From the NCBI GenBank assembly GCA_039105265.1, contig JAPFFF010000011.1:1364001-1428000 (forward strand): a stretch of 64,000 nucleotides of DNA. Direction: 5' to 3'. The notes under the pieces were generated by a model. It had not been told where the DNA came from. It saw nothing but the letters and a program-made list of their open reading frames with translations, and made no database searches. This stretch comes from Tritrichomonas musculus (Eukaryota > Parabasalia > Tritrichomonadida > Tritrichomonadidae). Both the position numbers and the translations under genes were made by a program. Shown here one piece after another: positions 1 to 64,000 of this stretch; position 1 is the first letter of the stretch; each line of letters begins with the position of its first letter.

Positions 1-1
1 G

Positions 2-3000
2 AAAGAATCAGCGAAGAAGCATAACATTAATGTCAACATTTATGAATATGACAAAGAGAAACATATTTATGATATTCAAGACCAATGGCATAACACAGAC
101 GAATCAAACAAAACGTTTTCAGCTCTGTTGTATTCAAAGGATAAGATACTTCACATCATGTACATCATCAATGCTGAAGCATTAACAGACATTCATATAT
201 GTCCTCATTGTGGTTCATACATTCACAAAGGTCATGAACATATTGACAGATTCAACAGACATGTAGATAAATGTGAGAAGCTAGGAGGTAAATTCAAAAA
301 GGATTTCATTCCTTCACGAGAAGCTTTACCGTACTGCCCGCACATCTTAAACAATCCTGTTTATTTGTATTGTCTTTCATACGGTTTATCATGGAAGCCA
401 ACAAAGCATTACATCACTTATGATTTTGAAACAATGGAGCAAAAGATTGAAAAGAAAGTCAGTGATAAATCAGTTATTAATTCTCGATTGATTCCTTTGA
501 GTGTTTCATCATGTGTGAAACTTGATAAAGGTTTGATAACAAAGAACTTTGATATAAGAACAAATGACTTCATAGCCAAATGGATTGACTGGTTATTTGT
601 TGTTGGCTATGATGTGTATGTTGATAAATTGAATCATTTGAAGAGCTTTATTAAAGGTAAATCGGAAGAAGAACTCAATAAAATAGATACATCATTGAAA
701 ACGATAACAGTGTTCGGTTTTAATTCATCACGATTTGATTCAAACTTATTCAAAGAGCAATTGATTAAAAACCATTGGTCAATCGATAGCGGAATGATTG
801 GAACTGCTACATCATTGAAACAATTCATATTGAAATCATCAAAGTATCCCGTTCTCTTACGATTCATTGACGCACAAGCATTTGTTGCTGGAGGAACACT
901 CAAACAGTTTGGAATCGATTTTGGCGGTATATCTAACAGTTCGAAAGGTGTCTTTCCTTATGAAGCAATCAACAGTGATAATTATAATGAAGTGTTGTCA
1001 AAGAGTGAACCGTTCAAATATGAAGACTTCTATAGCTATCTCAATCAAAAGAATCCATTAACGAAAGCTGATTATGAAGAGTATTTGATAGATTCAAAGA
1101 GGTTTGCAACACGTTGGGATTATTTGTTATCATACAATGACAATGATGTTGAAATGATGATTAAACCGATTGATAATCTTATTCAAATGAATGCTGAATA
1201 TAAAGTTGATTTGATAAGTAATCTTTCATTGTCAAAGAACGCATCATGTATCAAATATGCTCTTGCTTACAAAGATTTCAACCCGAAGAACGACTATGAA
1301 ACCATAAACAAGATGAATACATTCAAACCAACAATGAAATGGTGGTCAAATAAATGTGATAACTATCGAAAACAAGACATGAAACATAATTTTTGCTTGC
1401 AAAAAGGAGATTCATCGACCCAATCCAATCAAAATCAACGTGATATATCAAAATGTGTTAATGAAAAGGATTTTGATGCATTCATGAAATTGTATGAATC
1501 AAATGAAACAGGTAAATGTCATTTGTGTGGTGAACACTTTACTCATACCAACAAACCAACACTAGACAGAATAGATAACAACAAAGGACATCAGATTGAT
1601 AACTGTTTGTTGGCTTGTGCTGAATGTAATCGTTTACGTCAACGTGATGATGATAAGATAACAAGAACCAAAATACAATTGAAGAAATTCTGCAAGCTCC
1701 ATCACCTTCCGACACTCATAACTGATGAAAAAGAATACTACAACTTGAGAGAGAATATAACGGGGGGTTTATCAAATGTACTTCATCGAGTGAACATCAG
1801 AGGTCAAACATTAATTAATAAACTCAAATATGATGTCGTTAATGACAGAATCATCAGCTATGACACTTCAAACACAGTCTCTCACGTTGCTGGTATTGAT
1901 TTCAATTCATTTTATCCTTCATCATTCAGTTCAGTAAAACATTCATTTAATCCTTATCACGGAGGAATCATGTTCATGCCTGGTTCATTTATAAAACGCT
2001 TTGATGTTTATGATGAAGACGGAAACAAGAATGAAAAGGTATTTAATTCTGCAATGAATATCATTCAATCAAAGAAGCGATTTGATGCTAACCCTGAGTT
2101 TATATTCAAAGCTGAAGTCAAATTGAGATGCCCGAAGAATAAAATTAATGATTTGATTAACTTTCCCCCTGTATTTAGAAACATCAATATAATGAATGAT
2201 GAACAAACGATAGGAAGTTATATGTACAAATATATGAAAGACAATAAATTGAATTCAGTCGATAAAGAAACAAGAAAGCTGACAATGTTGCTTGATACAT
2301 GCGGTACTTTTATGATGTTCTCGAATTATTATTTATGGTTTTTAATTGATCACGGACTTATCATTGATGACATTAAGAGCTTAAGTTTATATGAAGCTCA
2401 TGACGGATTCAATCAATTTGTTTGTGAGTTTATGAAGAAGCGTCAAGATATATTGTCGGGAAAGGCACACGGAAACGAAAAGTTTTACAAGATTAGCATG
2501 AACGGATCTTACGGATACGACGGTATGAATTCAGAGAACTTCAACAAAGTCAGAATTGTTGATAAAAATAAAGCCTTTCAATTGATAGCATCCGATACTT
2601 ATCGTAATGGTTGTAAATTGTCAAATGATTGTTATTTGATACAATCACAACCTCATTCATTCAAATGTAATACATGTCTTCAAGAATCATTCTGGACCTT
2701 GGATAACGCGAAATACTGGTATCTGACTTTCATTTATGACTTTCTTTACAAATGCATTGACATGAATAAAATTCATTTTAACTCGGTTGATACAGATAGC
2801 CTTTACATGTCTATTGCTGGTGATATGAATAAACCGATTAATCAGCTGTTTGATTACGTCATCAAAGACAAAACATTTTATGACAAACACATTTATTCAT
2901 TTATGCCAAATCCTGCAGTCGGTGATGTATATGATGAGAAAAAGATTCTCGGTTGTTGTGTAGAAAAGTTCGGAGCAAGTCAGGTTGCTTTGTGTGCTAA

Positions 3001-3292
3001 GTGTTATACGATATGGAGTGATGATAGAACAATATCACTTAAACTCAAAGGTGTTTCATTGAAGAAGAACAACATCAAATCAAGTGATTATAAAGATGTC
3101 ATTGACAGACAAACAATAATGTAAGGCAAAAATATAAACCTTCAAATGAATTCACAACTTATGAGTAAAATAACTGTTATCAAAAATGCTTTAACAACAG
3201 CTCATACAAAAATGTTAGTGTTATCGAATCAGTGTTGTTGTCCCTACATTCATGGAATGAATGCATCAAAGTATTTCATTGAAAACCATTAA
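2..3292 (+). pseudogene. Protein-primed family B DNA polymerase (PolB), 5'-truncated by window, one in-frame stop
   Basis: Replicative PolB of the Polinton type, expected to copy the element by protein priming. The frame is open from base 2, so the N-terminus lies outside the window. In order: a zinc-finger-like C-x2-C...H...C segment (about 200-270), exonuclease motif I YDFETMEQ (about 419), Exo II FNSSRFDSN (about 720), Exo III YNDNDVEMM (about 1133), an HNH-like Cys4 segment with LDRIDNNKGH (about 1515-1640), polymerase motif A DFNSFYPSS (about 1898), motif B with NGSYGYDG (about 2500) and motif C DTDSLY (about 2790). A TAA at 3122-3124 interrupts the frame; reading continues in frame to TAA at 3290-3292 with clear similarity to the C-terminus of the 1600-aa PolB at 33968. 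A single A-to-T change at a lysine codon would explain it. Readthrough is possible but less likely. Confidence 0.9.
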
Positions 3293-3346
3293 ACAATTAA
3301 TTTGATGATTTTATTTTAAAAAATCATTTTTTTATTTTTGTTATAA

Positions 3347-3988
3347 ATGAGTCAACCAACTGAACAAGCACAAATTGAAACTGTTGATGAAGCCGAATTT
3401 GAACCGTTGAAAGACTTTGAAAATGATTATGAGATTCAAACAACTTTCCCTTATAACATCAGAAAGAAGAAAACAGGACGAATATTAGCTGAAGGTGAAT
3501 AGAGACAAAATGTTTATCCGTGTGTAAGCCTAAATAACAAAATATATTATAAACATATTCTTGTAGCAAAGCAATTCATTGAAAACCCTGATAATTTACC
3601 ACAAGTCGACCATAAGAATAGAATCAAAACTGATTATCATTTATCTAATCTTCGATGGGTTTCACCAACAGAAAATCAACAAAATAAATCATCACATCTA
3701 AGTATTCAATATGAGTTTGTTGATGATATACCTGATGAAGCTATGATTATTGATTTCTATGAAACAAAGACAGAAAGAAGAGAGTTTGAAGAAAACAAGT
3801 ATTATTATTACTTTGATGAATCAAATAATGAAGACAAGTTTTATGCAAAGATTACTGATAATATTTATAAAGTACTACACCATAATATATCAAAATCAGG
3901 TAATGAATTTGTTTTACTTCGTGATGTTGAAAATAAAACAGTCGGTGTATATATCAATCGATTTAAACATCAACATGATTTGATTTAA
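3347..3988 (+). pseudogene. HNH homing-endonuclease-like gene with an in-frame TAG
   Basis: Free-standing HNH nuclease of the NUMOD4/HNH_3 type found in viruses and phages, 54 bp downstream of PolB. Residues about 20-50 (PLKDFENDYEI and following) look like a NUMOD4 DNA-binding motif. The HNH core has YKHILVAKQFI, then QVDHKNRIKTD, then LSNLRWVSPTENQ. A TAG at 3500-3502 separates the two halves; the frame is otherwise open from ATG 3347 to TAA 3988. ATG 3743 can start only the C-terminal piece, which lacks the nuclease. Only element A has this gene, so it was probably gained by A or lost from the others. Homing activity is inferred from family. Confidence 0.75.
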
Positions 3989-4105
3989 ATGATGCATTAA
4001 TATGTTTTATTTTTGTTATCATTGGTTTCATTCGATTGAAACACCAAAAATAATAATCATTGAATGATTTTGATGACTGATACCTAAACTATAGGTCATT
4101 ATTTC

Positions 4106-4150
4106 GATTTCGATTGAAGGTTAAAAATATCTCTTTTTATATCCCTTTTC
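4106..4150 (+). repeat. 45-bp inverted repeat, left copy
   Basis: Begins GATTTCGATTGAAGGTTAAA. Its reverse complement is at 5252-5296, essentially perfect over 45 bp, and again at 5355-5399. The 4106 and 5252 copies bracket the 354-aa gene in opposite orientation. A diverged relative lies at 15198-15242. Here it is at the 3' side of the 354-aa gene, so this copy is not acting as that gene's promoter. Confidence 0.85.
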
Positions 4151-4154
4151 ATTT

Positions 4155-5219
4155 TCACTTTCTGTTAACATATTTGACGTTCTTTGACGACGTTATATTG
4201 AATCTACCTGTTTTTTCAATCATTGATGCCAGTTCATCTTGCTTCACAAACAAACCAAATGATGTTTTATACTTCTTTTGGACGTCAGATAGGGTGAATC
4301 GTTCCATGGTTGGGTAGTTCTTTGTCATAAATGAATCAATATTATATTTGTTCTCAGCTGGTTGTTCTTTGTATTCTTCATCAGCTTTTGTTTGTTCTTT
4401 CAAATCATCTCTCATATCTTGTAGCTCGCGAACACAATATTCATACTTTCGTTTAATGGCTTCACATTTCGAACATGTTTTGACTGATTTTGAATTACAT
4501 TCAGCTATCTTTCCGTTCAATTGAATAATGTTATCAATGACGTCTTGAATCAATGACGGGTCGATTCGTAGCAACCAAACCTCATATGTGTCTGGCGGTG
4601 TATAACAACCGCATCTCATCATTTCCTTGTCTTCTTCATTTGGAACATAACTCTCAGCGTCATCGTTAATGCAAATACATCTCATGATAGATACACATTT
4701 TGATACAAATCTTTTGTAAACCCCGTACTCAGCGCTTTTATAGATATCAGTAATGTTTTTATATATCTTATCACACTTTTCATCTAGCGTTGAATGATTA
4801 CAATGATACCCCATGAATTCAAAGTTACATTTTCTGATGAATTTCTTTATCTCAACAGTATCTGTACGTTCTTTCTTTATTTCTTCAAAGACCGGAATCA
4901 CTGGTTTTGATGAATGAAGGTCATTAATGGACGGTATGGCTTTGAATGCGTTAAATACATTATCCATTAAATCACTGTATCGTGGAATCTTTAACACATA
5001 CTTTGAACGATTATCATTAATCAAATCAAACAGTCGTTCAATGTCTTCTTTTGCCGATTTTGACAAAATATTATTTCTGATTTGTTTATCACTGAGGAAC
5101 AAATTAAGAAGTCTGTTTGCTTGTTCAATCATTAGTTGATTTGGATTAAATGATTTGACTGATGAGGTCTCAACAACTGAAGAGCTTTCATTGTTTTGAT
5201 TTGTTTGAATGACGGTCAT
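4155..5219 (-). CDS. 354-aa protein of unknown function, flanked by inverted repeats
   Basis: Not recognised. The N-terminus is Ser/Thr/Asn-rich, the middle is helical and charged, and a Cys-rich stretch at about residues 195-255 includes MRCGCY and KTCSKCEAIKRKYEYC, suggesting metal binding beside a coiled coil. The C-terminal ~60 residues (from about YNIDSFMTKNY) may be a small folded domain. The frame is intact, unlike most of element A. It occupies the slot between fibre and PolB that holds a 134-aa gene in element C. Inverted copies of one 45-bp sequence flank it, so it may be a movable cassette. The ATG at 5219 is followed by a plausible short leader. Confidence 0.6.
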   Translation of the reverse strand: MTVIQTNQNNESSSVVETSSVKSFNPNQLMIEQANRLLNLFLSDKQIRNNILSKSAKEDIERLFDLINDNRSKYVLKIPRYSDLMDNVFNAFKAIPSINDLHSSKPVIPVFEEIKKERTDTVEIKKFIRKCNFEFMGYHCNHSTLDEKCDKIYKNITDIYKSAEYGVYKRFVSKCVSIMRCICINDDAESYVPNEEDKEMMRCGCYTPPDTYEVWLLRIDPSLIQDVIDNIIQLNGKIAECNSKSVKTCSKCEAIKRKYEYCVRELQDMRDDLKEQTKADEEYKEQPAENKYNIDSFMTKNYPTMERFTLSDVQKKYKTSFGLFVKQDELASMIEKTGRFNITSSKNVKYVNRK

Positions 5220-5251
5220 TTTATAAAAAATAAAAAATCAAAATGAAAAAT

Positions 5252-5296
5252 AAAAAGGGATATAAAAAGAGATATTTTTAACCTTCAATCGAAATC
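5252..5296 (-). promoter_or_regulatory. Conserved upstream element / right copy of 45-bp inverted repeat
   Basis: Lies 33-77 bp upstream of the 354-aa gene start on the minus strand, with pyrimidine tracts CTCTTTTT and CCCTTTTT. The related copy at 15198-15242 lies upstream of the element A integrase, also on the minus strand. Position suggests a promoter or upstream regulatory block. It is equally the right arm of the inverted repeat around the 354-aa gene. Confidence 0.5.
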
Positions 5297-5354
5297 AAAA
5301 ATGAAGCCCCTAAATGCCGCCCATGAACGGAAACAGTCAAAGAATCACAAAAAT

Positions 5355-5399
5355 AAAAAGGGATATAAAAAGAGATATTTTTAACCTTCAATCGAAATC
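5355..5399 (-). repeat. Third copy of the 45-bp repeat, tandem to the second
   Basis: Direct repeat of 5252-5296 after a 58-bp spacer; each copy is followed by AAAAATG on the plus strand. The spacer (ATGAAGCC...GTCAAAGAATCACAAAAAT) is itself matched upstream of the integrase at about 15160-15195, so the duplicated unit is a whole intergenic block. Confidence 0.75.
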
Positions 5400-5432
5400 A
5401 AAAATGCTGCTCATGAATGAAAATCAATTGAT

Positions 5433-7404
5433 TTACTCTTTGAATACAGCTAATGTTCTTTCATCAATGATGCTTGTGATGATTCCGACAGTCATGCGTT
5501 TTATTTTTGATGTTATCGCAGTTTCACCACTAAGAACTTTCAGTTTATTGTCTTCATTATCGATAAACACTTCATCACCGATTGAATAACATGATGAATC
5601 ATTGACTTTCACAAGATAATCACCATGACTTGCGAATGTTATACATTTATTTTTGTCATCGATTCTCACACATATACCGACATATTCTTTCCATGTTCCT
5701 GATGTCTTGACACTACAAATACAATCAGTTGTATCATCAGCTGTTGATGGTTTCCATTCATCACCAACATGTTTGTAAACCTTTCCTGTCATATACACAG
5801 GAGAACCAACAACGAAATCATTAACAGAGTTCATTGATGATTCAATCGGCGAGTAATGTGTGATTGTTGTGTTTGATTGCGTACCGTAAATAGCAGCCTT
5901 GAATTTTGATAAATAACCTCGGGACATGATTTGTCGTGCATATATTTGTTTAGCATCTAATAATTCCTGAGTAACTGTCCTAGAATATCTACCTATCAGG
6001 AAATTATATGTCAGGGGTCTTCCTGATGCTATATCAACAGTGTCTTCATAATAGAATGGGAATTTGAAATTATCGAAATACACAGTTCTTTGATATAATA
6101 CAAGAACAATGTTGTGAGGATTTCCAGTTGTATCATAGAATAATATTCTTATTTCCAAACATAGCGCATAATCACCTACTATATATTCCAGTTTAATCAC
6201 CTTATCTTCAAGTTTTAGATAATGAATTGATATTTCACCGCCCTCTGTAATCGGTCCGCAATCAATAGCACATTTTTTTATTAGTTGTTCTTCTGTTAAA
6301 ACATTTTTCATCACAATCTACCTTATCATAATAAGTTGAATCCAATTGTTCAACAAGACTATCATAATAATTATCCAATTGAGTTAATTTTGTATCTGTT
6401 TCACTTTTCAATGCATAATTTGAGAATTTGTTATCAATAGCTGTTAGTTGTTTTTCAAGTAAATTAGCTTTTTTATCAATTAGATTACTTTCAAATATTG
6501 TCTGATATGTATTTACAACATAATCTAATGATGGAACAGCTGCTGTTGCATCACATTCAGTTTCATCAGATTGAACAACAAGTGGAATATCAGATTTCAA
6601 TGCATATTTATCTTGGAGAAATGCAAGATTAACAACACAGTTTAAGTTTGTTTCATCATAATCTTCATTTGCAATATAACAACTTATTACATTGATTCTA
6701 TGTTGGTTATCAAAATCATAAACAACTCCACAACTTGAACTCATTTCTAATGTTAATGCTATATTTTGAACACCATTATTTAAAACATAATCATTATTAT
6801 TAATACTTGATATAGTGAATATACCTTTATATTTAATGTTTTCATCAGTTTTATCATATCCATCAAATAACATTCCGTATTGTTCCCATTTTTCTAAATA
6901 TTGGCTTGCATTAGTATAAAGAACCGAAAGAGTATTAATACTATTACCTTCATCATAATATAATTCTAATTCTTGATTGAAAGTAATTTGTTTATCAATT
7001 ATTTCTGGAATCTCACTTTTCAATGAATACTTACCTTCTGCAACTGTTTTCGTTTCATACTTATCTAATTCATAAGCCAATTCATCCTCATCAACAAACT
7101 TCTCATCAGCTTGTGCACTAGTATAATACGGTGTCAAGTCAACAGGTTCAGGTAATTGACTCATTAATGCATAATTCGTTAAATCAATTGGTTCAGGTAT
7201 ATCAGTTGATAAAGCATAATTGTTGATAACATAATCACGCAATCCGTTAACAGCTTCATTCAATTGTTCCTCTGTGATTCCGTGACCGTTCGATGAATCA
7301 CCTTTGATAACATAATTATCGACATATCTTTTAATGTATTCGTTAATTAATCCGTCAATAGTATTTGTTTTTGTTACGTGACCGCTCTGCTCGATCGTAA
7401 ACAT
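5433..7404 (-). pseudogene. Fibre-like virion protein, broken by a frameshift
   Basis: The N-terminus MFTIEQSG and a following helix match the fibre-like proteins at 47427 and 53769. The middle is built of short modules such as YALSTDIPEPIDL, and one block (TPYYTSAQADEKFVDEDELA) is nearly invariant in all copies, resembling trimeric phage tail-fibre shafts. The C-terminal ~150 residues, from ITHYSPIESSMN to the end, form a conserved knob-like domain. The first frame (7404 to 6262) and second frame (open to 5433) overlap; the joint lies at about 6300-6330, where a one-base shift is needed. Element C reads through this region in one frame, arguing for a lesion over programmed frameshifting. The function is inferred from architecture. 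Confidence 0.75.
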
Positions 7405-7425
7405 CAATTTATTAGAAACTAAACA
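7405..7425. promoter_or_regulatory. 21-bp divergent gap between fibre and large protein genes
   Basis: Only 21 bp, AT-rich, separate the two start codons. The same pair is separated by 14 bp in element C and 18 bp in D. Any promoters must overlap and reach into the neighbouring coding sequences. No motif is conserved well enough to name. Confidence 0.5.
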
Positions 7426-8670
7426 ATGTCAAAACAAGATAAAAATAATTCATCTGATAGCTTTGAATTAGATTTAAGTGGTAATATTGATAATGAAACT
7501 ATATTTGACAGTGAGGTATCTAAACCTGATGATGATGATTATGAACTAGAGGACCCGATAGATTATTTTAAGAACACATTTCTCAGTACATACAAACTAG
7601 AACACCCCAATGATTTAATTAATTTGTTGTATTTGATACAAAACAATGAATATACAGGAAGAAGTGTCGGAAAGATTCGTGAAATGAAAGTTAAGTTTCG
7701 ACGATTTGTTTCATTGATGAACAAAATCAATGCAGGTATTAAAAGCAAAGGTAATCAATTCCTTAGTTTAAGAGAGTACACAACAGATAAAAAAAGCCTT
7801 GATACAATCATCAATTACTTCAATATTGTTGTCAACGATGATTTAAATTATAGCTCTGATGGTTTTCGTTCATCACCCATCAAACCACCGAGAAAGAGTC
7901 AAACACCACAAACCACCAAAAGAAGAAGAAAGAGAACAAGCATACATGAACCAACACCTGACAGCAATAAACGAAGAACTCCGAGAAGAAAACGTATAAC
8001 TCCGAGTGATTCTGATGAATTACTGAATACAAGTTTTTTAGAGCAAGAAGATTCCTGGCCATCAATATCATTCAACTTCCCAGAATTAGAAGAAGAAGAA
8101 GAAGATAACCTATCATCCTTGTTGCTGTCTCCTTACGATCAGGTAGATGATGATATAGAATTGCTTGAGCAATTAGGCTATAACCAGCCCTGGATCAAAG
8201 TACTACCAAGATGTTATGAAGCAGCAAAGAAACCACAAAACAAACTTGATGAACAAGCGAAAGAAAACGTTGATGCATTACATCAAACACTAGAAACTAT
8301 TAGAGATAATATGAAGAGAAACATTGATATAACCAATGAACGAAAATCAATTACAGGCTTATCATCATTCTTCAGAGTGTTTGACACAATCATTAATAGA
8401 AAACCTATCAAAGGCTCTGACGTCATACAACCAATCAAACCACCATCAATCAAACCAATAACAAACAATAATAATAATAATTTTTCGAGTAATAAAATGG
8501 ATGATGATACAACATTTATTGCTAACGAGGATGATGAAACAGAACTTAATGAAACGTTTCAACAATACAATGAACGTTTAAAGAGACCTGTCAAAAAAGT
8601 TAAGTTCAATCTAATGGTCTCACTGTGGGGAAGATTTTTCCCCATGGGGGAAATCCTTGGGGAAATGTAA
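7426..8670 (+). pseudogene. Large virion-like protein, 5' part, interrupted by insertion at 8612
   Basis: Genuine coding runs from ATG 7426 to 8611; the last ~20 codons to the stop at 8670 belong to the inserted element. The N-terminus is acidic. Residues about 45-125 resemble the helical repeat near the N-terminus of the homologues at 44941 and 56196. A basic R/K-rich stretch (for example KRRRKRTS, RRTPRRKRI) and an acidic run (EEEEED) follow. The frame resumes exactly at the second target-site copy at 11289. Element C and D homologues are 823 and 1184 aa, so the uninterrupted length is in range. Function unknown; a structural role is inferred from conservation and position. Confidence 0.75.
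8603..8611. repeat. 9-bp target-site duplication, left copy
   Basis: AGTTCAATC, repeated at 11289-11297. Removing the insertion and one copy would restore one continuous reading frame between the flanking coding parts. This is direct evidence of a clean transposition event. Confidence 0.9.
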
Positions 8671-9439
8671 CCATCTCTTTTCAAATTTTTTTTTGAAATA
8701 AAAATATAGGAAATATTATGATATTTACTGAAATATTTGATGAATTTTGAAATATCAAATAGCAAAAGTGCAAATACTGTCTATTCATATATTTATCAAC
8801 GTTTGGAATTTGCAATTTTGGTTTTCTCTAATAATAATTTATTGCAAATTTTTATGAGAAAATATAAAGTTGCTTTAAAAGTGTTTGAAATTATTAAAAC
8901 GAAAATTTTTCTCTGAAAGCTTTCGATATTATAAATATAAAGTTATCTTATTAAATACTAAATATCATTCATATTTTTAATTATATATATAATTTTCATT
9001 TGATAATATAATAATAAAATAATGTTAAAATGGAACTACTAAGATAGAAATATATAAAACCATATTTTAACAAAATTTTCGATAAATTATGAAAATTCAA
9101 AAAAGTTGCAAAAATTCGATACCTACAGTTAACAGTCAAATTATTAAATTCTCAAAAGATGTAATGCATTGCATCAAATATTATTGTAGAGTGTTAAGGT
9201 AGTATTCCTTTTACATATAAAGAAATCATCATTTTTCTGAAAAACAATTAAATGAAGGAAAAAATCATATATAAAGAATGTTTACTTTAAATAGCCATCA
9301 AAATAGAATAAATATAAAGTATTATAGACTAATCTATTAAAAGTATTGAATTATTCCAAATTGTTCATGAGAAAAACTTATTTTAAATTCATTTAAAAAA
9401 ATGAAGCAGATTTTGTCCCGAAATTGACTTTTGTCTACC

Positions 9440-10270
9440 AACCATATATTTTATGTTGTTGAGCAATTAATTTTTGATCGCAATTTTCACGATATTTGGC
9501 TTCGGACGTTGATTGCAATTCGCTGATATTGCCATTGAGCGATTAATTTTTGATCATAATTCACTAATATTTCAACTGAGGGATTTAATTTCCCGATATT
9601 CGGCTTCGATTTTTGATTGTAATTCTGAAATCTTGGTATTAAGTTGTTCAACTTGTTGTTGTGGTTCTTATTTTCAGAGTTCAATCTTGAGATTTCGTTG
9701 GTCAATTCAGTGATCTTTCATTTGATGGCTTCGATTTCTCTGTTTTTGACTTCAACAGTGGATTGAAGTTCAACAATCGTGCAATTGAGTGATTCAATTG
9801 TTGAATTATAAACATTGATCTTGTCATTGAGGCTTCCGATCTCTCTATCCTTGGCTTCATTTGTTGATTGCAACTAGCTGATCTTGCCTTTTAGAGCTTC
9901 GATTTCTCTGTTCCTTGTTTCAATAGTTGATTGTGATTGTGCAATCTGCCTATTGGGTCCTTCGATTGTCGAATTCAATTCATTGATCTTGCTGTTGAGT
10001 GCTTCAATCTCTCTGTTCTTGGCTCCAACAATTGTTTGAAGTTCTGTAGTCTTGACATTGAGGGATTCAAATGTAGCTGTCATCTCGCTGATCTTGCCAA
10101 TCAGTGCTTCGATTTCTCTGTTCTTAGCTCCAATTGTTGATTGTTATCCTGCAATCTGTACATTGAGTCCTTTGATTGTTGAATTCAATTCATTGATCAT
10201 GTCGTTGAGTGCTTCAATCTCTCTGTTCTTGGTATCAACAGTGGGCTATATTTCGGCATTTATTTAATAA
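9440..10270 (-). pseudogene. Coiled-coil host-type gene fragment with 105-bp tandem repeats
   Basis: On the minus strand this reads as heptad repeats such as NREIEALNSKINELNSTI, in two frames broken by stops (open at 10083-9874 and 9705-9487). The nucleotide motif GCTTC(G/A)AT(T/C)TCTCTGTT recurs at 9896, 10001, 10106 and 10211, a precise 105-bp period equal to 35 codons or five heptads; further units at 9728 and 9833 keep the spacing. Long coiled-coil genes of this kind are abundant in trichomonads. Probably a captured fragment, as in Pack-MULEs; no function is expected. Confidence 0.65.
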
Positions 10271-11060
10271 AAAATGATATGAAAAAACATATCACATCAA
10301 AAGATATTTTTAAAATGAATTTAAACTTGACGTTAAGTATAAATTCGGCGGGCTTTTTAAAGTCAAATTATTGTTAAATCTTAAAGTTTTTTTTTTAATT
10401 TTACTATATTTTTGGCTTTAAATATTATATTCATAAAAATATTAACGATTTATAAGTTTCGGTTTTAAATTTATTATGAATTAAAAAAAAAATGATTTAA
10501 ATTTATTCAAATATAGTTAAATTATAAAGTTCTACATTTGCTCTATCATGGTTGGCATGCATTCTTTATTAAAAAAAATTATTTTTATATAATATTCTTC
10601 TTTTTAAAAAGAATTTAATGGATTAACTTATAAAAAAGTATCTTTATTCGATAGTATATTTAAATCCATCCTTTAATTTCCAATTTGAAAAAATAGAATA
10701 ATATATTAAAATAATTTGTTGCTCAGATTTTCTGGGGAATGCAATTTTTAATTATATGACCATGTATAGAAATTATTTATAAAATAAAAAAAATAGCAAA
10801 TTTTTCGATTTTCATCCCCTGGGGAAAAATCCCCAAGCTTTATTTGGGGGAAAAATTGAATGGAATTGAATGGTTTATGTTTTGGGGATTTTTCCCCAAG
10901 AAGATTTTTTGGGGAAAAAATTTAAAAAATGAAATTAAACAAAATATATATATTATTATAAATATAATATAATGAATTATAATTTACTTTATCTCTTAAC
11001 ACCTAAATTATTGATTTTTAGAGTTGGTTTACTGTAAATTTGGAGAGTTCTTTAATTTTC

Positions 11061-11092
11061 AAAAAACCATGGGTAGCTACTCATGGTTTTTT
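11061..11092. repeat. 32-bp near-perfect palindrome inside the insertion
   Basis: Arms AAAAAACCATG and CATGGTTTTTT surround the self-complementary core GTAGCTAC, with one unpaired base on each side. It can form a cruciform or a terminator-like stem. It sits about 200 bp inside the right end of the insertion. Confidence 0.7.
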
Positions 11093-11290
11093 TGATATAA
11101 TAATAATAATTAATATTAATTATTAATATTATAAATAACAAATATATACAGAAGTATAATCAAATATTAGGCACAAATAATGAATTTTAAAATATTATAA
11201 CCATTTTTTTGAGAATTTTAGTATATTCCCCATCTCCCCAAGGCTGGGGATTGAATCCCCACGGAATTTGGGGAATGTTGAGAGGGTTAG

Positions 11291-12619
11291 TTCAATCAGC
11301 TTAATACTTTCGATGAATCACGTTTTAAGAAAGGAGCAGAATTTGAGTCACCAATATCTGAAGAAGATATTCAACGATTATTGCAACAATACAAACAAGA
11401 AATCAAAACAACAGGTAAACGTGAAAACAGAGATGCACCAACAGTTCTTAGCAATATCGGTAAATTTGAGAACTTAGATATTCAATCACACACCCAAAAC
11501 AGCTCATTTTACAAACAAAACTTCCTTGATATAATCATTAACGGAAATTACAGGGTTAAATACATTCCTGCTGCCGCTACACGAGACCAAGCTAAAGTTT
11601 ATTGTCACACACATCTTGACTCAGACGGAAAACCAAAATACAGATTACTTCCAACCAACGCTAAAGACCCATCAGGAGAGATTGAGATAACAGACCTGAA
11701 CGGTGATAAAGTTGATGATATTATATTAGTTGATAAACGAGGTGTTCCACAAATTATTAACGGATACAAGCTTGTATTTGCTTCTCCTTACAAGAAGGTT
11801 GGGAAAACAATGGTTACTACAGCAGAAGAACGAAAGAAATTACCGTTTAATGTCTGGCTTGATGAAATGTTTGAGAAAAGCAAAGAGAAAATCGATTGGG
11901 ATACAGGTAAATATATTATTCAAGACTCAAGCAAAACACGACTCGCTCCGTACATTCAATACTATTCTGATTTGAGATTAGGAAAACCAAGAGTCAGCAC
12001 CAGAGCATCACCAAATTCATTCTGGAGTAGTTTCTTTTCTAAGATATGGAAGGTCTATTGGGAGATATTCAGTGAAATACAGCCATTATCAAAAGTTGTT
12101 AATTATCTTACTATATCAAATGCATTATTTGTATATCACTTTGATAATCCCGTTAAGAAAGCAATTGAAACAGAACATAATTTGAAGCCGATGAATTACG
12201 TTGAATGGATGAATTACAGGAAAACACAAAAATCTGATTATAACAAGAAATGTATTGCTCTCATACAAGATTTCATAAACAAATCTAAAAAGACAATCGT
12301 CTTCGAAACCGGTAAATGGTCTAGAGATATTAATAACTGGAATCCTGAGTTTAAGACCATTATCGAAAACATTAATTACTTAATTCAGAAAGTTGCACCC
12401 GCAGGTACTGATGTTAATGAAACAATAGCTTATATCAATGTTGCTAGCCCGACAGATATTCAAACGTTAAAGGATGTTTCAAATAATAATATCGCCGTCT
12501 GGATTGATACAGTTTACGGTAAGGGTTGTGGATATATTGAATATAAGATTCAAATGTCTAAACAAAAGATTGAGAGACTATCAGCAGCAGAAGGATATGA
12601 TATCAAAGTACCTGAATAA
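11291..12619 (+). pseudogene. Large virion-like protein, 3' part
   Basis: In-frame continuation of the gene begun at 7426, open from just after TAG 11288. It holds the family core at about 11520-11830: FLDIIINGNYRVKYIP, then DLNGDKVDDIILVDKRG (Asp-rich, like a calcium-binding FG-GAP loop), then NGYKLVFASPYKK. Next comes a helical C-terminal domain with PRVSTRASPNSFWSSFF. The same core occurs in the 823-aa (44941) and 1184-aa (56196) proteins. No ATG precedes the conserved part closely, consistent with a severed 3' half that has no start of its own. The role is unknown; probably an internal or minor virion protein. Confidence 0.75.
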
Positions 12620-12688
12620 ACAAAAATAAATTAATGATTATTTGATGAAGCTACCTTGAACCTCTTTTGCAAAATGATGATTTTATTT

Positions 12689-13657
12689 TTATGACGGTCT
12701 TCTTCTTCTCCTCCTTCTCGTTGAGTCACTGCCCGCAGTATTTAAAGAATCATTATGTATTGGAAACGGTTGTGAATTCGTTTGTTTTTTACTACGTCTA
12801 TGTTTTGGGCTACTTTGTTTTTTATTTTTTGGTGAATCATTAGGGAATGTATCGGAAGATGAATCAGAAGGTACTGAATCAGATGAAGATGAAAATGTTT
12901 TTCTCACTGAATACGGTTGAGGTGATTCATCATCACTGAAAGCAATCCATCCGTACTTTATTGGCGGGTTATCATTATCGTCGTCAGATGAAGAAGATAC
13001 ATGATAAACTTTTGCATTTGCAAATGATACTTCTTCATTTTGTGGTGATTTGAAAGGAGATGTCGCAGCATTAGCAAATTTATTTGTTTGTTGCGGTGAT
13101 TTGTAAGGAGATGTTGTCGCATCCTTCATATACGGTGATGTAGTTGCGTCAGCAAATTGAATATGTTTATTTATTTTTGGTGTTTGTGGCTGTGAATTGA
13201 TAACAGGTATTGAGTATGTTGATGTCTGTGGCGGTTGATTAAATTGATTCATTTGTGGCGGTGGTGGTTGATTTCCGAAACGAACATGTTTCGTCTTCTG
13301 GTATTCATCTTGCATATCATCGATATACTGGTCTCGGTTAACATATTGATAATCTTGAAGCTTTCTTTTCAAACGAAAATCATTATATTCCTGTTGTTCA
13401 TCTAATACTAAGTCATTTGTTTGTTTTTGGTAATTCAGTAAATTATTTCTCGGCGGTAATTGAGTTTTCAATGCATTAGCTTGTGTTTGATATAATTGTG
13501 CATTTGCATTTCCAATCTGTTGTACTTCATATGCTTTATTTCTTATATCACGTGCCTGTTCACGGACTTTCTGTCTTTGTATACGTATTGCTTTCTCTCG
13601 TTCTTCTTTCTCGATTTGTTCCTTTGTCTTAAACAAATTACCGAGATTATTAAACAT
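12689..13657 (-). CDS. 322-aa low-complexity protein, basic C-terminus
   Basis: Not recognised. Starts MFNNLGNLFKTKEQIEKEER with a charged helix, then a Gln/Asn-rich region, short tandem modules of the type ATTSPYKSPQ/AATSPFKSPQ (residues about 165-200), a Ser/Asp-rich stretch and an Arg-rich tail ending RRRRRRRPS. The tail could bind nucleic acid. It sits between the large virion-like gene (convergent, 69-bp gap) and the ~113-aa gene, a slot held in B and C by the 333/405-aa proteins and in D by a proline-rich protein. Likely disordered. Confidence 0.65.
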   Translation of the reverse strand: MFNNLGNLFKTKEQIEKEEREKAIRIQRQKVREQARDIRNKAYEVQQIGNANAQLYQTQANALKTQLPPRNNLLNYQKQTNDLVLDEQQEYNDFRLKRKLQDYQYVNRDQYIDDMQDEYQKTKHVRFGNQPPPPQMNQFNQPPQTSTYSIPVINSQPQTPKINKHIQFADATTSPYMKDATTSPYKSPQQTNKFANAATSPFKSPQNEEVSFANAKVYHVSSSSDDDNDNPPIKYGWIAFSDDESPQPYSVRKTFSSSSDSVPSDSSSDTFPNDSPKNKKQSSPKHRRSKKQTNSQPFPIHNDSLNTAGSDSTRRRRRRRPS

Positions 13658-13670
13658 ATTCTTTGATACT

Positions 13671-14021
13671 TCAATAAATTAATAAACAACTGAATATAAA
13701 TGATTCAGGTTCAATAACGTTTCCTTTCATGTCTGTGAACCATAAATGATATTCTTTCTTTGTGTTGTTCAGACATTCATATTTACGGTATTTGGTTTGT
13801 CGTCTGTTAGCAAGCATAATGAAATGGTCGCAGAAAGGCATGAATTCAACTATATCTGAATGAACCATTAAATCACCGACAATATGTTGATTGACAACAG
13901 CACCACAATACTGAACAACAATGTACTTCTTGTTGCGACTATAAACGAAATCATCAGGAAGATTAAAATCTTTTGATTGTGTGTGATAGTATCGTTTTGT
14001 GATTGGTTGTTTAGCTTTCAT
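13671..14021 (-). CDS. Conserved ~113-aa element protein (copy A)
   Basis: One of four copies (13671, 21219, 43293, 61280), always directly after integrase. Conserved: KRYFHTQ near the N-terminus, NKKYIVVQY, GDLMVHSDIVE, FIMLANRRQTKYRKYE, then WFTD-x2-GN-x-I and the C-terminus SCLLIY. The alternation of hydrophobic residues and the Gly/Asp turns suggest a small beta fold, possibly a virion component such as a minor capsid protein; this is a guess. The start overlaps the integrase stop by 11 bp, implying coordinated expression. Confidence 0.8.
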   Translation of the reverse strand: MKAKQPITKRYYHTQSKDFNLPDDFVYSRNKKYIVVQYCGAVVNQHIVGDLMVHSDIVEFMPFCDHFIMLANRRQTKYRKYECLNNTKKEYHLWFTDMKGNVIEPESFIFSCLLIY

Positions 14022-15126
14022 TTTGCGTTTTATAAGTCAAAAAGAATATTTTATAATCATCATTCAAAGCATCTATTGACGAACAAACATATTTTGTGTA
14101 CATGATTGGAACAGTTATTATTGTTTTATTCTTCAGTGTTTTGTTAGTTTGACGCAAAGGATTTAATAGTTTACATTTAACGTTTCCTGATTCATAACAA
14201 ATGAATTCAGCAAGTTCATTGAATACTCTTCTTCGCTTTTCATGTTTCTTTTCTGTTTTTCCGTAATCGGTATGAATGAGTATTATATTTTTGGGTTTAT
14301 ATGATAGAAGACCTTTAAATCGTTGTTTTTGTTGGATCTCTTTCAATTGCATTGATTTCGTTCTTATGTATTGCCATTCAAAGTCGCGATCGTCTTGCAT
14401 CTGTTGAGGTGTAAGATAAATGTATTTTGATTGTCGTTTGTCAAGGTATTCATCAGTTTCTTCATCAAATGATGTGTATAAAGGATTCAATAAACGAAGA
14501 GATGAATGAGGTGTGTTATTGTACCATGCAACCATTTGTTGTATCAATACATTGTTTGTCATTCGTTGTTGTGACTGACCGAAAGCGTTTCGTAATGTTC
14601 TGATTACTGCGTCAACACATTTATGTGCATTCGTGAAATGTGAATCATCAATGATTAACTTTATTTTGTTAGGAGCTTTGAATTTAATTGACGGTTTGTT
14701 TGATTGATATCTTTCTTCACCGTTGCAATAACTTTTGAATGCATTTGATATAAAAGCTGGTTCACCGTCACATTTAATTGTTTCAATTCTGATATTCCTT
14801 TTATTAACTAGTTTATCAATTACTTTGATTATAGTTAACTCAGTTCTGTCCGCAATCGGTTCAACAATTAAGTATTTCGTGTTTACATTGATTAGGACGA
14901 GATAAGCTTTGTTTAATGCAAACATTATATCCATTTCCCAACAATGAGGCTCAAATGAAAAATCAGGTTTTGATAGTTTCTTTACTGTTTTCAATCGGAA
15001 ATCCGGTATGTATGGCTCTGTTTTAATGTTTGTGTCTTTGATGTATTTGTATTTAGATTTGAAAGGATAATTAATTGATTCTTTGTAGCTGCGTGTACTC
15101 ACTGCATCTTCGATGTAATCATTCAT
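14011..15126 (-). CDS. Retrovirus-type (Polinton) integrase, copy A
   Basis: Catalyses strand transfer of element ends into target DNA. The rve fold shows W-E-M-D66-I-M-F, IKCD120GEPAF and HKCVD172AVIRTLRNAF. The third acidic residue is Asp where the family normally has Glu, in all four copies. The C-terminal part (KGLLSYKPKNIILIHTD, then KKHEKRRRVFNELAEFICY) fits the SH3/chromo-like DNA-binding region of Polinton integrases. No HHCC zinc finger is visible at the N-terminus. The frame is intact at 371 aa, somewhat shorter than the C copy (460 aa), which has extra residues between the second and third Asp. Confidence 0.85.
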   Translation of the reverse strand: MNDYIEDAVSTRSYKESINYPFKSKYKYIKDTNIKTEPYIPDFRLKTVKKLSKPDFSFEPHCWEMDIMFALNKAYLVLINVNTKYLIVEPIADRTELTIIKVIDKLVNKRNIRIETIKCDGEPAFISNAFKSYCNGEERYQSNKPSIKFKAPNKIKLIIDDSHFTNAHKCVDAVIRTLRNAFGQSQQRMTNNVLIQQMVAWYNNTPHSSLRLLNPLYTSFDEETDEYLDKRQSKYIYLTPQQMQDDRDFEWQYIRTKSMQLKEIQQKQRFKGLLSYKPKNIILIHTDYGKTEKKHEKRRRVFNELAEFICYESGNVKCKLLNPLRQTNKTLKNKTIITVPIMYTKYVCSSIDALNDDYKIFFLTYKTQNES

Positions 15127-15197
15127 TTTGATCGCAAAAATAAAAGACTAAAATGAAGCCTTTTTGTTTTGAAAAACGGTCAAAGAATCACAAAAAT

Positions 15198-15242
15198 GAA
15201 AAGAGATATAGAAAGGGGTAATTTTAACCTTCAATCGAAATC
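15198..15242 (-). promoter_or_regulatory. Conserved upstream block of the integrase gene (related to the 45-bp repeat)
   Basis: Shares GATTTCGATTGAAGGTTAAA with the copies at 4106, 5252 and 5355, but the pyrimidine blocks are swapped (CCCCTTT before CTCTTTT). It lies 72-116 bp upstream of the integrase start in the gap after the MCP gene. Recurrence upstream of two minus-strand genes makes a promoter plausible. Confidence 0.45.
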
Positions 15243-15249
15243 AGTTTAT

Positions 15250-17117
15250 TTATTCATTAGCTTGCGAACCTTTTGGCGTTTCATCATCAACGTATTCTAA
15301 ACCTTCGAGTGACAGCCTAAAATAGGTGTCACGGCACAAACATAACTGACAGGGGGCGGATGAACTGTACCTTCTTCATTTACATTATAATATGTATCGT
15401 TCACACCTGTGTGAATTGGTTGACCGTTGATTTGAATTTGAACATTACCAAAACCTCCGTCTAAACCATCATAACAATAACCTGCAGATGATCTTTCAGT
15501 TTGAATATTGAATACAAATGATGTTGCATCAGACAAAGTGTTTTTGTATCGATTACCTCGTGAGTCGTTCTTTGGCATAGTAAATGAATCTTCAAATTCC
15601 TTTGTACATTGTAATGTAATTGCGTCTAAATCACCTGCAGTCAATTGATTCTCAAAGAATCTTGCACCGATGGTATCTACGTTCTCGTCAGGGAAGTTCT
15701 TACCGCCTATGTTCAAATAACAGTTTTGATAAACAGGGTTTTCAAATACAGTCAAATCATTATGATGCTTTGGAAACAGAACCGATATCGTTGTAACGTT
15801 AATCAAAGGTATGTTCAATGTTGATTTGATTCCGTTTGCGGCGGCAGCAATCGGAAATGCATGATAATCAACCTTCTGTGAAGGAATGATTAAACCTTGT
15901 CTCAAAATGTTTTCAATTCCTTGACGTGTTGCTTCACAAACACCGTAGCCCTGCATGTTTGATTTGCAAAGAGTGATTGTCATTTGATTGCAGGTCAATG
16001 TTGCAACACCGTTTGAATATTCAATGTCTTTATGTTTTGTTTCTAAGATTTTAACAACATCGCCCGGTGCTAACGGAGCATCGGGATTAGCTGATGCTAT
16101 CATTTCTGCAAACGTTCCTTTATTAACATCAGACTCTTTCACATGAAACTTCTCATAATCATCAGTTGTGTAATGAAATACAACTTCTTTTGGTGTTTCA
16201 TCTTCCTCAACAGGATTACCGGCATGTATTCTTTGATATTTGATTGTAAGTGTTTGATCAAACACGGAAGGAATGGTTGCTTCATTACCGATTTGTGTGA
16301 ATTGACGTTTAAGTTTACCGCGAACCTTTAAATCACGAAGTTTATCTAATGATTCAGCAGAAACAGATTCATCATCTTCGAGAAATGCTTTTGTTTCAGC
16401 AACTACATACGGATCAATAACAGCCCAAACAAGACCAGCGGGGCTGACTTGAAAACGAATTGATAAATCACCGATGATTCCGTTAGGGAATAAATCAAAT
16501 GCCTGTAATGCTAGTAAGTCATCAAACGGAAGGTTTAAATCAAATTCAACTTGTGCCCTACCGTTCTCTTTGAAATTCATCAGATTTACATACGTTCCTG
16601 CCATTGTTTGTGAATATTGACTTACATTCTCCCATAATGAATGAACGAATCTACGTCTTTTCTTTTCTGTTTCTGGTTTAAGTGCAGAATATAAGAAACC
16701 TTCACGAACACATTCATTCTGTTGATATCCGACATTAACATTATTATGTAGAATCTCTAAACGATCGAACAACTGATTTGATGATTTGAAACCGACAAAC
16801 AGTTTGTAGAAGTGTTGAGGGTCTTCAATGGTTCGCAATTTATCAAGATCGGTATTCAACTGTAAATCTAGTTTGACATGAAATGTTAGAAATCCTTTGT
16901 CAACATCACTTAAGAAATGATCAGGATGAGTTAAACTGATTTGTGAGTATTGACCTGCTGTAAACGGTGCGGGCTAATCATGACAGTCAACAGTTCTGAA
17001 TGAAAATGAACGTGTTCCGTCATTAACGTTAATCATATGACGCATCTCTTCAAATGCATGCAATACATTTCCTGTTACGATTTGATGGTTATGTGATCTC
17101 TCATTACGATATAACAT
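15250..17117 (-). pseudogene. Major capsid protein (MCP), copy A, with a nonsense codon and a frameshift
   Basis: About 620 codons, matching the MCP family of this window and consistent with the double-jelly-roll capsid protein of Polintons. Conserved: RNER...F near the start, RTVDCHD, LFDRLEILHNNVNVGYQQNE, KKRRRFVHSLWENV, FDLFPNGIIGDLSIRFQ, ITLCKSNMQGYGVCE, FPKHHNDLTVFENPVYQN and SSAGYCYDGLDGGFGN. A TAG at about 16977 replaces a Gln found in the other copies, and near 15350 a one-base shift moves the last ~35 codons into another frame. The next downstream ATG (16859) cannot restore the N-terminus. MCP identity is inferred from size, conservation and position. Confidence 0.8.
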
Positions 17118-17169
17118 TTATGATTTAATAAAAAGAATCAATATATTATCTCTTTTATTTACTCTTAAA

Positions 17170-17421
17170 ATGGGTATAGGCATATTCAATAAGATAAAGA
17201 ACGGTTTCAAGAAGTTCGGAAACAAAATCAAAGATGTAGCAACAAAGATTGTTGATAACATCCCTAAAGTCGTTGATGTCGGAAAACAGATTATCGATAA
17301 AGTTAAACCGATAACGAAATTCATTCCAGGCGTCGGTCAAGTGATTGACACTATTGATACAGGTTTAAGTATGGCAGGACGAGTTGGAACGGTTGGTAAG
17401 TCAATATTAGATAAAGTTTAA
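17170..17421 (+). CDS. Small amphipathic virion-like protein (83 aa), copy A
   Basis: Divergent from MCP across a 52-bp gap. The N-terminal half is a cationic amphipathic helix (MGIGIFNKIKNGFKKFGNKI); the middle has Pro-Gly turns (FIPGVGQVIDTIDTG) and a final helix GKSILDKV. Homologues at 26303, 26734, 32861 and 63932. The layout recalls membrane-active cement proteins of adenovirus-like virions (the pVI type); that analogy is only by composition and position beside MCP. No signal peptide or long transmembrane segment. Confidence 0.75.
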   Translation: MGIGIFNKIKNGFKKFGNKIKDVATKIVDNIPKVVDVGKQIIDKVKPITKFIPGVGQVIDTIDTGLSMAGRVGTVGKSILDKV

Positions 17422-17453
17422 TGATATCTATAAACGTTTTATCATAAACTCAA

Positions 17454-17999
17454 ATGAATGAAAACATTAATGAACTTAAAATAATAAACGAAAACATTAA
17501 TGAATAATAAGTGTTTAAATCAATTGAAGAGTTCAATTTGTTCTATCAAAAGAATATTGATCAAATGAAATCACAAACGACAAACTATTTGAACAAGATT
17601 TATAAAATCATCACTAATGACGGCAATGAATACAAAATCACTAAACGAAACTGCAAAGACGGAAAACGATGTTCAGGAGACATTTATTTGAAGAAAGTCG
17701 GGAATACAATCACTAAAACACTTGAGAATGACAATATCACCGCTGATATTATTATGCTAAGAGAAACAGTTGATGCGATATCTTCCAAGACTGATGAACT
17801 TCGCGATTTGTTTGACAGTAAGTTGATTCACGTTGATATCATCATTAAACAGCTCATCGATAAAAATAAAATACTTGAAGAACATATCAATAAGCTTTCA
17901 AATGTTGTTGATCAGCAATCAAAAGTCATTAATGAATACTTTTTAAATGTTGTTGCTCCTGACAACCACAGAATGATTAAGTTAATCATGATGATTTAA
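17454..17999 (+). pseudogene. 156-aa-type coiled-coil protein, copy A, with two tandem stop codons
   Basis: Reads from ATG 17454 in the same frame as the homologues at 27021 and 32369, but two TAA codons occupy 17505-17510, just before the conserved FKSIEEFNLFYQK. The preceding bases contain a near-duplicate of GAAAACATTAATGAA (17460 and 17490), suggesting a small tandem duplication produced the stops. The rest is intact: a small N-terminal domain (YLNKIYKIIT, then YKITKRNCKDG) and a C-terminal coiled coil. A GTG at 17511 could give a shortened protein. Function unknown. Confidence 0.7.
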
Positions 18000-18176
18000 T
18001 GATTTAGTCGTTTTTGGCTGTGGTTCATGAAATACATTACCTTTTTCATTATAACATTTCACTGTCGGAGCTGAGTTTATTTTTGTTCTATTCTTTTGCA
18101 TCGTTAATTGTAATCTATCAAAATAGTTTTTGTGTTTATCATCATGAACGGTTCTCATTTGATTAATAACAGACAT
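17982..18176 (-). CDS. 77-aa-type conserved protein, shortened copy A (64 aa)
   Basis: Family members at 27609, 32139 and 63224 share RTIHDD...Y-x-RLQL-x-MQ, R-x-(R/K)INSAPTVK and HEP. Copy A stops after TTKSLNHHD and lacks the usual end LNHSVVP-x-(N/C)SKI, so it is truncated by about 13-20 residues. Convergent with and overlapping the 156-aa-type gene by 18 bp. Basic and probably disordered; function unknown. Confidence 0.65.
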   Translation of the reverse strand: MSVINQMRTVHDDKHKNYFDRLQLTMQKNRTKINSAPTVKCYNEKGNVFHEPQPKTTKSLNHHD

Positions 18177-18190
18177 TTAATTGTTTTTAA

Positions 18191-18418
18191 ATGAGTGAAC
18201 TAACAGAATACAAGAAAGAAATACCGGAATTAAAACGTATCAAACGAAGCTTGAAAGAAAAGTGTTATGATTACAAACAATACCTCAACAATATCAAATC
18301 AGGAATGTTGGGCTCTGATGGTCTCGCTGTTCGTGAGTCTCTTATTGAAGACATCAACAGCCTCAAAAATAAAGTTCATCAGCTTGAGAATGAATTAAAT
18401 GAATTGTCTAATAAATGA
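18191..18418 (+). CDS. 75-aa coiled-coil protein, copy A
   Basis: Strongly conserved: YKKEIPELKRIKRSLKEKC, then GMLGS-x-GLAVRESLIEDIN, then a Leu heptad tail (SLKNKVHQLENELNEL). Divergent from the 77-aa-type gene with a 14-bp gap. Copies at 31893 and 62956 are intact; the B copy (27885) is cut short. The GLAVRESLIEDI loop between two helices is the most invariant part. Function unknown. Confidence 0.75.
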   Translation: MSELTEYKKEIPELKRIKRSLKEKCYDYKQYLNNIKSGMLGSDGLAVRESLIEDINSLKNKVHQLENELNELSNK

Positions 18419-18680
18419 GTTCTTCAAGTTCAGCTATTAATTGTTCAGTTCCTCCGTTCGTCGGAGGCAGCGAGTGTTCGCAGCTACCGTTGAATTTCTT
18501 TAGCTGATTAATAAAGTGATTTATCTCTTTTAGTACTTCATCTATGATATCATTTTGCTTCGCAAAAGGGGACTTTGTCCCTTCATTATCGTAGAGGTAT
18601 TTTAAAGCGGGTCTCCATCCTTTTAGCTTTTTATTGATTCTATTAATGAGGGTGCTTAATGTTTCGGCTTGGTTTGACAT
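18408..18680 (-). CDS. 90-aa protein of unknown function, coding region contains hairpins
   Basis: Only in element A. Helical start (MSNQAETLSTLINRINKKLK), then two low-complexity patches (EGTKSPFAKQ; NGSCEHSLPPTNGG) that coincide exactly with four short DNA hairpins. The patches look like in-frame insertions of hairpin DNA into a plain helical protein. Overlaps the 75-aa gene by 11 bp at the 3' ends. Coding status is moderate: the frame is open but has no homologue here. Confidence 0.5.
   Translation of the reverse strand: MSNQAETLSTLINRINKKLKGWRPALKYLYDNEGTKSPFAKQNDIIDEVLKEINHFINQLKKFNGSCEHSLPPTNGGTEQLIAELEELIY
18451..18583. repeat. Cluster of four short hairpins inside a coding region
   Basis: CCTCCG/CGGAGG with loop TTCGT (18451-18467); GCGA/TCGC with loop GTGT (18470-18481); TTTTGC/GCAAAA with loop TTC (18553-18567); GGGAC/GTCCC with loop TTT (18569-18581). 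All perfect stems with 3-5-nt loops in 130 bp. See related hairpins at 31036, 33740, 39198, 39550, 39729, 44546 and 53631. Confidence 0.8.
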
Positions 18681-18810
18681 TATAAATGGCTGATAAAAAA
18701 ATAAAAAATTTTTGAAAGTTCTGTTTTTCGTTGATGTTATTTTTGGGAGTTCGTCAATTTAAAACATCATCAGGGGGTACAAAAATAAAACATCATTAAT
18801 GTTGATTCAT

Positions 18811-19170
18811 TTATTTGTTATTTGTGTTTCCCTTACGAATTGGTACTTTGCGATATCTTTTATTCGGATGATTAAAGAAGTCATTGATAGAAGCTAACAT
18901 TACACGTTCAGGTTCATTTCTTCTATAAAATCGTACGAATTCAAAAATCATCATGTCTTTAGGATATGTATATATCTCACAATCATATTCATTAAAGAAT
19001 TCATCAAATTGTTCTTTGGTGGCTTTATAATTACAACACTTCAAGGCAAATTCCTTGTCATTATTGATTTTCGTCAAGAATTCTTTAACTGACTTATCCC
19101 ACATATTCAAGCGTTTCTTTGGTGTGTAAAATACGCGAACTCCGTCATCAACATAATACATGACTTTCAT
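18811..19170 (-). CDS. 119-aa protein of unknown function
   Basis: Starts MKVMYYVDDGVRVFYTPKKR, continues with a helix and a hydrophobic segment (YPKDMMIFEFVRFYRRNEP) and ends basic (RYRKVPIRKGNTNNK). No homologue elsewhere in the window and no family recognised. Intact frame and a good AT-rich leader. Last gene of element A before the joint at about 19270. The gap 18681-18810 has no gene. Confidence 0.55.
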   Translation of the reverse strand: MKVMYYVDDGVRVFYTPKKRLNMWDKSVKEFLTKINNDKEFALKCCNYKATKEQFDEFFNEYDCEIYTYPKDMMIFEFVRFYRRNEPERVMLASINDFFNHPNKRYRKVPIRKGNTNNK

Positions 19171-19276
19171 TAATGATAAAAAATTAAATTAAAAAATCAA
19201 AGATATGTATTTTAACCCTACCCCTTTTGATACCCCTTTTTTATCCCCTGCTCAGCCGGTCTATAGTACTCTCTGA

Positions 19277-20155
19277 GGTGAAATAGAACCATTTGAAGTA
19301 TGGTTAAAGAATCTCATGGGAACTAAACGCACATGGGATTACAATAAAGAAACCTGGGATACTGGTAAAATCAATGAAACAATAGATGAGAAATTCAAGA
19401 AAGTAATCAATTCATATCAATCTGTTGGATTATCTAAACCAAAAGTCAGCACAAGAATTACTGCAAGAAGTCTTTGGAGTTCAATCTTTGCTAAGATATG
19501 GAAAACAGTTTTAAATACTATTGCTGTAAATGAAGAAACTAAATTCTTAGAACCATTACATTGTCTATATAGTTATTTCAAAGTATGCAGTGCAATATTT
19601 ATTGTACATTATGAAGCTATATTAATGAAAACACATAAATGCACCGATTGGAATATGTGGTCTAGATATAAGAAAATGCATCCTAAATCAGTAAATAGTG
19701 AATTAGGTATGATGATTCAAAATGATTATAATTCATTTATCAAACAAGTTATGCCAATAGATGGAGAAATAAGTAGTGAAGTTGAAATGAATGAACAACT
19801 AATTGCAATATTAGAAGAAACAAAATACTGTATACTTGATATAGGTCTCGGATATACAGCAGAAAAGAAAGAACAATATAAGAATCTCATAAACTCTATA
19901 ATTGAAAATAATCTAGATGAAAATTCAAAGAAGCAACTACAAGATAAATTCTGTGAAAATGTTGACAAATGGATTAATAATCAAGTCGGTGGCAATTATG
20001 TTGAAATCAAAGATTTATACAAGAAATTAAGTAAACCATCTGAAGATAAAGAATATATCAGAAAAAGAGCTAAAGAAGATATAGGCGATAAGTATACTTT
20101 AAATGAAGAATCAACTGATGACGATGACAATGACGAAGACGAAGACGAAGCTTAA
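19277..20155 (+). pseudogene. Large virion-like protein, C-terminal fragment (element B)
   Basis: The frame opens just after TGA 19274 with sequence matching the 823-aa protein (EPFEVWLKNL; WDTGKI; SVGLSKPKVSTRI; SLWSSIFAKIWK; SVNSELGMMIQNDY) through to an acidic tail (DDDDNDEDEDEA) like its homologue. About two thirds of the gene is missing at the 5' side. ATG 19316 could start 279 aa. The break coincides with the A/B joint. Nothing suggests a functional start signal. Confidence 0.75.
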
Positions 20156-20197
20156 AAAAATATATATTAATTGTTATAGACAAGTAAATTGATTCAC

Positions 20198-21199
20198 TTA
20201 TTGCTTTTTTTTTGTTCCTGGCAATACGAATCTAGTAGTATGTGCTGCATTAAATGAATTATTCGTATGCTCGACTCTTAGAGGATCATAATTGGTTTGC
20301 TTGTTTTTAGCATCAGTTGGACTATCAACTAAACTACTCTTTTGTGGCTTATCATTTGAATCAAATAAACTCTTGAAATCAGTTATAGGTGGCGGTAATA
20401 CTTTAGGTGGTCGTATTTCATTAGGAATATCAATTTTAGCTTTATCAATTGATTCGATATTCACTTTTGGTTCAATATTGCCACCATCTAATGTAAATCG
20501 AGATGAACTACCTGAATTACCTGAATTACCTGAATTAACAGGATAATGACGATTAACATTTAATAAAGGACTCTTGATAATAGATTGAAATATATTAAAT
20601 ACAGGAAATCCACGTTGCCAATCCATGAATTCGTATCTGAAACCTTTTATGTCAGAATTTTCATCACGATCACGTAATTGAACTGCTTGCCAAGCTTTTC
20701 TGAATGTACCTTTTTCGAAGCATATATAGATGATAATAGGTACTGGCATAATAGTTTCATTTACTTTACCTTTTGAATCAAGTTGATAGCAATAATTATG
20801 TGTTTCTTGAAGATCGTATCTATAACTGAAATCCCCAATTAATAGCATATATGATTTATAGAAATCAGGGAATGACTTTTCAACGAAATTGATATCTGTG
20901 TTGCCATAATCAGAATAAAGATCAACTGTTATTGTAAATAAGCGCAATAAGCTGGGGTCATCTTCGTCTTCAATATTTTTTTCGAATCTGTAATCAACTT
21001 TTTTGGGCAGCTCTAATAATACATCATTGCCTTCTACAAAGACGAATAACTCTTGGTAATTACTACTTAAATATAGATAAACTTTCTTGTTTTCTTCATC
21101 GATATATGTATAAAATTCATGATCATTAACAATATTGATAGCATCAAGATCATTTATATTGAGCTTTTGTTGAGGTGTCAATACTGATTTATGATTCAT
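20198..21199 (-). CDS. 333-aa conserved element protein (copy B)
   Basis: Homologue of the 405-aa protein at 43705. A conserved N-terminal ~220-aa domain (YIDEENKKVYLYLSSNYQEL; VFVEGN-x-VLLELPKKVD; ICFE-x-GTF; FNIFQS) is followed by a variable Ser/Gly/Pro/Asn-rich tail with NSGNSGNSG and a basic end. Beta-rich pattern in the N-terminal part; a minor capsid role is possible because of its place between the large protein and integrase clusters, but there is no motif proof. Convergent with the fragment at 19277 (42-bp gap). Intact. Confidence 0.65.
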   Translation of the reverse strand: MNHKSVLTPQQKLNINDLDAINIVNDHEFYTYIDEENKKVYLYLSSNYQELFVFVEGNDVLLELPKKVDYRFEKNIEDEDDPSLLRLFTITVDLYSDYGNTDINFVEKSFPDFYKSYMLLIGDFSYRYDLQETHNYCYQLDSKGKVNETIMPVPIIIYICFEKGTFRKAWQAVQLRDRDENSDIKGFRYEFMDWQRGFPVFNIFQSIIKSPLLNVNRHYPVNSGNSGNSGSSSRFTLDGGNIEPKVNIESIDKAKIDIPNEIRPPKVLPPPITDFKSLFDSNDKPQKSSLVDSPTDAKNKQTNYDPLRVEHTNNSFNAAHTTRFVLPGTKKKQ

Positions 21200-21218
21200 T
21201 TATCTTACAAAAAATAAG

Positions 21219-21602
21219 TCAGTAAATAAGTAGACAACTCATGATAAATGCTGATGGTTCAATAGTATTACCATATAAATCGGTGAACCATATTTTGTAA
21301 TCTCTTTTATTATTACTGAAGAATTCATATTTGCGATACTTTGTTTGGCGTCTATTAGCTAACATAATAAATGAATCACAATAAGCATCTAATTGAACTA
21401 TATCTGAGTGCACCATTAAGTCGCCAACAAAAAAGTCTTTTACTATTGCTCCAACATATTGCACTACAATGTATTTCTTATTATGACTCGATATGAATTC
21501 TAACGGTAAAGTAAATTCACTAGATTGTGTATGAAAATATCTCTTTGTAATCGGCTGCTTCACATTATTTGTTGCATAATTCTTTATATTGTTCGTAAGC
21601 AT
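21219..21602 (-). CDS. Conserved ~113-aa element protein (copy B)
   Basis: Same family as 13671. ATG at 21602 gives MLTNNIKNY before the conserved KQPITKRYFHTQ, matching the C copy, which has an in-frame MLTNEIKK overlap with integrase. Conserved FIMLANRRQTKYRKYE, WFTDLYGN and end SCLLIY are present and intact. 37 bp after the integrase stop; 19 bp upstream of the 333-aa gene. Confidence 0.8.
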   Translation of the reverse strand: MLTNNIKNYATNNVKQPITKRYFHTQSSEFTLPLEFISSHNKKYIVVQYVGAIVKDFFVGDLMVHSDIVQLDAYCDSFIMLANRRQTKYRKYEFFSNNKRDYKIWFTDLYGNTIEPSAFIMSCLLIY

Positions 21603-21639
21603 TTTTTCTACAAAAAAAGGTACATCAAAGAGGATCATC

Positions 21640-23089
21640 TTAGATGCCAAAATACTTAATGTAATCATCGTTGAGATCATTAAATAAATTACATACAAAT
21701 TTAGTATATATAATGGGCACTTCAATAATAGCTTTTTCATTATCTGTCATTGGTTTCCTACCTTTTGTAGAATCTTTTTTGTTAACCGTTTGATAAGGCT
21801 TTAATAGTCTACATATAGTGTTTCCATTACGATATTCAATAAATTCAGCTATTTCATTGAATACTCTTCTGCGCTTCTCATGTTTTTTTTTGTGTTTTGC
21901 TTTTATCGAGATGCACTAATATAATATTTCCTTTCTTGTACGATAATAAGCCTTTAAAGTGTTGCTTCTCGTGTATTTCTCTTAATTTCATTTGCATTTT
22001 ACGAATATATTTCCATTCGAGATCAATATCGTTTTGCATTTGTGATGGCGTATAATAGATCCATTTTGATGGTCTTTTAAGATTCTTATCATAGAATTCA
22101 TTATCAATGTAATCAATATTTTTGAATCGAAGTGAACCATGAGGAGTATTATTATAGTAGTCTACCATTTGTCTCATCAAATTGTAATCACTTAAGCGTC
22201 TATCATCGAGACCAAAAGCATTTCTCAAAGTTCGTATTACAGAATCAACATTCTTGTGAGATAACGCATATGGAGAACTATTAATGATGAACTTTAAAGG
22301 ATAGAATTCAGTGATTGAATCAATGATACTATTATAGACTATCTTTTCACATTTGCTTTTCAACAAATCACAATAATCTTGTGGATAATCTTGTGGAAAA
22401 CCTTTAGGATATTCATTCTGTATTTCTTTTTGAACAATTTGTTGAAAATTGAATAATCTCTTAATACGTGGTTTATAATAATCATTCTTTTTAAGTAAAT
22501 CTCTTAATGCTTCAATATTGTGTTTCACAAGAATTGCTTCTTTAGTTCTTTGCTGTAATTGCTTATCATATTTGTATTCCGCTTTAATGATTTCATCAAG
22601 ATCGAATATAAATGTTGTTTCTCCTGATGGAAATCTTATTATAACATTATTGTCTTTCATTTCGATAAATCCTGGTTCGCCATCACATTTGATTACATTA
22701 AATAAAAACTGTGGATGCTTTATAATAATTCTCTCAAGTGCAAACCATATATGTGCTTTATCTTTAATAGGTTCTACAATTAGGTATCTTGTGTTGACAT
22801 TAATGAGAACCAAATAAATGTTCTTTTCTTTTGTTAAGTCTTTGTCGTAATAACGAATAAACATTAAATCAGCTTCCCAACAACCTGGTTCATTAGAGAA
22901 ATTCGGCTTAGATAATTCTTTACATGATTTCAATTTAAAGTCTTTCACAAATGGTTCAGTTTTGATGTCGCTTTTATATACCTTCTGAAGGTAATCATTA
23001 ATGAATTTGTATTTAGATTTGAACGGATAACGCAATAATGATGGGTATTCTTTATCGTAAACACGTATTGACTTACTCATTTTTTTCAA
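21640..23089 (-). pseudogene. Polinton integrase, copy B, with a one-base frameshift in a poly-A run
   Basis: Acidic residues in WEADLMF, IKCDGEPGF and HKNVDSVIRTLRNAF as in the other copies. The frame from ATG 23089 ends at 21878 directly after a run of nine A (minus strand, about 21882-21890); the other copies have the equivalent of eight, and one base fewer restores homology through HEKRRRVFNE to the stop at 21640. Otherwise intact, about 482 codons, with an insertion between the second and third Asp relative to copy A. A homopolymer sequencing error is a realistic alternative to a true lesion. Confidence 0.8.
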
Positions 23090-23140
23090 AAAAAGTATTC
23101 ACTTTGCTAGCAAATTAATGTGCAAAAAAATATTCACTTC

Positions 23141-23905
23141 TTAAATGATATTCTTGCTATCACTAAAGTATTCATCAATTAATGTATGTAGCTTATTGAG
23201 ATGCTCTATTTTGATATCAACACAGTTGCCTGATTTTGTGATCTTGTAATCGCTAGTCCCAAATGATGCTTTTATGATATTCTTAATGTCTAAATTTGGT
23301 GTCATTGATATAGGTAGATTATCTTTAAAGTAGAATCTTTCGTCTTCATTATTGTAGTGATCAATAATCTTTCTCCATGTGAATTTACTACGACGAACAA
23401 GATGTAATCTAATGAAGCTTTCTTTTTGAATATCCTCTTTGTAGATTAAATAGCGATAATCATTTTGATGATTTTCTGGCACTGCACGTGTTTTGAGTTC
23501 ATTGATTTGCTTTTGTTGTTGTTCACGTTCTTGTTCAAATTGAGAGTCTAATAATTTGGCAATATATATAGCATATGTTGGTGATGCCCAAATTGCGATG
23601 TGATTGACAAGTAAGCGGTGAACATAATAACCTCTCAAATTAATAGGAACATCATCACGTTTTTCATAAGATTTTTCTAACCTCGGAATTCCGAGGGTTA
23701 ACTTTTGTGACTCAAATTCTTGTAATAACTCTTTTGTTGTCTGATTTTCAAACCAATGATATGCTTGTTTATTTGATTGACATGCAATTATTATACTTTG
23801 CATTTGGTACATATCATCTTTAATTGAATGTATTATCCTAAGTTGATCATTGTATTGAATATACTCATAGTCATCATTAATTCTTTCAATATTAACTGGT
23901 TCCAT
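23141..23905 (-). CDS. KilA-N domain protein (copy B)
   Basis: DNA-binding KilA-N family, common in large DNA viruses, phages and virus-derived elements. N-terminal domain at about residues 15-125: IQYNDQLRIIHSIKDDMYQ, HWFENQTTKELL, then the signature NLRGYYVHRLLVNHIAIWAS and YAIYIAKLLDS. A short coiled coil follows (residues about 125-140), then a second domain beginning YRYLIYKED with RLHLVRRSKFTWRKI, like C-terminal domains paired with KilA-N in iridoviruses. Homologue at 52237. It lies between integrase and MCP in B but next to the terminus in D, so it has moved. A perfect palindrome centred on GAATTC lies in its coding region at 23681. Confidence 0.85.
   Translation of the reverse strand: MEPVNIERINDDYEYIQYNDQLRIIHSIKDDMYQMQSIIIACQSNKQAYHWFENQTTKELLQEFESQKLTLGIPRLEKSYEKRDDVPINLRGYYVHRLLVNHIAIWASPTYAIYIAKLLDSQFEQEREQQQKQINELKTRAVPENHQNDYRYLIYKEDIQKESFIRLHLVRRSKFTWRKIIDHYNNEDERFYFKDNLPISMTPNLDIKNIIKASFGTSDYKITKSGNCVDIKIEHLNKLHTLIDEYFSDSKNII
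23681..23696. repeat. Perfect 16-bp palindrome within KilA-N coding sequence
   Basis: CCTCGGAATTCCGAGG, extending imperfectly to TAAC/GTTA on either side. The D homologue has a different palindrome with the same GAATTC centre at the corresponding codons (52451-52474). Confidence 0.8.
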
Positions 23906-23958
23906 TTGTAATGATGATAAAAATTATTTTAAAAAAATTAATTAAAGAGTACACGCAT

Positions 23959-25833
23959 TTACTGATTCACCTGTGATCCTTCTGGTGTTTCATCATCAAC
24001 ATATTCTAATCCGTTAAGTGAAAGTTTAAAGTATGTATCACGAGTTAAAAACAGCTGGGGTGGTGGTGGATGTATCGTACCTTCTTCGTTAACATTATAG
24101 TATGTATCATTAGCGCCTGTATATATTGGTTGACCATTTACTTGAACCTGAATATTGCCGAATCCACCGTCGAGACCATCATAGCAATAACCTGCAGAAG
24201 ATCTTTCTGTTTGAATATTGAATACAAATGAAGATGCATCACTTAATGTATTTCTATAGCGAACTCCATTTGCGTCATTCTTTGGCATTGTCATACTATC
24301 TTCAAATTCTTTTGTGCACTGTAATGTGATTCCATCTAAATCGCCAGCAGTTAATTGATTTTCAAAGAATCTTGCTCCTATTGTGCTAACATTTTCATCA
24401 GGAAAGTTTTTGCCACCAATATTCAAGAAGCAGTTTTGATACACAGGATTTTCAAATACAGTGAGATCATTATGATGCTTCGGAAACATGATAGACATTG
24501 TAGTCACATTAATTAATGGGATATTCAATGTTGATTTAATACCATTTGATGCAGGTGCAATAGGAAATGAATGATAATCTACTTTTTGAGACGGTATAAT
24601 GATTCCTTCACGTAATATATTTTCAATGCCTTTTCTTGTGGATTCACATACGCCGTATCCTTGCATGTTAGATTTACATAATGTGATCGTCATTCTGTTT
24701 ACAGTTAATGTAGCTTTATTTGACGAATAATGTGAGCTCAATAACTTATTAGCTTCAGTTTTAGATACAAAATTAATGGAAACATTACCTGCAGGATGCT
24801 TTGATGAAGGTAAACCACTTGGATGTTCTTTATGATAATGAGCATTACATATTACTTTATTGTCTTCTGTTTTTGCGATTCCTAATTCAGTGAATTCATC
24901 ATCTGTGTAGCTAAATAAAAAGGTAAATGTTTCAAGTAATTCATCAACAGGAATATTTGTTGAAGCAGGTGTATACTTATCTCTTAATTCATACTTCAAT
25001 TGATATTTCGTTGGTGCTGGCTCAGGAGATGGCTCAGGAGATGGATCAGGAGATGCACCTGGACCTGGTATAACAGCTTCATTACCTATTTGTGTGAATT
25101 GATGTTTAAGATGACCATGAATAGTTATTTGTTTTAGCTTTTCGAGTTCTTCTGTTGTAATGCTTTCATTGTCTTCAAGATATGCTTTCGTTTCTGCAAC
25201 AGTATATGGATCAATAGCTGCCCAAACTAATCCTGCAGGCGATATTTGAAAACGTATTGATAAATCACCTATGATGCCATTAGGGAATAAATCAAATGCT
25301 TGTAATGCTAGTAAATCATCAAATGGTACATTTAAGTCGAATTCTACTTGTGATTTACCATTAGATTTGAACGAATTAATGTAAACATATGCACCTGCTA
25401 CAGTTTGAGAATAATTGGATACATTTTCCCATAAACTGTGTACAAATCGTCTGCGTTTCTTTTCAGTTTCAGGTTTAACTGCAGAATATAAAAAGCCTTC
25501 TCTAATGCATTCATTTTGTTGGTATCCTACATTGACATTATTATGGAGTATCTCTAAGCGATCGAATAATTGATTTGACGATTTAAAGCCCACAAATAGT
25601 TTGTAGAAGTTATTTGGATCATCTATTTGTTGCAATTTAGATAAATCAGTATTAAGTTGTAAATCAAGTTTAACATGAAATGTAAGGAATCCTTTGTCAA
25701 CATCACTAATGAAATGATCAGGATGCGTTAATGATATTTGAGAATATTGTCCTTGATGAAATGGCGCAGGTTGGTCATGACAATCAACAGTTCTAAATGA
25801 GAAACTTCTAGTGCCATCATTAGTGTTAATCAT
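23959..25833 (-). pseudogene. MCP copy B, 5' end displaced by inversion
   Basis: 624 codons from ATG 25833 (internal Met in MINTNDGTRSF) to the stop, with every conserved MCP block listed for copy A and the correct C-terminus (YFKLSLNGLEYVDDETPEGS). The normal first ~26 codons (MLYRNERAHNYK...) are not upstream; they lie inverted at 26606. The internal Met could still start a protein lacking the N-terminal arm. Between FTQIGNEAVIP and NRMTITLCKSN is a ~110-residue segment starting with a PSPEPSPEP linker that differs completely from copy A and partly from copy C. The gene is otherwise undamaged. Confidence 0.8.
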
Positions 25834-26276
25834 TTCGCAATCTGATTCACAGTTGATGTAAGCTCTAATATTTTTTTATCTGATTGCTCAATTTGTTTTT
25901 GCATTTGTGGGATAACATTATCGATTCTCATATGTAGTTCATTTAGTTGATCAGCAAATAGTTTAACATCATTTTTAATCACTTCAATGTCAGCTTTAAT
26001 GATATCTTCTTGTAGTTCTTTTAGTTTATTACCTTTGAATACTTTTCTGAGATATATATCACCGCCAACTATTTTACCGGATTCCTTTAAGCAGTTCTGT
26101 TTAGTGATTTTATATTCATCGCCATCAGGAGTGATAATCTTATAGACCCTATTTAAATAGTGCGTCGTATGCTTATTCATCTCGTCCTTATGCTTCTGAT
26201 AGAACAAATTGAACTCTTCTATAGATTTAAACGTCTTTGTTTCAGCAGTTATTTCATTAATCACCTGTAGTTCCAT
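25830..26276 (-). pseudogene. 156-aa-type protein, inverted duplicate, 3' end cut at the junction
   Basis: Identical in translation to the first 148 residues of the plus-strand copy at 27021; ends after NQIAK where the inverted repeat stops (25832), and its TGA is borrowed from MCP sequence. It lacks the last 8 residues (YINDMNNV). Overlaps the MCP ATG by 4 bp. Created by the inverted duplication; expression is unknown. Confidence 0.8.
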
Positions 26277-26302
26277 TTATTTTCAAAAAAATATAATTAT
26301 GT

Positions 26303-26563
26303 TTATTTAACTTCATTTATGAGACTCTTACCGATTCGCATTCCTTTGTCTACAACATTGAGCCCTGTATCAAGAGCATTTAATGTATCGCCTATAAGTG
26401 GTATTCCTCCAAGAATAGGTCTCACAGTGCTAGTTATTTTTTTACCTACATCAACGACTTTTGGTAATGCTTTTCCTACTTTTGATGCAATATTCTTAAT
26501 GGTATTACCAACTGATTTAAAAGCGTTTTTCATTTTCTTGAATATTCCAATACCCATTTTCAT
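26303..26563 (-). CDS. 86-aa amphipathic virion-like protein, inverted duplicate
   Basis: Identical to the protein at 26734. N-terminal cationic helix MGIGIFKKMKNAFKSVGNTI, a Pro/Gly-rich middle (ILGGIPLIGDTL) and C-terminal helix. Its upstream sequence is duplicated as well, so it could be expressed. Confidence 0.8.
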   Translation of the reverse strand: MKMGIGIFKKMKNAFKSVGNTIKNIASKVGKALPKVVDVGKKITSTVRPILGGIPLIGDTLNALDTGLNVVDKGMRIGKSLINEVK

Positions 26564-26605
26564 TATTAAAAAACTCTTAAGTATTAAGCTTTTATTGTGT
26601 CATAA

Positions 26606-26713
26606 ATGTTGTATCGAAACGAAAGAGCACATAATTATAAAATTGAAGCTGGCAATGTACTTGAAACATTTAATAAGATGAGATACAACATTTATGACAC
26701 AATAAAAGCTTAA
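26606..26713 (+). pseudogene. Detached MCP N-terminus in the loop of the inverted repeat
   Basis: ATG 26606 opens with MLYRNERAHNYKIEAGN and continues through FNKMR, the start of MCP as in copies A and C, then runs into the right arm and stops at 26711-26713. It points away from the MCP body (23959-25833, minus strand). This is the piece missing from copy B. Confidence 0.85.
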
Positions 26714-26733
26714 TACTTAAGAGTTTTTTAATA

Positions 26734-26994
26734 ATGAAAATGGGTATTGGAATATTCAAGAAAATGAAAAACGCTTTTAAATCAGTTGGTAATACCATTA
26801 AGAATATTGCATCAAAAGTAGGAAAAGCATTACCAAAAGTCGTTGATGTAGGTAAAAAAATAACTAGCACTGTGAGACCTATTCTTGGAGGAATACCACT
26901 TATAGGCGATACATTAAATGCTCTTGATACAGGGCTCAATGTTGTAGACAAAGGAATGCGAATCGGTAAGAGTCTCATAAATGAAGTTAAATAA
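26734..26994 (+). CDS. 86-aa amphipathic virion-like protein (copy B)
   Basis: Original-orientation copy, followed after 26 bp by the 156-aa gene as in elements A and C. Sequence features as for 26303. Three glycines (GGIPLIG) and a conserved ALDTGLN precede the last helix GMRIGKSLINEV. A membrane-active or DNA-condensing role inside the particle is a hypothesis. Confidence 0.8.
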   Translation: MKMGIGIFKKMKNAFKSVGNTIKNIASKVGKALPKVVDVGKKITSTVRPILGGIPLIGDTLNALDTGLNVVDKGMRIGKSLINEVK

Positions 26995-27020
26995 ACATAA
27001 TTATATTTTTTTGAAAATAA

Positions 27021-27491
27021 ATGGAACTACAGGTGATTAATGAAATAACTGCTGAAACAAAGACGTTTAAATCTATAGAAGAGTTCAATTTGTTCTATCA
27101 GAAGCATAAGGACGAGATGAATAAGCATACGACGCACTATTTAAATAGGGTCTATAAGATTATCACTCCTGATGGCGATGAATATAAAATCACTAAACAG
27201 AACTGCTTAAAGGAATCCGGTAAAATAGTTGGCGGTGATATATATCTCAGAAAAGTATTCAAAGGTAATAAACTAAAAGAACTACAAGAAGATATCATTA
27301 AAGCTGACATTGAAGTGATTAAAAATGATGTTAAACTATTTGCTGATCAACTAAATGAACTACATATGAGAATCGATAATGTTATCCCACAAATGCAAAA
27401 ACAAATTGAGCAATCAGATAAAAAAATATTAGAGCTTACATCAACTGTGAATCAGATTGCGAAATACATTAATGATATGAATAATGTGTAG
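27021..27491 (+). CDS. 156-aa protein: small N-terminal domain plus coiled coil (copy B)
   Basis: Complete copy. Residues about 15-80 form a conserved domain (FKSIEEFNLFYQKHKDEM; YLNRVYKIITPDGDEYKIT; GGDIYLRKVF); residues about 90-150 are a coiled coil with regular hydrophobic spacing (IEVIKNDVKLFADQLNELH; KKILELTSTVNQI). Always encoded just after the 86-aa protein, so the two probably act together. Family unknown to me. A trimeric or tetrameric virion accessory is plausible. Confidence 0.75.
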   Translation: MELQVINEITAETKTFKSIEEFNLFYQKHKDEMNKHTTHYLNRVYKIITPDGDEYKITKQNCLKESGKIVGGDIYLRKVFKGNKLKELQEDIIKADIEVIKNDVKLFADQLNELHMRIDNVIPQMQKQIEQSDKKILELTSTVNQIAKYINDMNNV

Positions 27492-27608
27492 TAATTTAAC
27501 TTGTATTCACAAGGCCCAAGCTATGCTTGTGATGATAATCTCTTAAAAAAGCATTAAAATGGCTTATGGGTGAAGTGGTGAATATTCACCCTAAATTGTT
27601 CACCCTAC
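27492..27608. repeat. Intergenic palindromes (CAAGC-TAT-GCTTG and GGTGAATATTCACC)
   Basis: Hairpin 27517-27529 lies inside a ~33-bp sequence (TTCACAAGGCCCAAGCTATG and onward) that recurs in inverse orientation at about 30093-30125. The perfect palindrome GGTGAATATTCACC is at 27577-27590. No gene. Confidence 0.75.
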
Positions 27609-27869
27609 TTATATTTTACTATTAATTGGCACTACTGAATGATTTAACGAATATGTATGAAAATTGAGCTTTTTAGTAGTTATCATTGGTGGTTCATGAT
27701 TGATACTTCCTTTGAGATCTCTTTTTTTGATTATTGGTGCAGAATTAATTCTTGTACGCTCTCTTTGCATATTCAATTGGAGTCTGTCATAATAGTTCAT
27801 TCGATGATCATCTCTTAATGTTCGTCGTATATGTGAATCATCTAAAACAGGTCGTGGATTAAAAGACAT
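27609..27869 (-). CDS. 77-aa-type conserved protein, copy B (86 aa)
   Basis: RRTLRDDHRMNYYDRLQLNM, RTRINSAPIIKK and the C-terminus LNHSVVPINSKI match the C and D copies; the N-terminus is about 9 residues longer (MSFNPRPVLDD). Basic and low in hydrophobic residues; likely disordered. Faces the coiled-coil gene divergently (15-bp gap). Confidence 0.7.
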   Translation of the reverse strand: MSFNPRPVLDDSHIRRTLRDDHRMNYYDRLQLNMQRERTRINSAPIIKKRDLKGSINHEPPMITTKKLNFHTYSLNHSVVPINSKI

Positions 27870-27884
27870 TTTAGTATTTAATAA

Positions 27885-27992
27885 ATGTCTGAATTAAGTG
27901 ATTACAAGAAGGAAATACCTGAACTTAAGCAAATAAAGCATCATCTTAAAGAGAAATGTTATGGATACAAACAACTCTTATGTAATATGTAA
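27885..27992 (+). pseudogene. Coiled-coil protein, truncated copy B (35 aa)
   Basis: Starts MSELSDYKKEIPELKQIKHH like the 75-76-aa family, reaches LKEKCYGYKQ and then leaves homology; the conserved GLAVRESLIEDIN and heptad tail are absent. From about 27970 the DNA matches the 3' part of the ~200-aa gene in another frame. A deletion has fused the two genes. Confidence 0.75.
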
Positions 27993-28221
27993 ATCGACTC
28001 TATTAATGGATATGCTCAAATTGTTAACTGGATGTGATAAAGTTGAATTTGTAATTGAAGATGAAGAACCTAAATGCTGCTTAGCGAATACATCTAAATT
28101 ACTCAAAATTGACAAAATATTGATTACTAAAGATGATAAAACAGAAGAACTCAAATATTGCTACAATCATGTATACACTGAGTTTGTTAAATATGCGATA
28201 TCACTTAAGTATTGCTATTAA
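27961..28221 (+). pseudogene. C-terminal domain of the ~200-aa protein (copy B remnant, 86 aa)
   Basis: Matches the C-terminal ~80 residues of the protein at 31223: S-x-LM-x-(M/L)-x-K-(L/I)LT, DKVE-x-VI, KI-x-(K/R)ILITKD, YNDVY/YNHVYTEFVKYAISLK. ATG 27961 lies within the fused coiled-coil sequence and could start an 86-aa product. The Gln/Pro-rich N-terminal half of the family is deleted. Two Cys (CC) sit where copy C has CNGC, so a metal site is possible. Confidence 0.65.
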
Positions 28222-28279
28222 TAGAAGTCATTTTTGACACTTTTTAATGATCTACTATGTAATTTCAAAGTTGTGGTGC

Positions 28280-28331
28280 ATCTCAGGGTGAAATCTCACC
28301 TGATCACCTCAAGCACATTTTGAGTCATTTT
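28280..28331. repeat. ~52-bp direct repeat, left of ATPase (partner 29537-29588)
   Basis: Shared core ATCTCAGGGTGAAATCTCAC followed by CT, then CACCTCAAGCACA and (A/G)AGTCATTTTT. Contains the hairpin GGTGA/TCACC with loop AATC. The two copies bracket the ATPase gene and its upstream membrane-protein gene. Confidence 0.75.
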
Positions 28332-28387
28332 TGAGCTATTTTTTACTGTTTTCTTCAATTGAAATGCTTTGTGAGACACTTTTAGGT

Positions 28388-28495
28388 ATGATATTAGTAG
28401 TAAACATCATTGAATTATTTGTTGTTATCTCTATTGTGAAGCCAAATGAAATACCTGAATTGAGCGAAGATATGAGACGGAAACTTTATTCGTAA
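28388..28495 (+). CDS. 35-aa single-pass membrane protein (copy B)
   Basis: MILVVNIIELFVVISIV is a continuous hydrophobic segment followed by PNEIPELSEDMRRKLYS. The homologue at 31081 conserves the design (ILVVHVIELCVLISI; PPELTEEMRSKLYS). Ends 3 bp before the ATPase ATG in both elements, so it is co-expressed with the ATPase. Small membrane proteins beside packaging ATPases occur in membrane-containing viruses of this lineage; that link is inference. Confidence 0.75.
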   Translation: MILVVNIIELFVVISIVKPNEIPELSEDMRRKLYS

Positions 28496-28498
28496 TAA

Positions 28499-29428
28499 AT
28501 GCTTAAACCCACAAAGTTTGACTATAAATCAATATTTTTTTCAGATACTTCTAGTGATACATCTGATGACCTGCAAAGTAGTTTAGCATCAGTTGATGAT
28601 TTATCGAATGACTTATCGAATGACTTTCCAATGAAAAGCTCTACATTTAATATCGATATTGAGATGAGTAAAGCGTACAAAAAAAATGAATCTAAAATAT
28701 TGAGTGAATCTATTAGACCAATCGCTAATGGTATCTACGCAAATTATAATTCATTGAATATCATTGTTGGAGCACAAGGTAAAGGTAAATCTCATATTGT
28801 ATTACGTGATATTATTCAAATATCTAGACTAAAAGATGCATTTCATTTAATCGTTTATATTAGCAAAAATGGGGTCATTAATGATTCTACATTTGATGCA
28901 CAACGTGAATTGATTAAACTTCCAGTGAAAGTCATTTCTGATTCTAATGCTGAGAATTATTTAAAAGAGCTCGATTTATGGAAAGAATTATATGAGAAAT
29001 ACATGAATAACAATATAAGTCTTAGCACTGAGAAAGTCAATAATATGTTATCATTTTGGGGAATTTCACAACGAGACACTACTAAAAAGTCTCTTAATAC
29101 TGTCATTTTATGTGAGGATTTCATTAAATCGAAGCTATTGAAGTCTTCTTATTTTACCAATTATATTACACCATTAAGGCATAAACATTCGATTGTATAC
29201 ATTAATGTTCAATTCTTTAAAGCAATTCCAACGGATTATAAGAATAATTGTACATCTTTTTTCATATTTAATGGATTCTCACGACAGAAAATGCATTATA
29301 TTTATCAACAAGTTGTTATGCCAATTGAGTTTGAAGACTTATGGAAACGCTATTATGTAATGAAAAATCATGATTTCGTATTAGTGAATACACGTGAAAA
29401 TAGTATTGATTTTATTAGTTGTATGTAA
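28499..29428 (+). CDS. FtsK/HerA-type DNA packaging ATPase (copy B, intact)
   Basis: 309 aa. Walker A GAQGKGKS at about residue 95, Walker B as a hydrophobic strand ending in acidic residues (NTVILCEDF, about residue 200), then a segment with PLRHKHSIVYINVQFFKAIP and FSRQKMHYIYQQVVMP, as in A32-like genome packaging ATPases of Polintons and nucleocytoplasmic viruses. The N-terminal ~50 residues are acidic and variable. Expected to pump element DNA into capsids. The C copy (30355) is broken, so this is the only complete ATPase in the window. Confidence 0.85.
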   Translation: MLKPTKFDYKSIFFSDTSSDTSDDLQSSLASVDDLSNDLSNDFPMKSSTFNIDIEMSKAYKKNESKILSESIRPIANGIYANYNSLNIIVGAQGKGKSHIVLRDIIQISRLKDAFHLIVYISKNGVINDSTFDAQRELIKLPVKVISDSNAENYLKELDLWKELYEKYMNNNISLSTEKVNNMLSFWGISQRDTTKKSLNTVILCEDFIKSKLLKSSYFTNYITPLRHKHSIVYINVQFFKAIPTDYKNNCTSFFIFNGFSRQKMHYIYQQVVMPIEFEDLWKRYYVMKNHDFVLVNTRENSIDFISCM

Positions 29429-29536
29429 AAAAATATCTCACAAACATAGCTTGAGTCTGCTTATGTAAGCCATTTTGATGTCTCAGTGATTTTAATTAAG
29501 TGGCAACTTTGTTGACTGGAATTACATTCCCGGTGA

Positions 29537-29588
29537 ATCTCAGGGTGAAATCTCACCTGTGCACCTCAAGCACACTTTAAGTCATTTT
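29537..29588. repeat. ~52-bp direct repeat, right of ATPase
   Basis: Second copy of 28280-28331; ends 3 bp before the stop codon of the 148-aa minus-strand gene. The gap 29429-29536 holds a further imperfect stem around CATAGCTTGAGTCTGCTTA. Confidence 0.75.
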
Positions 29589-29590
29589 TT

Positions 29591-30037
29591 TCACTCTAAT
29601 ATGATATTTTGATGGATTCCCTTAAAGATTGTTGGTTCTGGTATATTATATTTCTCTCTTAATTGTGATAACATCTCTTGATTCGCTTTATTGACTCTTT
29701 CAATTGAATAATTATAATATTCAGATTCTTTGTATACTTGCTTTTCTGTATTGCCATTAACGAAAAACTCTTGAGAATTAATATTGATTCTACGTCTAGC
29801 GTTTGTTGTTAGTATGACATAATCGAGGTTCATTTCATTGATCTTATCAGGATAGAATCTTATTGTTTTATCATTTGATTGTAGCGAAATGTATAATACT
29901 TTAGCGAGATAACTTGATTTGCCAGCATTAATTGGATACTTCTCACAAAGTAATGTAAAGTTGCAATTTTTGATTTCATCTGGTGTGAGAGTCATTAATG
30001 TGTTGACATAATCGAATACTTTGAGATGGTTAGCCAT
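29591..30037 (-). CDS. 148-aa protein of unknown function next to element B terminus
   Basis: MANHLKVFDYVNTLMTLTPD, a middle with NAGKSSYLAKVLYISLQSND (GKS without a proper P-loop context), beta-like NLDYVILTTNARRRI and a charged helical end. Present only in B within this window; intact. Last gene before the terminus, where an element-end-binding protein might be expected, but no domain was recognised. Confidence 0.6.
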   Translation of the reverse strand: MANHLKVFDYVNTLMTLTPDEIKNCNFTLLCEKYPINAGKSSYLAKVLYISLQSNDKTIRFYPDKINEMNLDYVILTTNARRRININSQEFFVNGNTEKQVYKESEYYNYSIERVNKANQEMLSQLREKYNIPEPTIFKGIHQNIILE

Positions 30038-30354
30038 TTGTCATAAAAATAAAAAAATAACAGAGATAGGATAGACATCACTTTTTGTCCATTCACAAGC
30101 ATAGCTTGGGCCTTGTGAATACAAGTCATGGATTTTCTGTATGAGATTCAATTTTACGCCCTATGTCATTTGGGTCATTGATGTTCAATCACTAATGATA
30201 CTCATGAGGGGTATAAGCATTTTATGAAAATTATTTGGGAAAACATGGGTAATTTCAGTTGACTAGAAAACCTATTGGATCACATATGGGGGCATCGTGT
30301 AATTGTGCAAATTTATTTGGGGGTCATCTCGGACATATATCACTACTAACGTTC
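30038..30354. repeat. Right terminal region of element B
   Basis: 317 bp without a gene, ending ...CGGACATATATCACTACT. Contains the inverted copy of the 33-bp sequence at 27501 (30093-30125, with hairpin CAAGC-ATA-GCTTG). The outermost AGTAGT (on the minus strand) matches other element ends. The left terminal repeat is outside what survives, so the inverted-repeat length cannot be measured. Confidence 0.65.
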
Positions 30355-31077
30355 ACATAAACGATTGAATGTTTGTGTCTCAATTGAGTTATATAATTTG
30401 TGAAGTAAGCAGATTTTAACAATTTCGATTTAATGAAGTCTTCACACAGAATTATTGTATTTAATGGAACGTTTGGGTTTTCCAAGTTTATTGATATTAA
30501 GGAATTGAAACATTTTTTCTAGTTTATCTTCATTAATCGTAATCCTACTTGTGCTGGAATATTTAATATATAATTCCTTCCATAAATCCAATTCTTTCAA
30601 ATAAGCTTCAGCATTTGTGTCGGAAACAACTTTCACAGGTAAATTTATCAATTCGCGTTGAGCTTCAAATGTAGAATCATTTATAACTCCATTCTTGCTA
30701 ATATACACAATTTGATGTACATTTGACTCCTTCAATCGAGATATTTGAATTATATCTCTTAATACAATGTGCGATTTACCTTTACCCTGAGCTCCAACAA
30801 TAATGTTTAGAGAATTATAATTAGCATCGATTCCAGGACCAATTGGACGAATAGATTCTGACATTATTTTAGATTCATTTTTTTTGTACGCTCGATTCAT
30901 TTCAAAATCAATATCGAAGGGTTTATTCATGACAGGCTTGATATACTGATGTTCTTCGTAATGTTCAAAATCTATGTCATCATCATAGTCAGAAGTATCT
31001 GAAAAAAATATTGTTTTGTAATCAAATTTGCTAGGCCAAAGCTTTGCTTTGGACTCAAGCTTTGCTTGCGATTTCAT
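30355..31077 (-). pseudogene. Packaging ATPase, copy C, cut by element B and frameshifted
   Basis: N-terminal two thirds aligned with copy B: acidic leader, FDIDFEMNRAYKKNESKIM, Walker A GAQGKGKS, KNGVINDSTFEAQREL. The frame ends at 30442 soon after the position before Walker B; a one-base shift near 30460 restores homology (CEDFIKSKLL...) to about 30355, where element B's terminus begins. The start region has about 15 extra residues (SQAKLESKAKLWPS) encoded by two DNA hairpins at 31036-31068. Confidence 0.85.
31036..31068. repeat. Two hairpins inside the 5' coding end of ATPase copy C
   Basis: CCAAAGC/GCTTTGG with loop TTT (31036-31052) and CAAGC/GCTTG with loop TTT (31056-31068), three bases apart. 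They are absent from the homologous B gene, whose protein starts MLKPTKFDYKS, so they are in-frame additions. Confidence 0.85.
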
Positions 31078-31080
31078 TTA

Positions 31081-31212
31081 TTATGAGTAAAGCTTCGAAC
31101 GCATCTCCTCTGTGAGTTCAGGGGGTTCATCTTCTTTGAAAATTGATATCAAAACACATAATTCAATAACATGAACAACCAAAATAGTACCCAAAAGAAT
31201 TTCTGTTAACAT
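31081..31212 (-). CDS. 43-aa single-pass membrane protein (copy C)
   Basis: MLTEILLGTILVVHVIELCV followed by LISIF, an acidic linker and EEMRSKLYS. Homologue of 28388. The stop codon is 3 bp from the ATPase start. Slightly longer N-terminus than copy B; the first in-frame ATG of the conserved part is at 31212. Confidence 0.7.
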   Translation of the reverse strand: MLTEILLGTILVVHVIELCVLISIFKEDEPPELTEEMRSKLYS

Positions 31213-31222
31213 TTGAATAAAT

Positions 31223-31822
31223 TTAAACACATAATTTAAGTGAAATTCCATATCGAACAAGTTGTGCATAAACATCATTGTAACCATATTTCAAATCATT
31301 TGATTTACCATCTTTTGTAACAAGAATTCGTTGGATTTCTAAATATTTATTCTTCGATACACATCCATTACAACCAGAATCTTCATCAATAATAAGTTCA
31401 ACTTTATCAGCATGTGTTAGAATTTTAATTAATTCCATTAATGAATTTGAGTGACAAACTAAGTAATTATTTACACGAAGTGGATTTAATTCATAAATTG
31501 AAAGAAGTGTTTCTAAAAATTTATTCTTGATAGTTAAGTCTTCAATCTCATTTCCTAACAAAATATCTCGGGATTGATTGTTTGTTGGAGGTTGAAATTG
31601 ATATTGAGAATTCTCCTGTGTTGGTATAGTAAAATTTACATTTTGGGGTTGAACTTGTGGATTTGATTGTGGAGTTACCTGTGGAATATTTGGGTAAAAA
31701 ATTGGTTGACTAACTGGTTGTGACCTTTGAGGTTTGATTTTGATTTCAACATTTGTATTCTGTTCCTGTTTTACAGAAGAATCATTTTCAGAACTTAATA
31801 TTCTTGCTTTGTTAAGCGACAT
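31223..31822 (-). CDS. ~199-aa protein: Gln/Pro-rich N-terminus, conserved C-terminal domain
   Basis: ATG 31822 gives MSLNKARILSSEND. Residues to about 95 are Gln/Pro/Asn-rich and likely disordered. The C-terminal ~85 residues (CHSNSLMELIKILTHADKVE, a CNGC pair, EIQRILVTKDGK, YNDVYAQLVRYGISLK) are conserved in the B remnant at 27961. The next gene (membrane protein) starts 10 bp downstream. Function unknown. Confidence 0.7.
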   Translation of the reverse strand: MSLNKARILSSENDSSVKQEQNTNVEIKIKPQRSQPVSQPIFYPNIPQVTPQSNPQVQPQNVNFTIPTQENSQYQFQPPTNNQSRDILLGNEIEDLTIKNKFLETLLSIYELNPLRVNNYLVCHSNSLMELIKILTHADKVELIIDEDSGCNGCVSKNKYLEIQRILVTKDGKSNDLKYGYNDVYAQLVRYGISLKLCV

Positions 31823-31892
31823 TTTCAACAAACTCAAAGTTTGGCTGAGGTGCTATGCGCCGAATCCAAAAAAACCTTTATTCGTAGATTAC

Positions 31893-32123
31893 TCAATCCT
31901 TGTTAGCTAATTCATTCAATTCGTTTTCCAATTTTTTTACTTTTTCCTTTAATGAATTAATATCTTCAATCAATGATTCACGAACAGCAAGCCCACTGGA
32001 ACCAAGCATTCCAGATTTGACATTTTTTAGATGTTGCTTGTAATCATAACATTTTTCTTTGAGGGTTCGTTTGATACGTTTAAGTTCAGGAATCTCCTTC
32101 TTATATTCGTTTAATTCAGACAT
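31893..32123 (-). CDS. 76-aa coiled-coil protein (copy C)
   Basis: Complete family member: YKKEIPELKRIKRTLKEKC, GMLGSSGLAVRESLIEDINS, heptad tail KEKVKKLENELNELANKD. Divergent from the 77-aa gene with a 15-bp gap. Confidence 0.75.
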   Translation of the reverse strand: MSELNEYKKEIPELKRIKRTLKEKCYDYKQHLKNVKSGMLGSSGLAVRESLIEDINSLKEKVKKLENELNELANKD

Positions 32124-32138
32124 TTAATCGAAGCAAAA

Positions 32139-32372
32139 ATGTCCTACGAACAAAAACGAACCATTCATGATGATAAAAGAATGAATCACTACGATAGATT
32201 ACAACTTAAAATGCAAAAAGAACGTACCAGAATTAATTCTGCACCAACTGTTAAGAAATACGAGGATAAAGGAAGTATTCAACATGAACCTCAAGTATCA
32301 ACAACAAAAAAATTGAATTTTCACACTTATTCATTAAATCATTCAGTTGTCCCAATATGTTCTAAAATCTAA
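32139..32372 (+). CDS. 77-aa conserved basic protein (copy C)
   Basis: MSYEQKRTIHDDKRMNHYDR, then KERTRINSAPTVKKYEDKG and the full end LNHSVVPICSKI. Convergent with the 153-aa gene; stop codons overlap by 4 bp, an arrangement repeated in element D. Confidence 0.75.
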   Translation: MSYEQKRTIHDDKRMNHYDRLQLKMQKERTRINSAPTVKKYEDKGSIQHEPQVSTTKKLNFHTYSLNHSVVPICSKI

Positions 32373-32830
32373 TCCAACATTTGTTGGTTAATATATTTGG
32401 CAATCTGATTTACAGTATTGGTTAATTCAGCAATTTTTTTATCTAATGTTGTGAATTTGAGTTCATAGCTTTGTTTCAAATCTTTAATCTCGTTATCAAA
32501 AGTTGACAAATTTTGTGAGAACATACTTTTGAGATTCTCAATATCTGCTTTAATAACATCTTGTTCAAGTTCTTTCAATTCATTAGTTTTGACAACTTTC
32601 TTTAAAAATATATCTCCCTCAACTCGTTTTGTACCTTCTTTTTGACAATTCTTTTTTGTGATTCTGTATTCAACACCATCTGGTGTAACAATTTTGTAAA
32701 CCCGATTTAGATATTGAGTCGTCTGGTTGTTCATGTCATCTTTGTGTTTCTGATAGTACAGATTGAACTCCTCAATTGATTTAAAATTCTTTATTTCAGT
32801 AGTTATTTCATTAATTACTTTCAAATCCAT
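32369..32830 (-). CDS. 153-aa protein: small N-terminal domain plus coiled coil (copy C)
   Basis: Full-length relative of 27021: FKSIEEFNLYYQKHKDDM, YLNRVYKIVTPDGVEYRITK, GDIFLKKV, coiled coil ending NQIAKYINQQMLD. Intact. Order (86-aa gene, then this gene) is preserved. Confidence 0.75.
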   Translation of the reverse strand: MDLKVINEITTEIKNFKSIEEFNLYYQKHKDDMNNQTTQYLNRVYKIVTPDGVEYRITKKNCQKEGTKRVEGDIFLKKVVKTNELKELEQDVIKADIENLKSMFSQNLSTFDNEIKDLKQSYELKFTTLDKKIAELTNTVNQIAKYINQQMLD

Positions 32831-32860
32831 TTAAAATAAAAAAATACAATTTAATCATTT

Positions 32861-33124
32861 TCATGCTACTTCATCAATTAAACTTTTACCAATTTTAAGA
32901 CCTTTGTCAGCAAAATTTAATCCTGTATCAATTGCTCTAACAGCATCACCAATAAGAGGTATTTCACCCAAAACAGGTTTTACAGCATTAGTTACTCTTT
33001 TACCAACTTCAACAACTTTGGGAAGTGCTTTACCAACCTTAGTTGCAACATTCTTAATTGTATTACCTACAGATTTAAAAGCGTTTTTCATTTTTTTGAA
33101 GATTCCGATACCCATTGTTTTCAT
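32861..33124 (-). CDS. 87-aa amphipathic virion-like protein (copy C)
   Basis: MKTMGIGIFKKMKNAFKSVG and GEIPLIGDAVRAIDTGLN match the B copy. Divergent from MCP over ~85 bp. A perfect hairpin TTCAAACTTCGTTTGAA (33165-33181) lies in that gap. Confidence 0.8.
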   Translation of the reverse strand: MKTMGIGIFKKMKNAFKSVGNTIKNVATKVGKALPKVVEVGKRVTNAVKPVLGEIPLIGDAVRAIDTGLNFADKGLKIGKSLIDEVA

Positions 33125-33207
33125 TACGAAAAAAGACCCATAATAGTACTTTTTTTGTTATTCATTCAAACTTCGTTTGAAAGTCTTTTTATTCCATAAA
33201 AAGTCAA

Positions 33208-33447
33208 ATATTGTATCGCAACGAAAGAGCACATAATTACAAAATTGAAGCAGGAAACGTTCTTGATACATTTAATAAGATGCGTGAAATGATTAATACT
33301 AATGATGGTACACGCTCATTTTCATTCAGAACTGTTGATTGTCATGACCAACCTGCACCATTTCATCAAGGACAATATTCTCAAATCAGTTTAACGCATC
33401 CAGACCATTTCATTTCTGATGTTGATAAAGGATTCTTAACATTTCAT
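33208..33447 (+). pseudogene. MCP copy C, 5' part, start codon lost and split by insertion
   Basis: The frame reads YRNERAHNYKIEAGNVLDTF, RTVDCHDQPAPFHQGQYSQ, ISDVDKGFLTFH and is then cut at the TTTCAT target (33442-33447), which encodes the last Phe-His. Where copy B has ATG-TTG, copy C has ATA-TTG (33208), so the normal start is missing; the next Met is ~25 codons in. Reading continues into the inserted element to a stop at 33544-33546. The 3' part is at 40043-41830 in the same frame. Confidence 0.85.
33442..33447. repeat. 6-bp target-site duplication TTTCAT, left copy
   Basis: Repeated at 40043-40048. Six-base duplications are the hallmark of Polinton integration. One copy is expected in the uninterrupted MCP, as seen in copies A and B. 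Confidence 0.95.
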
Positions 33448-33884
33448 AGTAGTATAAGAATAGGGACGGCTGGTTACCTACGACTTTTTTATAGGAAACC
33501 CACCTCGGAAACCAAGCTCAAAATCAACTCTGAAAAAAATAAATAAATTAACTCTAAAATTTAGTTGCAACCATGAATTACAAAATCAATTGTAGAATCA
33601 ACTATAGAATTAATGTCAAAATCGATTCTCAGAATTTATAGGAAACATACCTCGGTAACTATGTGCTGAATCAATTGTCAGAATCAATTTCAACATTAAT
33701 TCCCAACATTATTTACAACATCAATTATCAAACTAATTAGCTCGTTATGCGAGCCAGGCAGCTACGCTGCTTTCAACATCAAATGTCAACACCAATATAC
33801 TCAAAAAATACAAATTTATTGAAAAGTGAATTCTCAACTCATTTCTCACCAATTAGCTAACTAACTGAATTATATAATTAATGA
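33448..33884. repeat. Left terminal inverted repeat of the 6.6-kb element
   Basis: The first ~75 bp are almost identical to the inverted right end; similarity then continues with small indels to about 33884. Contains hairpins GCTCG/CGAGC (33740-33754) and GCAGC/GCTGC (33758-33770), whose counterparts on the right have different arm sequences. No gene. Confidence 0.85.
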
Positions 33885-33967
33885 CAGAATTAATTATTCT
33901 AACAAAGTTCCGAATCATGTTTTCAATTTGATTATCAAAGAAATCATAATGATTTTTTTCTCATAAA

Positions 33968-36900
33968 ATGGCTTTCAACCAAAATTCATTTGCCAATTTT
34001 ACTAATAACGATATTGTTGAATTCATCAATACTATTAATCAAGGACTTAATGAAAATCTTGAAATTGCAGATACTCGTCGATATCGAGGAGGTGCTCGAT
34101 TACAAAATATAAGAACTCTGGTTAGTTATCTTAATCAACATAATGCACAACAAATTATAGACCCTAATTTTAATGATAATGATTTTCAAGAAAATCTTGA
34201 TCAATTCATAATTCATGAACAAAATCGTCGTCAATATGAACATAATTATCTAGATATCTTAAATCGTGAAACAAATAATGAAAATGAGTTGAACCAAACA
34301 TATACTCAATATTACAACAAACAACACGAATTAAAAAAATCTTATGAACGAAATTATCAAGATATCTTAAATCGTCAAGTTGTAAGTGATGATGAAACAA
34401 ATGAAGAAAATATTCAATACTTTGAACGTCAAGCTGAAATTGAAAATGCAATTAAAAGGGCTTATGAAGCAGTTGATAATGCAATTAATTTGATAAACAA
34501 ATCCAAACCAAATCTCAAGAAAATTGAACCAAAACTCATTAAAGATAAATCCCATTTACTTGAATATTATATTCCTGAAAATGAAGAATTATATGAATAT
34601 ATTGATAAATTTAATCACAAATTCGTATCGAAAAACAATGATTTCCTAATTATTAATGAACCTCATGATTTAGATAAAGCAGTTGAGGTTTGGGATTATT
34701 ATAATTCATTCCCTTCATCCAAAGTAGTTAACAGAATTGATGATAATTGTCCTATCATAACATATTATTTCAATCAAATTTCATCGTTAGATGATATTTA
34801 TGAATCATTACAAGAAGTATTTTCAAAAGAAATCAAACCATTTAAATTACATTTTCAATTATCTGGTGTATTTGAAACTCCAAAATTTGATTTTGAGAAT
34901 GATGTTGAACTATATGAATATGAAGCGAAAAATATTATTTGGAAGAATTATCGAGAATCAATTCCAACATTAATACAACTTCCTCAAGACATCGAAATTG
35001 TTAAATTATATATTGAATCAGTTCTTCATTCTTATGAAACAACTCAATCTAACACTAAATTAACAATTGTTGGTTCAATTGCTTTTACAATATCAAGAAT
35101 GATTAAAATCACTGGTAAGATTAATGGTTTACCTGATGTTTTCACCAAATCTCGTTCAATTATTGTTGATAATGTTGATGATAATTTATGTTGGTATCGT
35201 GCTGTGTCAATCTGTTTGAACCCTAAATTGATTTCTGCAACTGAGAAGAGAAGAACACAATTCGCAAAACAAATGTTATTAAAGAAATATGGAATCGAAT
35301 ATTCAAATCACATGACAAACGATGAACGTGAAAAATCAAATAAAATTCTTAATGAATTTAATGGACTTGACATATATGAAATGAAATCTGAAGCTGAAGA
35401 ACTGAAACTCAATATTAATATATATGACTATATTGAATCAATTAAGCAATATAATATTACTAATCAATGGAAATATAATGACTCAAATGATTTTCATTCA
35501 ATGCTTCTATTCTCAAAGGTTAACATTCTTCACATCATGTTTATCAAACCGGATGGTGTTGAAACTCTTACAAACATACTTATTTGTCCCAAATGTCGTT
35601 CATACTCAACTCAAAAAAAGCATAAATCATATTTATTGAAGCATATGAAATTATGTGATGGAACTTTCAAAAAGAACTTCATTCCAAACAAAGAACCACT
35701 TCCATTCTGCCCACATATACTTAACAATCCTGTTTATGAATATTGTTTGGCGCATCAATTAGAATGGAAACCTAACATTTATTATATAACTTATGATTTT
35801 GAAACAATGGAACAAGTTATTGAAGAATCAATTGGCAAATCTGTTACAATCAACTCACGTTTGATTCCTCTTTCAGTTGCTTCATGTGTTAAATCTGCTA
35901 ATGGATTAACAACAAAACATTTCGATATAAGGACTGAAAACTTCATTCCAAAATGGATTAAATGGTTGTTTGACATGTCAATTTCAATATATAACGACAA
36001 AATCAATTATACAAAATCAATTCTGAAACTTGATTCTGTCAAAGAATTACTCAAAATTGATAAAAATTTGAATGTCATAACTGTTTTCGGATTCAATTCT
36101 TCAAGATTTGATTCAAATTTATTCAAAAATTATTTCAATTATCATTTCGGAACATTAAGTTGGCACGCTACTGATTTAATTGGAACTGCTAGTTCATTAA
36201 AACAATTCATATTAACTTCACCAAATTATGAAACAAAATTACGTTTTATTGATGCTCAATCATTTGTTGCAGGAGGTACATTAAAACAATTTGGCGTTGA
36301 TTTTGGTCAAAGTGAATCATCTGTAATCTTGCATGACAATCTAAGATTGTCCTGGGTCCAAAGGGCCAAAAGCGTGAAAGGAGTGTTCCCATATGAGTCT
36401 ATCAACTCAAATAATTACAATGAAGTCTTATCGAAATCAGAACCGTTTTCATACAATGATTTCTACAGTTATCTGAATCAATCTAACCCCTTAACTAAGG
36501 ATGAATATCAAACTTACCTTGAGGATTCCAAAAATTATAAAACAAGGTGGGATTACTTACTTGCTTACAATGATAATGATGTTGAAATGATGATTAAACC
36601 TATTGATTATTTGATTGAATTAAACGCTCAATATAACGTTGATTTAATATCAAATTTATCACTTTCGAAGAATGCATCATGTATTAAATATGCTCTTGCA
36701 TACAAAGATTTTAACCCAAATGGTAATTATAATGTTATACATAATTTAACAACATTTGTTCCTGATGAACAATGGTGGAAATACAAATGCTCAAATTATT
36801 TCGATCAAGACTCAAAATATAATACAAAATTGCAAAACAAAATCAATTCTCTGTCAAAAAAATCAGTTCTGACTGATAATGAAAGAACCAAAATTGACAT

Positions 36901-38770
36901 ATGGACTTCAAAAATGAGAGATTTGTCGAAATGCATCTCTCAATCTGATTTCAAAGAGTTCATGAAACGTTATGAAAATGAGAATTTTTGTTACCTTTGT
37001 GGTGAGCATTTCACTTATCAAAACAAACCAACTCTTGATCGAATTGATAATAACATCGGTCATGAATTAAATAATTGTAAATTTGCTTGTGCTGAATGTA
37101 ATTGTTTACGTAATCGTAATGATGAATGTATAACTCGATTGAGGATTCAATTGAAGAAATTTTGTTCTGAAAATCATCTCCCAACATTAATTAACGATGA
37201 AGCTGAGTATCATTCAATCCGAAAATCAATTACAGGAGGTATTTCCAATGTACTTCATCGAATGAATCTTAGAGGAATTACTCATATAAATAAATATCGT
37301 TTCGATGCAATTCATAATAAAATTATTTCATATGATACTGAATATGTTATAACACATGTTGTTGGAATTGATTTTAATTCTCTTTACCCATCATCATTTG
37401 GATCTATCAAACATTCATTTAATAAATATCATGGTGGAATTATGTATATGCCAGGTAGGTTTCTAAATCGTTATAACGTTTATGATGAAAATGGTTTTAA
37501 AAACAACAAAATTTATGACATTTGTTACAAAATCATCACTTCAAAAACAAGATTTGACAATAAATTTCCAGATAAATTATTTTATGCAGAAGTGAAACTT
37601 GTATGCCCAAAATCGAAAATCAATTATTTCATTAATTTTCCACCTGTATTTCGGAGTATCAACATCAAAAACAATAAAGAAACAATTGGTTCTTACATGT
37701 ATGATTATATGGAATCAAATAAATTGGCTTCAATCAATAAAGAAGAACGTAAATTAACAATGCTTCTTGATACTCATGGTGAGTATATGGTTTTCTCAAA
37801 TTATTACTTGTGGTTCTTGTTGGACCATGGTTTAATAATTGAAGATATCAAATCGGTTTCAACATATGAATGTCACAATGGATTCAACAACTTCGTTACA
37901 GAATTCATGAAAAAACGTCAAAACATATTATCTGGAAAGGAATCTGGTACTGAGAAGTTTTATAAAATGTGTTTGAATGGTTCTTACGGATATGATGGAA
38001 TGAACACTGAAAAGTATTCAAAAATCAAAATTTGTGACAAAAATCAAACATATCGTGCAATAATATCTGATTCATACATGAATGGTGCAAAACTAAATGA
38101 TGACAATTATCTTGTTCAATCAAATCCGAAACATTATCGATGCACAACTTGTTTACAAGAATCACTTTGGACCCTTGATAACAGTAAGTATTGGTACTTA
38201 ACGTTTTATTATGATTTTATGAATAAATGTCTTGATATGAACCGAATTCATGTAAATACTTGTGAAACCGATTCATTCTACTTCTCTGTTGCTGGCAACC
38301 CAAATGAACCCATCAATCAAGAATTCAAATACGTAATCAAAAACAAGGAATTCTATGATAAACACATTTACGAATTCATGCCGAACCCGAATATTGGAAC
38401 AGTTGATGACACAAAAAAATTACTTGGTTGTTGTGTTGAAAAATATGGTGAAAATCAAGTTGCATTGTGCCCTAAATGTTATTCAATATGGTCTGAAAAC
38501 ATTACTAAATCAATCAAATTAAAAGGTTTGTCACTCAAAAAGAATGATATTAACAAAGATGATTACATTGATTCTATCATTAATGGTACAATCAAACTTG
38601 GAAAGAATATTAATTTACAAATGAATAACAATCAAATGAGTAAGGTAACAACCAAAAAAATTGCTGTCAATGCAACTCATACAAAAATGATAACATTATC
38701 AAATCAATCTTGTGTTCCTTTTATATTCGGATTGAGTGCAAATGATGTTGTCATTAACAATATGGACTAA
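33968..38770 (+). CDS. Protein-primed family B DNA polymerase, full length (1600 aa)
   Basis: N-terminal ~390 residues are element-specific, Asn/Tyr-rich, with imperfect repeats around QDILNR and LDILNR. Then DDNLCWYRAVSIC (about 400), the D-x-LC-x2-RA type motif seen in Polinton PolBs, and a Cys/His segment CPKCRSYS...H...C (about 535). Exonuclease: YDFETMEQ (about 607), NSSRFDSN, YNDNDVEMM. HNH-like Cys4 module with LDRIDNNIGH (about 1005-1050). Polymerase: DFNSLYPSS (about 1136), NGSYGYDG and motif C, which reads ETDS instead of DTDS (about 1436). It ends with a conserved tail (LGKNINLQMNNNQMS; HTKMITLSNQSCVPFI) that is cut off by the stop in copy A. The only complete PolB in the window. 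Confidence 0.9.
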   Translation: MAFNQNSFANFTNNDIVEFINTINQGLNENLEIADTRRYRGGARLQNIRTLVSYLNQHNAQQIIDPNFNDNDFQENLDQFIIHEQNRRQYEHNYLDILNRETNNENELNQTYTQYYNKQHELKKSYERNYQDILNRQVVSDDETNEENIQYFERQAEIENAIKRAYEAVDNAINLINKSKPNLKKIEPKLIKDKSHLLEYYIPENEELYEYIDKFNHKFVSKNNDFLIINEPHDLDKAVEVWDYYNSFPSSKVVNRIDDNCPIITYYFNQISSLDDIYESLQEVFSKEIKPFKLHFQLSGVFETPKFDFENDVELYEYEAKNIIWKNYRESIPTLIQLPQDIEIVKLYIESVLHSYETTQSNTKLTIVGSIAFTISRMIKITGKINGLPDVFTKSRSIIVDNVDDNLCWYRAVSICLNPKLISATEKRRTQFAKQMLLKKYGIEYSNHMTNDEREKSNKILNEFNGLDIYEMKSEAEELKLNINIYDYIESIKQYNITNQWKYNDSNDFHSMLLFSKVNILHIMFIKPDGVETLTNILICPKCRSYSTQKKHKSYLLKHMKLCDGTFKKNFIPNKEPLPFCPHILNNPVYEYCLAHQLEWKPNIYYITYDFETMEQVIEESIGKSVTINSRLIPLSVASCVKSANGLTTKHFDIRTENFIPKWIKWLFDMSISIYNDKINYTKSILKLDSVKELLKIDKNLNVITVFGFNSSRFDSNLFKNYFNYHFGTLSWHATDLIGTASSLKQFILTSPNYETKLRFIDAQSFVAGGTLKQFGVDFGQSESSVILHDNLRLSWVQRAKSVKGVFPYESINSNNYNEVLSKSEPFSYNDFYSYLNQSNPLTKDEYQTYLEDSKNYKTRWDYLLAYNDNDVEMMIKPIDYLIELNAQYNVDLISNLSLSKNASCIKYALAYKDFNPNGNYNVIHNLTTFVPDEQWWKYKCSNYFDQDSKYNTKLQNKINSLSKKSVLTDNERTKIDIWTSKMRDLSKCISQSDFKEFMKRYENENFCYLCGEHFTYQNKPTLDRIDNNIGHELNNCKFACAECNCLRNRNDECITRLRIQLKKFCSENHLPTLINDEAEYHSIRKSITGGISNVLHRMNLRGITHINKYRFDAIHNKIISYDTEYVITHVVGIDFNSLYPSSFGSIKHSFNKYHGGIMYMPGRFLNRYNVYDENGFKNNKIYDICYKIITSKTRFDNKFPDKLFYAEVKLVCPKSKINYFINFPPVFRSINIKNNKETIGSYMYDYMESNKLASINKEERKLTMLLDTHGEYMVFSNYYLWFLLDHGLIIEDIKSVSTYECHNGFNNFVTEFMKKRQNILSGKESGTEKFYKMCLNGSYGYDGMNTEKYSKIKICDKNQTYRAIISDSYMNGAKLNDDNYLVQSNPKHYRCTTCLQESLWTLDNSKYWYLTFYYDFMNKCLDMNRIHVNTCETDSFYFSVAGNPNEPINQEFKYVIKNKEFYDKHIYEFMPNPNIGTVDDTKKLLGCCVEKYGENQVALCPKCYSIWSENITKSIKLKGLSLKKNDINKDDYIDSIINGTIKLGKNINLQMNNNQMSKVTTKKIAVNATHTKMITLSNQSCVPFIFGLSANDVVINNMD

Positions 38771-39373
38771 TTGATTGATAACATTTGCGTGTGAATTTAA
38801 TCGTTGTTCATTTGATTCATTTTTTTGTTCAATTAATGCAATTCTGGAACAAATTTTACAAAACTTGTTAATTAATCCATTTAGTTCATTTGTGATACTT
38901 TTATTCATTTCTTGCATCTCAGAACGAAATTCATCAAATGAATCATCGAGTTTGTTTTGTCTTTGCGTAACAGTTTGTTTATTCAATTCTGCTTTAGTGG
39001 AATAAATAACAAGAATTCCGTTACGAGATGTAAATTTGTAATTCTCTAACGGGAATTGTTTGTTCAATTTCTTTGGATCCAATTTTTGGATTTCTGTATT
39101 ATCACGAATCATTTTACGTGCTGTTTGTAAATCATTTCTTTCAATTGCATCATAAAATAATTGTATAATATTAGATGAAGAATTTGTTTTTAAATCGCAA
39201 GCGAAGCTTGAGTCCACATTGTGAATGAGACCTTCGGGCTTACGCACGACGGAGTCTGTTGAGTCTTGCTTTAGCAAGTCATCTTGGTTATTATTTTCAG
39301 ATATTTGTTCAACGCTGATATTATCATCTGAGTTGTTAAATTGAGTATCTGAATCTGATGTAGAATAATCCAT
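38699..39373 (-). CDS. 224-aa protein of the PolB-only element, unknown function
   Basis: Convergent with PolB, 3' ends overlapping by 72 bp. The acidic Ser/Asp/Asn-rich N-terminus includes a segment encoded by hairpins (39198-39210 and 39265-39278); residues ~85-130 form a compact domain (IIQLFYDAIERNDLQTARKM; GILVIYSTKAELN); the C-terminal half is a coiled coil (FRSEMQEMNKSITNELNGL). As the only partner of PolB in this element it is a candidate terminal or replication accessory protein; no motif supports that directly. Confidence 0.65.
   Translation of the reverse strand: MDYSTSDSDTQFNNSDDNISVEQISENNNQDDLLKQDSTDSVVRKPEGLIHNVDSSFACDLKTNSSSNIIQLFYDAIERNDLQTARKMIRDNTEIQKLDPKKLNKQFPLENYKFTSRNGILVIYSTKAELNKQTVTQRQNKLDDSFDEFRSEMQEMNKSITNELNGLINKFCKICSRIALIEQKNESNEQRLNSHANVINQLVHIVNDNIICTQSEYKRNTRLI
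39198..39278. repeat. Hairpins inside the 224-aa gene
   Basis: CAAGC/GCTTG with loop GAA (39198-39210) and CTTGC/GCAAG with loop TTTA (39265-39278). Between them the protein reads through poorly conserved, polar sequence. Same core as the hairpins at 27517, 30096 and 31056. Confidence 0.8.
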
Positions 39374-39599
39374 TATTTGTGTTGTAATAAAAGTGCAAAA
39401 ATGATTACAATAAAATCATTATGATGTTGATTTACAATTTAAATTAATTTATGATTCATCAAATTTAATCAAATATTGTTAAAATTAATTAAAACTAATT
39501 AAGTTCTTTTATAATAATTCGATTAATTGATTCGGTACATAGTGCCTTAGGACAACTTTGTTGTCCGTTCTGTAAGCTACGTATCATCTAATTAGATTT

Positions 39600-40042
39600 G
39601 TACATCGATTATATAATTCAATAATATAATTTAATGGGTGAGCTAGTTGGTGAGAATTGAGGTGATAATTCACTTTTCAATAAATTTGTATTTTTTGAGA
39701 ATATTAGTGTTATGAATTAATGTTGTATACAACCCTTTGGGTTGTCTGGCTCGCTGCGCGATCTAATTGATTTGATAATTAGTTTGATAATTAGTTTGAT
39801 AATTAGTTTGATAATTAGTTTTTTTCAGTGTGTTATTCCTTTGTTACAAAGGGTCGTTTCCTATAAATTTTGAGAATCGATTTTGACATTGATTCTACAA
39901 TTGATTTTGTAATTCATGGTTGCAACTAAATTTTAGAGTTAATTTATTTATTTTTTTCAGAGTTGATTTTGAGCTTGGTTTCCGAGGTGGGTCTCCTATA
40001 AAAAAGTCGTAGGTAACCAGCCGTCCCTATTCTTATACTACT
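39600..40042. repeat. Right terminal inverted repeat of the 6.6-kb element
   Basis: Inverse of 33448-33884. Has hairpin ACAACCCTTTGGGTTGT (39729-39745) and an imperfect GCTCG/CGATC stem at 39749-39763, where the left repeat has other stems, and a ~4x tandem AATTAGTTTGAT (39771-39820) that is single on the left. A further stem GGACAACTTTGTTGTCC (39550-39566) lies just inside. The region 39374-40042 has no gene. Confidence 0.8.
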
Positions 40043-41830
40043 TTTCATGTCAAATTGGATTTACAATTGAATACTGATTTAGCTAAATTACAACAAATTG
40101 ATGACCCAAATAACTTCTACAAATTATTCGTCGGACTTAAATCTTCAAATCAATTATTCGACAGATTGGAAATTCTTCATAATAATGTAAATGTTGGATA
40201 TCAGCAAAACGAATATGTTCGAGAAGGATTTCTATACTCTGCTGTGAAACCAGAAACTGAAAAAAAGCGAAGACGATTTGTTCATTCACTTTGGGAAAAC
40301 GTTTCAAATTATTCACAAACTGTTGCAGGTACTTATGTTAACCTAAATTCATTCAAATCTAATGGTAAATCACAAGTTGAATTTGATTTGAACGTTCCAT
40401 TTGATGATTTACTTGCCCTTCAAGCTTTCGATTTATTCCCAAATGGAATCATAGGTGATTTATCAATTCGTTTCCAAGTAACTCCTGCAGGATTAGTTTG
40501 GGCAGCAATTGACCCTTATACTGTTGCTGAAACAAAGGCTTATCTTGAAGATAATGATTCTGTTACATCTGCTGAATTAGAACGATTGAAAGAAATTAAA
40601 GCTCGCGGTCATTTGAAACATCAATTTACACAAATTGGTAATGAAGCTATTATACCAGGACCTGGAACTCCATCTCCAGACCCATCTCCCGAACCATCTC
40701 CCGAACCATCTCCAGACCCATCTCCCGAACCAACTCCAACACCTGTTAAATACAAGATTCAATATCGAATTGGTGAACAATGGGATGAAGATGATGGAAC
40801 AGGTTATTCTGATATTCTTACTGATTTGGAATTCAATTTCAGTTACACAAAGGAAGAATTTGAAGAATTTGGACTCCAACCAGGTGCAACTGATGAAGAA
40901 ATTTGTGTTCATAATCCTGCTGTAACATTACCTCCATTAAATCATTCTGACAAGAATGGAAGATATTATGCTTGGCAAATTGTTAAAACACCAGTTGTTT
41001 CTGCTAAACAAACTCTTCAATCAATTCATGATGCTAAATTACAACTTCACAACGAAACATATTCATCACAGAAAACTACATTAACTGTAAACAGAATGAC
41101 AATCACATTATGTAAATCAAATATGCAAGGTTATGGTGTCTGTGAATCTACTAGAAGAGGAATTGAAAATATTCTCCGTGAAGGAATTATAATCCCATCC
41201 CAGAAAGTTGATTACCATTCATTCCCAATTGCTCCTGCCGCAAATGGAATTAAGTCAACATTGAATATTCCATTAATTAATGTTACAACAATGTCAATTA
41301 TGTTTCCAAAGCATCATAATGACCTCACTGTTTTCGAAAATCCAGTATATCAAAATTGTTATCTCAATATTGGAGGAAAGAACTTCCCAGATGAAAATGT
41401 TTCAACAATTGGTGCAAGATTCTTTGAGAATCAATTAACCGCTGGAGACCTTGATGCAATCGCATTACAATGCACTAAAGAATTTGAGGACTCAATGACT
41501 ATGCCAAAGAATGATGCAAACGGAGTTCGCTACAAGAATACTTTAAGTGATGCTTCTAGCTTTGTTTTCAATATTCAAACTGAACGTTCATCTGCTGGTT
41601 ATTGTTATGATGGTTTGGATGGTGGATTTGGTAACATTCAGGTTCAAGTAAATGGTCAACCAATATATACAGGACCAAATGATACATATTATAATGTTAA
41701 CGAAGAAGGTACAGTACATCCACCCCCAACACAATTATGGCTCACAAGAGATACCTATTTCAAATTAAGTTTGAATGGTTTAGAATATATTGATGATGAA
41801 TCCCCAGCTGGTTCTCAAATAAATGCATAA
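40043..41830 (+). pseudogene. MCP copy C, 3' part
   Basis: Starts with the second TTTCAT, in frame with HVKLDLQLN-type sequence, and carries all later MCP blocks: NQLFDRLEILHNNVNVGYQQ, FDLFPNGIIGDLSIRFQ, ITLCKSNMQGYGVCE, HHNDLTVFENPVYQ, GYCYDGLDGGFGN and a complete C-terminus. The variable segment after IGNEAIIPGPG begins with a longer PSPEPSPE-type linker (about 40670-40745) than copy B and has its own ~130-residue sequence. No lesion is visible in this part. Confidence 0.85.
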
Positions 41831-41887
41831 AATTGAGATTTGATTTGAGATATTTTTTTGCTTCTGAATTACCTTATTGTATTCGAA

Positions 41888-43270
41888 ATGTCAAAAACTA
41901 AATCTCTCAGAATTTATAATAAAGAATATCCTTCATTATTGAAATACCCATTCAAATCGAAATACAAATACGTTGAAACTGATTTACAACCTGTTTTCAA
42001 CACAAACATTAAAACAGAACCTTTCATACCTGATTTCAAACTCAAAGCATGTAAAAAAATGTCAAAACCAAATTTCTCAAATGAACCAGGATGTTGGGAA
42101 GCAGATTTGATGTTTGTGAATTATTATGAAGATGTTGAACATCCAATTAAACAAGAACAAATATATCTTGTTTTGATAAATGTGAATACTAGATATCTAA
42201 TTGTGGAACCAATGTCAAATAAAAGTGAAATAGCCAAAACTTTAAAACGAGTTATTGAAAAGAATCCTAAATATGACTTTCGAACCATTAAATGTGATGG
42301 TGAACCAGGATTCATTAGTTTAATAGATGAATGTATTGTATTGAAAGATAATATAAAAGTAATTCTTAAAACAGATATCTCGAATGATTTACAAGAAGCA
42401 TACAATTATAAACCTGAGCTAAGAAATCATGTTAGAAATGAAATTCTTTTAAAAACTAATTTGAAAACGTTAAAAACATTTGTGAAAAAAAGCGGATATA
42501 AAAATGTTATCAAGTCACCAATATCAAAAACTGAGTTGAAAATTGATGATATCAATGATTATTATCCAGTCAAATTTGTAATTAATTCTTCACCTTACGC
42601 TCTCGCTCATAAAAATGTTGATTCTGTAATTAGAACTCTTAGAAATGCCTTCGGATTAGATGAAAGAAGAATTGCTGATTATAATCTCATGAGACAAATG
42701 GTGAACTTCTATAATAACACTCCTCACAATTCATTGAGATTTCGGAACTATGATTATAATGAAGATGAATTATCTGAATATCAAGGTTCTGGATTGATTC
42801 CTCCAACTAAATGGATTTATTATTCTCCAGTTCAAGTTCAAAACAATGTTGATTTGGAATGGAGGTATATTCGAATGATGAAATTGAAATTGAGAAAGAT
42901 AAATGACAAACAGAAATTGAAAGGCTTGCTTAATTACAAACGTGGAAACATTATTTTGATACATCTTGATAAAGGTAAGACTCAAAAAAAGCATGAAAAA
43001 CGACGTCGTGTATTTGATGATATAGCTGAATTCATATGTTATCAAAACGGTAATGTTAAATGTAGATTGCTAAATCAATATCACACATTCAGTAAAACAA
43101 AGGATGGTTTAGTCCCATACGAGAAATCTGAGAAAGGTAGAATTGCCAAAACTGATGATGAGAAAGCAATTATTGAAGTCCCAATAATTTACACGAAATA
43201 TGTTTGTGATTCTATCGAAGACTTGAACGATGATTATAAACAGTATTTCATATTAAATGTTGACAAATGA
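41888..43270 (+). CDS. Polinton integrase, copy C (intact)
   Basis: 460 aa from ATG 41888. Catalytic acids in WEADLMF, IKCDGEPGF and HKNVDSVIRTLRNAF (Asp in the usual Glu place). An ~80-residue insertion between the second and third acid, relative to copy A, includes KLKIDDINDYYPVKFVINSS. The C-terminal region KGLLNYKRGNIILIHLDKG, then EKRRRVFDDIAEFICYQNGN is intact, unlike copy B. Could act in trans on any of the related termini. Leader of 57 bp after the MCP stop. Confidence 0.85.
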   Translation: MSKTKSLRIYNKEYPSLLKYPFKSKYKYVETDLQPVFNTNIKTEPFIPDFKLKACKKMSKPNFSNEPGCWEADLMFVNYYEDVEHPIKQEQIYLVLINVNTRYLIVEPMSNKSEIAKTLKRVIEKNPKYDFRTIKCDGEPGFISLIDECIVLKDNIKVILKTDISNDLQEAYNYKPELRNHVRNEILLKTNLKTLKTFVKKSGYKNVIKSPISKTELKIDDINDYYPVKFVINSSPYALAHKNVDSVIRTLRNAFGLDERRIADYNLMRQMVNFYNNTPHNSLRFRNYDYNEDELSEYQGSGLIPPTKWIYYSPVQVQNNVDLEWRYIRMMKLKLRKINDKQKLKGLLNYKRGNIILIHLDKGKTQKKHEKRRRVFDDIAEFICYQNGNVKCRLLNQYHTFSKTKDGLVPYEKSEKGRIAKTDDEKAIIEVPIIYTKYVCDSIEDLNDDYKQYFILNVDK

Positions 43271-43292
43271 GATAAAAAAAGATGTTTACTCA

Positions 43293-43634
43293 ATGAAGCA
43301 ACCAGTTACTAAACGCTATTTTCACACTCAAGATAAAGAATTTACTTTACCAAGTGAATTTGTATCAAGTCGAAATAAGAAATATATTGTTGTACAGTAT
43401 GTTGGAGCAATTGTTAAGGATACTCTTGTTGGTGATTTGATGGTACACTCTGATATTGTACAACAAGATGGTTATTGTGATTGTTTCATTATGTTGGCAA
43501 ACAGACGTCAAACTAAATATCGAAAATATGAATTCCTTGGTCATGAACGTAATTTTAAAATTTGGTTCACAGATTTATATGGGAACTCAATTGAACCATC
43601 TGCTTTTGTAATGAGTTGCCTATTAATCTTTTAA
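43293..43634 (+). CDS. Conserved ~113-aa element protein (copy C)
   Basis: MKQPVTKRYFHTQDKEF to the end SCLLIF. An in-frame ATG at 43257 inside the integrase end would add 12 residues; ATG 43293 gives the length seen in A and D. Conserved blocks as in the A copy; intact. Confidence 0.8.
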   Translation: MKQPVTKRYFHTQDKEFTLPSEFVSSRNKKYIVVQYVGAIVKDTLVGDLMVHSDIVQQDGYCDCFIMLANRRQTKYRKYEFLGHERNFKIWFTDLYGNSIEPSAFVMSCLLIF

Positions 43635-43704
43635 ATAGGTTTTTTTTTGTTTGCCAGGCACCGAATAGCCATTTAGGCCTTATTATTTTTGTTCCAAATG
43701 AAAA

Positions 43705-44922
43705 ATGATACGTAAATCAAAGGATAAAAATAAAGAAGTATTAACAACAGAACAAGAATCTAATTTAATTGATAAGGATGCAATTATTCTAGATAGAACT
43801 CACACATTATATTCATATATTGATAAAAAAGATAAGAAAGTTTACTTCTATTTGAGTAGTAATTATCAAGATTTATTTGTTTTTATGGAAGGTGATAATA
43901 TATTGTTAAATTTACCTAAGAAAGTTGATATGAATACAAAAATGAACATCTTAGATAATAAACGTCCTTATTTAAAAAGAAAATTTGTCATTTCTATTGA
44001 AATTGGTTCCAAAATTGGAAATACAGATATTAAATTTGTTGAAAGATGGTTTGATGAACTAAATAAATCATATATTGTATTAATGGAAGATTGTGGATAT
44101 AAATATGCTATTAAAGAAACAAATAATTTCTGTTTTGAATTAGATTCCGAAGGAGATGTAAATAGAAAAATCAAACCACTTCCGTTACACATATTTCTTT
44201 GTTTCAAACCTGAAACTTTTATGAATGAATGGAATCGTGTTGAATTACGAAATTTGGATGAGGAAGCTGATTTAAAAAAATTTAAATACGAATTTCAAAA
44301 TTGGCATTACCATTTTCCTGTAATTAATGTATTTAAATCTAATTATGTAAGTCCATTATTAAAAGTCCATTTTAATGAAACTCCTGAAAGCCTTGAACCA
44401 TTAATGGATATTTCAGAAAATGATAATGATGGTAAATATGAAACAAGTAATGTCGATATCAATAATAAATATGATTATGATGAAATAAGACCTAAAAAAA
44501 TAAATCCTCCAGTTCCATCTATGTTACAGGATTTGGATAAAGAAACCGCTACGCGGCTGAGACCAGAGGTCGAAACCGAGCAAAGCTCTACCGAAAATGA
44601 GAGTACGACTACAATGAAACCAGGTGTTGAGACATTACCGAGCTCTATTTTCAGCAATGTATCGACCTCAAATACATGGATGAAACCTCAAAGCTCTGTA
44701 CAACAAAATCCTAATAACTTTAGTCCAATGAATTACTTTCAACCCACAACATTTAATATACCAACAGGTACTAATTTTAATTTTAATACAGAGCCAAAAA
44801 AATCATCTTTAACCAGTGAAACCAATAATACAACCAATGGAAACTTACCAAAGATTAATGAGAGTAAGTCAGAAAACAAACCAAAAACACATATATCAAC
44901 TTTCAGATTACCAAAAAAATAA
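43705..44922 (+). CDS. 405-aa conserved element protein (copy C)
   Basis: Homologue of the 333-aa protein at 20198: YIDKKDKKVYFYLSSNYQDL, MEGDNILLNLPKKVD, ICFK/LCFKPETF, FPVINVFKSN. After residue ~225 the two diverge into a low-complexity tail (TATRLRPEVETEQSSTENES...), part of which is encoded by three consecutive DNA hairpins at 44546-44588. It ends basic. Convergent with the 823-aa gene, 18-bp gap. Confidence 0.65.
   Translation: MIRKSKDKNKEVLTTEQESNLIDKDAIILDRTHTLYSYIDKKDKKVYFYLSSNYQDLFVFMEGDNILLNLPKKVDMNTKMNILDNKRPYLKRKFVISIEIGSKIGNTDIKFVERWFDELNKSYIVLMEDCGYKYAIKETNNFCFELDSEGDVNRKIKPLPLHIFLCFKPETFMNEWNRVELRNLDEEADLKKFKYEFQNWHYHFPVINVFKSNYVSPLLKVHFNETPESLEPLMDISENDNDGKYETSNVDINNKYDYDEIRPKKINPPVPSMLQDLDKETATRLRPEVETEQSSTENESTTTMKPGVETLPSSIFSNVSTSNTWMKPQSSVQQNPNNFSPMNYFQPTTFNIPTGTNFNFNTEPKKSSLTSETNNTTNGNLPKINESKSENKPKTHISTFRLPKK
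44546..44588. repeat. Three consecutive short hairpins in the 405-aa gene
   Basis: CCGC/GCGG loop TAC (44546-44556), GACC/GGTC loop AGA (44561-44571), GAGC/GCTC loop AAA (44578-44588). All have perfect 4-bp stems with 3-nt loops within 43 bp. They lie in the non-conserved tail of the protein. Confidence 0.75.
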
Positions 44923-44940
44923 AACAGGTTAAATATTTTT

Positions 44941-47412
44941 TTATGCTTCAGCTTCAGAATCATCATCGTCATCTTCAGCTTCAACATTAGCTAGTTTTTC
45001 ATCAGTTCTTGATTTAATGTATGTTTTGTCGCGATAATCATCATACAATGATTTATACAAATTTTTAACTTCAATGTAATTTCTGCCAACATTCAAATTA
45101 ATATGTTTATCAATATTTGAACCAAATTGTTCTCGTAAATGTTTCTTTTCTTCTTTAGTTACTTTATTTTCTAATATTTTCTGTGCTAATTGTACAAATC
45201 GTCCTTTCTTTTCTTCTGTATGTCCAAGTCCAACTTTAGCTATTAGTTTAATTGTTTGGGATAATATTTCTCCTAATCGTGCTGATATTTCAGCTTCACC
45301 ATTTATTTCACCGCCAATTGGGATAACATCTTTCATATTATTATTATAATCTTCTTGAATCTTAAGGCCTAATTCAGAATTTACTGCTTTTGAGTGTACT
45401 TTTTTATATTTAACCCATTCATTCCAATTATTACATTTATGTGATTTCATTACTTGCAATTCATATTGTAAAATAAATACAGCAGTACATATTTTTAAGT
45501 AACTGAATATACCCTTCAATGGTTCCAAAAATTGATAATTTCCCTGTTGTTCATCATCTCCAAACATATTATAGAGTGCTAATTGCCATATTTTTGAAAA
45601 GATTGAACTCCATAATCCTCTTGCATTAAGTTTGGTGCTGACTTTGGGTTTAGATAAGCCAACCTTCTGATAAGCAATACCTGCTTTATTGAACTCTTCA
45701 TCATATTTAGTCTTGATTTTACCAGAGTCCCATTGGTTTTGATTATAATTCCATGTTTTAATAGTGCCAGTAAGATTTTTCATCCATACTTCAAATGAAT
45801 CATTTGTTTTACCAGCAATGCGTTCGGTTTGCCATAATTTCTTATAAGGGTCTGCTTTAACAAGACGGAATCCATTAATTATAACAGGTTTACCACGAGT
45901 CTCAACAATAACGATGTCCTCTACTTTGTCGCCATTTAAGTCACAAATTTGATTACCAAGAGGGTCTAATGTGTCTCTCCTTGCAGGAATTAATCGATAT
46001 AATGGATATCCATTTTTATCAAATTTCTTCTTACAATAGGCTTCTGCGCCATCTCTTGTAGCACATTTTGGAGAGAATTTAATACGATAATTACCATTAA
46101 TAAGAATATCAAATAATTCCCCTCGGTATTTACTAACATCAATACTTTGTTTATTTTCAAAAATGTATAAGTCATTTAAACGTTTTTGTGAAGCTTCAAA
46201 TGTTTTACCAGCACGTTTACCAGTTGGGACAGACTTCATATAATTACTTTTGAATTCATCATTATTGATTGGAGATACACCTTCTGGTGCTGCAATATCA
46301 ACATTAAATAAATCTTCGTAGTTTTCAGAACTAAGTACAGGTTTTTTAGATGGTGATTTAAATACAGGCTTTGACATTGATTTAGGAATGGAAAAATATT
46401 CATTATCAACATTATTATCGTCAGAACTTTGTGAATCACTTTTCATGTTCCAAAATATTTCTCGGTCACCATTCTCTTTAATATACTTTATTAATTGTTT
46501 GAGCTTCTTTTTGTTTTTAGGCTCAGTTGTTTCTTCAAATCTGTTTGTTTCGCGTATTGCATCATGTAATTGTAATACAAGTTTTTTTACTCTGATGTCA
46601 GAATCATCTTTGGGATTTATAGCTCGATTATAATAATCATAAAGGTTTTCAGCAGTAAATTCGTCGTCTAATAACCCAAATTTCTTAAGTTGATTAGCAT
46701 CAATTGTAGAAGATTTATTGTAAGCATTTTTTAATTCTTCACCTTCTTGATTAGTTTCAGCTATCTTTCTCATTGTTTCAATATTGGTTTTTCTTCTAAT
46801 ATTCTCAAATTGCATTAGGTTATTTATATTATCTGATACCTCATTGTTTTTATGTGAGTCTATATTATTTGTCAATGATTTGACAAGTGATTGAATCTGT
46901 GTAGTATCTTTTTTATTGAATACTGAATACTTCTCTGAGTCATCAGCAATACGATAAAATAATTGTAAAGCATTAATACGATTACTATCAAGTATAAGTA
47001 AATCACTAAGTGATTCAAAGTCTTTATTAAGTCGATTTCTGAAATAATGGTCTGCTAAATCGGGCTCCTCCTCCTCTTCAATTTGTGGAATGGCAACAGG
47101 TTTTTCTTTATTTTTCAGATAGTTGGTTAAATCAATAAAGTAATTCGCTTTTGAATCAAGTATTTTAGCTAATTCATTTTTTTGTCTTGAAGTTCCTTTA
47201 GGCTTTGCGTTATATTTATCAAGCATATCTTTTAAATTTGTTTTTACATCTTTGACATAGTTACGAGGATTCTTAAGATACTCAATAATATTACCAATAA
47301 TTGTTGTTATTTGTGTTAACTTACTATTTTGGAACATGAATACGAGCATATCTTGATAGTCCCCTTTTTTTACTTCGTTTAGTATGAAATCTTCGTTTAT
47401 GTTTGTTATCAT
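44941..47412 (-). CDS. Large virion-like protein (823 aa, copy C, intact)
   Basis: N-terminal helical unit (residues ~10-105, ending FIDLTNYLKN) that is a single version of the repeat found four times in the 1184-aa protein. An acidic, Asn-rich middle follows, then the family core from about residue 460: FDILINGNYRIKFSPKCATR, ICDLNGDKVEDIVIVETRG, NGFRLVKADPYKK. The C-terminal helical domain has VGLSKPKVSTKLNARGLWSS and an acidic tail. The Asp-rich DLNGDKVEDI resembles a calcium-binding loop. Divergent from fibre with 14 bp between starts. No enzymatic motif. Confidence 0.7.
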   Translation of the reverse strand: MITNINEDFILNEVKKGDYQDMLVFMFQNSKLTQITTIIGNIIEYLKNPRNYVKDVKTNLKDMLDKYNAKPKGTSRQKNELAKILDSKANYFIDLTNYLKNKEKPVAIPQIEEEEEPDLADHYFRNRLNKDFESLSDLLILDSNRINALQLFYRIADDSEKYSVFNKKDTTQIQSLVKSLTNNIDSHKNNEVSDNINNLMQFENIRRKTNIETMRKIAETNQEGEELKNAYNKSSTIDANQLKKFGLLDDEFTAENLYDYYNRAINPKDDSDIRVKKLVLQLHDAIRETNRFEETTEPKNKKKLKQLIKYIKENGDREIFWNMKSDSQSSDDNNVDNEYFSIPKSMSKPVFKSPSKKPVLSSENYEDLFNVDIAAPEGVSPINNDEFKSNYMKSVPTGKRAGKTFEASQKRLNDLYIFENKQSIDVSKYRGELFDILINGNYRIKFSPKCATRDGAEAYCKKKFDKNGYPLYRLIPARRDTLDPLGNQICDLNGDKVEDIVIVETRGKPVIINGFRLVKADPYKKLWQTERIAGKTNDSFEVWMKNLTGTIKTWNYNQNQWDSGKIKTKYDEEFNKAGIAYQKVGLSKPKVSTKLNARGLWSSIFSKIWQLALYNMFGDDEQQGNYQFLEPLKGIFSYLKICTAVFILQYELQVMKSHKCNNWNEWVKYKKVHSKAVNSELGLKIQEDYNNNMKDVIPIGGEINGEAEISARLGEILSQTIKLIAKVGLGHTEEKKGRFVQLAQKILENKVTKEEKKHLREQFGSNIDKHINLNVGRNYIEVKNLYKSLYDDYRDKTYIKSRTDEKLANVEAEDDDDDSEAEA

Positions 47413-47426
47413 TTATTATTCCCAAA
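47413..47426. promoter_or_regulatory. 14-bp divergent gap between large protein and fibre genes
   Basis: Shortest of the three equivalent gaps (21 bp in A, 18 bp in D). Both transcripts must start inside this gap or within the opposite coding region. Confidence 0.5.
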
Positions 47427-49775
47427 ATGTTCACGATAGAACAAGCGGGTACTATAAAAAAAGTAAATACAATTGATGAATTGATAATAGAATATATCAA
47501 GAAATATTCCTGTCAATGCAATAACGGAAATAATTTAGGGTCAAGCTTGAATACTGAGGAATTGAAAGAATTATTAAAACCATATGCGAAGCTTACGAAT
47601 CTTGATGAGTATGCAAAGCTTACGAGCTTAAGCGAGTACGCAAAAACAACTGATTTATTCGATTATTTGAAAACAGAGGAATTCAATAAAGAATTATTAA
47701 AGTATGCTAGTAGTGAAGAAATTCAAAACGCTGTTAAAACATTACGTGATTACGTTGTTAACAATTTTGCATTATCAACTGACATACCTGAAATACCTAC
47801 AGATTTGGTTAATGAATCTGCTTTGACAACTGCTTTGGAACCATATGCGAAGCTTGCGAACTTAGGTGAGTATGTGAAGACTCAGGACTTGCCAGATATG
47901 ACATTGTATGCAAAAAAAGAAGACATTCCAGAACCAGTTGACTTGACGCCATATTATACTAGTGGTCAGGCTGATGAGAAGTTCGTCGATGAAGATGAGC
48001 TCGCATATGAATTAGATAAGTATGAGACCAAGGATGTGGCTAATGGGAAATATGCTTTGAAAAGTGAATTACCTAAACCTGCTGATTTGTCAAAATATCG
48101 AAGCAAAAACGATTTGACATACAGTGTAAAATTCAATTATGAAATTAATGTTGAATCTAATAAAATAATTAATTACCCAAATAATAGTGATTTTATTTCA
48201 TTCATTTATAATGATAAATCATATGAATATCCAATAACAGGTCAACTTAGTAATGGTAGCTTTGGTACTGCATATAAATACGAAATTGATATAGAAGGAA
48301 ATAAATATATATTATTCAGAAATTCGAATGATGAAATATTCATTAATGAACCTGGTGTAATTTATAGTGCACAATCCAGAGTTCAAGTATTAGAACATTA
48401 TAAGTATAACAATGATGAACTAGTATTGAAATCAAAAATTCCTGATTTAATAGAAAAAGACAAATTACTTACTACTGATAACACTAATTTGGATGAATAT
48501 CTCAAAAAATCTGAAGAAACTAAGCCTTTCTTTGGTGAATTCAGGAAATTAAATGATAGAACATATATACCTTATCAAAAAGTATTTATTGATTACACAT
48601 ACGATGAATACGGTTTAATTAATGAATCTTTTGAACCAAATAGCACCATTAAATTTGAATATAATAACAAAGAATATGAAATCATTGGTGAAATGCTATC
48701 GTCTAGTTCAAGCGGTATAAATTATGGTGGATTTGAGATTGATGGTGCTATGTATTCATTAAGAGTTCTAGAAAGTGATTAAAGACCTGTTTACTTAGTT
48801 CATGAAAATGGTACAAACTTAATTTGTAGAGTAAAAATATTAGCGATATATCCTCCTAATTATAAATATGATGAATTAGTACTCAAAAGTGAGATTCCAG
48901 AATCTATCATAACAGAAGAACAACTAATAAAAAAATGTGCAATTGATTGCGGTCCATTTACGGAGGGTGCTGATATATCAATTCATTATCTAAAAATTAT
49001 AAATAACGCAATTAAACTGGAATACATAGTTGGTAATTATGCAGAAAGAAATGAAATAAGAATATTATTCTATGATACAGCTGCAAATCCCCATAACATA
49101 GTAATATTATTATATCAAAGAACTATATATTTTGATAATTTCCAATATTCAGCGTATTATGAAGAAATTCTTGATTTATCATCAGGAAGACCACTTACAT
49201 ATAGTGTTCCAATGGCTGAATATAATTGGACAACTACTCAAGAATTATTAGATGCTAGACAAATATATTCAAGACAAATCATGGTACCAGCATATTTAGC
49301 AAAATTCAAGGCTGCTATTTACGGTACGCAATCAAACACAACAATCACACATTATGCTCCAATCGAGTCATCAATGAACTCTTTTAATGATTTCGTTATT
49401 GGAGCTCCAGTATATATGACCGGTAAGGTTTATAAACATGTTGGTGATACTTGGGTACTTTCAACTGTGAATGATACTACTGATTGTATTTGCAGTGTCA
49501 AAACTACTGGTTCATGGAAAGAATATGTTGGTATTTGTGTTAGAATTGATGAAAAAAATAATGCTATAACATTTGCTTCCCATGGTGATTATCTTGTAAA
49601 AGTTGATGATTCATCTTGTTATGGTATTGGGGATGAAGTATTTATTGATAATGAAGATAATAAATTGAAGATTCTCAGTGGTGAAACTGCAATAACATCA
49701 AAGATTAAACGTATAACTGTTGGTATCATAACTGCAATAATAGATAATAAAACACTTGCATGCTTTAAGGCATAA
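47427..49775 (+). pseudogene. Fibre-like virion protein, copy C, with one in-frame TAA
   Basis: MFTIEQAG start; shaft modules with EYAKLT/EYAKTT repeats; the invariant block TPYYTSGQADEKFVDEDELA; then element-specific beta-rich segments. TAA at 48780-48782; the frame continues unbroken to 49775 with good similarity to copy A (EEQLIKKCAIDCGP; SGRPLTYS) and the conserved C-terminal domain (THYAPIESSMNSFNDFVIG; TDCICSVKTTGSWKEYVGIC; SHGDYLVKVDDSSCY). Total ~782 codons. A single substitution could account for the stop. Confidence 0.8.
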
Positions 49776-49800
49776 ATAGTATAAAAAAATTTTTTTTAGC

Positions 49801-50205
49801 TTAATTGTTGGATGAGATTATTTGAATCAGTTTTCCCGTCATATATAACGATAAATTGATATTTAATTGTTCACGAATTAGATTCTGAAGGAATTGAATT
49901 CGATTAGACCTTGGTTGATTCATAATTGTTTCTTTATGGTCAGAAGTAAATTGAAGAACTTGGTCTCTCTGTTCATCATTTAAAAACTTCGATTTGTTTA
50001 ATGGAAATGAGCGATTTGTTCTTCTTCGTATAGGATTTAATTCATTTGATTGTTCAGTTGATTCAGTTGATGGTTCGTTTGATGATTCAATTGGAGATTC
50101 AGTTGATGTTTCAACTGGTTGTTCATTTGATTTATTATTTAATTGTTCGAATTCGGTTTTCAAAATAAGCAATTCAGAGATGATGTGGTTAATTCGTTGT
50201 TGCAT
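49801..50205 (-). CDS. 134-aa protein near the element C right end
   Basis: N-terminal coiled coil (IISELLILKTEFEQLNNK), a Ser/Glu/Pro/Thr repeat tract (STESPIESSNEPSTESTEQS), a basic NPIRRRTNRSF and a helical end (QRDQVLQFTSDHKETIMNQ). No homologue seen here; in the slot where A has PolB and the 354-aa gene. Function unknown. Confidence 0.55.
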   Translation of the reverse strand: MQQRINHIISELLILKTEFEQLNNKSNEQPVETSTESPIESSNEPSTESTEQSNELNPIRRRTNRSFPLNKSKFLNDEQRDQVLQFTSDHKETIMNQPRSNRIQFLQNLIREQLNINLSLYMTGKLIQIISSNN

Positions 50206-50508
50206 TTTTTTAAATAAGATAAAAAAAACAAATTCTTAATTTAAAATTTTATAACTTGTTCTCAGGTTCACTCTGGAGACCTTATTCAAATTTTAAATCC
50301 CGAATTAACTTTGAAATAAATTTTAAAATGAGTGTTTAGCGATTTATGACAGGCCTTGTTCTACAACAGATTATGGAGGCTAATTAAAATTTAAACCCTG
50401 TGGATAAGTTTTTCGTTAATTTTCAAAATGAGGTTTTGAGCTTGGTTCCTGGTATTGGGAGACCTAGAAAAATTATTCGACCACCAATAGGGACATACTA
50501 TTACTACT
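50206..50508. repeat. Right terminal region of element C
   Basis: No gene. Read from the outer end (minus strand): AGTAGTAATAGTATGTCCCT, then CAGGAACCAAGCTCAAAA, comparable with the 6.6-kb element (GGAAACCAAGCTCAAAATC) at a similar distance. Followed by target hexamer GTGGAT (50509-50514). Confidence 0.65.
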
Positions 50509-51255
50509 GTGGATGAATTAGAAAAGTTATTTATTTGTCTTACCCAGATTCTAATTGTTGATTCAACAAATGATTTGAAATACATTGAAGAAACAAAGAC
50601 GAAAAAAGACGGACCTGAAGAATTAGCAGATGACCCTAATCAATATATCTATAATTATTCATCTAAAACAAGCCATGTTGATACATTTACAGAATTAATA
50701 AATCAGTTAAATAAATCAACTGAGAACATTGAGAAATGGATTACAAAAATAGAGAAAATTAAGACTTCAGGTATAGATCCAGATACTTCATTAAATTCAA
50801 TAAAATATATCGATACAGCTAATACAATCAAAGAAGAAAAGCCAACATCATTAAATAACTTAATAACAAAATTAAGCGATAACAATAATAATATTCATAC
50901 TTGGCTGACATCAAAAGAGAGCAATAGTGATTTTGATGATTATTTAAATAATTTAAATGAAATGGAGTTATTGGTTTGTTTAAAGAAGGGTGAAGAATTT
51001 GTTTTCAGGAAACTCAAGGTCCATAAAGATAAAGTACCTGATGCTCTTATTGAATCATCTACTGAAGGACAATTTGTTGATAAAGATAATAATGTTAAAT
51101 TTGATTTAAACGATTTAGCTGATATTAATGAACTTGAATCAACAAATGCTACTGTTAATATGTCTTTAATTGAAGCCATTCATGTTGTATTTGATACATA
51201 TAAATCATTAGGATTAGTAATGATTCAAATTGATACCTCTCATCTGGTTCCATGA
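50509..51255 (+). pseudogene. Target gene fragment between elements C and D (248 codons)
   Basis: Open frame that starts abruptly at the element C terminus (GTG GAT GAA...) with no ATG, so it is probably the 3' part of a gene into which C inserted. Helical Asn/Ser/Thr-rich repeats (FTELINQLNKSTENIEKWI; LNNLITKLSDNNNNIHTWL) and a last part with MELLVCLKKGEEFVFRKLK. Not recognised; it may be host or older element sequence. Confidence 0.5.
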
Positions 51256-51429
51256 ATTCGATCTGAGCTGCAGTATAAACCGTACCATTGTCATTGACAC
51301 TCCACATTGAAGTGGTATTAACACTTCTCATTGTGCGTAAGCTTAATTGTTGTGACGTTAACGTGCTGCTTTCATTATCAATTCGTCTCATGTATATTAT
51401 CTTATTAACACCCTTATCATTAACACGTG
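51256..51429 (-). other. Flanking DNA with a minus-strand open frame, cut by element D
   Basis: A minus-strand frame (RRIDNESSTLTSQQLSLR, then WSVNDNGTVYTAAQIEFM) runs through this stretch and is broken at element D's left end (51430). It meets the plus-strand fragment at about 51250, so two gene pieces are joined tail to tail or by rearrangement. The hexamer CACGTG (51424-51429) is the expected target copy for D. Confidence 0.35.
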
Positions 51430-51815
51430 AGTAGTGATGGGTGTTCCGAATCGGGGTCAGATAAATTCCCACTTAAAACGCCCAAAATGACCCCTTTTTA
51501 CCCCCTTCTAAATATCAAAAATAGCATACACCCACAGCACCATATTTTGAACCCGCATTTGACCCCAACATTCGGACCCATATTCGGGGGCCACATAGAG
51601 TTCCCCATTTTGTGCCCATAGTGAATCCACCCCAAAACGCCCATAAAACGCCCATATTCGGGCCCATACAAATTCCAAAAATAGCCCACTTATGGCCCAC
51701 TTATGGGACTACCTATGACCAACATATGGGAATACTTATAGCCCACCTATGGCCCATACTGAATTCCAAAAATAACGCGATTCTCGAATCAATCCAATTT
51801 TTTATCCAGTTAGAA
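51430..51815. repeat. Left terminal region of element D with short internal repeats
   Basis: 386 bp, C/A-rich on the plus strand, with repeated AATTCCAAAAATA (three times) and AGCCCAC(T/C)TATGG-type units between 51680 and 51770, plus several CGCCCA(T/A)A units. Open frames through it are composition artefacts. Terminal hexamer AGTAGT as in the other elements. Confidence 0.6.
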
Positions 51816-52133
51816 ATGAATTCAACAACTGCACACAGTGCATTCGTTGCCATGCCACAACTCTCCACTGTCGAAGCTAATGGGGTCAAACTCGATTACC
51901 TCGAACGCGTCATCCTCAAGAAATACCCCCAATGGAAATCCCTTGCATTCGACTACCACAACGACGATGATTTCATGGACGATCTCATCGACACAATATC
52001 AAATTATGAAACTGATTTGGAATCCCTCCGAACCAAAATCATAGATGGTGATAGCTATGATCGCAAGGAACTCGATTTGGGGCGTATCAAGATGCTATTG
52101 AAAATACTCACATTCTCATATGAATATGCTTGA
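51816..52133 (+). CDS. 105-aa protein of element D
   Basis: ATG 51816 gives MNSTTAHSAFVAMPQLSTVE. The body is helical and acidic (YLERVILKKYPQWKSLAFDY; DFMDDLIDTISNYETDLESL) and ends LLKILTFSYEYA. Frame open further upstream into the terminal repeats, but the Met and the composition change mark the start. No homologue in the window. Confidence 0.6.
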   Translation: MNSTTAHSAFVAMPQLSTVEANGVKLDYLERVILKKYPQWKSLAFDYHNDDDFMDDLIDTISNYETDLESLRTKIIDGDSYDRKELDLGRIKMLLKILTFSYEYA

Positions 52134-52236
52134 GTATTCGATCAATCACATTCGCATTTATATTTTTGGACTCAACTTCATATGATGTAATAACTAGCTA
52201 GTTCGCAATGCAACTCAATTTTTTATCGAATTCCAA

Positions 52237-53004
52237 ATGGAATCAACTGGGACAAACACATCAGTGTCAGCTGTTGTCGAACCAATCGATACCGAATATG
52301 AATTCATCCAGTATAATGAGAAGCTCCGTTTGATACATTCCATTAAGGATGATATGTACCAAGCTCAAAGCATTCTCGTTGCATGTAATTCCAAGAAACA
52401 GATTCGACATTGGTTTGATAACAAATCAAAACAGGAATTGCTCGAAAGTGGGTCCGGTAGAATTCTACCAGACCAGAAATTGTATGAAGATAGACCCAAT
52501 TTGTCAAATGATTTGAAGGGTATGTATGTTCACCGATTGCTGGTCAATCATATTGCAATGTGGACATCACCATCATATGCATGGGATGTCATGCAATTAT
52601 TGGATTCACTAGCTTCTCAGCAACGCGAGCAGATGGTTAACAAGATCAAGGACCTCACTCCAAGGGCTGTCCCCAAGGATCACAAAAATAGTTACCGATA
52701 TATGATATGGATTGAGGATCTTCCCAAAGATAAGGATTCTGTGGTACTCCATCTCGTTCGTCGCAACAAGCATTCATGGAGGCAGGTCAGTAGGATATAT
52801 CAAGATAAGAAGAAGCGCTGGATATTTATTGATGACCTACCCATCGCAATGACCCCGAATGAAGATATCAAGCGAATGGCCAAAGCTATGTTCAAAGGGG
52901 ATGATGTCACTGTAGGTGGCACTAGGATTACCATCAAAAGATCATGCCTTAATGATTTTCACACAGCAGTGGACAAATATTTCACAACCACAATGCAATC
53001 ATAA
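52237..53004 (+). CDS. KilA-N domain protein (copy D)
   Basis: 255 aa, intact. IQYNEKLRLIHSIKDDMYQA, HWFDNKSKQELL, GMYVHRLLVNHIAMWTSPSY and VMQLLDS match copy B; the second domain has YRYMIWIEDLPKD and VLHLVRRNKHSWRQV. At residues ~70-80 (SGSGRILPDQ) the coding DNA is a palindrome centred on GAATTC (52451-52474). Next to the terminal region in D, between integrase and MCP in B. Confidence 0.85.
   Translation: MESTGTNTSVSAVVEPIDTEYEFIQYNEKLRLIHSIKDDMYQAQSILVACNSKKQIRHWFDNKSKQELLESGSGRILPDQKLYEDRPNLSNDLKGMYVHRLLVNHIAMWTSPSYAWDVMQLLDSLASQQREQMVNKIKDLTPRAVPKDHKNSYRYMIWIEDLPKDKDSVVLHLVRRNKHSWRQVSRIYQDKKKRWIFIDDLPIAMTPNEDIKRMAKAMFKGDDVTVGGTRITIKRSCLNDFHTAVDKYFTTTMQS
52451..52474. repeat. 24-bp palindrome in KilA-N coding (core GGTAGAATTCTACC)
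   Basis: Core 52456-52469 perfect; flanks GGTC and GACC pair with one mismatch between. The same core occurs at 53637-53650 and 62876-62889 outside genes. Confidence 0.85.
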
Positions 53005-53073
53005 GTACGAAGTACATTCGTGTCAAAACTCGAAAATAATATTTTATTTTTGCATAAATGGATATTGAAATGA

Positions 53074-53625
53074 CCTCAGATATGGGACACTGATAGTGCG
53101 TATTTTGCGGTTGCTGGTGATGATACCAAGGGGTCCGATCAAGAGTTCAAATACATCATCAAGAATAGGGCATTCTATGATGAGAACATATATAAGTTCA
53201 TGCCGAATCCCAATATAAATACAATCGCTGATGAGAAGAAAATATTGGGTCTCTGCATTGAGAAATATGGTGAGAATATGATAGCGTTAGCCCCCAAGTG
53301 CTACACCATATTTAATAGTGGAGCTGTAACCAAGGCACTCAAACTCAAGGGGGTCTCCCTCAAGAAAAACCATATTACAAGTGATGATTACAGGGACATC
53401 ATCGACAATGGTGGTGTGAAGGTTGGCAAAAATATCAATCTGCAATTGACTCGCAATACCAAAATCCAGAGCAAAATCAGTGAGATGACGATGTCCAAGA
53501 TCACGGTAAACAAGAATGCTCTCACTGGGACACACACCAAAATGATTGTCCTCGAGAACCAATCCTGTGCACCATTCATCCACGGACTCACTTCAGAGGA
53601 CTATATTATATGCAATTCGAATTGA
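53074..53625 (+). pseudogene. PolB C-terminal remnant (element D)
   Basis: The frame opens after TGA 53071 and starts at motif C (WDTDSAYFAVAGDD), then YDENIYKFMPNPNINTI, LGLCIEKYGEN, ALAPKCY and the complete C-terminal tail GVKVGKNINLQL...HTKMIVLENQSCAPFI. About 1,400 upstream codons are missing. The preceding ATG at 53058 opens a 12-codon frame that resembles the ATPase segment DIEM, possibly a chance match. So D has no functional PolB of its own. Confidence 0.85.
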
Positions 53626-53630
53626 ATATG

Positions 53631-53760
53631 GGGTGTGGTAGAATTCTACCAGACCCGGATTTCATCGTGATAGCCCCTAAATATTGGGTCTGCGGGATTT
53701 CCCGTTGACCCGGATTTCATGGAGATAACCACTAATTCCCTGGAACAGCAAAACTGCTGT
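53631..53760. repeat. Three hairpins between PolB remnant and fibre genes
   Basis: GGGT-gt-GGTAGAATTCTACC-ag-ACCC type (53631-53656); arms GGGTC + CGGGA paired with TCCCG + GACCC (53686-53711); ACAGCA/TGCTGT loop AAAC (53745-53760). The linking sequence GGATTTCATGGAGATAACCA also recurs, inverted, at 62871-62960. Confidence 0.85.
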
Positions 53761-53768
53761 CCCGATAA

Positions 53769-56177
53769 TTAGGCCTTAAACACAGCTAATGTGGATCCGT
53801 TGATGATACCAGTTATGATGCCCACTGTCATACGATTTATTTTTGAGGTTATCGCAGTCTCACCAGTGAGTATCTTCAGTTTATTATCAGCGTTATCGAT
53901 GAATACCTCATCCCCAATGGAATAGCATGAGGAGTCCCCGACCTTAACCATGTAATCCCCATGAGTGGCGAATGTGATACAACCATTAGCTTCATCGATT
54001 CTGACGCATATACCAACATACTCCTTCCAGGTACCAGTGGTCTTCACACTACATATGCAATCAGTGGTGTCAGCTTCAGTGCTAGGGACCCATTTCGAGT
54101 CCTCACGATGATATACCTTACCGGTCATATATACTGGAGCTCCAATGACGAAATCGGTGATGGTGTTAACCGATGACTCGATTGGGGAGTAGTGGGTGAT
54201 GGTTGTACTGGCGATTGCGTGTAGTTTATCAACATATGACTTCAGTGCAAAGTTATCAGTCACATATTTCACCGAAGTAATCATATCATTGTTCACAGGT
54301 CGGCGGCGGATTAATGTGATAGATGCATCATATATATTTGTCAGTGTATCGTCTTCAGCTCTCAATGAGATAATATGGGTATTATAATTAATATTTATTA
54401 ATTCACCCCCGGAGGGGTTGAGAGCTGTCGCATCATCCCTGGTTGATTTGTAAATCATATTCAAACTCTTAAATAAACTGTATCCGTATTCAGCTTCTTC
54501 ATATGATGCATCATCGGCATTTCGTTTGAATTTGACGATAATAGTTTCGGTAGTGAATACTTTCCTTACATCATCATCAGGAACTACACAACCACGATCA
54601 TTCTGTGTACATTGAATTGTGATTTGTTGGGAACCTTCATTAGTAATACTCTCAGTTTTTACAAATGGTGATTCGATTTGAGCTTTAATGACATTCATTA
54701 ACCATTGAGTATTGCCACTTGAATTATACACCATAAATTCACCACGATCATACCATACAATATATGATCCATTATCTAACACCATTCTATATCCTCTCTT
54801 ATATTTTTCATAAGGCTTGAATATCAAATCATAATGTTGTATATTGTTAATGTAATCCGTGTTAGAACCCCAATTAACATCAAATATCACATGTATATCG
54901 GTTTCTGGTAAGTATGGTTTTACAAATATATAATCACGAACTGGATTCGGATATTCAATACTCAATTCAGTGCCATATAGCGCGGTACTCAGTGCAGATT
55001 CATTAACCAAATCTGGGGGTATCTCAGGGATATCCGATTTCAGAGCGTACTCACCTAAGTTCGCAAGCTTCGCATACTTCCCATCAGCCACATCCTTGGT
55101 CTCATACTTGTCTAATTCATATGCGAGCTCATCTTCATCGACGAACTTCTCATCAGCCTGGGCACTAGTATAATATGGTGTCAAGTCAACTGGTTCTGGG
55201 ATATCCGATTTCAAAGCATAAGTGTTCGACACATATCTAGCCGAATAGGCGTTTTTGTCTGTTGGTTCGACAGTTTTGGTAATTGAGCATGATAGTATTT
55301 CCGGTGTATCACCAGTTCCTGGATTGATTAATTCATGGCTTTGATACAGAATCCATAGACCAGAACTACTTCCGTCGATATGCAGTATCTGAGAGGGTAG
55401 ATTATCATCATCGTCATTGTACGAATAGTCTGCGTGAACATAATGGGCCGTATAGTAACTGTCTGATGAGACAATATCCAACCCATATTGCTCAATCAGT
55501 ATATGATATGTGTCGTAGTCCAAATCAGGAATTGTATTATTGACGATTGTGAATTGAATAGTTGTTTGACCCTCAATAATCTCTGGGATTTCGCCTTTCA
55601 CTTGATCAATAGCATGGGTCATATCTGTTGTCAAAGCATATGGTTCCAACGCAGTACTCAATGCAGATCCATTAACCAAATCAGTGGGTATCTCAGGGAT
55701 ATCTTCAGTGAGTGCATACTCACTTAAGTTCGCAAGCTTCGCGTACGGTTCCAAAGCAGTACTCAATGAATCACTCGTAACGATGTTCTCAGGAACCTCA
55801 GGTATTTCAGTAGATAGTGCACAGTTTTTGGCAATGTAATCACGTAATTCCCCAATGGCACCATCCACATCTTCACTAGATGCGTACTTCAGCATCTCCG
55901 TATTGAAATCCTCGGTTTTCACATAGTCGAATAACTGGGTTTGCAAAGCATATGACTCAAGGTCCTTGGCTAAAGCATATTTTTCGAGTTGCTCACCAAC
56001 TATACTCGTAATGAGTTCCTTGATTTGCTCCTGGTTGGGACCAGTTATATTCGAGCCATTGGACCCATTGGACCCATTGTTATGACACATACATGCATAC
56101 TTTTTGATGTATTCTATTAGTAACTCGTCGATAGTGGCCGCTTTTATTGAAAATCCACTCTGTTCTATACTGAACAT
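53769..56177 (-). CDS. Fibre-like virion protein (802 aa, copy D, intact)
   Basis: MFSIEQSGFSIK start, Gly/Asn linker (NGSNGSNGSN), then repeated units of the form SALSTALEPYAKLANLSEYA and YALKSDIPE alternating with two long element-specific inserts (residues ~205-320 and ~395-625). The invariant block TPYYTSAQADEKFVDEDELA is at about 330. C-terminal domain from about 660: STTITHYSPIESSVNTITDF to the end. The repeated units fit a trimeric shaft, the inserts side domains, the C-terminus a knob or chaperone. Inferred to mediate attachment; no direct evidence. Confidence 0.75.
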   Translation of the reverse strand: MFSIEQSGFSIKAATIDELLIEYIKKYACMCHNNGSNGSNGSNITGPNQEQIKELITSIVGEQLEKYALAKDLESYALQTQLFDYVKTEDFNTEMLKYASSEDVDGAIGELRDYIAKNCALSTEIPEVPENIVTSDSLSTALEPYAKLANLSEYALTEDIPEIPTDLVNGSALSTALEPYALTTDMTHAIDQVKGEIPEIIEGQTTIQFTIVNNTIPDLDYDTYHILIEQYGLDIVSSDSYYTAHYVHADYSYNDDDDNLPSQILHIDGSSSGLWILYQSHELINPGTGDTPEILSCSITKTVEPTDKNAYSARYVSNTYALKSDIPEPVDLTPYYTSAQADEKFVDEDELAYELDKYETKDVADGKYAKLANLGEYALKSDIPEIPPDLVNESALSTALYGTELSIEYPNPVRDYIFVKPYLPETDIHVIFDVNWGSNTDYINNIQHYDLIFKPYEKYKRGYRMVLDNGSYIVWYDRGEFMVYNSSGNTQWLMNVIKAQIESPFVKTESITNEGSQQITIQCTQNDRGCVVPDDDVRKVFTTETIIVKFKRNADDASYEEAEYGYSLFKSLNMIYKSTRDDATALNPSGGELININYNTHIISLRAEDDTLTNIYDASITLIRRRPVNNDMITSVKYVTDNFALKSYVDKLHAIASTTITHYSPIESSVNTITDFVIGAPVYMTGKVYHREDSKWVPSTEADTTDCICSVKTTGTWKEYVGICVRIDEANGCITFATHGDYMVKVGDSSCYSIGDEVFIDNADNKLKILTGETAITSKINRMTVGIITGIINGSTLAVFKA

Positions 56178-56195
56178 TTACTATAAAATAAAGGT
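56178..56195. promoter_or_regulatory. 18-bp divergent gap, fibre / 1184-aa gene
   Basis: TACTATAAAATAAAGGT; third example of this compact divergent start arrangement. Confidence 0.45.
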
Positions 56196-59100
56196 ATGCT
56201 TACCCGTATTGATAATGAAGTCAAGAGCGCCAGAGACCGTAATATCCTTAAGTTTATATATACTGAATGCAAAGCAACAGATGATATCATCAACGCTATG
56301 ATAGGTGTCATCAATGATAGAAATCTGTACGGTGATAAGGTGCTTAGTAAGTTCTTGGAGCTTAAGCGCTCATGGCCAAATCAAGGATCATATCCCATTG
56401 AGGCTGATCAAGTTGAACGTACTAAGGACCGTCTTTCGTACAGGCTCCGAGAGTTCCAATATGAACTGAGGAATTATTTGAAAAACTCCGAAGACCCAAG
56501 TAAATATGAATATTATCAGAATAAAGTCCAGAACAACAAACTCCGTGGTACTCTTAGGTTATTATATGTTATATGCAGTGTGTCAAAAGAAATCATCGAT
56601 AATATGATACATGTCATCAATAATCCAGATCTGTACAATGATGAGATACGACAGTCGCTCAAAAACATAGATGATATGTGTAATGGATTCAACAGGAGTA
56701 ACGCTGGTGTGAAACAAACTTTGAAGCAAAGACTTAAAGATAATACCGCGACTTACTTCACAAATCCGAATCTATATTTGAAACCCCAACCGAAACCCCC
56801 ACAGATACCATTATCGGGTTTTCCTGGATTGGAACCCCAAGGAGATCCAAGCGAAGTCCCTATCGTGGTAATCCCGGAGACACCTCCAGGAAATCCAATT
56901 GAAGACTCAGGTGAAGAGGAGGCTTATAGTGAAGTCAAGTACTCCGTATACCGTAAGCTCCTTAAGCGTTTATCTAGGGAATGCGGAGTGCCAAATGCAT
57001 GGATCAATAATATGATACAAGTCATCAATAATCCAGAACTGTACGTCGATGAGATGAATGTAATCGATGAGATGAGGCGATCTTGTGCACAAGTCAACTT
57101 GGAAGATCCTAGGTCTGTTGCAAGTTTGAAGAACCTCCTTTATCAGAAAGCTGCAATGTACTTCAGAGATCCGAATAAATATTTGAAACCCAAAGCGAAA
57201 CCCCAACCGAAACCCCCAATGGTAATCCCGGAGGCACCCCCAATGGTACCCTCACAGGAGATCCAAGCGAAGTCCCTATCGAAACCCCCAATGGCACCTC
57301 CAGGAGATCCAATCATGGTACCCTCACCGAAACCTCCAGGAGATCCAATCATGGTACCCTCACAGAAACCCAAAGCGGAACCCAGTGAAGACTCAGATGA
57401 AGAGGATGATGCGACAGCTCTCAGCCCCTCTGGGGATGAGGAAGAGGAGGCTTATAGTGAAGTCCCCTCCAAATACCGTGGGCTTCTTATGTACTTATAT
57501 ACAGTATGCGGAATATCAGATGAAATCATCAATAATATGATACAAGTCATCAATAATCCAGAACTGTACGTCGATGAGATAGTAAATGAGATTGTTGAAA
57601 TGAGGCGAAATTGGGTAAGCACCGACTCTAATGATCGTAGTCAGGCTGCAAATTTGAAGAAAAGGCTTACGCTGTCTGCCACAACTTACTTCAAATATCC
57701 TAAACAATATTTGAAACCCCCAGGAGATCCAAGCGAAGTCCCTATCGTGGTAATCCCGGAGGAACTCCCCAATAGACAACCCGTTGATCCAGAATTTGAG
57801 GAGGAAGAGGAGGAGCGGGAATTCCAAGCGACATCCCCAGTAATCGAATTTCCTCGTGCAGATAGGATTGATCATGATATGAACATACTACGCACAAGGC
57901 GTATTCTCCCTGATGAAATCATTGAGGTACTACCCAAATACTATCACATTGCTGATAACCCCGAATGGGCACCTCGTGCACTTCACCCGCTTGAGATTCG
58001 GGAGGTTCGAGATATGGTTGATGATATCATACATAACTTGGATTCAATCGCAGAAGATCGATCGCTTACCATAGAGTCTCCAAAAGCAGAAGCCGAGGTG
58101 TCGAATATACGAAGATATATCAATAAGATTAGGGTCTATGAGGGTATCGAATCTGATTTCGAAAAAGATGTCAATCGTGGGAATACAAATAATAACATTT
58201 TTTCTTCACCTAAAGAAACTATGGAAGTCCCCAACGCTAATGATAACGATGCACCAGCAGCTGAAGATATTGATGATGATGATTATCATTTTGATGTTGA
58301 TTTGTCTGATGTGAAAGCAGACAACCAATTTAAATATGCACGTACACCAGCTCGACAAAAATCTGGTAAGTCAAGAACACATAATTATGACGAACTCCAC
58401 ATTGCACCAGAATCAGTCTTAAGGCCTGCAAAAATCAATAAGAGTGAAGATATTGCTATTTATAATCCCAATGTTCGTATTCAGGGTTCCAGTAGAGGAC
58501 CTCGTGGTGATTTGAATTATGGTGTCATAACAGACCGTATAAGTGATAGGTATGGTTCATTATCATTAACAGGTAATTCAGCTCAACGCAAACAGAATTT
58601 CCTCGATATCATCATTAATGGGAACTACAGAGTTAAGTATATTCCAAATGCTGCTTCACGTGACACAGCACAGGAATATTGCAAAAACCATTTGGATAAA
58701 GATGGAACTCCCAAATATAGATTATTAGGTACGAACGCACGAGACCCATTACGTAATAAAATCACCGACCTCAATGGAGACCAGGTTGATGATATTGTCC
58801 TAGTAGATAAACGAGGTGTTCCTGCAATTGTTAATGGTTATAAGCTAGTTCTCGCATCACCATACAAGAAAGTGTGGAAAACAACCCATGCGACAAGAGA
58901 GGATAGACTTAGGGAACCATTTAATGAATGGCTTGCTAAACAATTTAGTAAATCAATCGATAGTGTTAATTGGAGAGAAGGAAAATATGTACTTTCAGAA
59001 ACTGAAGCTATGCAAAAACTAACGTCTGTATATGGTAAAAAGGGATTACCAAAGCCACGTATCAGTAAGCGACTCACACCTAATGGATATTGGGCTTCTG

Positions 59101-59750
59101 CATTCTCACATGTATGGAAGTTATTTTGGAATAGCCAGGCTTATTCTGATCCCGTTATTCAAACTCTCAAGAGAGCTACCAATTATCTTACTGTTGCTAA
59201 TACCATATTCATATACTATTTCGACCAACCAATGAAGTATTCTGTTGAACAATCACAAGAATTTGGTGGAAAATTCCTTACATATGCAAAATGGGCTACA
59301 TGGCGTCGTGTAAATAAGGATAAATATAATGCAAGTTTGGGTCCTGCTGTTGTAAAGTTCGTAAATACAGTTATTGGCTCAGCTGTTAATCTAGAAACTG
59401 GAGACTTGGCTGGAGAAGACAGTAGTAAATGGCATCCAAAACTCCAACAATTAATCAAGTTTATAGAAACAATTATATTTGATTGGGGATTTGGTATGTC
59501 AATACGAGAGGGAATGACTAGGAATATGAATCAACCATCACCATTTGAAGATCTTGCTAATGATATGTATGCTGGTCAATTACAGGATATCAAGAAGGAT
59601 TGGTCCCAAATGGTTTCAGTCCATATTCAAAATATCATATATCAACCAAAGAGTGGATATCTGAAGTATAAGGCGGAAGCAGAAGTAGCCAAAAATAAAC
59701 GTCGTGATGAAGCCAAAGTTTTGGTTAATGCGAAAAATGAATATTATTAG
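56196..59750 (+). CDS. Large virion-like protein with four helical repeats (1184 aa, copy D)
   Basis: Four ~80-aa repeats at about residues 12-100, 108-195, 247-330 and 425-507, each with IIN-x-MI-x-VIN-(N/D)-x2-LY and ending in (Y/N)YLK-type motifs, separated by Pro/Glu-rich linkers (PQPKPP, PMVPSQ, PGDPIMVPS). Repeats 3 and 4 are nearly identical at DNA level over 57000-57060 and 57520-57580. Then an acidic region, the family core (FLDIIINGNYRVKYIPNAAS; DLNGDQVDDIVLVDKRG; NGYKLVLASPYKK) at about 800-890 and the C-terminal domain. Homologues: 823 aa in C and the split gene of A. Confidence 0.7.
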   Translation: MLTRIDNEVKSARDRNILKFIYTECKATDDIINAMIGVINDRNLYGDKVLSKFLELKRSWPNQGSYPIEADQVERTKDRLSYRLREFQYELRNYLKNSEDPSKYEYYQNKVQNNKLRGTLRLLYVICSVSKEIIDNMIHVINNPDLYNDEIRQSLKNIDDMCNGFNRSNAGVKQTLKQRLKDNTATYFTNPNLYLKPQPKPPQIPLSGFPGLEPQGDPSEVPIVVIPETPPGNPIEDSGEEEAYSEVKYSVYRKLLKRLSRECGVPNAWINNMIQVINNPELYVDEMNVIDEMRRSCAQVNLEDPRSVASLKNLLYQKAAMYFRDPNKYLKPKAKPQPKPPMVIPEAPPMVPSQEIQAKSLSKPPMAPPGDPIMVPSPKPPGDPIMVPSQKPKAEPSEDSDEEDDATALSPSGDEEEEAYSEVPSKYRGLLMYLYTVCGISDEIINNMIQVINNPELYVDEIVNEIVEMRRNWVSTDSNDRSQAANLKKRLTLSATTYFKYPKQYLKPPGDPSEVPIVVIPEELPNRQPVDPEFEEEEEEREFQATSPVIEFPRADRIDHDMNILRTRRILPDEIIEVLPKYYHIADNPEWAPRALHPLEIREVRDMVDDIIHNLDSIAEDRSLTIESPKAEAEVSNIRRYINKIRVYEGIESDFEKDVNRGNTNNNIFSSPKETMEVPNANDNDAPAAEDIDDDDYHFDVDLSDVKADNQFKYARTPARQKSGKSRTHNYDELHIAPESVLRPAKINKSEDIAIYNPNVRIQGSSRGPRGDLNYGVITDRISDRYGSLSLTGNSAQRKQNFLDIIINGNYRVKYIPNAASRDTAQEYCKNHLDKDGTPKYRLLGTNARDPLRNKITDLNGDQVDDIVLVDKRGVPAIVNGYKLVLASPYKKVWKTTHATREDRLREPFNEWLAKQFSKSIDSVNWREGKYVLSETEAMQKLTSVYGKKGLPKPRISKRLTPNGYWASAFSHVWKLFWNSQAYSDPVIQTLKRATNYLTVANTIFIYYFDQPMKYSVEQSQEFGGKFLTYAKWATWRRVNKDKYNASLGPAVVKFVNTVIGSAVNLETGDLAGEDSSKWHPKLQQLIKFIETIIFDWGFGMSIREGMTRNMNQPSPFEDLANDMYAGQLQDIKKDWSQMVSVHIQNIIYQPKSGYLKYKAEAEVAKNKRRDEAKVLVNAKNEYY

Positions 59751-59754
59751 ACAA

Positions 59755-61241
59755 TTACTCCTTGTGATATTTTCTTTGATAAAACCTATTGTTAGCCATT
59801 ATTTTTGCCGTTTCATCCTGTTGTTGGTCAGTCGATTTAATGACTTCCATTGGCTCGTATATGAATGTGGGATCATCAATATTCCCACTGGTTTTTGGAG
59901 TACCTTCTATATAAAATGATTTGCCAAAGCTTACCAGTCTATCGCGATTACCATCTGTGGATTCACGTGATGGTGATTTAGGATGACTGTTTGTGGCTCG
60001 CTTAGCATGTTGCTTGAGAGCTGGCAATGATTTTGTATAGACATTGTACTCTTGTACGGAACCATTCTTCTTAACCATTCGAATTGGTACGGTTTGTGGT
60101 ATAGTAGGTTCCAGAACTGGGTTTCCAGGTACTGGTTTGCCAGGTTGAGCATATGTGTTTGGATCAAATATTTTTTCATTGAAATTCTGCTTATTATTAC
60201 TTCGGGGTCGAGCTTCGGGTATCACTGATTCTGTAAACTCAATACCATCACTGCTCTCATCATCACTAGAGATGGATACAATCGTATTGGTGGAGTCACG
60301 CTTGGGGGATGTATGACTGGAGGTTCTACTGGAGGTCTGACTGGATGGTGTTTTAGAACTATCGCGCTTAGGGGATTTACGACCCAATGTAGGTGTTGTG
60401 ATTGTAGACATATCAAACCTAATCGGTGGTGATTTATATGTTGATGCATCAACTCGCATTGGAGGTGGGGGTACAAATTGGGGTGCATTTGGAGGAGGAG
60501 GTGGGATTACCCCTGTTGGTATTGAACGTGGGATTACCCCTGTTGGTTGCATTGGGGTGCATATGGAGGAGCATATGGAGGAACTGGAGGTGGCTTCACA
60601 AATGGAGGTTGCATTGGACGTGGTGGGATTACCGCGATTGGATCTCCTGTTGGTTGCATTGGGGGTACTGCGATTGGATCTCCTGCTGTTGGCATTGGAC
60701 GTGGGATTACCCCTGTTGGTTGCATTGGTTGAGGTGCAAAGTATTGATGGTATTTGTCATTTTGGCGTTTGGGGTCTGGAGTTGGAGGTAGATGTTTGAT
60801 CACAATATCAGGAATATATTCCTTGTGATGGAGTATTGGTATATTAAATCTCTCATTATCATAAACACCTGAACGTACGATAACATTTTTACGGACTATA
60901 CTGTCGAATTCATCATATGGGGCAGCAATAAATACATTATTTGGCAGCTGCATAAAATTATTGTTTTCTCGAAGAAAATATACAAACCGTATACCATTTG
61001 ATGTTTCAGCTTCATCCCAAATAATACTGGGTTCTCTCTCATAATTCCTTAGGAAGAATAGGAAGCCATGTAATTTGGGTTCAAGTGAACCTCCACGCAT
61101 AGAGCTTACGATTTTGGGTAGACCTATATCTTTAACGAATATATACTTATTGTCATTTGTATGGCTAGCATATACCCCATTTATATACTTATTTTCAATG
61201 CTTTTATATTGACCTGGATATAGGTATATTTTTCCATTCAT
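59755..61241 (-). pseudogene. Proline-rich two-part protein of element D, frameshifted
   Basis: First part from ATG 61241: MNGKIYLYPGQYKSIENKYI, a ~150-aa domain with FLFFLRNYEREPS and NVFIAAPYDEF, then Pro-rich repeats (MQPTGVIPRPMPTAGDP...). That frame stops at 60534 in the repeats, and the second frame (open from 60552) carries on with the same repeat type (MQPTGVIPR, PTGVIPPPP) and a Ser/Thr-rich, basic C-terminal part to 59755. A one-base change in the repetitive tract explains it. Position equals the 322/333/405-aa genes of the other elements. Function unknown. Confidence 0.65.
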
Positions 61242-61279
61242 TTACCCAAAAATAAACTCCTATATGGTCCATACGGTGG

Positions 61280-61612
61280 TCAATAGATTAGCAAGCACGA
61301 TAGCACGAATGCATCGGGTTTTATCTCATTACCATACAGGTCTGTGAACCATATTTTGAAATCCCGTTTGGTCCTATTGAGCATCTCATATTTGCGATAC
61401 TTGGTTTGCCGTCTGTTGGCTAGCATTATGAAGTGGTCACAGTATGGGTCGAATTCAACAATATCCGAGTGTACCATCAAATCACCGATGATGGTCTTAT
61501 TCAGGATAGCTCCCACATACTGCACTACGATGTACTTCTTATTGCGACTATATATGAAGTCCTCAGGTAGCTTAAACTCGGTGGTCTGTGTATGGAAATA
61601 GCGCTTTGGCAT
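61280..61612 (-). CDS. Conserved ~110-aa element protein (copy D)
   Basis: MPKRYFHTQTTEFKLPEDFI, NKKYIVVQYVGAI, GDLMVHSDIVE, FIMLANRRQTKYRKYE, WFTDLYGNEI, end SCLLIY. Shortest N-terminus of the four. Starts 3 bp after the integrase stop. Confidence 0.8.
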   Translation of the reverse strand: MPKRYFHTQTTEFKLPEDFIYSRNKKYIVVQYVGAILNKTIIGDLMVHSDIVEFDPYCDHFIMLANRRQTKYRKYEMLNRTKRDFKIWFTDLYGNEIKPDAFVLSCLLIY

Positions 61613-61615
61613 TTA

Positions 61616-62842
61616 TTAGATAGCAAAGTACTGCTTATAGTCTTTACCTAGTGATGCATAATTGGGTGCCACGAATCGGGTATACATAATGGGGACAGTT
61701 ACGGTAGCTCGCTCATCATCAGACTTAGGCGTTCGACCAGTTGTGGTTTTGGTATACGGTACATAGAACGCAGTTCCTGCTTGATTATCATCATTCAACT
61801 GGAATCTATGATATGGCTTCAGCAATTTGCATTCGACGTTCCCATTATGGTATCTTATGAATTCGGCAATCTCATTGAATATGCGCCTATGCTTCTCATG
61901 CTTCTTCTCAGTTTTGGATGTATCGTAATGGACCAATATGATATTGCCCTTGCAATAGCTCAGTAGTCCACCCATTTGCATATTATTTTTGATTCGACGT
62001 AGCCTCCGTTGGCAATCCCTGATGTATCTCCATTCCAAATCAGGGTTGTGTTGCATTTGATTGGGTGTGTAGTATATCCACTTGGGTTCCCTTGCTAGAT
62101 ACGAGTCATATTGGGTTCCATCACCTGGATAATTGGGATTGGGCATTCGTAGAGACCGATGTGGTGTGTTGTTATAGAAGTGGACCATCTGTTGCATCAG
62201 GTATGGGTCTCCAATCCGACGATTATCTAAACCGAATGCATTACGGAGTGTCCTGATGGTTGCATCAACGATTTTGTGAGCGTTGTTGTGTTTGGATTTA
62301 TCGACAATCACTGCATTACGGTCAATCAACACATTTTTGGTACCTCTGTATTTATTTCTGGATGGATTGTAGCGGCCAAGTATATCAAGCACTTTGAGTA
62401 GGTTATTCTCACCATCGCATTTGATGGTATTGAATTTGAAGTCATCGTATTTCTCAAGAATGATTTTGGTGTATGCAGTCTTGATGGTATCAGCTAGTCT
62501 GTTCTTAAGCGGTTCCACAATTAGATACCGTGTGTTGACATTCACCATGATGAGGTAAATGGTTTCATGGACTACCACGAACTCGGTTCCATTAGCCCTT
62601 GTGGTGTAATTCGCAAACATCAAATCGACTTCCCAGCATCCGGGTTCCAATGAGAAATCCGGTTTTGAATAGGGATTGCATGATTTCAATTTGAAGTCCT
62701 TCACGAATGGCTCATGATGAGTTTCTGGGTTGATGATGAACTGCGATGGGTCCAATTTCGATATCTTGGATTTGAATGGGTACTTGAGCAACGAATTGTA
62801 CTTATTGTCGAATATCTTGAGCGATTTCCTGTTGTCAGTCAT
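61616..62842 (-). CDS. Polinton integrase, copy D (intact)
   Basis: 408 aa. WEVDLMF, IKCDGENNLL and HKIVDATIRTLRNAF hold the three acids (third again Asp). C-terminal GGLLSYCKGNIILVHYDTSK and KKHEKHRRIFNEIAEFIRYH. Most diverged of the four copies, in line with D's different base composition. Confidence 0.85.
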   Translation of the reverse strand: MTDNRKSLKIFDNKYNSLLKYPFKSKISKLDPSQFIINPETHHEPFVKDFKLKSCNPYSKPDFSLEPGCWEVDLMFANYTTRANGTEFVVVHETIYLIMVNVNTRYLIVEPLKNRLADTIKTAYTKIILEKYDDFKFNTIKCDGENNLLKVLDILGRYNPSRNKYRGTKNVLIDRNAVIVDKSKHNNAHKIVDATIRTLRNAFGLDNRRIGDPYLMQQMVHFYNNTPHRSLRMPNPNYPGDGTQYDSYLAREPKWIYYTPNQMQHNPDLEWRYIRDCQRRLRRIKNNMQMGGLLSYCKGNIILVHYDTSKTEKKHEKHRRIFNEIAEFIRYHNGNVECKLLKPYHRFQLNDDNQAGTAFYVPYTKTTTGRTPKSDDERATVTVPIMYTRFVAPNYASLGKDYKQYFAI

Positions 62843-62870
62843 TTAATGTGCAAAAATAGTGGTCTCAATC

Positions 62871-62950
62871 GGTCTGGTAGAATTCTACCACACCCCATAT
62901 TTAGTGGTTATCTCCATGAAATCTGGGTCTGCGGGAAATCCCGTCGACCC
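62871..62950. repeat. Two palindromes after the integrase start, matching 53631-53711 in inverse order
   Basis: 62871-62894 with core GGTAGAATTCTACC and 62925-62950 with arms GGGTC/GACCC and CGGGA/TCCCG. Linkers include CCCCATATTTAGTGGTTATC twice (62894-62913 and 62948-62967). Lies exactly where the gene block orientation changes. Confidence 0.85.
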
Positions 62951-62955
62951 CATAT

Positions 62956-63189
62956 TTAGTGGTTATCGCTTGATAATTCAGCGAGCTCATTCTCGAGTTT
63001 GGCGACCTTCTCCTTCAGACTATTGATGTCCTCAATCAGTGATTCACGAACGGCTAGTCCATTGCTACCCAGCATACCCCCTTTGATGTTATTGAGGTGG
63101 CCCTTATACATATAGCACTTCTCCTTGAGATCGTGTTTGATGCGCTTAAGCTCTGGAATCTCCTTCTTGTATTCACCCAATTCAGTCAT
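62956..63189 (-). CDS. 77-aa coiled-coil protein (copy D)
   Basis: MTELGEYKKEIPELKRIKHD, GMLGSNGLAVRESLIEDINS, heptad tail KVAKLENELAELSSDNH. The stop codon region overlaps the palindromic linker. On the minus strand next to integrase, whereas A has the block in the opposite orientation. Confidence 0.75.
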   Translation of the reverse strand: MTELGEYKKEIPELKRIKHDLKEKCYMYKGHLNNIKGGMLGSNGLAVRESLIEDINSLKEKVAKLENELAELSSDNH

Positions 63190-63223
63190 TTAGATATGAA
63201 AAAAAGTGTTTTTTCAAGATTAA

Positions 63224-63451
63224 ATGTCATATGAGGAACGCCGTGTATTAAGAGATTCAAATGGGCTTACGTATTTCAATCACCTGGAACGTCACATGCG
63301 AAATAGGCGAACTATGAGTTGTACCAAACCCACAGTCCCAAAATATGAAGATAAGGGGTGTGTTGTGCATGACCCAATCATCAAGTCAACATCATCAACT
63401 CTACACCGCTCACTCAATCACCAGGTAATCCCAAATAATTCCAAGATCTAA
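63224..63451 (+). CDS. 75-aa conserved basic protein (copy D)
   Basis: MSYEERRVLRDSNGLTYFNH, NRRTMSCTKPTVPKYEDKG, end LNHQVIPNNSKI. Stop overlaps that of the convergent neighbour by 4 bp, as in element C. Confidence 0.7.
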   Translation: MSYEERRVLRDSNGLTYFNHLERHMRNRRTMSCTKPTVPKYEDKGCVVHDPIIKSTSSTLHRSLNHQVIPNNSKI

Positions 63452-63881
63452 TGCCTCAGGAGACTGTTCACTGCATCAGTACACTCATTCACAGTACTGG
63501 TGAGCTGATTTATTTTTGTGGTGATCACGCCAATGGTGTTCTCCAGAGTGGTAATCCGTTTGGTGTATTCATCAACTGTTGACTGCAATGCATTGATGTC
63601 AGCTCGAATGCTTGCCAATTGGATCTCCACCAGGTTGTCACTATCGGATGGCTTGGTGATCTTCTTGAGAAACACATTACTAGAGCCATCCTTGCCAGTG
63701 CGTTTGGTAATCCTGTACTCGCATTCGGGGTGATTATTTTGTAGGTTTTATTGAGGTAATTGGTGGTCTTCTCATTGAACATATCCTTGTACTTCTGGTA
63801 GAACAGGTCGAACTCCTCTACTGAGTTGAACGTGCGTTGCTCCATCTTGTTATCATTTATAACCCTAATATCCGTATTCAT
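63448..63881 (-). pseudogene. 156-aa-type protein, copy D, frameshifted
   Basis: ATG 63881 gives MNTDIRVINDNKMEQRTFNS, VEEFDLFYQKYKDMF and YLNKTYKIITP; the frame then leaves homology near 63730. The other frame carries the rest (FLKKITK and a coiled coil to 63448). One base missing in ATCACCCCGAATG-type sequence would account for it. Confidence 0.75.
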
Positions 63882-63931
63882 TTCAAAACGGACAAAAATA
63901 TATTCATATGTATGTGGATATTCTATGATGA

Positions 63932-64000
63932 TCAAACCTTGTCCAGTATGGATTTGCCTATATCATTAGCTTTGCTTACGTAATTGAGTCCAGTGCTGAT
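63932..64000 (-). CDS. 86-aa-type amphipathic protein, C-terminal end (partial, copy D)
   Basis: Minus-strand reading STGLNYVSKANDIGKSILDK before TGA matches the C-terminus of the A and B copies (TGLN...GKSI). The rest lies outside the window; MCP is expected divergently beyond it. Confidence 0.7.
   Translation of the reverse strand: MSTGLNYVSKANDIGKSILDKV

Follow-up and report, generated by a model that had tools for sequence, protein, structure and literature searches.

A small Polinton family in Tritrichomonas musculus with a polymerase under selection and no detected integrase

The window analysed here is a 64-kb stretch of the Tritrichomonas musculus genome (C11:1364001-1428000). At positions 33448-40042 lies a transposon of 6,595 bp, which begins with AGTAGT at 33448 and ends with ACTACT at 40042, an AG-type tip that we take to be a feature of Polinton/Maverick ends. 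The original prediction, made from the window alone, placed this element, with its 6-bp TTTCAT duplication, cleanly and in frame within the capsid protein (MCP) gene of a larger Polinton. The gene is split after codon 53 (Table 1). Both the duplication and the clean in-frame insertion were borne out by L019, a near-identical Polinton in which the MCP gene reads without interruption (...FLTFHVKLDL...), TTTCAT occurs once and the flanks are 98-99% identical to those of the window over 800 nt on each side. The terminal inverted repeats (TIRs), described beforehand as about 0.43 kb long and starting with AGTAGT, were correct in extent, and their inner part has diverged, since identity is 82% over the full 435/427 nt and 99% in the outermost 154 nt. 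The host Polinton also encodes an integrase, and the window ORF that this integrase resembles has an rve match (E 3e-7) just under the Pfam cut-off. Several Polintons and one match to DUF3839, a domain typical of Trichomonas, are also present in the window.

Table 1. Features of the element and of the interrupted host Polinton (positions in the window).
Feature	Position	Strand	Remarks
Left target-site duplication TTTCAT	33442..33447		TTTCAT occurs once at the empty site of L019 (8546-8551)
Right target-site duplication TTTCAT	40043..40048		
Left TIR, tip AGTAGTATAAGAATAGGGACGG	33448..33882	+	435 nt
Right TIR	39616..40042	-	427 nt
5' piece of host Polinton MCP gene, 53 codons	33289..33447	+	ends ...FLTFH
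3' piece of host Polinton MCP gene	40043..41830	+	resumes FHVKLDL...
Integrase of the host Polinton, a candidate type of helper	41858..43270	+	blastp 42% to ORF 14011-15126
PolB, open, 1600 aa	33968..38770	+	motifs; PF03175 in some relatives
Predicted terminal-protein-like domain, residues ~260-378	34745..35101	+	weak match to a Y-family little-finger-like fold
Predicted vOTU protease domain, residues ~387-537	35126..35578	+	C408 and H522 conserved
3'-5' exonuclease motifs Exo I to Exo III	35783..36595	+	
HNH/endonuclease-VII-like insert, after the exonuclease and before motif A	36986..37114	+	
Motif C CETDSFY, Glu replacing first Asp	38261..38281	+	
p224, 224 aa	38699..39373	-	convergent with PolB, overlaps PolB 3' end

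An uninterrupted 1600-codon PolB and one other gene of 224 aa (p224) had been claimed for the element; the window ORFs confirm both, and these two are the only ORFs of at least 100 aa in intact copies of the family (F1) described below. PolB itself gives no meaningful Pfam match. Through its motifs and its relatives, some of which carry PF03175, it can be placed as a putative protein-primed family B polymerase. The predicted folds include an OTU fold and, more weakly, a terminal-protein (TP)-like fold, and PolB is predicted to contain a terminal-protein domain and a vOTU domain N-terminal to the exonuclease and palm; with such a terminal-protein domain the polymerase would supply its own primer. 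Polinton polymerases with OTU and TP-like domains of this kind are described in the available text of PMC11071308. The model of p224 consists of an N-terminal stretch of ~65 aa at low confidence, an HHHHEE domain (residues 66-125) and a single helix of ~96 residues, and the predicted structure has no significant fold match.

A pattern for the 30-nt tip, with up to 3 mismatches allowed, had 17 matches in the genome (193 Mb in 746 contigs) and none when reversed as a control. These tips belong to ten F1 copies, seven with two tips (window, C22, C17a, C1, C19a, C19b and C17b) and three with one (C8, C15 and C51). The whole TIR, used as a query, matched at 24 places, one of them outside the ten copies (C12, 45 nt of inner TIR). 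The TIRs elsewhere in the family reach 525 nt at 100% identity (C17a), 485 nt at 99% (C1), 611 nt at 98% (C19a) and 297 nt at 88% (C22). PolB is intact in five copies (1589-1631 aa); C1, C8, C15 and C51 are broken copies. No integrase match was found at the F1 loci outside nested Polintons (C51 being covered for 9.1 kb from its tip), and within the intact copies we found no RVE-type integrase, MCP or match to any other named Polinton ORF of the window (all window ORFs of at least 120 aa listed). The lengths of C17b and C19b, 24 and 29 kb, are due to a nested Polinton that carries integrase and MCP, in PolB of the former (duplication GACCAT) and in the right TIR of the latter (duplication TTAGTT). 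Thus the further copies that the original prediction called for, with the same TIRs and the PolB/224-aa pair, do exist, and none of the 17 tips was found to belong to a copy with an integrase of its own. F1 is a family and not a one-off internal deletion.

A genome search with p224, in which 150 of 529 candidates were scored, led to two further families. F2 elements are ~6.0 kb long with the tip AGTAGTGATATTTTGGGG, and at C2 a 1553-aa polymerase is intact and the duplication is CACGGT; F3 comprises pairs of 3.7 and 5.7 kb with the tip AGTAGTGTATAGGTGG and the duplications TAGGGC and CTGGAA. Both pair PolB with a p224 homologue and have AGTAGT tips. Four F2 loci (L012, L013, L014 and L018) and one F3 locus (L015, where the polymerase is broken) were covered, the rest being placed by p224 matches. 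The intact F1 polymerases are under purifying selection: from intact ORFs only (5 of the 10 F1 copies), dN/dS is 0.18-0.31 in 10 of 10 pairs among F1 PolB, and it is 0.20-0.21 between F1 and F2 (dS ~1.5). For p224 the range is 0.12-0.57 over 10 F1 pairs. Since purifying selection on F1 PolB is joined by the PolB-p224 pairs of F2 and F3, we are dealing with a class of PolB-only elements, as had been envisaged, rather than with a single deletion.

Motif C reads ETDS in each of the 13 copies of small elements that extend over it (8 F1, 4 F2 and 1 F3) and in the metagenomic polymerase P0004; other Polinton polymerases of the same genome have DTDS (6/6), and 70 protein relatives divide into 49 with DTDS, 1 with ETDS and 20 without a match. 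The glutamate could reduce polymerase activity. The trees give mixed support to a single origin of the ETDS polymerases. In a tree of 33 chosen rows that included a 307-aa F3 piece, a single clade of small-element polymerases was rejected (p-AU 0.0008), the reason being that P0004 groups with F3, and F1+F2 were supported at 96/98. When 27 rows were chosen without the F3 piece (F1, F2 and P0004 included), one clade was not rejected (p-AU 0.41), although it appeared in only 38% of bootstrap trees, and the F1+F2 fork was not resolved. F1+F2 reached 98 in a tree of 71 rows that omitted P0064, P0065 and the nearest full-length polymerases. No relative was found in IMG/VR.

These data bear on one alternative, that the small elements are full-length Polintons minus their integrase and capsid genes, the remnants being fossils copied passively by helpers. 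In favour of such internal deletion derivatives, PolB adjoins the TIR in other Polintons (L027 and L028) as it does in the small elements, and several F1 copies and the F3 polymerase at L015 are broken. Against them stand the purifying selection on PolB and p224, the ETDS motif common to the small-element families and the F1+F2 clade, which one tree supports and another leaves unresolved. Moreover, the p224 domain had no match in the full-length Polinton stretches covered, bar one weak profile match (E 0.0003), confined to the coiled-coil part, in a Polinton ORF to the right of the element. We regard passive deletion derivatives as unlikely.

If integrase is supplied by other elements, the ends might be expected to match, as the original prediction had proposed to examine. 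For F1, the likeness to the nearest integrase-bearing family is confined to the outer 9-10 nt, AGTAGTATA(T), and we found none of the tips of F1, F2 or F3 on a full-length Polinton; the match did extend over a whole 28-nt tip in a fourth, PolB-less family, F4. The one F4 copy covered in full (C30) is 4.4 kb long, is flanked by the duplication ATGCCT and encodes an HNH_3 protein alongside its homologue of p224. The F4 tip has 137 matches in the genome, and pairing 100 of these gave 13 short pairs (<9 kb), 18 of 20-30 kb and 8 others. Among the tip matches listed, short F4 elements and elements of 23-26 kb have the 28-nt tip in common. One of the long ones, C19:1905065-1929695, is partly covered and contains MCP (80%), integrase (98% over 165 aa in the locus) and a DTDS polymerase; an integrase-bearing partner with the F4 tip therefore exists. 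Using 146 of 149 p224-like matches (three second fragments of one gene were dropped), we found one in 9 of the 13 short F4-type pairs and in none of the 18 long ones (100/137 tips; Fisher p 3.5e-5). The remaining 4 short pairs had none, with 150 of 529 candidates scored and 100 of 137 tips paired, and the only match among the 8 other pairs (same 100 tips) lies in a 179-kb span that encloses an F3 copy.

The target-site duplications are less uniform. Of the 18 long F4-type elements 10 were tested, and of the 13 short ones 5 (100/137 tips); every one of these has an exact 6-bp duplication. Counting two-ended copies only and leaving out one-ended ones, a direct 6-bp duplication is found in 5 of 16 PolB-bearing small copies (2/7 in F1, 1/3 in F2 and 2/6 in F3), as opposed to 15 of 15 F4-type insertions (Fisher p 6.8e-5, in a comparison chosen after seeing the data). 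The expectation that each F1 copy would have its own duplication is thus borne out directly for only 2 of the 7 two-ended copies. This deficit in 11 of 16 PolB-bearing copies is what would be expected if linear copies made by PolB entered the genome by recombination or end capture, independently of any integrase, and flanks that have seemingly been swapped could be read in the same way. The F1 copies C19a and C19b have GACCTT in common on one side and TGCGCT (in reverse complement) on the other, the pattern left by an inversion between copies in opposite orientation, and in F3 the copies C19a and C56 have CACGAC in common in their left flanks. Pairing the swapped flanks nevertheless restores 6-bp duplications (GACCTT, TGCGCT and CACGAC), the window copy has a clean empty site and five copies have exact 6-bp duplications, each with a chance of 1/4096, so integrase-independent spread appears improbable. 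Exchanged flanks can account for some of the absent duplications; F3 C19a could alternatively be a decayed duplication, its two sides differing at a single base out of six. The remainder could be due to recombination between copies, to errors in the assembly or to another entry route. The flanks of F1 C17a are the ends of two different repeats. For F2 C19, whose flanks are exactly inverted (30/30 nt; 94% over 325 nt), we considered an insertion of the Kalilo type. This was dropped: the flanks are the TIRs of another Polinton, since a genome search gives paired +/- matches ~21-23 kb apart, and they likewise lend no weight to integrase-independent entry.

Could the small elements be autonomous, with integration supplied by p224 or by the HNH insert of PolB? 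The intact copies of F1 and F2 that were examined have both, short elements are accompanied by p224 homologues, and the PolB-less F4 copy pairs its homologue with a separate HNH_3 protein. The HNH insert is, however, equally present in other Polinton polymerases (a phrog_1035 match was seen in the F2 polymerase only), and we rejected it as an integration enzyme specific to small elements for this reason. In addition, p224 is predicted to be a small domain with one long helix and no significant matches, and the 6-bp duplication is the same as in the long F4-type elements. Autonomy is the least probable of the explanations considered.

Taken together, the window element belongs to a ten-copy Polinton family that lacks integrase and shows purifying selection on its intact polymerases; it probably copies its own DNA by protein priming and would borrow its integrase from full-length Polintons. 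We infer both the self-copying by PolB and the supply of integrase in trans. PolB would prime at the TIR ends and copy the element as linear DNA, after which the integrase of a full-length Polinton would recognise the AGTAGT ends and insert the copy with a 6-bp stagger. At a guess, p224 is a dimeric DNA-binding protein, and it may aid short elements in end recognition or integrase recruitment; the presence of its homologues with short elements, whether or not they have PolB, and in none of the long pairs examined makes it less likely that its role is linked solely to the polymerase. Insertion into MCP or other genes of full-length Polintons, as in the window, can disable individual copies of potential helpers. 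A broader reading, which we put forward tentatively, is that of a long-lived satellite lineage with its own self-priming ETDS polymerase and a hallmark p224 that steers the borrowed integrase. Such a lineage would copy itself, would live at the expense of full-length Polintons and disable them, and would stand as a tier of its own between linear plasmids and virus-like transposons.

In the usual view of Polintons, replication and integration go together. A family that retains replication alone would represent a natural split of these functions, in which the sharing of integrase is testable with defined ends. It may also represent an intermediate on a route from Polintons to linear plasmids, and p224 is a candidate marker for integrase-less Polinton satellites.

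The small elements resemble full-length Polintons/Mavericks in their TIRs with an AGTAGT tip, their 6-bp duplication and a protein-primed PolB with a predicted TP-vOTU-exonuclease-palm layout, and they differ in their size (6-7 kb), the extra gene p224 and the ETDS motif C. Short non-autonomous DNA transposons have ends in common with a full-length partner. F4 fits this description, having its tips in common with the 23-26-kb elements, whereas F1-F3 retain a polymerase gene (selected in F1) and end sequences of their own. With cytoplasmic and mitochondrial linear plasmids the small elements have in common a protein-priming polymerase of TP-vOTU-exonuclease-palm layout (from fold predictions, weak for the TP), few genes and no morphogenetic genes. 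Unlike these plasmids, they are integrated (the assembly shows integrated copies only) and have Polinton tips, with 6-bp duplications at some of the copies; the closest sequence relatives of their PolB are Polinton-type polymerases, in trees that left out plasmid polymerases. Two Neurospora plasmid polymerases also do without Asp-Thr-Asp, according to a title cited in PMC11071308. Transpovirons and virophages are small elements dependent on larger genetic parasites, as outlined in the accessible part of PMC3671162; here the intact copies were found without a capsid gene, and the presumed partner is a Polinton and not a giant virus. Transpovirons are further marked by a superfamily 1 helicase and by an association with mimivirus; in the intact copies, PolB and p224 account for all ORFs of at least 100 aa. 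The searched portions of a mostly open-access literature (PMC3511435, PMC10120064, PMC11071308, PMC7845603 and PMC3671162 among it) describe no polymerase-only Polinton. The nearest case described there is that of the Polinton-type family B2 polymerases of Entamoeba histolytica, in whose genome the authors found no integrase and suspected assembly error or gene loss (PMC3511435, in the sections available). Element ends are not described in those sections; in T. musculus, by comparison, such polymerases belong to complete elements with ends, multiple copies and a second gene.

Two copies of F1, the ten-copy family of small Polinton-ended elements, lie about 209 kb apart on contig C19 (C19:2320313-2327187 and C19:2536367-2565410; L004, L005, L006), and their flanks are swapped, as would be expected from an inversion between the two or from misassembly. 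On the same contig, a copy of F2 (a further small-element family, with PolB and a homologue of p224, the F1 224-aa protein) is flanked on both sides by inverted pieces of the terminal inverted repeat (TIR) of another Polinton (C19:1899209-1929858; L014, L045), a sequence arrangement which suggests recombination between TIRs. Elsewhere, an F1 PolB is interrupted by a Polinton with the tip AGAGAGTAAGGGGGACC (L008 5161-5166; L009), whose subterminal GGGGACCGTCTGG is similar to the F1 variant GGGGACGTCTGG.

Locus L025 (C21:1074800-1077600) is palindromic, with 1.2-kb arms, and encodes a 90-aa p224-domain ORF and a 206-aa ORF. At least seven such pairs of p224 matches, spaced about 1.4 kb apart, were present among the 150 of 529 candidates scored genome-wide, and a stretch related to this palindrome (L011 6253-7544) adjoins the broken PolB of the F1 copy on contig C8.

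Features located in the window
Feature	Window coordinates	Detail
Perfect inverted repeat, 784 nt	25832-26615 and 26682-27465	66 nt separating arms
HNH/endonuclease-VII-like insert	36986-37114	between exonuclease and palm

The inverted repeat lies immediately upstream of the capsid protein (MCP) ORF (window 23959-25833). The HNH/endonuclease-VII-like insert is common to the polymerases of small elements and other Polintons in this genome, and most metagenomic relatives in the alignment carry it too.
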